64,000 nt of DNA. It comes from Thuidium tamariscinum. Its lineage: Eukaryota > Streptophyta > Bryopsida > Hypnales > Thuidiaceae. The position numbers and the translations under genes are program-made. The stretch is taken from NCBI GenBank assembly GCA_947034885.2, contig OX344753.2:17484001-17548000 (forward strand), read 5' to 3'. This document shows positions 1-64,000 of the stretch, piece after piece. How positions within the stretch are numbered: the stretch's first letter is position 1; every line of letters starts with the position of its first letter. Below the pieces are notes generated by a model. That model saw only the letters and a list, made by a program, of their open reading frames with translations, ran no database searches and was not told the DNA's origin.

Positions 1-2100
1 GATGGGGCACAGTGCCATGTTGATGCGCAGATCGATAGGTATTAGAACAATTAATAATCAAGAAGTTTCTACTGAAATTTTGCACCGGGAACGGGGGGAA
101 TCAGGGTGCAGGGGCAAACAGGAAACGGAAATCACTGGTAGCCTGTTGACATTGTCGGGAGAAAGTCGTGTCAACAGGGGCTTTGTAGTAGTGCGTACAC
201 CAGCAATTACGTAATGCACCCCCTCCGAAACCAAAGCTGATCTCTGATCCTTGCGTACTAGATACCAGATCCGTACCACTCTCTGAAACCAATAATCCAG
301 CTCCGATCCTTGTGTAAGAGTCGTCCCGCGCGTTGAACACGAAGAATGTATCCCAAGTTCACTAGATCATGACTTTCGCAGATTCACCTGCACATGAATT
401 CGACTCAACAACAGATCGCTCCTGCCAATCGCCAGAGATTTGGGCAGCTGCTCGACTGGACTGGGCTCGACTGAACCCACTAGGTAGAAGCAAGTCAGCT
501 GGACTACTACATAAACTATCGAACTTGCAAACGCTGTAACAACCACAACAGCCGCAGTACAATGCGGATAGAATGAAAACAAGAAGACGAAGTGAATGTC
601 GATAAGATCTGGATAGCTAGATCGAGGCTTCCAATGTACGGTCGAGCTATCGCGAGACTGAATCGTTATGAGTTGAATTGTATGGATGGGGTTGACTTGA
701 TCGACTTCCTCTGCATGCTTGACTGCATTATTGTTTCAGCGAGGCGTTAAGTACCACCCCTTTTGCTCGAGTCTCCCATTGTTTTAGGCTTTGCTTTATT
801 TTGATGCTTCATTAAAGGAAGAATGATGCTTCATTAAAGGAAGCCTTTCATTGTTTCGGGCTTTCATTTTTGCCTTTTTTACACAAATGAAACGGAATTT
901 CATTGCAAGAGAAATAAAGTAAAGTGGCCTGAGGGCAACCGAGACGCCCCAGCCCATGAGCCCGGCCACAACCACACCCCGACACGACCAGCAAGGTTTT
1001 GCCCTCAGGGCAGGCACGGCGAGGGGCCGTATTGTTTCGGGCTTTCAGCTTCACCATCTGAGGGCGGGAATGCGGGATGGGAAGGGGATGCGCTCAAGGG
1101 AAATGCCGAAATACGTGTTCTCAGTCAGATGGCGTCGACGGCGAAACAACGTGAGTCTGGCTACTGTCAGGAACGAAGTCATCGCAAATTACTAATTCTA
1201 GCCTTGCAACAAGACGTTTCGGCCTTTCGGGGCAGCGACCGGGAAATATGGACTGTAGAAAATTTGGGCCTGCTAATTTAAGAAAGCGGTCTATAACTTT
1301 TGGTGGAGAATAGTGTGAACTTGCTAATTTTCCCCTCATCTTGCGCTGGCTTGTCAGACTTTGCCGAATGGCGGATGGCCCCTCTTCCAATCAATTCCAG
1401 AGCGTCGTCGGTCTCGGCAGATCTAACTCATCCCTCTTGTCATGTACAGAGCAAACAAAGCGGTCCCATCAAATTCCGCCGCTTTTATCATTTCAATTCT
1501 GTTTGGAACATACGATGACCTCTAAAATATTATTGAATTTTCCGGTAGCACCAGAATCTAAACCTTTCCTGGAAGAGCTTCTGCGCCGGAAAGAGATCCC
1601 GGCATCGAACTTCCGTGTGGCTGCCAGTGTGGCTCCGTCACGGCCTGGACACTCTAGACAGAACTGCATTCACGTGCATCACTCGGAATCATTGAATACT
1701 AAAGTCTACAAACTTACTTATTGGACTCGAAAGCAATAACTCATTTTACCCCTCACTGCGTGAAGACACTAATGATGGGCCTCTTAGCCAGCCAGAGCTT
1801 TGAAAATTGCAGTGCCTGTGTGTTTTGTTGTGTGGTTTCCCTGCCAGGGCACTTGTGGTTGGCCGGTTTGTATCTTTCCCCCTGGCAATGAAATTTCGTA
1901 TTATTTGATGAAAAAAAAAAAAAAATTGCAGTGCGTTGACTGTGTTCTTCCACACAATTGGAACAAAATAAAAATTTTAATTTTAATTTATATATACATA
2001 TCAATGATTGATAACTGAACAGGCAAACTGTAGTTGTGTCAAACACTAAGTTTTGTATTAGATAACCAATGAGCCACGCTAATAGTGGCAAATAGGTTAT
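1..2100. other. GC-richer stretch without an assignable gene
   Basis: This stretch is clearly richer in G+C than the DNA after 2.1 kb, which suggests former or present transcribed sequence. The longest open frame (1341-1739, +) has an inner start at 1514 but no motif I recognise. A 19-base unit starting GATGCTTCATT is tandemly doubled at 802-843. GCCTGAGGGCAA near 928 is mirrored by TTGCCCTCAGGGC near 1000. A piece around 880-900 (GGAATTTCATTGCAAG) is echoed in reverse near 1880, so at least part of this is repeat DNA. It could be the edge of a gene lying left of the window. I assign no function. Confidence 0.4.
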
Positions 2101-2906
2101 CGGACATAACCGGTTGTACATTTTTCAATTTCAATTACAACTTTTGATCTTCAAGTTCCAAGGGTGTAGGAAGCAAGTTGAAAGGAAAGAAGATTATGAG
2201 TTACAACTTGTCATGGCAACGGTGACGGGTTGCGTATGGGATGATGCCACATTAGCGTTGAAAAGTCAACCACCACATTGATGGTGAATTTCGTTAAAAT
2301 GGTGATATTCCATGTGCTATTTTTCAAACCATATCGTTTGAATTGAAAGCTAACATTTAGAACAAGTATAGATTTTTAGACATCAAGGATGTATAAATTT
2401 TTAAAATCTACGACAAATTTATATTACAAAATGCAGACCATGTGGTTTGAAATATCTTGGACAAGTATAGATTTGAAACATCTATGACATATATAGATTT
2501 TAGAATTTAGACCCAATGGTTTGAATTGTCAAATTAATGGAATTTCGCCATTTTCATGAAATTTGTCATACTAGTAGTAGTTTGCATCAATGAACGGGGA
2601 CTACCGACATTTAGTAGCATTGTAGCGGCCGACACACTTTCGGCCAATTTTTGAAAAAACCAGGATGGATGAAGTTCTAACAAAAATCTACCATTTGGCT
2701 CACAGAACTCCCCAGACTGTGGTTTGCATACTCAACTACCTATCTAAGCTTAAATGTAACCAAAGCCAAATATGAACTCATCCAATCCATCACGTAATTA
2801 GTTCAATAACTAATTAGTCATTTGTGATTTCAAAGTACCATATTTGATTATTGTGTATGTATTTTCTTGGTTATATTCTTGAACATTGAAATTTGGCCAA
2901 GAAAAT

Positions 2907-3998
2907 GGGTGAATGCAAGAAACACTTGTACTATTTGTTGCGTTTCGTCACACCCTTTTTTTTTCTTTTTTTTTTAGCCATAACTTTTGTGTCTTAGCTC
3001 CAAATGACTCAAAATTTATAAGGAAGCTACTCATGGCTGTTATGTATCTAAATTGAATTTTGGAGATTTTTCAAAAATAATTTATTATTTTTAAATAGCC
3101 CCCAAAATTTCTCACAATACTCAATTTAAGGGTTTTTAGCACCCCGTTTCTCCAAAAAAACGAATTTTGATCTAAAATTTGGAGAACATGGTCTCCTAGT
3201 AGACTTATACCTGCTGTCCAAAGGAATTCTAAAAATAATTATTTTTAAGTGTTGTAGAAGTCCACAAAGAGAGCTTCATTCTGCATTTTTTTCCAAAGGT
3301 ATAAAACATTGTTTTGGTGAGGATTTTGGTCAAATCTCATTACCAAAAAGTTTTTTCAAGTTTTTTATTTTTATGTATTTTTCAAAAAAATAATATTATT
3401 TTTAACAAATTAAAATGTCACAAGTTGTATTTTCTTCACCGGAACTTTGGACATAGAATTCTCATAGAATTCTGGTGAAAAAAATATAGCTTGTGACATT
3501 TTAATTTGTTAAAAATAATATTATTTTTTTGAAAAATACATTAAAATAAAAACCTTGAAAAAACTTTTTGGTGATGAGATTTGACCAAAAAACTCACCAA
3601 AATAATGTTTTATACCTTTGGAAAAAAATGCAGAATGAAGCTCTCTTTGTGGACTTCTACAACACTTAAAAATAATTATTTTTAGAATTCCTTTGGACAG
3701 CAGGTATAAGTCTACTAGGAGACCATGCTCTCCAAATTTTAGGTCAAAATTCGTTTTCTTGGAGAAACGGGGTGCTAAAAACCCTTAAATTGAGTATTGT
3801 GAGAAATTTTCGGGGCTATTTAAAAATAATAAATTATTTTTAAAAAATCTCCAAAATTCATTTTAGATACATAATATCCATGAGTAGCTTCCTTATAAAT
3901 TTCGAGTCATTTGGAGCTAAAACACAAAAGTTATAGCTAAAAGAAAAAGAAAAAACTAGGGTGTGACAAAAGGCTTTAAGTGTTTCTTGCATTCACCC
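2907..3998. mobile_element. 1.09-kb foldback transposable element (GGGTGAWTGC family, copy A)
   Basis: The two halves are near-perfect reverse complements of each other, meeting near 3450, with arms of roughly 500 bp. The ends are GGGTGAATGCAAGAAACACT on the left and its reverse complement ending ATTCACCC on the right. Flanking AAAT occurs at 2903-2906 and again at 3999-4002, a 4-bp target-site duplication. The arms match the left part of copies B-D, so the foldback probably arose by inverted duplication of one side of an ordinary member. No coding capacity is seen. Transcription across it would give a very long hairpin, a possible source of small RNAs. The 4-bp duplication with GGG ends does not fit any plant superfamily I can name with confidence. 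Confidence 0.85.
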
Positions 3999-4282
3999 AA
4001 ATACACACTTCAATGCTTTAATTTGTAGAAAATAGTAAAAGAAATTTTCAACAAAATTAAAAACTAAACATTTAGAAAGACTTTTTGATGATGAGATTTG
4101 ACCAAAAAAATGAGGTCAAAACCATCTTTCATGTTTAGAAGTGCATGCGCTAAGTGGCTGATTTGTATAGATGTGGATGGTATAAAATAATGTATTTTTA
4201 GATTTCCTTTAATAGGAACAAGTGTATTTAGTAGGAAAATATACCACAAAAATTTTACCTCATAACCATTAATTTAAACCAA

Positions 4283-4998
4283 GGCGATTGCAAATTTGCA
4301 AGAAACACTTGTCTTATTTTTTGTCACACCATGTGCACTAATTTGTTTTTTGGCCATAACTTTTGTGTTTTAATTCCAAATGACTTAAGATTTATAGAGG
4401 AAATATTGACGACTATCATACAACTTCTTTGATTTTTTGATAATTTTCAAAATAATTTACTATCCAAAAATAGGCCCAAAATGTCTATCATATCACTTGC
4501 TAATTTGGAGGTTTTTAGTACTATCAAGCGCCTTTATGAAAAGTTACATTGTGAAATTTTGTAGAGTGCTTTGTAGTACAAAAATACAACTTTCTATCGA
4601 AGGAATTTTTAAAATAATTAATTCTATGTGGTTTGGAAGTCTAACTTCTTTCTGCTTGCATTTTGAAGCATATAAAATATTATTTTCATGGTTTTTTTGT
4701 GATTGACCATCTCTATAAAGTTATTACAAATGGACAGTTTTTATTTTTGTATTTTCTTATTTATAATATTTTTAACTAATTTTTGAATCAAAGTACCTAT
4801 TTTCTTCAATTTTTGCACTTTTCAAGTTCTCCTACTTAGAGAATTTTTCTATCCATTTCCTTTGGTAAAAACCTTTGTCTCAAAGGTATATACATTAATC
4901 ATATTTTTTATATTTAAAAAAAATTAGTCTTATAATTTTAAAGTACTCCAGAAAAAAATCATGAGTATGTAGTAAATAGTACAAGTGTTGCAATCACC
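4283..4998. mobile_element. GGGTGATTGC-family element, copy B
   Basis: The left end GGCGATTGC is followed, after a small local duplication, by GCAAGAAACACTTG. The right end is ACAAGTGTTGCAATCACC. The interior shares with copies A and C the order GGCCATAACTTTTGTG, AAATGACTtAAGATTTATAGA and GGTTTTTAGTACT. It is about 716 bp, diverged and non-coding. No clean target duplication is seen (AACC lies 2 bp from the left end and directly at the right end). Confidence 0.7.
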
Positions 4999-5691
4999 AA
5001 CCACTCAATAGTATAGGAAAAAACCTAAATGTTGAAGTGTGAGAAGTTAACAAAATTGACTTTTAAATATTAAAAAAAGAATTTAATGTTAAAAAATAAG
5101 GGATACAATTAAGATCAAGATATCTAAAAAAAATTGGTTTGGGCATTTAGTTAATAGTTTAAAATTTATAGCATTCCAAAATTGAAACACAAGAAAATTG
5201 GCAAGACAGTGTGTCTTGCAATCATTCCTATAACTTTATTTCACATCCAATGAATTATCAACTCCTAAAGTTCTTTGACTACCAATATGTTTTCACCAAA
5301 AACACTCTAAAGATGCCATTTCTAGTAGAAGTGCCAAATTTTAGAAAAAATACGTTTTTGTTGGATGAATATAATTATAGAATCATGTGGTCATATAGCC
5401 TACATAACAGTATGTCCTAGTTTGAAAAGATATACAAAGAAATTTTGGAAATTTCTACCATGTATAAGCTTAGTACAATATATAAGCCTTTGAATTCCTT
5501 TTATGGCCTTGCCAAAAATAGGAGAGTTGCACTTCACAAGGTTACATTTAAATGAAAAATTACCTATATCATTGGTGCTTCTTTGGATTCACTCTTCAAA
5601 CCAAGTTGGCTATATACTTGAAAAAAAATTTAGATCATTTGGAATTGCACAACATATAGGACAAAAATTGTAAGTAGAAAGAAGTAGAAAA

Positions 5692-6423
5692 GGGTGATTG
5701 TAAGAAACACTTGTACTATTTTATATCACACGTGGTATGCTAATCTATTTTTTGGCCATAACTTTTTCATATTAGGTCTAAATGACTCAAGATTTATAGA
5801 GATGTTACTCAAGACTACTATACACCTTACTTAATTTTTTCATAATTTTCAAAAATAATATATAATCCAACAATAGACCCCAATTGAGTGTCACAATTGC
5901 CAATTTGGAGGTTTTTAGTACTACTTAGTACCCAAAAAACGAATTTTGAGGTGAAATTTGGATGAAGTGGTCTTCTAGTAGACTTATAGCTAATAGCCAA
6001 AGAAATTTAAAAATAATTAATTTTGAGTGGTATAGTAATCTACAAAGTGAGCTTTTTTCTACTTGTATTTTGAAACATATAAAATGTTATTTTTGTGGGG
6101 TTTTTGGTGAATTACCATACCTATAGAGCTGTTACAAATGGATAGTTTTTATTTTGTGTGTTTATTTTTTTGTATTATTTTTAACTAATTTAAACATCAA
6201 AATACCTATTTTCTTAAGGTTTGGCACTTTTCAAGTTCTCCTATAATTTAGAGAATTTTTCTAAGCAATTCCTTCTATGGGTACCTTCATCTAAGAGGTG
6301 TATACAAAAGTCTTATTTTTTTCAAATTAAAAATTAGTTTTCTAATTTCAAAGTACTCTAGAAAAAGTCATGAGTATTGTTGCAAAACGCAACAAATAGT
6401 GCATGTGTTTCTTACAATAACCC
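5692..6423. mobile_element. GGGTGATTGC-family element, copy C
   Basis: The left end is GGGTGATTGTAAGAAACACT and the right end is TGTTTCTTACAATAACCC, with terminal inverted repeats of about 30 bp. AAAA flanks both sides, consistent with a 4-bp duplication although low in complexity. The interior aligns by eye with copies A, B and D over its whole 732 bp, including CTAGTAGACTTATA near 5976 shared with copy A. Its right end carries GTTGCAAAACGCAACAAATAGT, which matches the outer part of copy A's arms. No open frame of note. Confidence 0.8.
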
Positions 6424-6853
6424 AAAATGATTCAAAATACTAAAATTGTTAAGAATTAAGTTATGAAATTGAAAAACACCAATATCAATCATTGTAATGT
6501 TGTACGAAGTATAAAACAATCTACACCCTATGGTTTTATTTTTTTTTCAAAAAATAGTGAAAATTGAGTTAAATGTAAGACTTCAAAGGTTATTTAGAGT
6601 AGGAATTAGGGAATCATGACTTCCCACAAACCAGAAGTAGGGAAATATTGGACAATCTCTTGCGGATGCCTAATATTTTCCTACTTGAGTCAATCTCAAA
6701 CCACTAATAGTCAATTTTTAGGCATATTTTAAAGAAGTTAAAGTATTTTTCTACCTATTTTCTTACTAATAAATTAATTTTCACCTTGTTTTCATTTCAT
6801 CCATTTTTATTGCCTAATTATTTGAATTTCAACCAATCAACTTCCAATTTTAA

Positions 6854-7782
6854 CCCCAAAAGCCCTAAATTGCATTTTTTGGCAACATAGAAATTTCAAG
6901 CAACTCATTACAAATGGAGATATCAATTTATTTTTCTTTAAAATTTTCACACAACATATGTCCAAAAATTATCTTTAAGGGCCAATAACTTTCATAACTC
7001 TTGAATGCATGGTTAAAAAGTTATTTTAAGATAAGTAGTTTTAATTGCTCCGAATAGGTAGCTAGCTTGGGCAACTTAAACTACTTCTTAAAAATCATCT
7101 TTTTTTAAATCATTTAAAAAAAATTGAAATCGATTTATCATATTTACTTATACGTGGAAATCTTTGAATCGTTCCATTTTCATTGATGAGATGAAAATTA
7201 TAATGAGCTCTAGTTTGTAGGTAGTTTGAAGGTAGTCATGGAATCTCTACTTTATGATAAACTTGAAGTCCTATATTTTTATTCAATTTTCAATATTTTT
7301 GGGAAAAAATAAAAACATTTGGTTTAGGTTGACATTCTTCAATTCCATAAATAAATTTTTAAAAATTTAGTATTTTGAATCATTATCTACTTCTTTTTGC
7401 TTATTATTATTTTCCTATATGTTGTACAATTTTAAATAATCTGAATTTTTTTTAGCATGTACCCAACTTGCTTTGAAGAATGAATCCAAAGAGTAACCAC
7501 TATTTTGAACATTTTGTATACAAATGTGCTCATCTAAAGTGTAGTTGCTTGATTTTCAGTGGGGCCAAAAATAGGACTTTTGTCAATTCAATTGCTAATA
7601 TCTTGCAATCTACACAATAGAAATTTTTGAGTTTTTTTCTACATCTTTTTACACTAGCTTACTACAATATCCTATGATTTTTTGTATCCAAAAATGTTTT
7701 TTTTCTAAAATTTTGTACTTGAACTAGAAATGGAAGTTGTCAAACACTTTTTGTTGAAAATATAGTTAAAGACCTTTAGGGG
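6854..7782. mobile_element. piggyBac-like non-autonomous element, long subfamily, copy 1
   Basis: TTAA at 6850-6853 is followed by CCCCAAAAGCCCTAAATTGC. The right end reads CCTTTAGGGG and is followed by TTGA (7783-7786), one base from TTAA. The interior (CATAACTcTTGAATGCATGG near 6994, and TATCTTGCAATCTACA near 7600) matches the copies at 58925-59864 and 37208-38016 in order. It is about 929 bp with no transposase frame. Flanking TTAA and CCC...GGG ends are the hallmark of the piggyBac superfamily. Assignment rests on ends and flanks only. Confidence 0.65.
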
Positions 7783-8180
7783 TTGACCAACTCATCTTAC
7801 ACTAACTGTCAGGTCTCCTTGGACAATGATGTGCACCAAATAATATGGCATATGGCTATTGTAAGGGGCCATACTTAGTCAATTCTTTTTTGTTTTGTTT
7901 TCGGTAGAGCAATTTGAACCTTAGAATGTATTAAGGGGAAAAAATTGATAGAATCACCTACATTTGTATATTCATCCACAAAATTGTCTACTATGATAAT
8001 CTTGAATCATTCAAATTTTGGCAAATCTATCATTTTTTGAGGGTTTTGGGTTTCATCCTATTTTTGAAACATTTCTCTAAGTGTTAAATTTAAGAAGTTA
8101 GTCTCAAATTCATGTAAGATTTTGGCCAAAATTTGTCAAATAATAATTTGTATAGCCATACAAGCCCACATATACTATAT

Positions 8181-8709
8181 AGGGTACAACCAAAAAAGCC
8201 TTTGACCTTAAAGAGCCATCTACAATCTATGTACATTTCTAAAATCAATTATGTACACAGACTGTAAATAGTGCTTTCAAAGACAGACTTTGATCCTAAA
8301 AAACTTTTGCACATTTGAGTTATTTGTAAAGTACCCTAAGCCGGGGTTTAAACCCATGAGTTTTGTGAAAAACTTGATATAGTTAAAAAGGTCAAAATAA
8401 AAGTGGGTAGGAAACTTATTTTCCATCAAAATGGTGCCTAAAAAAGTTTGGTCCCCACTTTTGAAGGCATGTGACATAAGTATCTTGCAAAAAAGTTTGA
8501 CGCTTCAACTATAGTTGCCTTCTCAACTTCAAAAAACGTCATGCCCAAAGTGGGGGGGGACTTTACAAATAACTCAATTGTATCTAAACATTCTTTGGTG
8601 CATTGGAATGTACTTTCACTTGCCAACAAGACTATATAAAAATTTGAATATCCTAATAATAGTAACTAGGCACAATACCAATTTTGGGCACTTTTTGGTA
8701 TATTCACCT
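8181..8709. mobile_element. TA-flanked short element (AGGTGGGTACACC family), interrupted copy
   Basis: The left end reads TAGGGTACAACC and the right end TATTCACCT followed by TA. The body (CCATCTACAATCT, TGTACATTTC, CTTTTGCACA, TTGGTGCATTGGAATGT, TAATAGTAACTAGGCACAAT) is the same series of words as in the copies at 10226 and 25529. The body is interrupted at 8313-8579 by a separate 261-bp element, so this copy is the older of the two. Confidence 0.65.
8316..8576. mobile_element. TGAGTTATTTGTAAAGT inverted-repeat element, nested copy
   Basis: The ends are TGAGTTATTTGTAAAGTACCC and GGGACTTTACAAATAACTCA in inverted orientation. ATT at 8313-8315 is repeated at 8577-8579 as a 3-bp target duplication. 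Removing the element and one ATT restores the GCAcATTGTATCC word found in uninterrupted copies of the host element. A second copy lies at 58440-58698 and is nearly identical in the interior (GGTTTAAACCCATGAGTTTT, AAAAGTTTGGTCCCCACTTT). It is non-coding and fits a small non-autonomous DNA transposon. Confidence 0.85.
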
Positions 8710-8833
8710 TAATCTGTATTTTGTTTTCAGATCTTCAAAACAAATGAGGTGGCCACAATGAATTTTTTTTCTATTTTCTTGTTTATATTGTATTATAATT
8801 TGCAATTGACCCCCAAATGCAATTAACCCTTAA

Positions 8834-9476
8834 CCCCTAAATGCCCAAGGCTTTTTTTGAGCTTCTTGGAATTTACTCTAAATTTCTTAAAAAGTCAACA
8901 TTTTGATAAGCTTTATCAATTTTTTTTCTATGTAACCATATAAATTCAAAATAGACATGTTAGAGATTACTTAGAAAAAAAAATTACAACAATATGACTT
9001 ATACATTGAAAGGTTATAATGTTTGATCATGAAGGTGTCAAAATTGCAAAAATGAGTTGAAGTCTTTCAATTTTCTTTTTACATGTCAAATCTTAAAACT
9101 TGGTCACCAAAAAACCATGAGGTTAAAGGGACTAATATACATATCTCCAATTACTTTATGGCTTCTCAAAATCTACCCTACAATTTTTTGTTATGAATTT
9201 CTAATGTGTTTTTTTCTCCAAGCTCTAGTATATTTGAGGTTCCTTTCCAAGAGCCCTCAACACTACAGAAAGTCAAGATTGCCATGGACACCTTTTCAAA
9301 AAATCTTGTATAGAAAAATTATAATTAATTATTTTCAAAATTAGACTTTTGATACTAAAATTAGACTTCAAAAAGAAGTTTTCAAAAACATAATCTAAAA
9401 ATAACAATCTAATTAGGTTTTATATATCCTCAACGTTTGCAATCATCCAAATTTTGGTTCTTTGGACATTTATGAG
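8834..9476. mobile_element. piggyBac-like non-autonomous element, short subfamily
   Basis: TTAA (8830-8833) is followed by CCCCTAAATGCCCAAGG. The right end reads CTTTGGACATTTATGAG followed by TTAA (9477-9480), so the inverted ends agree over about 17 positions with a few mismatches. It is about 643 bp. The frame at 9057-9344 resembles nothing I know and looks incidental. Confidence 0.65.
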
Positions 9477-10225
9477 TTAAAGGACGAACCTATAACCACT
9501 AATTCAAAGCTTCATTGTCATTGTCCATCACCCAATTTATGCCATTTTGAAGTAGATATGTGTGAAATTTTTTATATTTATTTACAAAGATGAAGTTACA
9601 TGTCTTCTGTACTTCACAAAAAAATGAGACTTTTTAGTAGAGAATTGTTTTTTTTTGAGAATTTCTTGAAGAAAAAGTGAAGAGAAATCACATCAAATGA
9701 AAAAATTATTTCAAGAAATCTGAAAATTTCATCATGTATGTATTTTACACTAACCGACATCATAATCATAGTATAAATTCAATTTTCGTGTCATTCTATT
9801 GAATGAAAATTTGATAGACATTGAAAATATATCCAAAGTTCAAAATGGCAGTAAAAAATTGAATTAAGGAATTTTTCCAATTTTCCAATTAGATTAGAAA
9901 CTAGAGTAGATGAACTTTATTTTGTTAAATGAGCTCAAACTTATAAAATGACATTTTTGTAGAGAGATTTCAGATTTAAAGCAACAAGTAGCAACTAAAC
10001 AAAATACACTAAAGTGGCATATTTTGTGATTTACTTTTTTACTTACTTCTCATTTATTTAAAGACAAACACTAGCAAGACTACAAATTCAATTATGTACG
10101 CTTTGTAACTCTCCATGAAAGGTCAAGAAGAAAAAAATGGATTAAAAAATGCTTTCAATCTCTCTCCAAATGACCTCATGTTCATTCCAAGGCCACAAAA
10201 TGGCATTGCCAACGTCATGGGGTTA

Positions 10226-10497
10226 AGGTGGGTATACCCAAAAGTGCAATTGATCTTAATGCTCCATCTACAATTTGTGTACATTTCCAAAATCAGTTAT
10301 GTACCTATTTAAATGGAGCACTTTTAAAAAGAAACTTTGACCATTAATAACTTTTGCATATTGTATCCAAATGTGGTGTTCTTGGTGCATTGGAATGTGT
10401 TTGCACTTGCAAACAATACAATATGAAAATCTAAATACCTTAATAATAGTAACCAAGCACAATATCAATTTGTGGTGCTTTTGGGTGCACCTACCCC
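10226..10497. mobile_element. TA-flanked short element (AGGTGGGTACACC family)
   Basis: The left end TA-AGGTGGGTATACCCAAAAG and right end CTTTTGGGTGCACCTACCC are inverted repeats of about 18 bp. The internal words TGTACATTTCCAAAATCA, AACTTTTGCATATTGTATCC, TTGGTGCATTGGAATGTG and TAATAGTAACCAAGCACAAT recur in the other copies. It is 272 bp and non-coding. Confidence 0.75.
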
Positions 10498-10499
10498 CA

Positions 10500-12300
10500 A
10501 CAATGATGATTATAGGTACACATGCCTTTTATTTTAAGGATGGATTTGGGAGGCAAAGTAGCTCAATGTTGAAGTTTTTCTACATGACCAATAATTATAG
10601 AATAATTGTCCATTAGTGGCTTTTTTGAATTGATGTAGTGCATTTTAAGGAAGATTCTATAGGGATTAGTTTCCCGAAAAGGGTAACAATTAAGTGTAGA
10701 AAATCGAAACACCTCCAAAAACTAAACTATATCGCAAAGATTTCAAACTTAAGAAGCCCTTGCTCTTTGAATGATCATGGCCTGCAGAAATTTCACCAAA
10801 GAGTGTTTTAGAATTCTTTTAAATCTAAAGAACAATTTCATAATGATACTTAATTACTACCTTGCCAATTAGAATTTTATCACTTCCTTGCAAAATAATT
10901 CTTTAATATTTTTAACCTCTTCAAGTCCAACGAGGGAGAAAAATGTAGATTTTGGATGGTTTTGGCAAAATAAAATATAATATGAACAAAATCTTATTTT
11001 TGAAAATTTTAATTTTTCCTCCTTTCCCTTTTCAAATGAATTTATTTTGAACTTGGTTTGCACAATAATCATCAAGTATGGAGTGACCACACTAATCGCA
11101 TTGTTAAAAAATAGACAAATATAAATTTTAACATACTTGGATGTACTTCATCTACTTCCCATAGTTTTGACATCAAGCTCTTGAAAACATTTATTATCTA
11201 GACAATGATGCCATCTCTCTTAGGGCTTCAATAAGGAGGCTAGGGGCATTTGTATAGTGTGACTTTAACATGAATATTTGTGATGTAGCTAGCATTCAAG
11301 ATTTTCTATAGTGAAAGAAGCCTTGGTTTACAATATGCAAAAGCTAAAACAACCTATTTTGAATATTGTAATGTTGTAATCTATCTAGAATTGTGTTTTT
11401 TGGAGGTCTTATTAATTTTCTCTCCGCATTGCCTTTTATTATAACTTTTTAAGAATTCACCTTTCGAAAATAACATCATTGTATCCATTCACATAGAGTG
11501 ACTTTGGTAAACAATGTAGCCATTGTTGGAACTAAATTACTTATGGTAATTTATTTCACTTAGTGTATGTATTTTAAAGTACTATAGGTCATTGATAGCG
11601 AGTGTACTATAGGTCATTTGAAGTTAAAGCACCATGAGAGGTTATACCACTAACAACTGCACAATATGCCCAGTCAATCTCTACATATTCAATAATATCT
11701 TGAAAGACATTTAGATAGTACATATTTTGTAAAGTGGTAAATGAAGGAGATCGTGCTGACATGAGCATATCTCTCAACAACTCTCAACATCTCTCTTTTG
11801 TAGATGGGTAGTAGTTTACACTCTCCCATCATTTGCCTATTTGTCTCATTATTTAATAGCCAATGCAACGATAAGCTAATAGTTTGTTGATCTCTACTCA
11901 CTTCAGCCCATGAAAAAGATCATTGCAAAATATTTTAACTCTAATGAATTACAATAGGGAATGTTTTGACTTACTAAGCAATTCTACGAGTAACTCCACA
12001 AAAGTTAGACTTTCCTCAAATTGTACAACAGTGGCTTGCTTTTCAAGTAAGGCCCTATTCAATTTTCTTCACATGTAACTTTCAAAGCAAAGCCCCTCCC
12101 CTTCACACTTCAAAGTGAGTCTTTGTAAACTAGAGACATCTGTAAAAAGTTTTAATGTTTAAGAATATGAAGTCCATGATTCAAGGCCATAGCATTCTCT
12201 AACAATTGTAAACTTTATTTGCTTGTAGACCAAAGGAGGCTTTGCATTGACATAAGGTACTTGGGAGGAACTTTGAGTAACACTTGACTTGTAAAGTGCT
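10500..12300. other. AT-rich intergenic DNA, nothing recognisable
   Basis: Plain AT-rich sequence with scattered homopolymers. Open frames in it are short, lack motifs and have the composition of the surrounding DNA. I see no RNA gene, inverted-end element or clear gene remnant here. Confidence 0.5.
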
Positions 12301-12968
12301 ACAGAAACAGATTTTTGTACCTCACACGTCACGATCGCGTAACAAAACAGAGTTTGGATTCCTTTTTCCACGAGGTTCAGGGAGCACCTCAAGAAGGTTA
12401 TGATGTTACTTGGATCGCAGTAAGCAAAGGAGAAAAGTGGAATCTAAGTTGAACTGTGCACTCATAACGTACATCCAATTGAGGATTGAAGATCGAGGTC
12501 GTCATGCACATTATCTCAGCAAATCTCACAAGCTTCTGAGAATTGAAGACGGCTGTGAGATGACATCAGAGTATGATATCACTTCAGCAGGAAGTAGCAG
12601 TTGCGACGACACTATCCTCTAACAATTTTGCGATGGATTTATAGTGGTTCTGTACTTGGCTAAAAACTTTATGGTCTTTTGCGATTCAGCAAATTTGTTG
12701 CAAAGTCTTGGGTACGGAACCAATGCGCATGTCTATGTCTAAACTGGTGCAAAAACTCTTGCAATCTCAAATAGTTGCAAAGACATTGCGTGGTGTTATA
12801 CTAAACCCTGGCAAAACTGTTGATAGATTTCTGACGGTCATTAGAAAACCTCAACAAAAGCTATTGCGATAGTAACAGTGTACTAGAATTCGACGTTTGC
12901 ACAAGAATTGGGTTTCCCTGAGGCGGTTTTCTCAGGAGGAAGAATTTTGCATACCTGCAGAGGAAGCC
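12300..12968 (+). promoter_or_regulatory. Upstream region and leader of the P450 gene
   Basis: Composition shifts to higher G+C about 650 bp before the P450 start, as expected for promoter and leader. It holds a 70-codon open frame at 12410-12622 in which LRIED occurs twice, 20 residues apart. I do not recognise it, and it may be an upstream frame or a chance frame. The 24 codons just upstream of the chosen P450 start are open in the same frame, but the ATG at 12969 begins the typical membrane anchor. Confidence 0.4.
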
Positions 12969-14946
12969 ATGGCATCCATCATGCTCGTGGAGGTTTGTAA
13001 CGCGCTCGCAGTGGTGGCGCTCAGCGTGATTGCTTATCAGCTGATGACGAAGGTGCTGTGGGACGGGCTATGGGAGCCTCTGAGGTTTCGTCGCATCATG
13101 GTCAAGCAAGGTGTCAAGGGACCGCCGTTCCGGTTTCTCGTTGGCCAGCTCCCGGATCAGAAAGCGTGCATGGACGCAATTCCTGAAGTTGTACCCATCG
13201 ACAGCTTCGCCGCTTTGTCACCGTCTGTCACGCCTCTGGCCGCACTCTTCTTCCCCCAATTTCCAGGTAGCCCCATTTCCATGTCAGCTTTTTCAGCTCT
13301 TGTGATGTCGTCTGTGGTGTATGCATTCTGAAAATTTGGTGACGACGCAGGTGAGAAGTATTTTCTCTGCTGGGTGGGGAAAGAGACGCGCCTTGTGGTC
13401 CGAGATCCTGAGATTGGGAGAGAATTGTTTATCAGCAATTACGCGTCCTTGAAATGGATTTCCTCGAGGTTTTGGTTCAGCCCTCTGCTTCTTGGGAACG
13501 GCTTGAGTGTGCAAGTAGGAGAGAAATGGGCGACGGAGAGACGCATTATCAATCCGTTCTTTCATCAGGACGCGCTCAAGGTATAGTACGCCACCGCAGG
13601 TAAGGTACAGTGTGTCAACCTGTTGAAGTGGGCGGTGGCTATGACGTTGTTTGGCATGATTGAAGTAGTCATCCGGAGGTATGCATCTTGTAGGGAATGC
13701 TAGAGGCTATGGTGGAAGGGAGTGCGATGGAGATTCGCAAGTGGGAGGAGATTGTAGCGCAAGCTGGAGGCTCGGCGGAAATCGACATTGAGGCAGATGT
13801 TCATACGATTTCCGGAAGAGTGTTGTCGATGACGGCATTTGGTGGAGACTTTGAAAAGGGAGATTTGATCTACAAGACCCAGAAGGAGCTTGCCATGGAG
13901 TTTATGAAAACGGTCCATGACCTAAAATTTTGGCTCATTCCGTTCTACAGGTGAACCCCCAATTTCCATCTTTTACTACTGCCTTGGAGCAGATGCAGTT
14001 ACGCGATTTCCTTTCCATTGCAATCGCTGACCCCTATAGGAGCTCCAAAACAGAAAAATTCCGACAAAACAAAACAAACGTATGGAAGACATGCTCTCCA
14101 AACTCGACAACCTCCTGCACGAAGTCATCCGTGGCCGCTTGCAAGCAGTTCGCGACAAGGAAACAAACTCCTTCGGCAACGACCTTCTGGGGAATATGCT
14201 CACAGCTGCCACCGACAGCTGGGAAGAACAAACGCCCCAGTTCAACTTGTCATCGGTTCTAAACAACTGCAAGTTATTCTACTTCTCTGGTCAAGACACA
14301 GTTGCCAATGCAGTATTGTTCACAATCCTAATGCTGGCATTACGTCCCGAATGGCAATCGCGTGCCCGCAAGGAGGTTCTGGAGATTCTCGGAGACGAAG
14401 AGAATTTCAATCCTAGCGCATTGTCTCGCCTCAAAGTGGTACAAACCCTAGCCCTAATTCATTCATCTCGTCATCCCCAAATCGTAAAATTCTCGAGCTA
14501 ACACTTTACGATTTCCACAGATGGGGATGATAGTGAACGAGACCATGCGGACATTCACCCCTTCACCATCCATGACGAGAGTGGCAATGAAGGATTTGCA
14601 TCTGAAGGACTTGTTCATTCCCAAGGGCATGACGATTGAATTTGCAATGAGCGCTCTTCACCAAGACAAGCAGTACTGGGGCGACGATGTTGGGGAGTTC
14701 AAGCCCGAGAGATTTGCGAATGGCGTTTCGGGAGCTTGCTCGCATCCGCAAGCCTTCAATCCGTTTGGGTTGGGGCCCAGGACTTGCATAGGCAACGGCT
14801 TCGCCGTGATGGAGATGAGGATCGTCCTGGCTAGCGTGTTGCGACGGTTTGAGATTCTACCATCGCCGAATTACAAGCATCACCCGATCTTAGTCATGGT
14901 GACCAGACCCAAGTTCGGGCTTCCCATCGTTCTCAAAGCGCGGTAA
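12969..14946 (+). CDS. Cytochrome P450, CYP72 clan
   Basis: Heme-thiolate monooxygenase anchored in the endoplasmic reticulum. Five exons: 12969-13266, 13351-13580, 13694-13950, 14054-14438 and 14521-14946. Their phases join to about 531 codons, normal for the family. Residues 5-25 form a hydrophobic anchor, followed by a Gly-Pro-Pro hinge (KGPPFRFL) typical of the clan. The I-helix reads FSGQDTVAN near residue 340, where most members have AGxET(T/S). ExxR is NETMR (E397, R400), PERF follows, and the heme loop is FNPFGLGPRTCIG with Cys479 as ligand. The N-terminal pattern and C-terminal tail resemble CYP714/CYP709/CYP735-type enzymes, which act on hormones such as gibberellins and cytokinins. 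The substrate cannot be read from sequence. The third intron's acceptor was placed at 14053 because only that site keeps frame and gives the expected PTKQN segment. Confidence 0.93.
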
Positions 14947-15104
14947 GTTAAACCCTGAAACGCTGCTGAGGACGCAAAACGTCTTTGGGATGACTTCAGT
15001 TCACCTGAGACTGTAGGATGGAAATGTATTTTCATACAATTTTTTTTTTCTGGAAGTTGTTGGAGAATTTTTTTTTGAAACATATGACCTTCAAGGGCTG
15101 CAGT

Positions 15105-15325
15105 TAGAGCGACACGACACAACAACCAAGGCAACCCAGTTGAATAGCCAAGGAATTACACGCCTTGGGTATCCCTGTCAAGAACCAGTGGAGGAACACC
15201 AACCTTCTCCTCGTGCATAGCCCCCATGCGAGCGATGTCAACATAGGGAGTTGAACCAGGGACCTAGAGTATCCCAACAGAAGTCCCTACCACTTGTCCT
15301 ATCACCCAAGGTAGCTTAAGGTCAT
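15105..15325 (-). repeat. Probable tRNA-derived SINE
   Basis: On the minus strand, TAGGACAAGTGG (about 15303-15292) resembles an A box and GGTTCAACTCC (about 15260-15250) matches the B-box consensus GGTTCGANTCC at ten of eleven positions. The spacing suits an internal RNA polymerase III promoter. The segment does not fold as an intact tRNA, and unrelated GC-richer sequence follows the B box, as in plant SINEs. It lies just 3' of the P450. A decayed tRNA is the alternative. Confidence 0.5.
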
Positions 15326-15353
15326 TGCGGACTAGTTGGAGTATATTTTTAAA

Positions 15354-15652
15354 GACTAGGGATTGTTACGCCTTCTTTGAGAATGAATCTACTATGAAGA
15401 ATGAAAAGGTATGGAGTGAAAAGACGTGACACTATAGGAATCTATCATGAAGAAGGTGTAACAATCCTTCTGAAATGGAGAGAAATAGAAAGGAAGAAGA
15501 AATTTCTTCATGCCCATTCTTCACCTAAAGAGGAGAAGAAAAAAACTCCTCAACCTTTAAAAAATAGGCCCCTCTCAATTCAAGAAGATAGGTCCATGTT
15601 CTCAACCAAAGAGAAAATTGGGAATGGGAAGAAGGTGTGACATTCCCTAATA
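15354..15652. repeat. Inverted-end repeat with AAGAAGGTGTRACA motif
   Basis: CTAGGGATTGTTACGCCTTCTT at the left is mirrored by GAAGAAGGTGTGACATTCCC at the right. A third inverted partner, AAGAAGGTGTAACAATCC, lies at about 15454-15471. This suggests a small element or overlapping terminal repeats of about 300 bp. No coding function is evident; the frame at 15401-15640 is lysine-rich and compositionally driven. Confidence 0.4.
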
Positions 15653-15659
15653 GTATTGT

Positions 15660-18600
15660 AAATTCCCTTACTATTGTGGTGTTATTTACTTTTTTGAAGA
15701 AGAAGATGTTAATCCACAAATTGTCTTTGTAGTGTATTTTGGCCATTTTTTTGCTATTACTCTTGTTGTGAATTTTAGTGATAAAAATGATTTAAAAAAA
15801 ATTTGAGTTCAACTACTGAAATGAAGTAACTTGTCAAGTATAGTTTCTACTTCAACTAGATGTTTTGAATCTATTTGTAATCTTCAATATTTTATAGCAA
15901 TATGAACTTTGGCCCTATATCTATGGTTTGTTTGTTTTCTACTTTTAGAGTAACAAAATGACTTTGGTGCCATGATGTTATATACTATAATATATATTTG
16001 TGGTATAAATTTCATATTTTTGAATATATCTTGTATTTGGTATGAATTCTGTTCATTTTTTCTTCAAAAATTCATAACAAAATCTGAGAAGTTTATTACT
16101 TGTAGTATATATGACTTCATTTGTGAAAAATCAATGTTAAAATTTTCGTTCTAATCTAGTTGCGAAATGGTGGTAAATGATGAAAATGGTAGCAAATGGT
16201 GAGGCTTGAAATTAGTAGTAATAGGTTATGTCTTTCAAGGGTTGAATTAAATAGGATTTGCTTTAAGAACATCCATTTAACTTTGAAAAGACAAGACTTA
16301 TCACCAAGGTGGTCAAGCCAAAAAGGATTCAATTCTTGAACCAGCAGGTGCATTCTTCATTTTAAAAATAACCTTGAAAGTCATTAAGTATTGGTCACTT
16401 TTTTGGCCTTAGTGTCCTTCACAAGTTAATCCTATTGGCAAGGTAGATTATTCCTATTACCAAAATTTCTCAAAATTTTATGATGAATTGGTCTGTATTT
16501 TGTTTCTATAACTTTTTTGAAAGTCATTACTCCAACAATAATAACCTATAAAGTCTTTGTTGTAGGTTAAGCTAGTAGAAGGAATATGATTAGAGTCATT
16601 TTCTATTCTTAACTACTAGTGACCTGAGGGGAATGTACTTTCAAATTGGGCCTATTGAAATTGCTAAGAACTTGACCAATTTATTTGCTCATTTTTTTCT
16701 TGAGACCATGTAGAATTTATCCATATGATCTTATAGTTCACATTGAGAATGAGCACCTCATAAAATTTCAAGTTATTTGACTGCATAGTTTCATAGATAT
16801 TTAAGTTTGAAGTTTGATTTGGATTAATGGAAAAACAAGGCAATGCACTTGAGGGAGCATATTTTAGTGAGAATATCTTCCAATGATGACCTTTTTGAAC
16901 TCAATGAAAGACAAGAGAAATGAAAATGCTCATCTAAAATTTCACAACATTTTGGTTCAATTTACAATTTTTCATAGAGTTTGCAATGTACAATAGTAAT
17001 AGAAATGAAAATAGTGTCCAGAGTAGTCTTTGTAAGAGAAACAAAAATGAATAATCTTGATTTTTCCTTGAATTCCTTGGATTTAGTGTACGTGTAGGTC
17101 AGTTTCGGCAGATTCATGCCGAAATATTTTATTTTTTGCAATTTAACAATTTAGCAAACTCATAGGAATTTTGTTATTTTGGGTACTTTGTGAGGAAACC
17201 CCTAGTTTTGGATTGATTCTTTCTATTTATGTATAAATGTATTCCTTTCTCTAATTTTTCTCAAGGACAATTTTTTCAGATTTTTAGAAATAGTTGTAAA
17301 TAATTTTCTAAATTTCGACATCTTCAAAATTTTCCTAATTTATTTACAAAATTGACTTCCATATACAGTACCCATTTTGAGCCTTAGAAGACATTTTGAC
17401 CTTTTACAATTATTAAAAAAAAATTCAACCATTACAAAATTATATTCAAATTTTTTTATTTCAAAAACTTTCATAAAAAACACTTTTGTTTTCCCCTAGA
17501 TTTGCATATTGGCCGAAAGTCAAACATCAGCCTCTACAAGGGTACAATTTCTCTAATGGGTGGGCAAAATTGGTTGACTTCTTAGTTCATGTCGAAATCG
17601 AACCAAAAAAATTTCTTATATGGGTAAAGTGAACATTTTCAAATTGTTGCCCTTCTTTTATCATCTTTTTGTTTTCAAATTTTTAGTATTTTTCCTACAA
17701 AAATTGTTTCTAAAAAATAGACTATATTATAAATATAATGGTGATAGTATCATCAAATGAAAATGAAAATTTGTGCCTTCTAATTTTTTTAATAATTTAG
17801 TTGTATTGTATAGTTTATGACTCATGTTTTTTGGTTCAATTTGGACATGAACTAAAAAGTCAACCAAATAATGTGATTTTTGCTCAACAATACTACACAA
17901 TTTTAATCTTTCAAATTGTTTTATTGTGTACAATCTAAAGCATTATTCATTCAATTTAGGCAACTTGTAATAAACTCCACTTCTACTTTCAAAGTTTGGA
18001 AGATATATAATTATCAAGGAAGCCAAAGTCTAATGACTAAATTTGGCAAGGCAAAAAAACTTGTTTTTGTAGCTTCAAATGCTATAGTTTTGACGCCTAC
18101 GTGGTCCATGTTTTTGAATTTTGTTATATCATTCCCATAGTAATATACCAAATTTTGCTAATTTCTTTTAGTCAATTTCTTAAAAACATCTTTTTTCTTG
18201 TATTCTTTTTCAATGTACAAGGGAAGGGAAATTTTTTTATTGTTATGCTTGAAACATACCCTAATTAATTAAGTATACTAAGAGATATCTTAAAATTTGT
18301 CCTTCATTTCTACTCAATTCTTTAATTGCAAATAATAATTTTTCCTAGTCCTTTGCAATGAAAAGTAGGATTTTTTTATAAGGGCATTATAACCTTTCAC
18401 AATACTTGTAGTCTTCTAATAACTTTAGTGACAAATCTAAAGTATTAAATGATTTTACACAGTTTAGTGAATGTTAAAGATGCACCAAATCTATCACCTT
18501 GAATGGTATCCATTTACTTATCAACAATCCTAATAATGTGATAGGAACTTTGTATTTTATTTCATAATCTTTTAGAATCTAGTTACATTGTACTTTTTAT

Positions 18601-19640
18601 GGAAGTCTAATTACGTTATAGAAATATCTAATTATAATACTTGGTGTGCATCACTTTGATAGAAACTCTCTTAGCTTGTGTATATATATAATAAAGTTTT
18701 GTTTTTTTAGCATAAAAGATGTGCATTATAAATGTTTCCATCATATCTATTAAATTTTATTTGAAATTTTTATTTATCTATATTCTAAATTAATCATCAT
18801 CTAAATCCATATAAACTAAATTAGATGTTCACAAAAAATATGCATTTGATTGTTATATTTACTCGCATGCTTAGGGAAAAACATATAAGATAGAAGGAAA
18901 ACTAACTTATTAATCGTTCAAATTTGGATTTGAAACTCACTAATCTCAAAGGTGAGATTGTTCTAGAAAGTGAATCAAACCACATGGATTGGATCTTTGT
19001 CATTTAAATTGTGAAAACTTTGTTAAAAAATCTTAGATAGATGATGTCATTAGTTTCTTGGAGCCTAGATTCTAGTTTTTTCCTAAGATAAATGTATCAA
19101 ATTGTCTTGTTTTTTTTATTGTTGGTTAAACTTGTATTTTGTATTGTATGCTGGCTAATTTTGAGTTTTGATTCTGAATGCAAATTCACATTTTTCAAAT
19201 TTGATCATTTACAGTAAAAAATAAGTTCTTTGATGAAAATTTGTTTTGAAATGATGAAAAATTTAGGATAGGGAAGTGAGCCTAGAAAAGAAGGCTAGAC
19301 TTTTGAAAATTTTATGGTCTTTGGACATTTTGAAATTTAAGTGTTCCTTACATTGTCTTCTTTGAGCCATTCTTAGGATTTTACAGGAACAAACTTTTAA
19401 TGTATGCCAATCACAGAATGTGGTAAGAGTTAATTTTTCTTCATTCTAAATCTAAAATGTTGTAATTAGATTTATTGAATAATTTGAAAATAAAAAAATA
19501 AGATTTTGTACAATTGGGATTCCAAATTTAAATCATTTCAAGGTTTTGATACACAAGTGTTAAAAATGACCTTGGGGTATGATAAGGTAGAAGTAAATAT
19601 AATAGATAACTTTAACATTTCAACAAGTAAGATGAGGGAA
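15660..19640. other. AT-rich intergenic DNA with one long-spaced inverted repeat
   Basis: Nothing gene-like is visible. The one structure seen is an imperfect inverted repeat: GGTTGACTTCTTAGTTCATG at about 17570 and CATGAACTAAAAAGTCAACC at about 17847. The arms are 45-60 bp and the overall span about 320 bp, probably a decayed inverted-repeat element. Confidence 0.5.
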
Positions 19641-19646
19641 ATTCAT

Positions 19647-19920
19647 CATTAGATGAAATCTGAGGGCATTACAGGGCCGTTTCGGGTCTATTCCCGAAAC
19701 GGCTCCCATTGCCGCAGACCCCTGTCAGGCCGACTTTTATCAAAAAATAAAAAAATAAATTTTTTTTTGGGTCTTGAAATATGAAAATAAGTCCAAAACA
19801 ATTTTTTTTTATTACGTGGCAAAGTCCCGACCACGTAGGATTCGAGTTCACAGGGCAGAAACTACGTTCCCGCAGTCCGGGAACCTACAGTCTCCTAATG
19901 CCCTCAAATTTCTTCTAATG
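19647..19920. mobile_element. CATTAG-family inverted-repeat element, copy 1
   Basis: The left end is CATTAGATGAAATCTGAGGGC and the right end GCCCTCAAATTTCTTCTAATG, inverted. Internally TTACGTGGCAAAGTCCCGACCACGTAGGATTC carries a short palindromic GTGG...CCAC block that recurs in the other copies, in the opposite orientation. It is 274 bp and non-coding. Confidence 0.75.
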
Positions 19921-20560
19921 TGTAAAATTGAGCTCAATGTGTGCAAAGGTAAGGATGAAGAGCAATGCAAATAAAAAAGAATTTTTTTCTTCAAAAATGA
20001 ACATTTAATTCAATATAAATGTAGATTTTCCACAAGAATCCATTCCAATTTCATAGACTCACCTATCATGGTTAGTTTTGGCACTTTTCCCTAAACAATA
20101 AAGAAAGAGAGATAATTGGACGCAAAAGTACAAATAGAGAATCTTTTTCAATAAATAGTGCATCCAAGTGTTGTCTACTATAGGTTAATCTATGAAGCCA
20201 TTAAAAGAGGTACTTCTACCTAAATCAACAATTTTTCTTTTTTCATTTGTTCACAAACATTTTTCATCCATTCAATGGTTTATACAAGGACAACTGAGGA
20301 GTCTCAGCCACGGATGAAATTTTTTGGCTCAGCACTGTAGGGGCGAAATAATATCTAGGATGAGAAAAGCTTAAGAAATAAAAGGAATAGTCCCTCAGCG
20401 AACCAGAACCCGCCACGTAGAATCACCCCACATGCAGCAACAAACATCATGTGAGTTGGCAATTGACAACGCACCTCGGAACTTTATTTTTTCAATATTA
20501 TTCAGAATTTAAAACAGCCCTCCAACGGATGAAATATCTGATGATAGGATGAACGTGGTC
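19921..20560. other. Intergenic and promoter-proximal region of the MGC gene
   Basis: AT-rich to about 20280, then G+C rises toward the MGC gene leader. No separate gene is recognised. The GC-rich part from about 20400 probably contains the promoter. Confidence 0.4.
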
Positions 20561-22042
20561 AACTTCTGGCAAGATTGGATGAATTTTCGCCCCTTCTGAC
20601 CCTGGCACGAGTCCCTTGTCGACTATACGTGGGCCGAAGAACGAGGATCGTCGTCCATCGTGCCGGCGAAATCGTCAAGAACTCGACGACGTCCGTCGAT
20701 ATTGGGGAACGGCCACTAGGCTCCTCTGCCGTCCTCCTACTGCTTTTGAATGCCCGCAGTGGATGGTGAGTTCTGCTCCCGTTTTGCGATTCCTGATTGT
20801 CGGATCGGTCTGGGAGCTTGCCAGGATCGTTGACAGGTGCCGCCGTCAAATTTCTTCAGGCTCTTTTGCGGCGGAAACGTTTGAAGTGCGTGCGTCGCGA
20901 GAGGGACGACGGTCGGTGGTGGAAATTTGAATCCGAAATAGGTGTGTGTTTGATCTCGCGCGTTGTGTCAGTGATTTGGCGTCGTAAATTGATCTTCGGT
21001 GAAATATGTTTGCAGAAATTTGTTCTGATAAACTTCTTCAAGGATTTTAAAGATTTATTGTTTCTTGTTTTGAAGCTTATTACAGAAGCTGTATTTCTTC
21101 GCTGATCCAGTCAATATTTTACTGCTTGACTTGAAAATTCCCGAGATGATGCTTGAAAACAGTGGATTTTCCTGAGATTTCGTTGTTCTTTGTGAAAGGA
21201 GTCTTGTGCGCGGTATTGCTCTGCGCTGTGTGTGTGAAGTTGGCGTGCGTCGGTAATTTGATCTCGTTGTAGAGGAACGTGTTGTGAAAGTAATTTGCTT
21301 TGAAAGTTGGTTTTAGGCAGTTGGAGAAGTTTGTTTTCTTGTTTTGAATTCTGTATTTTGTGGTGGAATGAGTTCGATGATTTGATCATTGAGCCTGTGT
21401 GGAGAATTCTCGTGGTGATGGAGGAGTGTGATTTGAGAATAGCGATTTAGCTGAAGGTCGTAATAGAATATTTTTCTCTTGGGGGAGGAATTTTGTGCGT
21501 TGTGTAGGTCTTTATTATTGTCAGTGTTGGAATAGTTCTTGTATCAGTGACTTGACAAAGTCAGTTGTTGAGAGGATTTTCTCGAGAAGTCTGGCTTCAT
21601 GTAGTTCGAGGAATGTTGTTTCTTGTTTGAACTGATTGTGGAGGATGTATCTTGTGGCGGAATGAATCGGTGAATATTTGATTGATCTTGTGTGGTGAAT
21701 TCTCATGGTGATTGAGAGGGAGCTATTTGAAAATTTGTTTTATGCGGACAAAAGTATATTTTGTCCTTCTTTGCAAGGAGTCTTGTGCGCGGTACGGGCT
21801 TTTGTTATTGTCAGTTTGAAGTGGGAGGTTATTGACTCTACTTGAGTCTTAGACTTGCTTACTTCACTTTGATAACGAGAAGGTCGTCGGATCAGTAAAT
21901 ACCGTTATGTGTTATTTTTTGTAGGCTCTTTCTAGCAATGATTTGCAATAATATCGTCTGGGCTGATGTCCTTTCTTGAAAGAAGGCTTCCATTTGTTAT
22001 CTGAATGCGATTCCCTCGTACTTTCATTTCAGGAAATAAACA
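20560..22042 (+). promoter_or_regulatory. Long 5' leader and leader intron of the MGC protein gene
   Basis: A GC-rich block at 20560-20940 precedes an AT-richer, T-rich stretch that ends in TACTTTCATTTCAG at about 22032, a good 3' splice site 10 bases before the ATG. A GTGAGT at 20767 (after TGGATG) is one possible donor, so a leader intron of over 1 kb is likely. The leader block has open frames on both strands with proline/arginine-rich composition that I take as non-coding. Imperfect direct repeats with a period near 290 bp run from about 21190 to 21800. Confidence 0.5.
21190..21800 (+). repeat. Imperfect ~290-bp tandem repeats in the leader intron
   Basis: AAGGAGTCTTGTGCGCGGTA occurs at about 21197 and 21777, two periods apart. 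TTATTATTGTCAG near 21510 corresponds to TTGTTATTGTCAG near 21800. TTGTGGTGGAATGAGTTCG (about 21358) corresponds to TTGTGGCGGAATGAATCGG (about 21652). This fits two to three diverged units of roughly 285-290 bp. Confidence 0.6.
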
Positions 22043-23521
22043 ATGGGGTGCAGTATTTCCAAGCCCGCCGGAGAACCTCGGACGATAATAATTAGACTCC
22101 CCAGTACCTGTAGTAATATAGCGAGAAGCTTCTCATCTCCATCTCACTTGGCAGCTGGAGAGCACGTCCCTGAGAAGCCAAATATAGATAGTGTTCATGC
22201 AGTTTCCCTTACTTCCAGTACCTACGGTTCCTTGCAATTAGATCCTCTGGAAGATTATGGAGAAGTGCGGAGTAGAAGAGGTAGCAGTGAATATCTTATG
22301 GATGTGACGTCTGAAAACAGTAGTAAGAGTGTAGACCGTCCTGTAAGCAAGTATCCTAACTCTTGGTCTGGGGTAATTGATTCATCTTTGAGTTCTTCTG
22401 GTCGAAATAGGGACAATAAGAAGGCGATACCTTTGAAAGGCGCAAATAACAATCAGGTGGAAATCATCGACATGTGGGAGCTCATGGAGGGTGTTGAAGA
22501 CGAGAAAGCGACGCTGAAGATGTTGAGAGCCTTGGTGGAAAAACCAAGCATGTCGGGGTTTGATAGTGAGAAATCAACACCTCGTTTATCCACGACAATT
22601 CATACAATTGAAGACGTGGATAATGTCTTAGATGACGGGAGATCTCTTCCTTCGGGCTATCGTTTTAGGAGGGGTTCTTCGCTGGAGGCAGCGGTACCTG
22701 TACGTCCTTCGCACGAGTCTGGTTTAAATTCTGATGGAATGATTGGAAGAACTTCTGCCATGCTGCAGAAACGACGCGCTCGGGCAATGCAGATCAGCAA
22801 GGATGTCATATCAGAGTTGGACGAGCTCAGGAGGAGAAATCTTTCTCGAAGTCAGGAATTTAATACATCAGGAAAAAGTATTTTGTCTCGGAGTCAGGAA
22901 TTTAGTTCTTCAGGTAGAAGAGATATGTCTCGGAGCCAGGAATTTAGTTCTTCAGGTAGAAGAGATATGTCCCGGAGCCAGGAATTTATTAACACTGGAA
23001 GAAGAGGACTATCTCGAATTCAAGAATTTAATTCCGCAAGAAGGCGTTATCTCTCTCAGAGTCAGGACTACGATTTTATAGAAAGGAACAGGCATATCCG
23101 GAGCCCAAATCTTGATCATGTTAGGAGGGGCAACCTATTCAAGAATGAAGAGCACGACTCAAGTAAGAGTGTTCATGCTGTGGAAAGTCAGGAGTTTGCC
23201 AGACCTCCTTTGGCCAAGCCTAAGCAAGTTGTTGCTAGACGTCATAGTGTTCATGAGATTTCCAGGATTGTTGAACTTAAAGACGAGAGGGTGACTGCTT
23301 TGTCAAAACCAGACATTGTGTTGAGAAGCCCTATGCTAAGAGGTATTGGAGTTGAAAGGCAAAGAGTCCGCCCTGGTCGAGGGTCATCCATGGCATCAGC
23401 TGCCATCAGTATTGAAAGTACAAATAAACCTTCGTTGCGAAGTCAGACTCTACCTCCTGAACGGAAAACTGTGCCCAAAGCTGCTGACCCGACAATGGCG
23501 AACTTAGATCTCAACGCATGA
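22043..23521 (+). CDS. N-terminally acylated protein related to the N-half of plant glutaredoxin-domain proteins
   Basis: A single-exon frame of 492 residues. It begins MGCSISK: Gly2 with Ser6 fits N-myristoylation and Cys3 fits palmitoylation, so plasma-membrane attachment is likely. VSLTSSTYGSL (residues 54-64) and DMWELMEGVED (143-153) are signature blocks of a plant family whose members usually end in a glutaredoxin domain (the Arabidopsis At5g39865 type, from memory). No glutaredoxin domain follows here. Instead residues 267-343 contain six tandem 14-residue units with core SRSQEF, then a basic, serine-rich tail. The remainder is low in predicted order. The chosen ATG directly follows a leader 3' splice site. 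The stop is TGA immediately followed by TAG in frame, after which the frame stays open to 24019. Function unknown; a membrane-bound scaffold or regulatory protein is a guess. Confidence 0.85.
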   Translation: MGCSISKPAGEPRTIIIRLPSTCSNIARSFSSPSHLAAGEHVPEKPNIDSVHAVSLTSSTYGSLQLDPLEDYGEVRSRRGSSEYLMDVTSENSSKSVDRPVSKYPNSWSGVIDSSLSSSGRNRDNKKAIPLKGANNNQVEIIDMWELMEGVEDEKATLKMLRALVEKPSMSGFDSEKSTPRLSTTIHTIEDVDNVLDDGRSLPSGYRFRRGSSLEAAVPVRPSHESGLNSDGMIGRTSAMLQKRRARAMQISKDVISELDELRRRNLSRSQEFNTSGKSILSRSQEFSSSGRRDMSRSQEFSSSGRRDMSRSQEFINTGRRGLSRIQEFNSARRRYLSQSQDYDFIERNRHIRSPNLDHVRRGNLFKNEEHDSSKSVHAVESQEFARPPLAKPKQVVARRHSVHEISRIVELKDERVTALSKPDIVLRSPMLRGIGVERQRVRPGRGSSMASAAISIESTNKPSLRSQTLPPERKTVPKAADPTMANLDLNA

Positions 23522-25060
23522 TAGGTGATCCTGGCGATTCTTAGCAACGACGGTAGTGCTCCCGCTAAAGCTGATGTTCGACCTCCTCTAGAACAAGTTG
23601 TGGCGGTGGAGGTCTTTGTCTTTGTACCTTACCGTGCAGAAATCGGCAATCAGGTAATTGATACAGCAGGGCTTCTTGCAGAGATGAATTTTTTTTTTCT
23701 TGACCGTCCTTATTTCCAGCGTTATTCGTCAGCCATAAAAAACTTCCTGAGATACTATGATACTGCTCTAATTTATACAATCTTATGTGCTGCAGTCTTA
23801 ATCTTGTGTTGCAGTGGAAACCTAAAGATGGTTCGGTTTGTTTCTCGCTTTGATAACGTGCGAAGCGAACCACCGTCTTCCCAAACACATCCTGCATCTT
23901 TCAGTGCAAATGTGAAAGCGTCCCCACGACCATGGCTGTTTTATGGCGAGAAAAGTGAAGACGTCTGCAATATATGTGCGAGACTCGAGAAATATTTTCA
24001 ACTATATGTGCACTGCTGATGTCGGGGCAATCTAGCCGTCAGCAAGCATGAGCAAGGTACTGAGATGGTGAGAGTGTACCTGCCATTTCAAGCTCTCTAG
24101 AAGAGTCTCTATTTGGTTCAAGTAAATGTAGGTCTTGCTGGTGTGATTGACTTGATGGAAGTTGTCCTTGGAGTATATAACCGGAACACCTCTGGTCTAT
24201 ATTTGGGATCAGCAATTAGGACTGCTATTGACGATGCTGTGTAAGTGTGCAGGTATCTTTCTCGCACGAGTTGAAATCTTCCGTTACTATTGGTCCTCCA
24301 GATCATTAGGTAGATGCGACTGGGAATATCAGGAGTTGTGAAGACTGCGTGATCTACTTGATATGAAAGTCAAAGATCCTCTGACATTCGCAATGAAGGC
24401 AAACCAGTACTGAGCACTGTTCTTCAGCTTCTTTAGTCGAATGGCCAAGACAAAGGCGGCTATTGGCGAGAATTATTATTATGAGTCCAAACTATTCATC
24501 TGAAAGATATTTTTGCTCTTCAAGGGATATCCGCGAGAAGTGTCTGGCCGTCACTGGTTGTCCTGCATGTCAGCAGAGGTGTTACGTTCTGCTTCGCCAA
24601 GTAGGTGACGGTTAGTGACGTAACGTAGATCCTTCTTGTGAATCCTTCAATCGACCAAATAGTGAGACCTCATCATCCCAAACCCAATACATTTCAACTA
24701 GTTACGTGCGATAACCATCTGAGCCCTTCAACTCTTACCTGGTTATGTATTTCATACGAATCCAATTTCCTTCATAAATCCTTGCCCTGAAAAGATATTG
24801 GCTATTATTAGTTTATTAGGTTATTTGAGTGATATCTCTTCACCTTAGACAAATCTCCAACGGAGAACTGTCTTCACTGGCTCGGATGAGAAGTTTTATG
24901 ACCAACTCAGGAGCTGATTTAGAATGGTACTAGTCTCAATTCCCGTTAGCCGAAGTACCTCCGAGAGCCAGTTGCTAACAGGAACGTGAACATTTTACAG
25001 ATGGCTAGATTCTGTAGTTCGATTGCAACATTTTCTTAAATAAATGTAACTCGCTGCCAT
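23522..25060 (+). other. Probable 3' untranslated region of the MGC gene
   Basis: G+C stays at genic levels to about 25060, where AAATAAATG (about 25038) could serve as a polyadenylation signal. Near its start, AATCAG-GTAATT (23654) and a strong pyrimidine tract ending TTTCCAG (about 23719) look like an intron of about 65 bases. The frame after the double stop includes one hydrophobic run (YTILCAAVLILCC) but no family match. Confidence 0.45.
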
Positions 25061-25528
25061 TTGGAACTTTGCGGAACAAAAGCAGATACCAAAGCATGTA
25101 CTACTTATTTCCCAAGAGTATTTTTTGTTCTTTTGACACATGGAACGTTGTTTGACTCTCAGGTTTATTGGTTAAGTTATGCAGATCCACGTGGTAGTCA
25201 CGGATTCGGAATGCAAAGGGGCGTGCACAGTGTAGTCCAAGAACAGAACAGATTGATGGTTTTCAATGACTTATTCTTCGAAAAGTCTCATACTGGTACT
25301 TCGAAATCTCTATACCTTGAAACTGTAACAATTTTCTGCTTCCCTCCTACAGAATACGATATTGTCCTGCTTATCCTACACACATCGAAGAATTTCGGTA
25401 AAGTAACACTCGGATCCTCGCAGCTCTCCGCAGTAGATAACATCAGAATTGTTACGGAACAACGCAGTTTGCCACATGCATTTAGTCCGATGAGATTCGT
25501 GTCCAGGGACATGTGCATTGTGATAGTA

Positions 25529-25781
25529 AGGTGGGTACACCTAAAATTGCAACTCACCTAAAAGTGCCATCTATAGTTGCTGTACATTTCTGAATTCCAT
25601 TATGTATCGATTTGGCTACTTTGAACTTTAATAACTTTTGCATACCGTATCCAAATGCTGCATTTTTTGGTGCATTGGAATGTGCTTTCACTTGCCAAGA
25701 AGACTATATGAAAATTTGATCAGACCAATAATAGTTACTAGGCACAATATCAAAAAGTGGTACTTTTAGGTGTACCCACCT
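25529..25781. mobile_element. TA-flanked short element (AGGTGGGTACACC family), intact copy
   Basis: The perfect-looking ends AGGTGGGTACACCTAAAA and TTTTAGGTGTACCCACCT are inverted, with TA on both outer sides. It is 253 bp with the family words TTGGTGCATTGGAATGTG and TAATAGTTACTAGGCACAAT inside. TA flanks suggest Tc1/mariner-type (Stowaway-like) mobilisation. Confidence 0.8.
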
Positions 25782-26434
25782 TATTCTTTTATGGGTTTGG
25801 CTTATCTTTGCTTCTAGCGCCCGATCTGAGAAACCACAGGATCCATTTTTAGAAATTGTAATAAATAATAGAAATTTCTCCAAACTAGTAATTCGTGAAT
25901 AGCATTCTTTCTTCTCTTCATGGATGCATCATGGGAGTCCTCGACCTCGAGCTTCCGTCGTGAACATGATTGTTGGGTGAAGTGAAGATTTTGAAACATT
26001 GATCAAAGTTTGATGTCTCTTGCTTGAAGGTGGCCTCTAACTTAATGCCCCATTTGAATCTCCTTGACAATCCTATGATCCTCTTCTTCCTGAGGAACTC
26101 TATAGTAGAGGTATCCATTACTACCCACCCACCAATAGGGTATCCTATTTCCAAGAGTGGAATGGATTTCCATTTTTTCAAGGTTTGGATCTATAGGTTA
26201 ATGACACATAAGTGAGCACGAAAGTAGGAAGTAATTAGAGAGAAAATAGTTTTTGAATGATTGAAATTAGATGATTCTAGATGTTAGTCATTGGTCAAGT
26301 TTAACTTTTGTCTTTCAAAATTCATAGTAATTTCAATTTGAAAGACAAAATTATGAAATTTTTTGCAATCTCCATTAATTTTGTCAATGCACCTCTTAAA
26401 ATATTTGCTTTGCCTTGCACTAACCTAGATGATG

Positions 26435-26706
26435 CATTAGGGGATTTTTGAGGCCATTGGAAGACTACGGGTTCTAGGACTGTAGGAATATAGTTTTTGC
26501 CACATGAACAGAAATCCTACGTGGTCGAGAGAGTGCCACATCATAAATTTATTTATTTTTGAATTTTTTTTCCATATTTCAGGACCCCCAAAAAAATTAA
26601 ATTTTTTTAGTGTAAATGCTAGCTTGACAACAGCCAACAGTTACAGGAACAGTTTTAGGGGATAGCCCCGAAACGGCCCTTTGGAGGCCTCAAATCCTCT
26701 CTAATG
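26435..26706. mobile_element. CATTAG-family inverted-repeat element, copy 2
   Basis: The ends CATTAGGGGATTTTTGAGGCC and GGCCTCAAATCCTCTCTAATG are inverted. Internally CCTACGTGGTCGAGAGAGTGCCACATCAT corresponds to the block in copies 1, 3 and 4, followed by a T-rich tract and ATATTTCAGGACCCC. It is 272 bp and non-coding. Confidence 0.8.
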
Positions 26707-27210
26707 TCCAAATGTGCTTATTTTATTGGTTATGGGTTCCTCTACCATATAGAGGGAGACAAAAGTTCCAATGTCATTGCACACATGTGCAAGTGACCAA
26801 GCTAATATATGTTGTATGTAAAGTAGAACCACCTATTGCCGATCACTTAAGCAATTATGGAACAGTTCATAAAGAGTTCGGGGCTATGTCTATTTCTCTC
26901 ATGTAGAAAGATAGGAAATATAGGGATTGAAATTTTTTCATAATTTTATTCCCAAAACTGAAATTACTACGATTTTTGGAAGCCAAAAAGTGCTTTGAAC
27001 CTATAGCCAATGTCTAGAGTCTTCTAATTTGGATCATAGCCGGGACTACTTTTCTACGTGGTACTTCCTACACACTTCATGACACTTTGGAATATGTGTC
27101 ATAACTTTATTAGTCCCAAATTGAAAAATGGATTAAAAGTATAGTCCAAACTTTGTTTGGAAATCTCTTCTAGCCTTGGTTGGAAACAACCACATCCTAC
27201 AAGTTGGGTA

Positions 27211-27620
27211 AGGTAGGAGGCTCTAAAATAGAGCGGGCATTAAGAATGGAACCTATAAAAGACATTGAAATGGACAATATGTGGTTCTTAAATGAACCTC
27301 TATACTCATTGAATGAAATGAAGATAGAAGCATTGGGAATAGTGAGAGCCAATCATTCTCCTTGCTTTTCCATCTTTTTTTTGAAGTTGCAAGTGAACCA
27401 TTCATGGAGGATCTAGGGACATAAATAGGGACCTACAACACTTTTTTTTTAAAAATTCATAACTAATTCAAAAATGCTCATAAAAATATGAAATCACTTG
27501 TGTTAGATTCCTCATCTATTTTTCTTCCTCTAAAAAATGGGCTAGAAATATTTCAGTTTGTTTGATTACATGAAAAAGGCACTTCAGCCCTTAGATGCTC
27601 CATTTCTGAGCCTTCTACCT
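27211..27620. mobile_element. TA-flanked element with AGGTAGGAGGCTC ends
   Basis: AGGTAGGAGGCTCTAAAATAGAGC on the left is mirrored by GCTCCATTTCTGAGCCTTCTACCT on the right, with TA next to both. It spans about 410 bp. A similar right end (GAACCTCCTACCTTATAG) lies near 44610, so the family has further copies. The frame at 27180-27416 overlaps its left part and is not a recognised protein. Confidence 0.55.
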
Positions 27621-27629
27621 TATAGGTTC

Positions 27630-28040
27630 TTGGTCGGGAATCGGTGGTTCTACCTTATCCATCGTCCACAGCTCCGTGTTCAATCGAAATGGAATGACTC
27701 TTCCTAATGACGTTCATCGATTCCTTGCAGGCCATTACTTAATTGCAGTGGCATGGACAAGTTCTGGTCTCTGGATACGAATCTGGCAGGGGAGAGCTTC
27801 ACTAGGCTTGAATGGGCTGAATTCTGCACTCACCTCACCTGGGGGAAGGAAGGTAACTTAACTTCAGCTGAACTTACCGGCTGAATCCGAGGCAAGCTCC
27901 TTGTCGTTGTAAACCTCGAGGGCTGGGCTTACGTTAGGTCGGGCAGAGCGCCTCTGAGCAGCGCAGCACGCCAAATCCGTCCCACGAAGAAGACCACCCA
28001 GGGTAAAATCTGGGGTTCTGGGGGAACAAAAACAGAAAAC
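27630..28040. other. GC-rich islet, gene remnant not identified
   Basis: Composition is clearly genic (many CG dinucleotides) but no open frame over about 60 codons matches a family I know. It could be an exon or leader of an unseen gene, or a captured fragment. Confidence 0.3.
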
Positions 28041-28225
28041 AATTTGGTGCTGTGATGTTTTGGGGCCTCTGATTGCACGTATGAATTCAAAATTTTTAAA
28101 ATTTCATCATGTGTGGCAATTTAAAAATAAATAAAAATAAAAATTGTGCTGCAATTTTTAGGGGCCTCTGATTGCAAATATGAATACAAAATTTTGCAAA
28201 TTTTATCACACATGGCAAGTAAAAA
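28041..28225. repeat. Imperfect ~90-bp tandem duplication
   Basis: GGGGCCTCTGATTGCACGTATGAAT near 28060 and GGGGCCTCTGATTGCAAATATGAAT near 28162 head two adjacent units. Each continues through AAAATTT-rich sequence to CATCATGTGTGGCAA and TATCACACATGGCAA respectively. Confidence 0.7.
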
Positions 28226-28589
28226 AACTCTTGCATTTTCCCCAAGAAGTACAGTCATCCTGGTGTGGTTCTCATCATGGGACAGGTTAAGCATCCTGCT
28301 TGTGCAGCTCACTCAGCCGTTGGTGGAAGGTTGCTCATGCAAGGGCGCCTTTATATTATACAAGTATGTATTGTAATGGAAAATACTAGGGGGGAAGGAA
28401 AACAATGGATGGGAAAGAAACTTTTAAATGATAAAGAGTGTCAGCAGTGTCACATGTGCTCAAAAGTGGTGTACCCCCCCCCTGTGGATTCTGCCCCACC
28501 CCCCTGGCGAAAAACAACCACCATTGATTAAAAAAAAAAAAAAAAAAAAACCTTTTGGCACCGTTGATTGGCAATTGAATTTTTTTTTA

Positions 28590-29220
28590 AAAGGACAGTC
28601 AACCTTGGCACTGCCCACTCTATCATTGTTGGCCGTAGATTTAGTAGGGTTTGTCTCCCCTTCTCCTCGTCTCCCCCTCTGCTCTTGCTCCTCGTTTCTT
28701 CGTCACGTAAAGCACTCCCAGGAAGTGCTCCATTCATTTCCCGGGAGGATTGTGGAGCGTAATGCTCAGCTGGCGATGGGTTCTTCCCGTAACCGGGGAT
28801 TATGTGTTCTTCATGGAACTTGCACTCTCATCCCGCGATTTCATCCAATTGCTTGTGCTTTACGTCGGACAATGCCCGCAAGGAGGAGGGGATTACTGAA
28901 ATTAAAGTGCCTCCTCGTCGGGCTCCGCCCTCCTCGTCGGTACTTTAATTTCAGTAATCCCCTCTTCCTTGGGCATTGCCCTATACTAATCACGCTGATG
29001 TTCTTTGTTCCTCATATTTCACCCTGCTCCTACTGATCACTCTGCTCGTGCTTTTGCAAGCAAGTCTGCTCCTGGTCCCACTGCTACTCACATGGATGCT
29101 CCTATAATCAAGTTCGCCCTTGCTTGCACTACATCGCTTACCGCCTTTCATTTCTTGAATGTTGGGGTTCTCGTCACTCCAAATCACTACTTCTGAGGGT
29201 ATGATGCAACCATTTTGCTT
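28590..29220 (+). other. GC-rich transcribed-looking region of unknown content
   Basis: The start is pyrimidine-rich (TCTCCCCTTCTCCTCGTCTC...), like a plant 5' leader, and an ATG at about 28777 begins a frame open to 29036. That frame runs straight through the hairpin at 28870-28978, and its peptide has no motif I know. A non-coding transcript or decayed gene is as likely as a protein gene. Confidence 0.3.
28870..28978. repeat. Strong short hairpin
   Basis: Arms 28870-28908 and 28941-28978 pair over about 36 of 39 positions: GGGGATTACTGAAATTAAAG against CTTTAATTTCAGTAATCCCC, with CAATGCCC/GGGCATTG at the base and a 2-nt bulge. The 32-nt loop holds CTCCTCGTCGG twice. Size and pairing resemble a plant microRNA precursor, though an inverted duplication or small element would look the same. 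Confidence 0.75.
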
Positions 29221-29529
29221 GCTTGCTCCAAATTGTTGTGCATTAGGATTGATTGGGAAGGCCGGGGGTTTAAGCAAGTAATTTGTATAGGGTTTGGAAT
29301 GTTTGTTTAGGGGATGGCTTCTTCGTTGCAAGAAAGGCGTTTAAGTTGCAATATGACGGGTGATTTGGTTTGCTTAAACTTGGGTTTAGTTCCTTGGGAT
29401 TCCATGTAGTGAAGACTTTTTTAGGTTATCGGGTCTTTATATCAGAAGTTGAGTCATGGAAACTCCTTGCTAGATTCTGCACTTCAACGCGATAATGAAA
29501 TTCCTACTAGGTTCAGATTTTCAATTTAG

Positions 29530-29622
29530 TAAAATTTTACTTAAAACCTTACTTAAAAGACAGTACTTAAAAGACCTGATGTTTAGGACACTACTTAAAA
29601 CACCCCTTTCTCTTGTAGTGAT
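29530..29622. mobile_element. Truncated CACTA-type element end
   Basis: The sequence ends ACACCCCTTTCTCTTGTAGTG, the same right end as the complete element at 60553-60764, preceded by TACTTAAAA-type internal words. No matching left end is present, so this is a partial copy. Confidence 0.55.
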
Positions 29623-29629
29623 GAAATTG

Positions 29630-31070
29630 TACTTGTCTGCAGAATTTAGCTACATGATGCCTCCAATGTCTCAAGTTTTGAAGGAATCTCCTTGGAAAGG
29701 GAAAATGCCTCATACACTCACAGATGCGTCTACATTTGAGCAAAAATCCTCAACAAAACCACCTGTTAAAAAGCCAAATTCTAAAAGAGTTTCAATAGTG
29801 CTCTTAAAATTTTGAAGTGAAATCTGAATCTTTGAAAACTAGGTGTGAAATCAGAAAAATGTAATTGAATGAGTGTTTTGGGATTATTCAGCTTCATAGA
29901 TTGTTTAAAAAAAAAATAATCCACTCTTTCTCTATTCAGTACATTGTCTCCCACACAATGTACTGAAAAGTGGCAGTGTCACAATTGAAAAACCTAAATC
30001 CCTTAAAAAATGGGATTTCCCACATAATATTCAAATTATGCAATATTATCCACCCGCATTCAGTTTTTTGGAGTTCAGAGGGAAATAAAAGAGTGTTCTT
30101 CATTTTCATGACGCATAGCCATGAGTATACTCGTAACAACCAGTTGGTCCAAGAAAATTTAGAATTTCTAAATTGAGTTCAAAATTTTGGAAAAAAAAAC
30201 AATTATTTTAGAGGGAACGACTGGGAAGCCATTGCATTAAAAAGAGCACCAGCAAGGCATAGTGAGGCACTACGGTGGAAGCACCCAAATAAGGAATTCA
30301 GCATAGTTGGAGGTAGCTTTTGCTAAAAATAATATTTTTCTAGTATTAGCAAGTGAAAATCATGAATATTAAATAAATAAAAATTGGATGTCGTATGTAA
30401 TTTTTGTGATTTTCTAAAGTATTGGCTTCCTAGACTATTGAAACCGTCATGTGGATACACCCAAATACGAACCTTGCTAAAATCAGTAGTGAGCCAATCA
30501 AATTTTGGTATGTCTCTTTAATCTACGTCAACAAATTAAAGTCAAGCATTTGGTGACCCACATTCATTGAAGTCTATAGATGCAATTGGATGAATTTAAT
30601 GTCCAATGCAAAGGACAGGTGTGGTATTGAATGTTTCTCCTTTATGCACCCACTATATTCTATGAGTGCATAGTGATTTTTAAAATTTTTTTAAATTATT
30701 AAATTACCCCCCTCCCCCTACTTATAATTCTTACAAAGCTAACTTACTACAAACAATATGGGACAACTCAATATCCACATATATATATATATATATATAT
30801 ATAACTTTAACTTGTATTCGTATTCATATTCATATTCTGTACATCCATGTACATATATGTATTTTGGATCATATTTATATTCATATCCACATCCTGAACA
30901 TCCATAGTTGTATTTGTATTTCAGATTGTATCTGACATCAATGGCTTCTCATTTTTTGAGAAATTGACAACATGGGGGGGGGGCATAGGGGGAAAAACAA
31001 CCACCATGAGTTGCCTACATCTTTTCAATAGATAATGACAAGGCTAGCAAAAGGGAGAAAAAGAATACCA
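29630..31070. repeat. AT-rich intergenic DNA with C-run / ATTTGTATTCAT repeat
   Basis: No gene is recognised. At about 30700-30965 lie a C-rich run, AACAATATGGGACAA, a (TA)n tract at about 30778-30802, degenerate ATTTGTATTCAT repeats, and ATCAATGGCTT...ATTTTTTG at the end. The same order recurs at 61158-61460, so this is a dispersed repeat family rather than isolated simple sequence. Confidence 0.5.
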
Positions 31071-31071
31071 A

Positions 31072-31352
31072 CATTAGAGGAGATTTAGGGTTGCAAAAGA
31101 TTGTGATTTCTCGGACTATGGGAATACAAAATCTATGAAAATCTGCTCCAGGAACCACAATCCGATGTGGTCGAGTGAGTGCCACATCATTGACTTTTTT
31201 TTTTGGTAAAAAAAAATTTGGATGTTTTTTAACATTTCAGAACCCCTGTTTTTTTTTAGTAATTGTTGGCCTGATAGTAGCCAACAGTTATGGGAACGAT
31301 TTGGAGAATAGTCCCGAAATGGGCTCTTGGAGCCCTCAAATCTCCCCTAATG
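31072..31352. mobile_element. CATTAG-family inverted-repeat element, copy 3
   Basis: The left end CATTAGAGGAGATTTAGGG and right end CCCTCAAATCTCCCCTAATG are inverted. GATGTGGTCGAGTGAGTGCCACATCAT matches the conserved internal block of copies 2 and 4. It is 281 bp. Confidence 0.8.
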
Positions 31353-32389
31353 ATTGAAAAGCCAAATAAACTAAGAGTTAAACAAATTGACAAGCCTCCC
31401 TAACTGATTCTCTAGTAATCTTAAGGTAAAAGCATCCACAACCATTAGTGTACCCATTCTTTGACACAAGAGTTACGTTAAATTGTCTCGAAAAGTACCT
31501 TGAAACCATCTCCATTCTTAATTGTGGTTGGTGGGCTTTGATTTTCTTAGATTTTGATGTGAGAATCAAGGCAACTATACTAGAGTGTAGCTCAAGGGCC
31601 CCTATAGAGTTCTACTATGAAAATTCATAGAATTTTGATATTGTATGCAAAAATTCTAAACTTATTTTAGAAAATTGATAATCTTCAATTGCTAATACTA
31701 CAAAAATAATTTTTTCTAGGGAAGGTGCCTCCAACCATGCTACATTGCTTATTTTGATGGTTATAGGTGTTGTTACCTTAGCAACAACATGTGACTGTAA
31801 CCAAATCTTGTTGAAATCTGCCCAAATTACATTCGCTTATTGGGGTCAACATTTGGAGTTCTCCATAGCTTTCATATAGGCCGCCTTGCCTAATTATCTA
31901 TTCACCTTTTCAACAATCAATTTTGTGGTAGTCATTTATGTATAGGGTAATGGTCAAGGAAGAAGGAATAGTGGGAAAAAAAAAGCCTTGACAAGGAGGG
32001 TAAAGCCCAATGAGGAGGCCCATTTTTTCCAACAATCCCCAACAACAAGGGCATTGCCCGATTTAAACTACTACTAGAAAATCAACAAAATAAAAGAAGA
32101 TTCAGGATGAAAGTCAAATGTTGGATGAAAAGGTTGTAATGCCTGATTATGCAAGCAAAACCATGTAATTAGGCATTATGACATAATTACGCAGTAGAAC
32201 CCGCTTGGAAATTCAATGGGAGATATCTTAGGAGTGATTTATGGTAGTTGCACATGGTAGTTTTTATGCACTTGCAAGAAAACTCTAGAATTATCATTGT
32301 GGTTATGAAACAAAATTATTTAACTCAATAGGTAGAAATGATTGAATTGAGATAATGAACTCAATTTTATTTCATCCATGGTAAACACA

Positions 32390-32520
32390 TAAAACTTCCT
32401 TGCAATAAATTTTTTAGTGCCTTTATGTCCAAGTTGTGGGTCCCACAATTTCTCCATGATGACCTCATCTAATACACCTTCATGAGCCTTCGACAACCCC
32501 TACAAAGAACTCCTTTGTAA
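32390..32520 (-). pseudogene. Possible retrotransposon integrase remnant
   Basis: On the minus strand one frame reads HEGVLDEV...LGHKGTKKFIARKFY. This is reminiscent of the His-containing zinc-binding segment before the integrase core of Ty3/gypsy-type elements (pattern GHxGxxKT...FYW). The frame is short and interrupted on both sides, no reverse transcriptase or core DDE motif was found nearby, and the match is by eye only. Confidence 0.3.
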
Positions 32521-32967
32521 TCATCTAATGCAACTGAAATCCAAAATATCCATCTACAAAATTATTGAAGAATTTTATAGTCAATTTGAAGTAATGAACT
32601 AATGATAGAAAAAAATAGAATATACTAGGAATTGAATTTGGACACATATAGGCTTTGATCCAATTTTGTACTAGATTTTTGATCCTTGGTAGATCACTTA
32701 GTGCATTTTAGAAATGATGTATTGTATACTATAGATAAGGTTTTATTCATTTGAAATAATTCATAAATAAATTCAAAATAAATTAGGGACATTCAACATA
32801 AAAAAACTAGTATAAATAACATAGACAGTCTACACATTTCAACCATTAAATTTTTTACATTTAATGTAGGGGCTAAAGATTTGGATATATTCTATGTATG
32901 ATATTGTATTTAGTATGACTCACGTGTAGAGTCAATTGCATGTACGAAAAGGTTAGATTGTGAATAC

Positions 32968-33732
32968 GGGTGATTGCAAAAAACACTTGACTTGTCTTTT
33001 TTTTTTGTCCCCTTGATCTCCAACAGGTAATTTTTTGCTCATAACTTTTGCATATTTTCTTCATTTGGCTTGAAATTTAGAATGAAAGTGCACACAAAAG
33101 TATTAGATGTTGAATAATTTTTTCAATTTTTAAGAAATTAGTTTACTATTCTTAAACTACCCCCGATTGGATGTTTACCTTAGCCATTTTGAAGGTTTCT
33201 AGTCCTATTTTTTATTTAAAAATTTGAATTTGAAGCCACAAATTGGACAAGTTGGAGGTCTACTAACATTTCAAGGATTGACAATGAGCTTTTATGAAAA
33301 TAGTAACATGTCTATTGTGCACATGGGGTCAAAGTGACCTTCCTTTGCACAAAGACTATGAAGAGGGCAAAAATTTCCTAAGGAAATTTTTGTTGCAATG
33401 TAAGCACAATTTTGTTTAGAAAAACAATTTTTCTTTAAAAAAAATTTTGAATTTTTTTTGAATTACTAAAAATGAAAAGGTCCACAAATCCATTTTCTGC
33501 TATTTTTTGCTCCCAATGGCTTGAGTAGTACTTCGTAGCACTCTGGAGTACTGCATAGTACTACATAGTACTAAATTGACGTCCCAGATTTACAAGTGCT
33601 CAAAATCAATAGCTGACATTGACAGGTATAGTACAGACACGCAGTACTAATAAGATCGTGCAAGACTACCAATCCTACTCCAAAAAATTGCATTTTTGAG
33701 ACATAAACGTGAAGTGTTTTTTGCAATGACCT
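32968..33732. mobile_element. GGGTGATTGC-family element, copy D
   Basis: The left end is GGGTGATTGCAAAAAACACT and the right end GTGAAGTGTTTTTTGCAATGACCT. ATAC occurs at 32964-32967 and 33733-33736, an informative 4-bp target duplication. The interior shares CATAACTTTTG and AGGTCTACTA with copies A-C. Near 33530-33590 AGTACT occurs repeatedly. It is 765 bp and non-coding. Confidence 0.8.
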
Positions 33733-33739
33733 ATACAAG

Positions 33740-34900
33740 ATTACACAAGGACTTAGACAATAGTATTGTGTTGTAGTTTTTAAAGTTTTGATGGAAATCT
33801 AAGTTTCTTCGCACATTTGCTTTGTAATATATATATATGGATACATTTTTAGATGTACATTGTGGTTTTGAACATATAAAAGATTGTTTATGATATACAT
33901 TTAGTACTTTGTTTGAACTATGTTGGATTCTTAAATATACATATGATAGTTTTATACACACCCATTTTCAATTATTCACAAAATAATCATGTTTTATTAT
34001 TTTGTTGTGTTGTTCATGCTTGTTGAGGTTTTATTTGAGGTTTAGAATGTGGAAACTAAATTTGAATTTGAAGCTAGTCTAGGTTCAATTTAAGGAAGTA
34101 AATGTTCTTAAAATAATTTTCCACAAGTTTTTTGAAAGTCAAATGGGATTGACATTTAAATAAAGTTGTTTAACATATTTTGGAGTTTTATGGAATTAAT
34201 TATGAATTGTTGAAGTTGAAATGACATTGTTATATCTTTGTATGTTAAGATGTTAGATATGCTATCCATATCCATCTTAAAGATATGACAATGGTGCATT
34301 TTGATTACACTTGTATGTCCTAAATTTTGACAAAAATCTCTTAACAAAAGAATAGATTGTGACAAAAAAAAGTGAAATTTTATACAAACCAAAGTGTTTT
34401 AATAAAAAGAATAAGGTGTAGAAAAAATATCATACAAAGTAAAAATCTCAAATGTTAGAATATTCACATGTACTCTTTGTACTTTCTTTTCAATACTTTT
34501 GCTTCAATTTGTTTTTCAATTTACCTTTTTTCTTTTCAAAGAAAATAGCCTAGGAAAAATTGCATGCCCATGGATAGTATAAGTAATGACAAAGTGCCTT
34601 TATATCGGCCATTTTGCCAAATTTTCTAATTATAGGGACTTATTTATTTCTACCTTGTAGGATGAATAAGCCCATTTCCTTGCCACACAAGGGGTATAAA
34701 ACAGACATAGTATAATCCACTTGAGTCCAAAATGAATAGTCTACATTGGTAGCAAAATCACACCTTGAATGGATTAAAAAAATACCATAAAATAAATCTT
34801 ATCCATGTGAAGTGGCTCCTTGATGCTAGAATCTTATTTTTTAGGCAAATCATACCTTAATTAATCAAGGTGTTTACATGTTCACAAAATTCCATTATTG
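33740..34900. other. AT-rich intergenic DNA
   Basis: I see no gene, RNA or inverted-end element. The last few hundred bases (about 34500-34906) should contain the 3' untranslated region and terminator of the PKA gene, which is read leftward into it. Confidence 0.45.
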
Positions 34901-34906
34901 TTTTTC

Positions 34907-37900
34907 TTAAAGGTCCTTAAAGAGTAGTTGATCATCAGCTGAAAGGACAAACTCATGTTTCATAGGACCTAGCTTTGAATAATCATCAAAACAACTTGTA
35001 TCATCTTTAGACTGTACCCACCAACAACCAAAAATCAAGAAGTGTCATTTGTGTTCATTTAGAAAAAACAATACAATTCAATGTGATATAAAATTTATTA
35101 TGTGTACAGAATAAACTACTGCAATTTGATAAAGTATTATAAATTTTTTTTATTTTGTCTTAAAAGAGAATTAATATTACTTTTAACCAAAATGTTGACC
35201 CATATTTTATAGAATACTTTTTACTAAATGCTTAAAACAAAAATTATCTTTGAAATATATTTTTTATATTAAAAAAAATATCAAGGTCTTTATATATGTA
35301 AATCTAAAATTAAACATACAGAAACTTTAGGCCGAATTGGAGGAATGTCTTTCTTTTCAAGAACAGCATCCCAATCAACAGTTTGAAACCATGCATGAGT
35401 TTTTATGTCCTTAACACCTCCTTTCAAACACCCGATCCTATAAAATTATATATAATCAATATTTTAAACTAGTATATATTTTGTTGCATATTTTAAAAAG
35501 TAGATACTACAACAAAATTGTAAATGATAAGAGGAAAATCATATTATTCATTGGCCAACTTCAAAAATTTATATTGTATACTCAATGAACAATACCTCTT
35601 AGTCAAATCAGCTACTAAAAGTTTCTTCAACAAATCTTTTGCACTACATAGCAATACCATCAAATGATATACATTTTATAATCACTTGAATGATTTGATA
35701 ATGAATAAAAATAGAATTTATTTCAATCTTAAATATAATTTTTCTTACTAAATCTTGGAATAGATTGATTTCTTCAAACCTAAGAGATCTTTTTGTAAAA
35801 ATTGTTGCCTAATTTTAAGTTACTAAAAGAGTTGAGACATATTGAAACAAGTTATCATCATGTAGTTTTATTATGAATTAATACTAATATTGCAAAGACA
35901 AATTTATTAAAAAAAATAATGCAACTACTTAATTTTTTCCTTTCAACAAGTATATACTATTTGGAGAAAGTTTTTCTTTTAGCATATATATATTTTTTAA
36001 ATGAAAATGATGAAATTTTATCCAAAATTTACTAAAACTACTCTTTAATTTAAAGTTTAAAATTCAAGAGTAATTTTAGTAAATTTTTCATAGAAACAAA
36101 ATATGATGCTTCTTATTTGACAAAAAATTGTAAATTTGTAGTCTTTAGTTCTTAAAGATCAACAAGTAGTTTAAATTTTCAATATTATAAAGATGTATTA
36201 TTGGATACAACCTAGAATAATAATTTAACAATTACTCTCAAAAAACATTTGGAAAATATAATCCATAGATCATTTCTATATGGTTAAATCAACTACTGTA
36301 GATTATATTTTGGCAACTTCTATCTCTTTGTCCCTTCATTACACATAATTGCAATTTTGACAATCTAAATGATTTGAATGATATATTTTTAATTTGAACT
36401 CAATAAATAAACAAAACTTACGTAGCCTAATTTCCACATTCATATGAAATTTTAAGAAGAATGAAAAATTAACTAATTGATTACAATTTGAATTTTTGGT
36501 TCATAACTATAGCCTACTAAATTTTGGAATATAAAAAAACATAGAAATTTGTTTTTTCCTTTGATGCTTTATACCATAGCACACACCTTTGATGAAAATG
36601 TTCATATTTATAAATATTTTTGGAATTATCATGAATTTTCTTATTTTCTTTGTAAAATGTTATAAGAGTTCCAAATCTTCCCCTCGAATTCTTAAATTTT
36701 TGGTGACTTAGAAAAGGCATGTGATTCATTTCTAGAAATGAAAAAGATAATAATCTTTGAATATTTATAATGACTAAATGGGTCTTAGAAATTGAAAATA
36801 ATTGAAGCTTTACAATAACAATAAGCCTATCCTTGCATCGTATGCTAGTTAATAGGCTTAAAATAAGGTGATTTATGTTTACTCAATCCCATGTACTTAG
36901 ATAGATATGTAAGGCATGGAGTAAGGTGGCTACAAGTAAAATCACACTTTGTCTAAAATCACCATCATCACTACATCTACATTTCCAAAATCTATATGTA
37001 CGTATGTTGAAAAAACAATTTTAGAACACCTCCCATTCATAACTATTGTATGTGGTATCTAAAATGTTGCATTCTTTGGTGAGTCAAAATCCTCTTTCAA
37101 TTGCCAATAAGAAAAGAGGAAAATTGGACCAATCTAATAATAATAATAATAGTATTTAGTAACTAGGTACAATAGCACAAAGTGATGTTTTTTAAATATC
37201 TACTTTACCCTTAAAGGACTATCTATCCCCTAGAGATATACAATTTTGTAAGAATTTTGTAGATATATAATTTTTATTTCAATTGGTGCTTAGGAGCAAA
37301 AATAATGGCACTATAAGCTAAAATGGAGTTTGGCAAGTAGTACAAAAAAATACAAAAAGTCAAAATATTAAAAAAAAAAATTCACTCAAAGATTATATTT
37401 CTTTTCTATATGTGAAGCTTTCTTTCATTCTATTTAGAATAGTAAAGAGAAAGTTATGGATAATCTTAGTTTTTTGGACAATCTAAACATCTTTTTGAAA
37501 AAAACACTTATAGAATTCATTTTTGAATGCAATTTTCAAAATTTCTCAAAAGAAATTGCTAGACAAGGTTAGATTTCCTTACTAGAATAGTATCACCATT
37601 GAAATGATTGTAATTCAATTCCATCTTAAAGCTATAAACAATTTAGTTTTTTCTTGAACCTACCTCTACTTAACAAATTTTTAATGAGCAAAAAGGGAGA
37701 GGGGGTGTATGTTTCCTAAATTTTTTTGGTAGATTCTCAACTCAACTATTTAACATAAATAAGTAAAAAAATTTATCAATAGTGCAAAAATTTTGAACTA
37801 AAAAAGATTCAAAGCCAAAGAATCTAGTCAAGCAAGGTGTAGAAAACTTGTTTTCTTCACTTTAAGTGCAATTATCTTACAATCTACACAATCAAAGTTT

Positions 37901-40900
37901 CTGAAATTTCTTCCACGTCTTCATATACTAATTAAGTATAAGATCCTATAAAAAAACACTTAAAACTGTCATTTCTATTGCAAAGAAAAAAAGACTATCA
38001 CATTGGTCCTTTAGGGTTTAGGGTGGAGACAAGAGTACCTTCTTGAAAAATGCCCAGGAAACTGCACTTTTCCACTGAGGATCTTTTGGTAAGTGCCAAC
38101 AGCATCTGTAAAGTAGAAACAGGTCAGAATTCAGTGGTTCAAACTGCCATCATGTGATATATCAATCTTTCATTGCAGGTTCAACATAAAATTAAGAAAT
38201 TACTGCCCCCCCAATGCCACATGACATCTCACTAAATTGGCCAACAACCATGATACACAAACGTGGAAGTTCAATTCAGACAAGATCAGTTTACCAATCT
38301 ACTTTCAAATGTGTGCTACCGTATTTAACAGCCAGATAACATTTACTCTAGATGGCATGCTTATATTACACAATGTACACGATTACACTCAAAATCCCCA
38401 ACACATTATATGTCACAGTTCTTGAACTATGTCTTAGGTTGGAGCACCCCAGTGATTATCTCACCATCATCATAAAAAGGAGGATAACCAGCCAGCATCT
38501 CATATATCAGAACTCCAAAAGTCCACCTGCCTTACAGCAGACCAAATAATCATTTGTTAAATTGCATGTAAAATGAGAAACAAAATGGTGTCCATGTTCA
38601 AAGACAAATCAACTCATAAGTTTCATAAGCAGATTTAAACCTTAGGGGTTTCATTGACCAATTCTAGACAAGTTGGGTAACAGAGTCCCTGACAGAAACA
38701 GGGCAGATTTCCACCAGAATTTCATAGACCTAAAGTCTTAAGTTGTATTGAGAACACTATGGCTGATGGCTGATGGGTGAATTTCATCATAGTGTTTACC
38801 CATCACCCATCACCATCACCCATCAGCAATCACCATAGTGAATTTCATAGACCTAAAGTCTCAAGTTGCCATCACCCATCAGCAATAGTGCACCAGAGTA
38901 TGAAAAGTGAGATTTGTTTCCATCCCTACATTGTGCTTGAAGAACAGCAGAATCACTGAGTAAATAATGTCTGCCACTTCTATCAGAACTTTAATCATAA
39001 GCAATGATAAATACTTTACCAGTCAACAGGCTTGCCATGACCTTTATTCAAAATGATCTCAGGTGCAAGATAATCAGGTGTTCCTGCATTAAGCCCCTAC
39101 AGAGACCAGTTACAACCACAAGCAACTACAAATGCTGTAATACAATTGAACTACTTTAAAAGAACTACCCTATGCATTTAACAATAATTCCATGCAGAGG
39201 TAGGACGTAACAGGGTCTTACCACACAATGTATATGTTCTGCGGTCAATTTGCTTAGCAAACCCAAAATCAGTGACCTTGATGTTGCCTTTCTCATCAAG
39301 CAGCAGATTCTCAGGCTAGCAGCAGGAAACTCCCCAATATTCAATAGACCTTTAAACAAACTGGATACCTCCTCTAAACACAAGTAACCTTGTGAAACCA
39401 TTTTGAGAGAAATAAGTCTCAGGGTGCGAAGTATCTACCTTGAGGTCTCGGTATATGATATCCATGTTATGCAAATACTCAAATGCACACAGCACTTGAG
39501 AGGCATAAAATCTCTGCCATGGCCGTCAATGTGTTAGACTCAGTTGAATTTGGAATGTCACAATGCCATAGGTCATTCAGCTTGAACATCATTGTAAGTA
39601 GAAGGCATGTTTGGCACTAAATAATTCAAATTTTGTGAATCAAAAAAGGATTCACGTGTCACGTAGTAAGAAACTCTTGAACAAAAGACAAAAGAGGAAA
39701 TTTCATTTCGGCAGCTAAGTGCTGAGCTCACCCTCCAGTTATGGTGATTGGACTGGCTACCCCTTTTTTCCTATTTAGTGAACGATACACTAATTTCATG
39801 GGCCCATGATACACTACGAACACCACATATTATTGTACCTATTGATAAACGCAATTGATTGATGCTCACTGTTTTTGCTTATAAACCAGTTCTATGGACT
39901 GAGTGCAAGTAGATAAATGTAAACTGATCCACGAACAAATTAACATTGCATCATTTTGAACACTCTCAGTGAGGATGAGTTATTCTTCAAGAATGGCTTA
40001 CAGTAGTCTGCTCATCAAATCGCCCAGTACTGCGAAGGTACGTGAAGAACTCGCCCCTGAAAAAACACAATCAAGCCTTATAAGAAAACATCATAGAACA
40101 CAACGTGTCAATCAGACTCTTACTGCAACTAGAATCATTCTCCAGGAAATCCAGGCCACCCTTACCCACAAACATATTCTATGATAAGATGCACACACTG
40201 ATCATCTTGGCAATATCCAAGCAGATTAACCACGAAAGGATGCGATATCCTGGCTAAGATGGACTTCTCTTGCTTCACGTGCAACACCTGCCACATCAAC
40301 CCCACCATGAAGTGTCAATCTTAAGGTATATAAATTACATAACAATTCACATGATCTGAACTTGCATGTAATATCTGTTGACAGTACCTTTCATCTCAAC
40401 GAGACTCTTGCTAATACATGCAACTAGTTCGATTGTCAACCCATTTAGATCCAATAGGATTTTCAGTCAGATTACTGTTTCAAGAACATAATTACATATA
40501 AGAATCTTCATTATAATGAAGATATGATTCATCGAGAGAGCTTCCTGTGATCACAGTGACCATATAAGAGTCTACTTTTGTATCATGGGAGGCCACTGTA
40601 GTCAGAGTAAATTGCGGGAAAGATTCTCTTTATAACGTCGTCTAAAAGACGTATGAATTACGGTAATCTATATACTGATTAACATACTGTTATTGGAAAA
40701 ATTATTACTCCGTCATGCATACTCATTGTTTTGTGATTCCTAATCTGTGCATTAGATGCAAGAATACCACTGTGTACTAAATCAAAATGAAGTCAAGAAT
40801 GCGTTACCTGCTTCGTTTTCACAATGGAAGCCTTGGACAAAGATTTGGTGGCACAAAGTGTACCCGTGGGAGTGTGAGTTGCCAAATGAACTCGACCAAA

Positions 40901-41947
40901 ACTTCCCGTCCCCAAAATCGGACCCAGCTTGAAGTCGGTGAATTTACAGTCCTCAAGCCACACCTACCAAAATCCCTCATGACCAACAATATCAAAAAAC
41001 ACACGAAAACTAAGACTCTTGCCTAAAATGTACATGCCCTAAAACATGAGAACCCCGGAACAATTCCAATTCCACCTACACTCACTACTTCGAAAAAATC
41101 ATGGAAAAATTCACACGAGTCCAAAAACTACATGATAATCTGCGCTGAAATCCTCTTTCAATTGCCCACAAGTAACAACAAAACTAAGACACTTTCATCA
41201 ATTCTCATTACATCTGTAATCTCCACTTTGAAGATTCACAACATACTCACAAGGTGTCCAAAAAACACATACTAAGGTGCGCTGCAATCCTCTTTCCAAT
41301 TCCCACACGATCCAACAAAAACTGGATGAATCTTGAGGGAATTTGAGCATGGCTCCTACAGAAAAAGTGCCTTCGTAGGAGCTATGCTAACCCTAATCTC
41401 TGCAATCGAATGCAAGAGTCCCCAAGTATGCCTTCCTCTGAAGACATGCAACAATCTGATAATGTAGCAATGACGCAGAACATTTCAAAGGATCATCATA
41501 CTACAAAGCTCTGAGCGTAGTGTCCTCGAACGATCCTCGGTGTACACAACTCAAATCGCAAATTGCAAAGATATCACGAATCCCAAAGATACCACCCATC
41601 CAATCACAAATTCCATGAACCATTCAATTCATTGCTTCCCCTTGGAGTACCTTCTTGGCGGGGGCCGCGTCATCCCCTCCTCCGTCAGACGGTCCAGACG
41701 ACCCCTTCGATTTGGAAAAGAGTCGGCCAAACATGTCTCACAGTCGGTCACCCGCCCTCACTCACCCAAAAGCACAATAGCCTGGTAACCACTCCTCCAA
41801 CGACCTTCATGAATTCTACGATCCCTTCTTGGACCACCCAACACCGCGTGATGAATTCTACGAGCGGGCATAATGAGAATCTCGAGACATTGCTGCAATT
41901 ACTTCATGGTTTTGTGATGCGCGCATTCCATTCAATCGAAGCAGCAT
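34907..41947 (-). CDS. cAMP-dependent protein kinase catalytic subunit (PKA-C) homologue
   Basis: AGC-group Ser/Thr kinase. Twelve exons, listed in transcript order: 41903-41947 (tentative), 40808-40963, 40166-40287, 40002-40056, 39439-39513, 39222-39315, 39020-39083, 38465-38526, 38039-38105, 35596-35643, 35320-35437, 34907-35011. All phases close, giving about 336 residues against 350 in mammals. From the glycine loop through the activation-loop Thr, numbering is mammalian minus 17: GTGSFGRV (33-40), Lys55, Glu74, YRDLKPEN with Asp149, DFG Asp167, and activation-loop Thr180 in [15 protein letters not shown]. The Glu residues that select basic substrates are kept, with Asp at the position equal to Glu203. 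The C-tail has SCFDDY but ends FKDL instead of FxxF. The first exon ([15 protein letters not shown]) was chosen for phase and length; the frame is open further upstream, so a longer start is possible. cAMP control through a regulatory subunit is expected from the family but not seen here. Confidence 0.9.
36925..37205. mobile_element. Diverged AGGTGGGTACACC-family copy in a PKA intron
   Basis: The left end TAAGGTGGCTAC and the internal words TACATTTCCAAAATC, TAACTATTGTATGTGGTATC, TGCATTCTTTGGTG and TAGTAACTAGGTACAAT follow the order of the intact copies. Several positions and the right end are degraded. It lies in the 2.4-kb intron between the exons at 35596 and 38039. Confidence 0.55.
37208..38016. 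mobile_element. piggyBac-like non-autonomous element in a PKA intron
   Basis: TTTA (37204-37207) precedes CCCTTAAAGGACTATC and GGTCCTTTAGGG is followed by TTTA (38017-38020). The interior near the right end (CAATCTACACAATCAAAGTTTCTGAAATTTCTTCCAC, then AAGATCCTA and CATTTCTATTGCAAAG) parallels the copy at 58925-59864. It is about 809 bp. Flanks are TTTA rather than TTAA on both sides. It ends 22 bases from the boundary of the exon at 38039-38105, close to that exon's donor site. Confidence 0.6.
38700..38900. repeat. Short duplicated segment and CATCACC repeats in a PKA intron
   Basis: TTTCATAGACCTAAAGTCT occurs at about 38721 and 38847. Between and after the two lie CATCACCCATCA-type short repeats and the inverted GATGGCTGATGG. 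It lies in the intron between the exons at 38465 and 39020. Confidence 0.65.
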
Positions 41948-42240
41948 CGACAGCAGTTGCGAAAGATGAGACTGTATGCAGGGAGACTTGGGTGGAGACG
42001 ACTGCCGCCGCCATGATTCCTGTGAACGTGTTTGGTTGGTAGCAATGGGGAGTGCCGGGACACTTGTAACCGAACCCAGAGGTCTCCTTTGGCCGGAAGT
42101 GGGAATGATGGGGTACCGGTGCAGGGGGGCGGTGGGGAGAGTACCGGGAGGATAGTACAGTACTACCGTATCTGTAATCTTGGAATGGACCCTACAATTT
42201 AGGATAAAATGGATATAATGTAGTTCTAACAAGGAACTAA
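41640..42240 (-). promoter_or_regulatory. Probable 5' leader and promoter region of the PKA gene
   Basis: G+C rises sharply here relative to the DNA on either side, around and upstream of the proposed first exon. A separate ATG at 42014 (minus strand) opens a 36-codon frame beginning MAAAVVST that stops at about 41904, overlapping the proposed start in another frame. If the leader includes it, it is an upstream frame. Confidence 0.4.
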
Positions 42241-42714
42241 GATAGACAACAAATGGGCTATAGAAGAAGTGAGGGCATATTCAAGTGTGAGAGTAATGTT
42301 TTTGGGTTGCAATGTGGATTGGTTTAACATGCACTGCAATTCAGTTTTAAAAGTTTTAATATGTGTACATTAATGTATTTAAAATCAAATTTGGCTAGTC
42401 AACAACTTCTTTGAAATGTTTATTGAATCTAAAAACCATAAAAACTGCCTTTGGTCACTTTAAGGATCTTCTTTTGCAAGTCAACAAGTTGTTTTTAGAT
42501 TACCCCATTCCACATGTGTTTGCATATTGTCAAACCTACAATCATGAATAAATATTTAGGATTGACATCTTAGAAAAATCATAACTAATTCAATATTGCT
42601 CTCAGAATTATGAAACCACTTTTGTTGCATGCAACATCCATTTTTTCTTCTTTTAGAAGGAGAAAAAAATAATTCCATTGATATAAGTCTACAAAAAAGG
42701 CAACCAATCCTTAA

Positions 42715-43512
42715 CCCCTATATGCCCAAGCCTTTTCAAGTGTGTTTTGACTATGAATAATGTGCATGGACTTGTAGTCATCCCTAATAAAGCAAATTGA
42801 TTTTTTTCAAAATCTAACCGCATAGATGTTTAAAGAGCTTGTTTATTAGTAAATATACAATTTTGAGCACAAAATTGCATTGGAATTGTAAGATTATAAC
42901 AAGAGAAGAGTACATTTTCTATATTTAGTATGCTACCTTTTTCCACAATGTTTCTCAAATTTGCATATAAATTTTTGGGGGGATTTGAGGTGACATGAAC
43001 AACTACAAAAAGTGTTAGCACACTAGAATGCACTTCTAAAAAACTTAATTTTACATGAAAAGCTATTAAATTCAATACATAATCCACCTTGCAATTGTTG
43101 AAATGCAATTATTTTGATAAATAGAAATTGCAAATAACTCCAAATTAATTGTTGTATGTTTAAATTTTCAATGGTGAATGTCATGAAAACACTTTCCTCT
43201 TTCCATTGGGACCATTTTCAAAGTAAATGGATATGTAAAATTTTTTAGATCTCAAATTAAGTGAAATTGCATAAAGCTAGGAAATGAAGTAAAATTGGCA
43301 GGCTTTACACTTCACTTATGGTACATGTATGCCTTTGAAGACCTTTCAATAATCAAATATGTACTTTTTTAAGTGAAAAATGAAAGTTTTCAATAGTTAA
43401 TCCTTAAAACTGCTCGAATTTTTTTTAAACGGTCACAAGAATTTAACTACCCATTCAAAAATGGGCCGAAATTTTCAGATCGACCATATATGGTCGATTG
43501 AGCACTTAGGGG
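42715..43512. mobile_element. piggyBac-like non-autonomous element
   Basis: TTAA (42711-42714) precedes CCCCTATATGCCCAAGCC, and GAGCACTTAGGGG is followed by TTAA (43513-43516). It is about 798 bp. The left end is close to that of the element at 8834. An internal CGACCATATATGGTCG palindrome lies just inside the right end. No transposase frame. Confidence 0.65.
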
Positions 43513-43519
43513 TTAAATG

Positions 43520-45530
43520 GTTGCTTTCTAAGCACACAAAGTTAATGCCAAGTCTAATAGTCTATTAGAGACGTCCATATCTATACATTTTACTAACCTA
43601 GGGGTATAAAAAGAAGGTTTGCATTATGAGTTACAACATCTTCTTGACTATCTAATGAAATGGTAAAAGAATTTACCTTGAAAATTAGACTAGGCATTAT
43701 GGGATTGTTCATGTGACCATGAATGGAAGATGAAGAAGTTTGTTATATATAGGGCAACATCAAAAACTTCAAGGCATGTGAATATGGTGCCATGTGGTGC
43801 ATTGAAATGTAATAAAGTTAATTTAGTGCCAACCTCCATACCAACCCAATATGGGTAAAATGATACTAAAATGACTTATATTATCATGAGTGTGGCCTTT
43901 TGGCACCAAAACAATTTGGTCCAACTTTTCTGACGAATGCTTAATATAGAAGGAATGTGGGAAAGAAATTACCAACAAGAAGGGTGGAGCCTAATGAAGA
44001 GGCTCTTTTATTCTTTGAATTTTTGAAGAAGAAAGCTAAAAATCCAATTTAAATTGGCACTAGGAAAATTTACCCAAATGTATGGAAAGAGTTTGTTGAT
44101 GGATGATGAACTTGTAATTTCCAACTACACAATGAAACTTTGATTATTCTTTATTATATATTTAGTATGCAAAGCAAATTTTTTGATTCTGGTTTAGGCT
44201 ATTTTTAAAAGTTTTTTTACTAATTTTATTTTCTCTTTTTACTAAAAAAAAACAAATTTTGGAGCCCTAGCTTTGATGGAGTTGACATAAATTATGTACC
44301 CATGTTGCTAACATCAAGATCAATGTTGAATGGGATGATGTGTGTAGTGCAATGTATTTAAAGTTTGACATGTAAACATTGATTCTATTGGTGGATAAGC
44401 AAATTATTTGTAACCTTGAAAGAACTCAACCCCATCATTGAAGAGAAGGATGCTTACTCATTTTAGTCCCTTCAAATTGAGTCCCTTTTCTACACTTGTA
44501 CAAGATTGAATCCTATAACACTCATTATTGAAGCTATGAAAAAGCAACATGTACTATCAACATACATTCATGGAAGTGCTCCATTTTAGAGCTTGCTCGC
44601 TTTTAGAACCTCCTACCTTATAGAGCTTTTGTGGAGCCAATATTATCATTTGACTTTTAATTTGTTAGCAAGTTTCATCTATAGAAGTCTTCCCATTTTT
44701 TTTAGCATGCTTTAAAATTTAGATCCAATTTTCTCTATATTCAATTCACAAATCTTTGAAGATTGTCACATCAATGCTTAAGTACTACATTTGATAACCA
44801 TTTAGCCATCCTAGTGCTTAAGTGCTTTATAAGGGACTCATCTATAGTGGATTAAAAATATCAATGCACATTATAATGCATATGATTGCCAAAATATTCA
44901 TCTTAAACTTGATTTTGGAATCAAAACCATTTCATAAAGGCAATAAAAATTCATGTTATTGATCATTACATCACTCAAGTATATACACAAAAATGATAGC
45001 CTTTTTCCCAATGTAAGTGGGCCTTGCAATAATATACAACATTGAATGAACAAGAATTTGAATTTTGAATACATGTGTGATCAAACACTTTCAAACTTCA
45101 TAAATTTTTGGAACAATATCTAAGCCCAAAATTAGTTGTCTTGTGATACTTAATTGGACACTAGGAGAAGTCCATACCATATCACCTTAAAGACAAAAGG
45201 TAGATACTCTAAAAATTATAAAATATTTAACTTAGATTCAATAGTATTCTATAATTACATGATAATTTAGAAGAGCTCTCAAATGTTTTTGATCCATAGA
45301 AAATATACATTTGATAAGATATCCTTGTAGAGTAGGGTCATTGCAAGGAGGAACTTTCCAGATTTTGCTCAAAACAACATTTATTTGAAGTAAACACTTT
45401 AAAATATTTGTAAAACATTGCTAATTAAGGCATTGGCTAAATCTCTTTACTTAATCAAATAAGGAATTACAATGTCCATTTCAGTTTCAAACCATGAATA
45501 CTTCTATAAAATAAAAGGCATAAAATTAGA
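43520..45530. other. AT-rich intergenic DNA with repeat fragments
   Basis: No gene recognised. ACCAACAAGAAGGGTGGAGCCTAATGAAGAGG near 43970 resembles ACAAGGAGGGTAAAGCCCAATGAGGAGG near 31990, so both are pieces of one dispersed repeat. The end of an AGGTAGGAGGCTC-type element lies near 44580-44625. Confidence 0.45.
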
Positions 45531-45539
45531 TAGGCTAAT

Positions 45540-46229
45540 TATGATAACGACTTAAAAACAATGAACTAAGTGTCGTGCAACCATTACATGAGACAATCCT
45601 CAAATTTAGAAATTTTACATGGACAAGAAATCTTATATTGAGCTTGGGAACCCAAGCAAACACAACCTGTTCAAGTAGAACCAAGCGTTGAAATTCCAAG
45701 GACTGAAAAAAGTATTGTAACATTGGTTTCCCCAACTCCATGAACACTTCTCAAAAGCTGTAGGACCTAGAATCGGAAATCTGCATTGCCAACAGAAGGC
45801 ACGGAAACTTCGCAAAAATGCCCAGTCAGCTTGACTGTTGAATATTAAACACATTGATGCTATATCACCATCAAAACCAAGCCAATTTCTTGAACTTCTT
45901 TAGTTCCTGGTATTACTTTCCAACCTCTGCTACTCTGCTACTCTGCAAGCCAAGCTGATTTGACACTTTTAGCAAGTATTACTCTACAGTGGGTGGTGAT
46001 ATTACACTGTCAATAATCATTCCCAACAACTCCTCTACGAACCTAAGATAACCTAAACTTTCAGTGCAAGCTCCAATCTTCCACATCTTCCAAATGAGAC
46101 GAATCGAGTGGATGACAGGGGTCCAGGTAAGAATTCAAATCAGCAAACAAATTTGTTAAAATTGCACCCAGGGATAACGTGCAAATTCCACTATTTTCAC
46201 GTAGCTCTTTAAATTAGCAGCCCTTTGCC
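45540..46229 (-). other. Probable 3' untranslated region of the DEAD-box gene
   Basis: G+C remains moderately raised directly downstream of the helicase stop codon and falls to background near 45540. No independent gene is visible; the minus-strand frames here have no known motif. Confidence 0.4.
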
Positions 46230-50826
<4,597 letters not shown>

Positions 50827-51400
50827 TTTCACCGACCTTCACACGAATTAAGTTATTCCAAGTAAAATCTGAAACAACGCAACACGAATAACACTTAGTC
50901 CCCTTCCACACCCCAAACCCTTAATCATTACAAAATTCGACCAGCACACACCATCAGCAGGCAAACTTGCTCATAGAGAGGCCAAATCAACAATAAAGCA
51001 GATACTCGTTAAGAAACAACCGCAAGCAATCACGCTCATCAGAAACCCTAATGGAAAAAACATCACCACAAACTCCAGAAGACTCCAGAAATTTCAAATT
51101 AAAATAACTCTCGCAGAGAATTGAAAGTCAGAAGAGTACGCATACAGGAGAGAAGCAAAACAAGGCCGAAGAGAGGTCTGCAAATTACAGACGATGGAGC
51201 ACCTGGTTGCCGAAACTTCACAAAGCCGGCAACGGAAGTTGTCGAGGCAGGAGTGAGCGCCTGCAACACTTCTAAGCTTAAGGCAGCGAGCAGTCAAAAA
51301 AGCCACCCCGATAGAGATTGAGGTTGATACCCGGGATTTCGCGGTTTTCGGGCCCCGGGTGGAACCAGCCAAAGGAGACCGCCTCTAAGTTAAAATTCTC
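50827..51400 (-). promoter_or_regulatory. 5' leader and promoter region of the helicase gene
   Basis: A GC-rich patch at about 51120-51400 upstream of the ATG is the likely transcription start region. Pyrimidine-rich and AG-ending stretches between it and the ATG suggest a leader intron whose borders I could not fix. Beyond 51420 composition drops abruptly to intergenic background. Confidence 0.4.
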
Positions 51401-51643
51401 GGCGGTTAAGAATTTCGAATTCCCCATAAATAAAGTCATTTTGTAAAAAAAAAGTGCCACGTGTCATCTTTTGATTAGTGTGAGGTGTCAATTTAGATCT
51501 TCATATATGAGTAGTTGGGATCTTTAACAATAATATTGTATATAAGAATAGTATGAGTCTCTTTTGCATTCTTAAAAAGAGAAGCCCAAATATTGAACTT
51601 TTCTTATTTTTTGAAATTTATAACTAATTGTTTTCAACATTAA

Positions 51644-52212
51644 CCCTAGAGCGTCTAGAATCATGTCCAAAATTGACAATTTGGAAAGAATCATTATAAA
51701 GTCCTCTTTGGAAGAATATTTTGGGATTGTGATACAATCAAAAGTTATAAATTTTGAATTTTAGATTCTATCCATATAGTTAGATTCTCTAATGCTTTCA
51801 CCAATATTTTTCTATAAATTTTGAAAGGAAAATTTCAAAATTCCTTCAAAATTCAATCACAAGCAAAATATTGTCATTTTCAAAGTGAAACTTGTTGGAG
51901 TGGGTTTGAAATGAGGTTCTCTTCATATGGTGATTTTTTGAAGTCTTTTTGTTCTTTAATTCTATGACCTCATTTTTGCAAATTTGGTTTTTAACTACAG
52001 TCAACACAAAGTCAACCACTTGACATACTTCAACATTTGTAATTTTAGAAATTCATATATTCTAGTAATACCAAATCCAAACCTTGGATAGAACAAAAAC
52101 TTCATAAAGAATTTCTAAAAATTAAGATGACTTCCATCCAAGCAATAACAAGAGAGAAAAGTAATTTTGAATTTGTTCATTGTCCAGAAATTGACGTTGG
52201 CACACTCCAAGG
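51644..52212. mobile_element. piggyBac-like non-autonomous element, CCCTAGAG subfamily, copy 1
   Basis: TTAA (51640-51643) precedes CCCTAGAGCGTCTAGAATC, and GGCACACTCCAAGG is followed by TTAA (52213-52216). Reverse-complemented, the right end reads CCTTGGAGTG against CCCTAGAGCG on the left. The 569-bp body is nearly collinear with the copy at 56525-57092, for example GAAACTTGTTGGAGTGGGTT and AATTCTATGACCTCATTTTT. Non-coding. Confidence 0.75.
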
Positions 52213-52216
52213 TTAA

Positions 52217-53780
52217 ATAGGGGTACTTAGGAGACTCATGCTAATTAATTTCATACCATAATATAAGTATTTACCTTTGTTATACAAAATAATCATCATT
52301 CCTTTAGTTCTTCAACAAACAACAAATGGTAACCCTATTCTTTTATTGTAGCTTAATTTTTATAAAAGAGACTACAAATAGCTTCACTATTTTCAAAGAT
52401 TACACATGGTGACCCCACTCTTTTGTTGCAAATTTAGTTTGGTATATTGTCATTGGAGACTTATGACTAAATACACACTTGTTTTCACCACAAGGTAAGT
52501 TATATACAATAAGTCCCTTTAATTTTTTTGGTCCCTTCAATACTTCTATTCAATGTAGTTATCTAAAAAAATAAAAATAAATTACTAATGCTATAATATA
52601 AATTCTAAATATGAACTCAAAATTTTCATTCTTGCTAAGTAGTACATTTCATATTTGAATTCATGATTATCTTTAGAACATCTAAAAATACAAAAATATC
52701 TACTAGCAAATATGGGAGATCTTTATAATTATCCATAAATGAAGCAATGAGGAGATCAAATATCTTTGGCTCTCAAAGCCTACATACTTTCAAAGTTTAA
52801 AAAAAAAAATCATAACTATATTGATTTGTTCTATCGGAGCACATTATATAAACCAACGATGCTAGTGTGAGCATGAACATGCAAGCATGTGAGCTTGATA
52901 TACTACCACCTTTGAAGGTGTTTATAGTAAAAATACCTATAATATAGGTATCTATAGTATAAATGTATTTTTATTATAAAAGGTTTCTATAGTATAAGCA
53001 TCTATACTATAGGTGCATCCTCTTTGACGCTCATAAGCTTACACTTCTATACTCATATACTAGCAATCATGTCATATAAACTATGACTTTCAAATTTGAA
53101 AATTTTCTACAATAAATTATGATTTTATGATTTAAAAATTATAAGTATATAGATTATCAAATATTAAATTTTTTTTTAATTTTTAAAATCTAAAATAAAT
53201 CTAAAATCATAATGAAGATAGATCAATTAATTTCTTTTGTAGAAATATTACTAATCTTCACAAAGAATTTTCCTTTGTGATCTTCAAGTTAGAGATGGAC
53301 ATCCATGCTTTTTCTTCTATTTTGACTACTTCAATCTTTCTATCTTTTGATTACCAACTTTTGTAATAAATTTGATTCCTAAAGGATGTTGAAAACATTT
53401 GCCTTGATGGTATATAACATGCAATTTAGGATATGAAGATGTATTCAAAGATGAAAGAAAGTCAATTGACTTTAATTTTTTGTAAAATCAAAAAATATCA
53501 ATGAAAATGATGTGCAAGATTTATAGATTTTTTCAATGTTACTATGTAATCTTCAAAAATCATTGTATTTATAAACAAGCAAAAATGGTGCAATTTTGCT
53601 TCTATTGTCTATTGTCACTTTATTGAGGCAAGGACCATGGAAAGAAATACCAATTAAATCACTTGTCAATTTCTGAATTGCATGGAATGACATGCTTGTT
53701 GCAAATGAGCCATACTTTTCCTTTGTAATTTAAGAATGTTTTCAAATGAAGTAATTTGTTTATACATAATTACTAATAGA
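52217..53780. other. AT-rich intergenic DNA
   Basis: Nothing gene-like. A run of CTATAGTATAAG-type short repeats lies near 52920-53010. No inverted-end element was found. Confidence 0.5.
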
Positions 53781-53781
53781 A

Positions 53782-53919
53782 AAGTATGTTGTAGTGAACA
53801 AAACAATGTTGGGCTACTTCTATTGACTTTGTTGTTAAAAACGCTAAAATTTAATTGTATTTTCAATAGCAAAGTCAACAAAAGCAACCCAACATTGTTT
53901 TGTTCACTACAACATACTT
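53782..53919. mobile_element. 138-bp hairpin element
   Basis: AAGTATGTTGTAGTGAACAA at the left is matched in inverse by TTGTTCACTACAACATACTT at the right. Pairing continues through AACAATGTTGGG and, with mismatches, to TTGACTTTG, giving arms of about 50 bp. It resembles a small inverted-repeat transposon. Flanking duplications are not clear. The similar peptides read on both strands here are a result of the symmetry. Confidence 0.7.
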
Positions 53920-56408
53920 CTTTATTGGTGAATTGAGGTTGAAGCTACTATATTTTTGGTTTATACAAGGAAAATGGCATATGCATACAAGTGAGTATTG
54001 ATCAGATAGAGGTATAGTAACCTTATGGTACTTGGAGGTGATCTTTTTTCTCCAAGTGTGATATCTATTTTCCTAATTCATGTATACAATACTTCATTCT
54101 TTAATCTTTAAGGAACAGGCTCCTAAGCATAGAAATCATCCATTTCTACCACATTTATATGTTCTAACATTATTCAAGAGAATAACTTAAGGAAGTAAAT
54201 TAAAATGTATCAAGTACAAAATCATCACACATTTTTAGGGACAATCAATAGACACATTTTTTTTTCTTGAGGTAACCAATGACAATTAAAAACATTGTTT
54301 ACACAAAGGATGTTCATTCAAAGAAAATCTCATTACATTTACAAGGAATGCAATATTCTAACTTTGAAATCCTTTTAAAGAAAATTGTCAAATCTAAAAA
54401 AAAAAATACAAAACAACTTAGTTGAACTAATCTTGAATTTGCATATAATCTCATGAAAAATAATTTATCAGCTAACAACCAAGATAGTAAGACCACAAAA
54501 AAATGTATTTCTTATATATACATGTAAAAAGATGTTTATGATAGAAAGTATTTTATTATTTTGAGTATTATCCATTAACTATATTCTAGTTAATGGAAGG
54601 TAAGGTAGGAGACAAATAAAAGGTTAGGTGCTTAAACTGGTTCATAATTCAAAGGTACATGTTGTTTTGTTCAATGTGTCAATTACATTTGTTAATAAAC
54701 TAACAATGAACATATATATGATGGTGAACACTCTCTAAATTCCAACTTCAAAACTCATAATTAAATCTATATAAGTTCCAAAAAATGAAACAATTTAAGT
54801 TAGATGCCAATTCCATTTGTCATTCAAGAAGAAATGATTGGAAATATTTCAAGAAGTCAATTCCCTTAAAGTTGTGTGGTACAAATGGATGATTAATGTG
54901 GGTGTTTTGCCCTTACTAGTAAGTGGTCATTTTATATAGACTTCAAACCTAAAAAGGCAAGATACCAAAGAATGGGATGTTGATGCTATATTATGTGTAC
55001 TTTGGTGTTTAAATTGATAAAGATATTCAATTCAAAATATTAATAGATGGAAATTTGAATACAGTTGTATATATGGTAGAACAACCTAGTGCCCTTAGTC
55101 ACCAAATTCAAACATTGACTAGATCACCTTGCCATTTGCACTTGTCACCCACATTACCACAATATTAGCATCATAACAATGTACTCAGGAAGGGGACATT
55201 TCCTTACCTTTGTGTGGTTTAGTACTAGTGGCCATCTGCACTCTACCAATTCATTCCCCACAAGATCATAGATGACCCATTTTTTTGTTGAAATGTCTTA
55301 CTTCCAAATACTTGCAAATGGCTTCTCCAAAGGGGCTTTTTTTTTCTCATTTTTTACAAAGTCCCAAAGTTGTGATATGAATTGTTATAGTAGAGTTCTA
55401 AATTTCAACATTTATCAATAAATGAGATAGATATTTTTCTAATTTGGAATTTTATAGCCAACAACTTCTTAGTTAGTCCACATTTTTTAGCCAAACTATT
55501 TTTTTACTAATGCAATTTGGCACCAAAAACAAAAACAAACCCCTGTTTTTCACCAACTTCTTAGTCTTTATAAAATATATGACTTTGTTGACAAATAGCT
55601 TCTCCAAGGTACCTCATTAGCAAATCTACTTGGTAATAGGTATGTTCATGTAAGATAAACATGTGTATGACAATCCAACCACCTCTGACAAGCTCCTAGT
55701 TTACTACTCATTAGAGTTTTCTATCTTTGTATGAAAGACTTTAAAAAAAAATTGGGATTAGGATTACATTAGGTTGATTTGTGGCCATATTCTTTACGTT
55801 GGAAGATGGTCGTAGAATTATTAATGATTGTTGTAGGACACTTACACCTTTTTAGTGTAAACTTGTCATAAAAAGTTATTTCTTTATTCTTTCATGATAT
55901 GGCCATGTTAGGAAATCATGTAGCCATATTAGAAAATGCTGTGAATACTCAAGGTGATAAGATGACCATTATGAATATACTTTTTGCTGATTTGAGGTAA
56001 TCTACGGACTCTTTTGGGCCAATTGGGCAACACACTTCAAAAATTTGTAAAAAATTCATACTTTGTCAAAAAAGAAAAAAGTTTTAGTTGCTCTCATCAT
56101 CCCTCACATTTATCTTAGCATGAAAAAAAAATTCTAATTTAAGAAAAAAATTTGCAACAAGCCAGAACACTCATTCTACCTATCATAGGCAGGTTTACCT
56201 TACCTCATGCCTTACATCAATTGCTCTCCTACATTCATTGATCCATGAATCAAGAATGGATGATTTCTATACCTGAATGAGAACTCTGTAAGAGTTGTTG
56301 AAACTACCAAATTCAGCACAAGATCTCAAATCTAAGGAACTCAAATAATTGTTTGATTTGTTTGTATCACAACTGCAATTATTTCACTGTACTTCCGAAT
56401 AGCAATCT
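53920..56408. other. AT-rich intergenic DNA
   Basis: No gene, RNA gene or inverted-end element recognised over this stretch; open frames are short and compositionally random. Confidence 0.5.
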
Positions 56409-56520
56409 TTAACCCTAGAAGGCCCACGGCCATTTTGGGTTCAAAAAAATTGTAGCTTTTGAAGTGCTATAAATGTAAATGTGACTAAGTAATACACATC
56501 TTAACCGTACAATCTTGTAG
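56409..56520. repeat. Partial piggyBac-like end
   Basis: TTAA (56409-56412) followed by CCCTAGAAGGCCCACGGCC resembles the left ends of the neighbouring elements. No matching right end lies before the next element begins at 56521, so it is a solo end or truncated copy. Confidence 0.4.
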
Positions 56521-56524
56521 TTAA

Positions 56525-57092
56525 CCCTAGAGCATTTGGAATCATGTCCAAAATTGACGATTTGCGAAGAATCATTATAAAGTCCCGTTTGGAAGAATAT
56601 TTTGGGATTGAATAACAAATAAAAGTTGCAAAATTTTGAGTTTTAGATTCCATCTGTACAGTTAGATTCCCCAATGCTTTCCCCAATATTTTTCTATAAA
56701 TTCTGAAAGAAAAATTCCAAAGTTCCTTCAAAATTCCTTCAAACAAAATATTGTCATTTTTCAAGTAAAACTTGTTGGAGTGGGTTTGAAATGAGGTCCT
56801 CTTCATATGGTGATTCTCTTAAATTTTTTTGTTCTTTAATTCTATGACCTCATTTTTGCTAATTTGGTTTTGAACTACAATCAACATAAGTCAACTCCTT
56901 GACATACTTCCACATTTGTAATTTTAGAAAATTATATACTCTATTAATACCAAATCCAACCCTTGGATAGAAGAAAAACTTCATTAAAAATTTCTAAAAA
57001 TTAGGATGACTTCCATCCACACAGTAATAAGACAAAAAAATAATTCCAAATTTGTTCATCATCCAGAAACTAGACGTCAGCGAACTCTAGGA
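56525..57092. mobile_element. piggyBac-like non-autonomous element, CCCTAGAG subfamily, copy 2
   Basis: TTAA (56521-56524) precedes CCCTAGAGCATTTGGAATC, and GCGAACTCTAGGA is followed by TTAA (57093-57096). The inverted ends agree as CCCTAGAG and TCCTAGAG. It is 568 bp and near-collinear with copy 1 at 51644. No transposase frame. Confidence 0.78.
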
Positions 57093-57163
57093 TTAAATCT
57101 TGCAATCATGACTTAGAAGAAATAATCATCCTTTGCTTTTGGTAGGCAGAAGAAGAAACAAAT

Positions 57164-57444
57164 CGTAAGAGGGTTTTCAACTTGTGCAGAAGACCACAAA
57201 TTCTCGGACCTTGGGAACTCGCTGAAACTCCCTAAAAGCTGCCACAGAGGCGATCTGATGTAGCCAAGAGACTGCCACATCAGATATTAATATTTTAATA
57301 ATATTTTTTTTAAATATTTTTTAAATATTTTTTAAATATTTTTTTAATAATATTTTTTATTTTTATTATTATTTTTCTAACGAGTTCACATACTGGGGAA
57401 CAGGGCTGAAACAGTCTCTTAGACCCTTGAAAAAACCTCTTATG
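57164..57444. mobile_element. CATTAG-family inverted-repeat element, copy 4 (diverged)
   Basis: The left end CGTAAGAGGGTTTTCAACTTG and right end CCCTTGAAAAAACCTCTTATG are inverted. TAGCCAAGAGACTGCCACATCA matches the internal block. A (TTTTTAAATA)n tract at about 57300-57370 replaces the T-rich part. Confidence 0.6.
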
Positions 57445-57490
57445 TCCTTACGGATTGAAGGCCTAAATGCATGAATGAAGAATATCATTG

Positions 57491-57685
57491 CCAACAAGTG
57501 AAAGGGGTGTTTTAAGTAGTATAGTCTTTCAAGTAATGATTTACAAGGAGTCTTTAAAGTAATTTTTTTGAAAAATACATGTATTTTTAGGAATTTTTTT
57601 ACTTAAAAGACTCCTTATAGGTCATTACTTAAAAGATTATACTACTAGGATTATACTTAAAATATCCCTTTTTCTTGCTATTAAT
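57491..57685. mobile_element. Diverged CACTA-type short element
   Basis: AAAGGGGTGTTTTAAGTA on the left and TACTTAAAATATCCCTTT on the right are inverted, and the body is largely palindromic (AAGTAATGA...TCATTACTT). It corresponds in layout to the intact copy at 60553-60764, with eroded outer ends. Confidence 0.55.
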
Positions 57686-57689
57686 AGCA

Positions 57690-58435
57690 TGCAATTGGCA
57701 CTTAATACTAGAAAATAGGCAACTTACTTGCACGTTTTGTCATGCAAACAGATGTAGGTTGAGTCTAACATGCTAAGATCAATAGTTGCGCATGTGGCAG
57801 AATGTGCAGGGAGGTGCCCACTCTCAAGTGTTAAAAGTAGGCATGAATACCTTGTTGAATTACAAAATTAGTAAAAAAATTGGCAAAATTGGCCTCTCAC
57901 CACCTTATCGTAGATATTGCACCCTAACTTAAACAAGAAAATGGCCAAATAAGCATGGCCTACTTTTAACAGCTCAATTGTACTCAATTGATAGAAAAGA
58001 AGATGCTCATTCTATATGCCAATTGAGAGTTACCGACCAGCCTTGTTAATTGTTATGGACAACTTGTAAGTTTGAATTAATGCAAATTGCAAAGGTTGGG
58101 ATGCTTCCGTGAATCGATCAATCAAGTTGTGATGGAGTGCGGAGTGAGTATGTGATCTTCAGACCATGGTCCTCCTCCACAATCAAACTTAAAAACAATG
58201 TTTGGGAGGAATTAGCAGCTAGTTCAAAGTTAGTTGGTGAAATTGGGAAAAAATCCACTTGTAATTTGAAAACATTGGCAAAAAATCAGTGAAAAAATCT
58301 ATTTTTAGTTTTGAGTATAAAACAGAAGAAATAACCAAACTCTAAACTTGAAAAACAACTTGATCTAGAAATCGAAGAAAAATAGCTAGTAAAACTCAAA
58401 AAACTTTCCAAAATGTTGCTTGAAAACTTATGGAT
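57690..58435. other. Intergenic DNA without recognised features
   Basis: AT-rich, no convincing open frame, RNA gene or element ends. Confidence 0.45.
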
Positions 58436-58439
58436 CAAT

Positions 58440-58698
58440 TGAGTCATTCAAGAAGTACCCTAAATTGGGGTTTAAACCCATGAGTTTTGTGAAAAAGCCG
58501 GTTAAGTTAAAAAAGTTGAAATAAAAGTAGATATGAAACTTATTTTTCCATCAAAATGGTGCCTAAAAAAGTTTGGTCCCCACTTTTGAAGTTGTATGAC
58601 ATATGTATTTTACAAAATGTTTGATGCTTCAACTATAGTTGCCTTTTCAACTTAAAAAAAAGTCATGCCCAAAGTGGGGGGACTTTACAAATAACTCA
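58440..58698. mobile_element. TGAGTTATTTGTAAAGT inverted-repeat element, copy 2
   Basis: The left end TGAGTCATTCAAGAAGTACCC is a diverged form of the family end; the right end GGGACTTTACAAATAACTCA is intact. AAT at 58437-58439 and 58699-58701 is the 3-bp target duplication. The interior is nearly the same as the copy at 8316-8576. It is 259 bp. Confidence 0.85.
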
Positions 58699-58924
58699 AA
58701 TATTGTGCTCTTAAAGATCTAATTGAGCTTCAATTTTGGTTTGTACTATCACTAGAAGAAAGTTAGAAGCCTTTAACATGACTTCAACACAATCTAGATG
58801 ATGTTTTACGTTGACTGCAACACAAATTTGCAAATTCTCTTTGGTCACAGAATAGAAAGAATGAACATTGCAATATTTTTTATTCTTTTAAAAAAAAATC
58901 AAGTTGGGAATAAGTGTAACTTAA

Positions 58925-59864
58925 CCCCTAAAGCCCTGAGCATCGTTTTTTGAGATTATAAATTTTTTGGACAGCTCACTACGGATGGAGTTTTTGTTGT
59001 TTTTCTTTGAAATTTTGACACAATGTGTGCCCAAGGAGTAGCTTTGAGGCCTGACAATTTTCATAACTTTTGACTTCACGGTTAAGAAGTCATGGCAGGA
59101 TATGTTGTTTTCTTTACTCGGCGAGTAGATCGGGCAACTGAAAAAACTTCTTCAAAATTTTTTTTTTATAAAAGTGAAATTTCAAATTGGTTCTTTAGGT
59201 TTATATAAACATGGGAAGATTTGAATCAATCCATTCCCATCAATGAGTCAAAAGTTATGAAGATTTTGAGTTTGGGGTAGTTTGTAGCCAGTTACAGAAT
59301 TTCTACAGTACAAAAAAAGTTTGAAATTCTTCATTTAATTCAATTTTTCATATTTTTGGAAAAAAAAAAAAAAAAAGGTGTAGATTGTTTATTACAACAT
59401 TTTAACCATTGGGATTGAAAATTTTCAATTCCATGAATAAAATGTTCACAATTTAGTATTTTGGCTCACTTTTTACTTCTTTCTACTTACTTATCTTTTC
59501 TTATATGTTGTACAATACCAAATGGTTTGAAATTTTTTGAGAATGTAGCCAACTTGCATTGAAGTATGAATTCAAAGAGTAACCACCATTTTGAATTTTT
59601 TTCACACAAATGTGACCTTGTGAAGTGCAGCTGCCCGGATTTTCACAGGGATAAAAAAACAATTTTTGTCAATTCAAATGCTTATATCTTGCAATCTACA
59701 TGGTAGAAATTTCTGAAATTTTTTCCACATGTTTACAAACCACCTTCCTACAAGATCCTACGGTTACATGAGTCAAAAATGTGTTTTAAAAAAAATTGCA
59801 CTTGTATTAGAAATGACAGTTTTGGAGAATTTTTGGTGAAAACATAGTCAAAAACCTTTAGGGG
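58925..59864. mobile_element. piggyBac-like non-autonomous element, long subfamily, best-preserved copy
   Basis: TTAA (58921-58924) precedes CCCCTAAAGCCCTGAGC, and ACCTTTAGGGG is followed by TTAA (59865-59868). The inverted outer ends CCCCTAAAG/CTTTAGGGG are exact. The 940-bp body matches the copies at 6854 and 37208 in order. A 17-A run lies near 59360. No open frame of transposase size, so it needs an enzyme from elsewhere. Confidence 0.8.
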
Positions 59865-59868
59865 TTAA

Positions 59869-60552
59869 GGAAGTGTAGATTTTAGTCCAGCTTGCTCTCG
59901 ATGTATAGGGAAACCTATTTCTAAGCAATACAAAACAAAAGAGGTATTATTCAAAGGTGACAAAGTGTTATTCATCACACAACTAACAATGAAGTTGCTA
60001 AACGACATCATGTCTAATTCCCTACATAAATTTATGAAAAAAGATCATCCTATCTTGCACAAATGGGGCCCTTGTCAAAAACCCATCAATATTGAAGGTA
60101 CAATGTGGACATTAAAAGTAATATTTTTGCTAGTCAATGTTTCAACCATCTAATAGAACAATTTACATTTTGTTGAAAATGCTCTAAACATTTAATTTTA
60201 ATTTAGGCCAATACATTATATTGGTAACTCCCAATGTTTTTGTATATTTGAAAATTTTTGCACCTCCCTCATTTTTTTCCCATGCCAAAATTGAAAAATG
60301 GAAGGGTTTTTATGGTTCACTTCTCTTCCCATCAACTTATTTTGTTTTTGCCAAATTTCCAAAAATTCATAATATGCAATTGTACTCCTATACATAGATG
60401 CAATGCGCAATCCAAAAGGCAATAAATCAAGTGCCTATATATATTTCTATTGAATTTGTCCACTATAAACTTTTTAAAAACATGCAAAGAAGATGTTCAA
60501 CAAAAATATATATTGGCATTTGATTGTTTGCCTATTGAATCACACATTTTAT
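59869..60552. other. AT-rich intergenic DNA
   Basis: No recognisable gene or element ends between the piggyBac-like element and the CACTA-type element. Confidence 0.45.
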
Positions 60553-60764
60553 CACTACAAGAGAAAGGGGTGTTCTAAGTATAGTCCTAGAGATAACATT
60601 TTAAGTAATGACCTTTATAGAAGACTTTAAGTAAGAAATAAGTGTCTTTTTAGTAAAATTTTACTAGAAAGACACTTATTTCTTACTTAAAGTCTCCTAT
60701 AAAGGTCATTACTTAAAATGTTATCTCTAGGACTATACTTAAAACACCCCTTTCTCTTGTAGTG
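60553..60764. mobile_element. CACTA-derived miniature element (near-perfect palindrome)
   Basis: The ends are CACTACAAGAGAAAGGGGTG and its inverse, the terminal motif typical of plant CACTA (En/Spm) transposons. TAT on both sides gives the expected 3-bp duplication. Almost the entire 212 bp is palindromic around AGTAAAATTTTACT near 60658. It is non-coding and would rely on a CACTA transposase elsewhere. Confidence 0.9.
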
Positions 60765-61157
60765 TATCTATGTGTAAGTATGTACGTAAGAGTAGAACCT
60801 TGTGTTATGGATTTTTTGGAAGCTTGGCAAAAATTTGAAATGAGTATTAGTTGGAAAGAGAAGTGAACTACAAACCTCCTTCCATTTCTCAATTTTGGCA
60901 TGAGAAAGAAATGAAAGAAGTGCAAGATTTTTTGAATCCACTAAAACATTGGAAATTACTAATGTCTTGTTTTGGCCCAAATGGAAACTCAATGACCTGA
61001 GCATTTTGAACAAAATGTATTGAACTACAAAGTGGATGGAACATTGATCTGCAAAATATCAATTTCAATATCCACATTGCAAATTCAACATTGATGTGAC
61101 AATGTCTTGAAAAGAGGCAGAAATTGCCAAAAAAAATTGAAATTAAAAATTTTCATT

Positions 61158-61460
61158 CCCCTCCCCCCCTCTTGTAATTTTTGGAAACGAATTTCATTGA
61201 CAAACAATATGGGACAAGTCATCCCGTATTTGTATTCATATTTGTATCCCAAGACTATAGTTGATATATTTGTAATATATCCATATCTATATATCATACT
61301 CATATTTGTATTCAATATCCATATTTGTATCCAATATTAACTATGTATTTATATATTGTATTATATTCATATTTAGAATTCATATACTATATTGCATCCA
61401 TATTTGTATTCAAATTAAATCCCTTAAGATCAATGGCTTGTGATTTTTTGGAAAATCAAT
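61158..61460. repeat. C-run / ATTTGTATTCAT dispersed repeat, copy 2
   Basis: It begins with a C-rich run and TTGTAATTTTTGG, then AACAATATGGGACAA, then degenerate tandem ATTTGTATTCAT/ATATCCAT units over about 200 bp, and ends ATCAATGGCTTGTGATTTTTTG. The same order is present at 30700-30965. Confidence 0.6.
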
Positions 61461-64000
61461 AGTGATTTTAACGATAAGCATTTTTTTTGAAACAATCAAT
61501 AGTCTTTAAATTTTTTAAGAGACGAGGGGCTAATTAATTGACAGGGATGTGCAACCACTTTTCAAGACATTGGTTGTATCACCCCGCGTATCACCTTCAA
61601 TCATTCAAGTCTATGTTGTTTTTATTGAAGAATTTGAATTTTTTTTGTCTTAGACCATATTTGATACATTTGTAGCATCTAAATTCACTCAAAGACCTAT
61701 AAATTCAATCTCACTTGATTGACATACATTAGCTCATGTGAGGTGGTGATGAGACATTATACCATCTTTTAATACTACTACTAGTTTGCTAAATAAAATA
61801 AAACTAATTAAAAAAAACTTAAGTTGATGTAAAAGCTAACTTAAAAAGTAATTGTCAATCAACCATTGAATCTACTATTCTTCCATTGTTGAACTAATAC
61901 AAAAATGTATAGATGTTGGAATAGATGTTTATTTTTAACTAATAGATGATGGTCTGCATTACAACATAGATATTTGGGATGAAAAAAATGAAGATTCATA
62001 CAAATTACTTGCATTCAATATAATATCATTTCTATTTATCTACAAGAGCCTTGGAAATTATTTGATTTCTAATCCTATATTGCTATTAGGAAAGCATTTT
62101 GAATATCTATATCTATTGTTGTATTCAAGAAAATTTATAAATATTATAGTAATCAAATATTTTATATCTATATATAAATGATAGTTTATATACTAAAATA
62201 TTTTAATTGTATTCTTTTCAAACATAGAAGAGTAGATACTTTGTCCATCCTATAACAATCTTCTTCTTGGCCTAAATTTTTTGTCCCCAAACGATCTTCT
62301 AATTGCACTTGTAATGTTCCAAATTGGTCAAATTTTACTTTGATTGTTGTTTAGGATTAACAAAACAACTTCAAGCAATAGTTCTCCCTTTCTCCATGTA
62401 ATCAATAAAAAGACAAATGAAATGATTTGAAGAGTCAATTAATATCATTTCTTCTTATTTTTTGCATCTCTTTGAGTGTTGTCTAATTGAAGGAGATAAT
62501 GCTTTGGGAGGCAAAATAGAGGTTTATTTTTGGTCTTTGATCCATATAAAATACCCATACATGACAACCTTACACTCAATAATTAAATGTCCAATGGTAC
62601 TCTTTCAAAATGCCCCACAAATTCCACTTTTCAATACTCCGAAAGTACATTTTGAAAAAGGATTCAAATCTCAAAGTTTCTAAGATGCTAAGAATGTAGT
62701 GAATTCTACTTACAATGCAAAATGGGTCTTAAATATGTTTTTTTAGCCTTGATTTAGAACATTTTGTCCTATAGAAAGATCATTGAGGGATGAAGATAGT
62801 ACAAAGTAAGAAGTGTCATTTTGTATTGTGGAATTAGTTTAAGTGGCTAATTGATTGTAGTTTTCTTCAAATTTTTGTCTTTTAATTTTATACTAATTTT
62901 TTTCTATAAATAGACTTCAACCTAGCTTTCTAAGGGTTTGGAAACTACAAAGATCTAGGATGTGCAAATTTCCAATTTTCTTGTGCATTTTGGAATTTCA
63001 TATTTGTAGGACTAATTTTGCTAGGTGATTTTTTGCAAATGATGTTTAATTGCGTAAACAAGTAAGCCATAAAACTCACATGAGGAATGGTATTTTCTTC
63101 CTTATCAGAATCAAGATGTAGTTGATCGCAATCTACAAGTGAGAAGATGAATGGATATGTAAGAAACAAGGTGCTAAGGATATCTATGTAATTATGATCT
63201 TTACCAATTTACACTAGTAGAAAATCCTGTCCAAATCAACAGAAAACCAATTGATTTTAGTTATTTTTTGTTGTTTTTTGTTGAATGGAGCCCTGCACGG
63301 ACTATTTGTAAATATCAACAGAACAAGTAGTCATTTTTTGTTGATTGGAGTAATGCAATGACCAAATCAACAAAATTTTGTTGTTTTTGACTCTTTTAGG
63401 AATCTTTTGGATTGTGATGGAATCTAGTGGAATGTGATGGAATGAAAGTTTATATCTTCTTCTAAAATCTTTTATATTCTGTAGGAATTTTTAAATTTTA
63501 CTTGTCACATCAACAATAAGTTTAGAATAATTTGGAATGTTTAATTAAATAATGTTGCAAAAGGGAAGGTTAGCACATTGATGTTGATTAACTAATGAAC
63601 TTCAAGATATTTAAATATGATTTGAAGCTATTTTCAAGTTTAGAGTAGGTCCTGTTTGGTGCAATATTTGTCACATATATCTTTTGTGAAATTCTTACCA
63701 AAGTTGTATTTACTTCAAATACAATACACATAAAATTTCAATCCAATTGATTCAATTTGTAATTAAAAATTTTGTTTTGAAAGTTCTATATATTCTTTTG
63801 AGTTATAAGTAGTTTAGATAATTGTAGCAAGTAGATTCAATTAAGTGGTCAAAAATTCTTCATACTACATACTTTGAATTATATTATTAACAGAAGCCCA
63901 AAATTTGAATTACATACAAGTATAAAATTTTATCTTACTAGCATTTTGAGAAATATTCAAATTAAAACAACAAAATTGAAATTCTATGCAATGAAAGTTT
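61461..64000. other. AT-rich intergenic DNA to the window end
   Basis: No gene or RNA gene recognised. At about 63225-63400 words built on AAATCAACA and TTTTTTGTTGATTGGAG recur imperfectly in direct and inverted orientation, suggesting one more short repeat whose borders are unclear. Confidence 0.45.

Follow-up and report, generated by a model that had tools for sequence, protein, structure and literature searches.

The seven short elements delimited in the window (the whole stretch of 64,000 nucleotides of Thuidium tamariscinum analysed here) almost certainly belong to the piggyBac superfamily as non-autonomous, MITE-like elements of a moss, presumably spread by enzymes that the same genome encodes outside them. 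This interpretation is drawn from TTAA junctions at copies across the genome, shared ends, paralogous empty sites, and transposases carrying the PF13843 domain encoded in the same genome. The original prediction had read the elements as piggyBac from their ends and flanks, and that reading is supported both by the TTAA found on each side of 22 of 25 further copies and by the presence of PF13843 within TTAA-bounded elements.

Short elements of the window

All seven proposed intervals and their flanking tetramers read as had been claimed. They are listed here with a further family A copy that had been overlooked in the window count and with the string at 56409, which had been put forward as a solo end making an eighth element; no element could be delimited around this string, and it stands as end-like sequence only.

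58925..59864, + strand: family A element, 940 bp, TTAA on both flanks, non-autonomous
6854..7782, + strand: family A element, 929 bp, left flank TTAA, right flank TTGA
about 5260-6631 (limits approximate), − strand: third family A copy, decayed, broken at about 5692-6423 by another repeat
51644..52212, + strand: family B element, 569 bp, TTAA on both flanks
56525..57092, + strand: family B element, 568 bp, TTAA on both flanks
42715..43512, + strand: family K element, 798 bp, TTAA on both flanks
8834..9476, + strand: family J element, 643 bp, TTAA on both flanks
37208..38016, + strand: family H element, 809 bp, TTTA on both flanks
56409..56422, + strand: end-like string and perhaps a solo piggyBac end, its 14 bases recurring at the start of an end found in locus L013

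Five of the seven delimited elements are thus flanked by TTAA on both sides, one by TTAA and TTGA, and one by TTTA on both sides. Ends beginning with CC or CCC had been described for all of them; the ends are mostly of the CCC type, the exceptions being one end each of the elements at 8834 (CTC), 51644 (CCT) and 56525 (TCC). The first 10 bases after TTAA in the 56409 string equal those of the right end in L013, a locus that bears a transposase gene. When the left and right ends of each element were compared over their first 14 bases, 10, 11, 9, 11, 8, 7 and 10 positions matched, against a mean of 4.1 matches for random TTAA pairs of the window, 3.3% of which reach 8, so that the family B ends (8 and 7 matches) are not convincing by this test alone. 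The motif TTAACCC occurs 8 times in the window (first-order mean 5.1) and GGGTTAA 3 times (mean 4.9); bare motif enrichment was dropped as proof, these counts being near chance under a first-order model.

The boundaries of the elements are established instead because homology stops at TTAA and because copies are found across the genome. When the window was compared with itself, identity was 70.5% between 6850-7784 and 58921-59866 and 86% between 51640-52218 and 56521-57098, each alignment setting in at the left TTAA and stopping in, or just past, the right-hand tetramer; the element at 6854-7782 also aligns end to end with family A copies in L011 and L026. Three size classes with shared interiors had been proposed, and this held for the 930-bp and 569-bp classes, within each of which (and nowhere else) an interior is held in common, but not for the 643-, 798- and 809-bp elements, which have no interior common to one another, although about 93 bp of the 809-bp element recur in the 930-bp class. 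Since these last three interiors are all distinct, the window holds five families (A, B, J, K and H).

Copies across the genome and their junctions

In order to follow the families beyond the window we searched the moss's own assembly (363 Mb in 19 contigs) and scored the best 40 of the 7048 candidates for family A, 2817 for family B and 1634 for family K, so that the copy numbers given here are lower bounds and the candidate totals do not count copies. The 40 candidates scored, each set including the window copy, were all nearly full length for families A and B, and full length for family K, with identities, besides the window copy itself, of 91-94%, 88-91% and 93-94% respectively. Genome copies of the window families have their ends in common whilst their flanks are unrelated. 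Junctions were read at full-length copies ranked high in each list, passing over C1:46090222 in family A, where the match does not extend to both ends, and top-of-list family B copies that did not cover positions 1-569. As had been anticipated for genome-wide boundaries, TTAA stood on both flanks of 10/10 other full-length family A copies, 5/5 family K copies and 7/10 family B copies, the remaining three of which were flanked by TTAA/TTGT, TTAA/TTGA and ATAT/ATAT. The last of these, C2:1174314-1174882 (in L096/L097), is bordered by a non-TTAA duplication, and for such ATAT/ATAT and TTTA/TTTA copies rare insertion off target is the best reading. For the moth element of T. ni, integration in cells is overwhelmingly at TTAA whilst excision tolerates other flanks, as stated in the part of the source available (PMC7351741).

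Family J has two further copies, at 78-79% identity, one in L014 and one in L012/L019; these two loci overlap by 4,000 bp of the same genomic stretch, and the J copies seen in both are therefore one copy. L019 also holds a related family H copy with TTAA on both sides, inside which a transposase-bearing piggyBac is nested.

Empty sites

The flanks of insertions were joined with one TTAA and compared with the DNA read in this analysis; all the empty sites are diverged paralogues rather than alleles. Spanning paralogues were found for 14 of 60 joined flanks, giving 41 alignments, in which the site read exactly TTAA in 16, was one base off in 14, further off in 6, and carried a gap or insert in 5. 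A single ungapped tetramer was therefore present at 36 of 41 paralogous empty sites; the predicted single TTAA was borne out to that extent, exactly in the 16, and not in the five gapped or inserted cases. A first set of 26 joins gave four with spanning paralogues and seven alignments (TTAA 1, one base off 3, further off 3), and a second set gave 4/23 and 15 alignments (TTAA 10, one base off 4, insert 1). Among the family B joins, 5/10 had spanning paralogues, with 18 alignments (TTAA 5, one base off 6, further off 3, gapped 4), the four gapped cases counting slightly against a clean TTAA there. These four, family K copies aligned to the join for insertion B_L080, are the closest paralogues of all (87-91% identity).

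Some of the empty sites lie in the window itself. One family A copy is nested in an older A copy, for which the corresponding empty sites in the window are at 58965-59156 (TCAA) and 6875-7049 (TTAA), and the following stretch is the empty counterpart of the family H insertion in L019:

26242..26389, + strand: empty paralogue of the L019 H-element site, with a single tetramer, TCAA, at 26315-26318

As a general result we encountered neither copies bounded elsewhere than at TTAA, nor empty sites lacking a single TTAA, nor copies linked to a transposase of another superfamily, the three outcomes that had been named in advance as speaking against the piggyBac reading.

Transposase genes of the genome

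A transposase source elsewhere in the genome had been expected, and a search of the assembly with the PF13843 profile returned 116 scored matches from 658 candidates (best E 5.7e-80), 74 of the 116 having no stop inside the match, whilst none of 14 control genomes gave a PF13843 match. The matches are spread over contigs C1 to C10, about 345 of the 363 Mb, which makes contamination an unlikely explanation. We read 22 loci around these matches, 20 at first and two later; L005 and L007 were fetched but left out of the end analysis. In 20/20 domains examined, the residues aligned with D268, D346 and D447 of the T. ni enzyme, together with the following D, are kept, and pairwise identity amongst these domains runs from 35 to 100%. 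The L009 transposase (1009 aa) matched piggyBat (9c0f) at 1.1e-27 and T. ni piggyBac (6x67) at 1e-22, its aspartates lining up with the catalytic ones of the T. ni enzyme, and gave a DDE_Tnp_1_7 match at 4.9e-79; its C-terminal tail, read by eye, is Cys/His-rich, with no Pfam match there.

An end pair flanked by TTAA, mostly CCC...GGG, was assigned at 18 of 20 transposase loci, of which 12 rest solely on a pattern search requiring T[TCG]AA, and the elements so bounded measure about 4.9-6.0 kb. Boundaries were placed by alignment in L009/L010/L011, L016/L017 and L021/L076, and the L020 pair was added after its ends had been read. No complete end pair was found at L013 and L022 (2/20 loci). Alternative left-right pairings were dropped where a better pair existed. 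The TTAA-bounded, gene-bearing elements read in this genome encode PF13843.

One group of these elements is nearly uniform. The elements in L009, L010 and L011 are 5,088 bp each and differ by 1-3 bases (divergence inside the group <0.1%), with homology stopping at TTAA. An open frame of 1,023 aa has the same length in 11 copies, and in all eight further copies with this frame these ends recur where predicted, with TTAA/TTAA and different flanks, so that TTAA stands on both sides in 11/11. Assuming a rate of about 1e-8 per site per year, three differences would correspond to no more than tens of thousands of years. Because some transposase-bearing elements are so nearly alike they probably jumped recently; intact enzyme genes are present, full-length piggyBac elements have probably moved in the recent past, and the system may be active at present.

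Ties between the short and the transposase-bearing elements

The right end of family K matches the left end of the element in L020 over 37 columns at 86%, including TTAA, and the left end of family J equals the left end in L021 at 19/19 bases, again including TTAA. For family A, the right end agrees with the one in L077 in all of its first 18 bases, TTAA included, and at 61% over 328 columns in register; it also matches in register in L021 and L076. No transposase-bearing element with ends nearly identical to those of a window family was present among the 22 loci read. A PF13843 gene inside the same ends had been sought; the gene does lie within TTAA-bounded elements, but their ends are similar to those of the window families and not identical, and the link is therefore one of similar ends and in-register subterminal sequence. 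Judged from sequence, such end similarities give good grounds for tying the short elements to the superfamily and fair grounds for tying them to one lineage, but they do not prove which enzyme moves which family.

The lack of full identity between the ends is one of two observations favouring the alternative that the window families, although of piggyBac type, are orphans whose own transposase lineages have gone and which the present enzymes cannot move. The other is the 6-9% by which the A, K and B copies of the window diverge from their best scored relatives, compared with less than 0.1% in the young transposase-bearing group. On the other hand, the 22 loci were read around 116 scored matches, so closer partners may exist, and L077 does carry those first 18 bases of the family A right end. 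We regard orphaned families as possible, though doubtful. We lean, by a modest degree, towards a living moss piggyBac of many lineages, in which at least one transposase-bearing group has moved very recently and large derived MITE families, whose sizes are here thousands of first-look candidates and not verified copies, are a main source of insertions.

Mobilization by Kolobok, or by another superfamily that duplicates TTAA, would account for the target duplications equally, since Kolobok also makes them, and the Kolobok transposase differs from that of piggyBac. Short inverted ends beginning with CCC are a feature of the piggyBac family, whereas the ends of Kolobok are 5'-RR...YY-3' according to the portion of the source available (PMC9587614); those observed here have pyrimidine starts and are mostly 5'-CC...GG-3'. 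As noted above, the gene-bearing TTAA-bounded elements encode PF13843, in a genome that was searched with the PF13843 profile, and a Kolobok-like origin is very improbable. That the elements are TTAA-CCC strings beside chance repeats in AT-rich DNA, with nothing mobile, would agree with the motif counts of the window, which do not exceed the first-order model, but can be dismissed with near certainty given the many nearly full-length copies at unrelated sites, which share the same end base and TTAA on both sides, and the empty paralogues with a single tetramer.

Under the piggyBac interpretation the window elements, which lack a transposase gene of their own, would have retained ends of the type that a piggyBac transposase binds and cuts, and transposases encoded elsewhere in the genome may have mobilized them. 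By analogy with the known piggyBac mechanism, the enzyme would nick both ends and form a TTAA hairpin, and the element would be joined into a new TTAA, thereby duplicated. For T. ni piggyBac, excision proceeds via a TTAA hairpin, the ends are joined to TTAA on integration, and the donor site is thus repaired without a footprint (PMC7351741, the part available).

Relation to known elements

piggyBac is best known from insects, and it is a workhorse of genome engineering, usually in its moth-derived form. A survey from 2003 reportedly listed piggyBac-like sequences in plants. The moss elements resemble T. ni piggyBac (IFP2) and piggyBat in their TTAA flanks, CCC...GGG-type ends and homologous core with catalytic aspartates. 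They differ in their host, in the length of the transposase-bearing elements (the 4.9-6.0 kb given above), in the size of the L009 transposase (1009 aa against 594 aa for the 6x67 chain), which has a long N-terminal part, and in domains that, within one genome, are as low as 35% identical. The accessible part of a review lists PiggyBac among the MITE superfamilies of flowering plants (PMC10004981); like the window elements these MITEs are short, non-autonomous and classed by ends and target duplication, whilst in the moss transposase genes are present in TTAA-bounded elements and the flowering-plant MITEs are classed there by interior, ends and target duplication. Repeat tables, as far as the available parts of the papers go, record 1,230 PiggyBac hits totalling 122 kb in C-fern (PMC6890710) and a single hit of 75 bp in Stipa (PMC8319324), in both cases as counts without structure or activity. 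The moth piggyBac works in rice and, as of 2017, was untested in Physcomitrella (PMC5505980, in the part available). One further paper retrieved (PMC10619864) uses just the word piggybacking.

The superfamily had been called poorly documented in land plants. PMC10004981 and PMC6890710, in the parts available, do record piggyBac in plants, which qualifies that statement. We found no description of piggyBac elements in a moss in the literature searched. Already known, then, are the superfamily and, in the same part of PMC10004981, piggyBac-type MITEs named in flowering plants, whilst what is new, as far as the literature searched shows, is a moss piggyBac that bears transposase genes and has probably moved recently. 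If the reading of a living moss piggyBac of many lineages is true, no earlier piggyBac system described in a land plant would have been both structurally complete and recently mobile. It would extend recent piggyBac mobility to land plants, for which the literature found offers MITE classes, repeat-table counts and use of the moth element only, and would allow full elements and their short derivatives to be followed together in one genome. The intact, near-identical moss copies could also provide a plant-adapted transposase with its ends, testable for footprint-free excision in plants.

Other features of the window and genome

Several unrelated repeats and gene pieces accompany the elements in the window. 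Another repeat family, four copies of which, 66-74% alike, lie within 3.5 kb, includes the interrupter of the decayed family A copy:

2900-3436: first copy
3478-3998, − strand: second copy
4296-4968: third copy
5698-6377: fourth copy, the one that interrupts the third member of family A

A repeat of about 270 bp occurs at 19647-19920 (−), 26435-26706 and 31159-31352, two of the copies having inverted ends CATTAG/CTAATG and a MITE-like appearance. Another, likewise of about 270 bp and with GTGGGTA-like inverted ends, is found at 8182-8715, 10224-10495 and 25527-25787, and one of its copies is split by a 280-bp repeat (8300-8577) that recurs at 58423-58699 (86%). Host gene pieces of an ordinary kind encode a cytochrome P450 (12897-14946, + strand) and a helicase C-terminal part (47816-48460, − strand); a tRNA search found none.

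Elsewhere in the genome, a LEAFY gene, by which the host was recognized as a moss, lies on C4, with five further, weaker SAM_LFY matches. The best match of its DNA-binding exon is 4bhk (E 6.8e-71), which we take to be the Physcomitrella LEAFY protein, and the exon has D and C as does 4bhk, at the positions of H and R in Arabidopsis LEAFY (2vy1), the D/C pair presumably being a mark of mosses.
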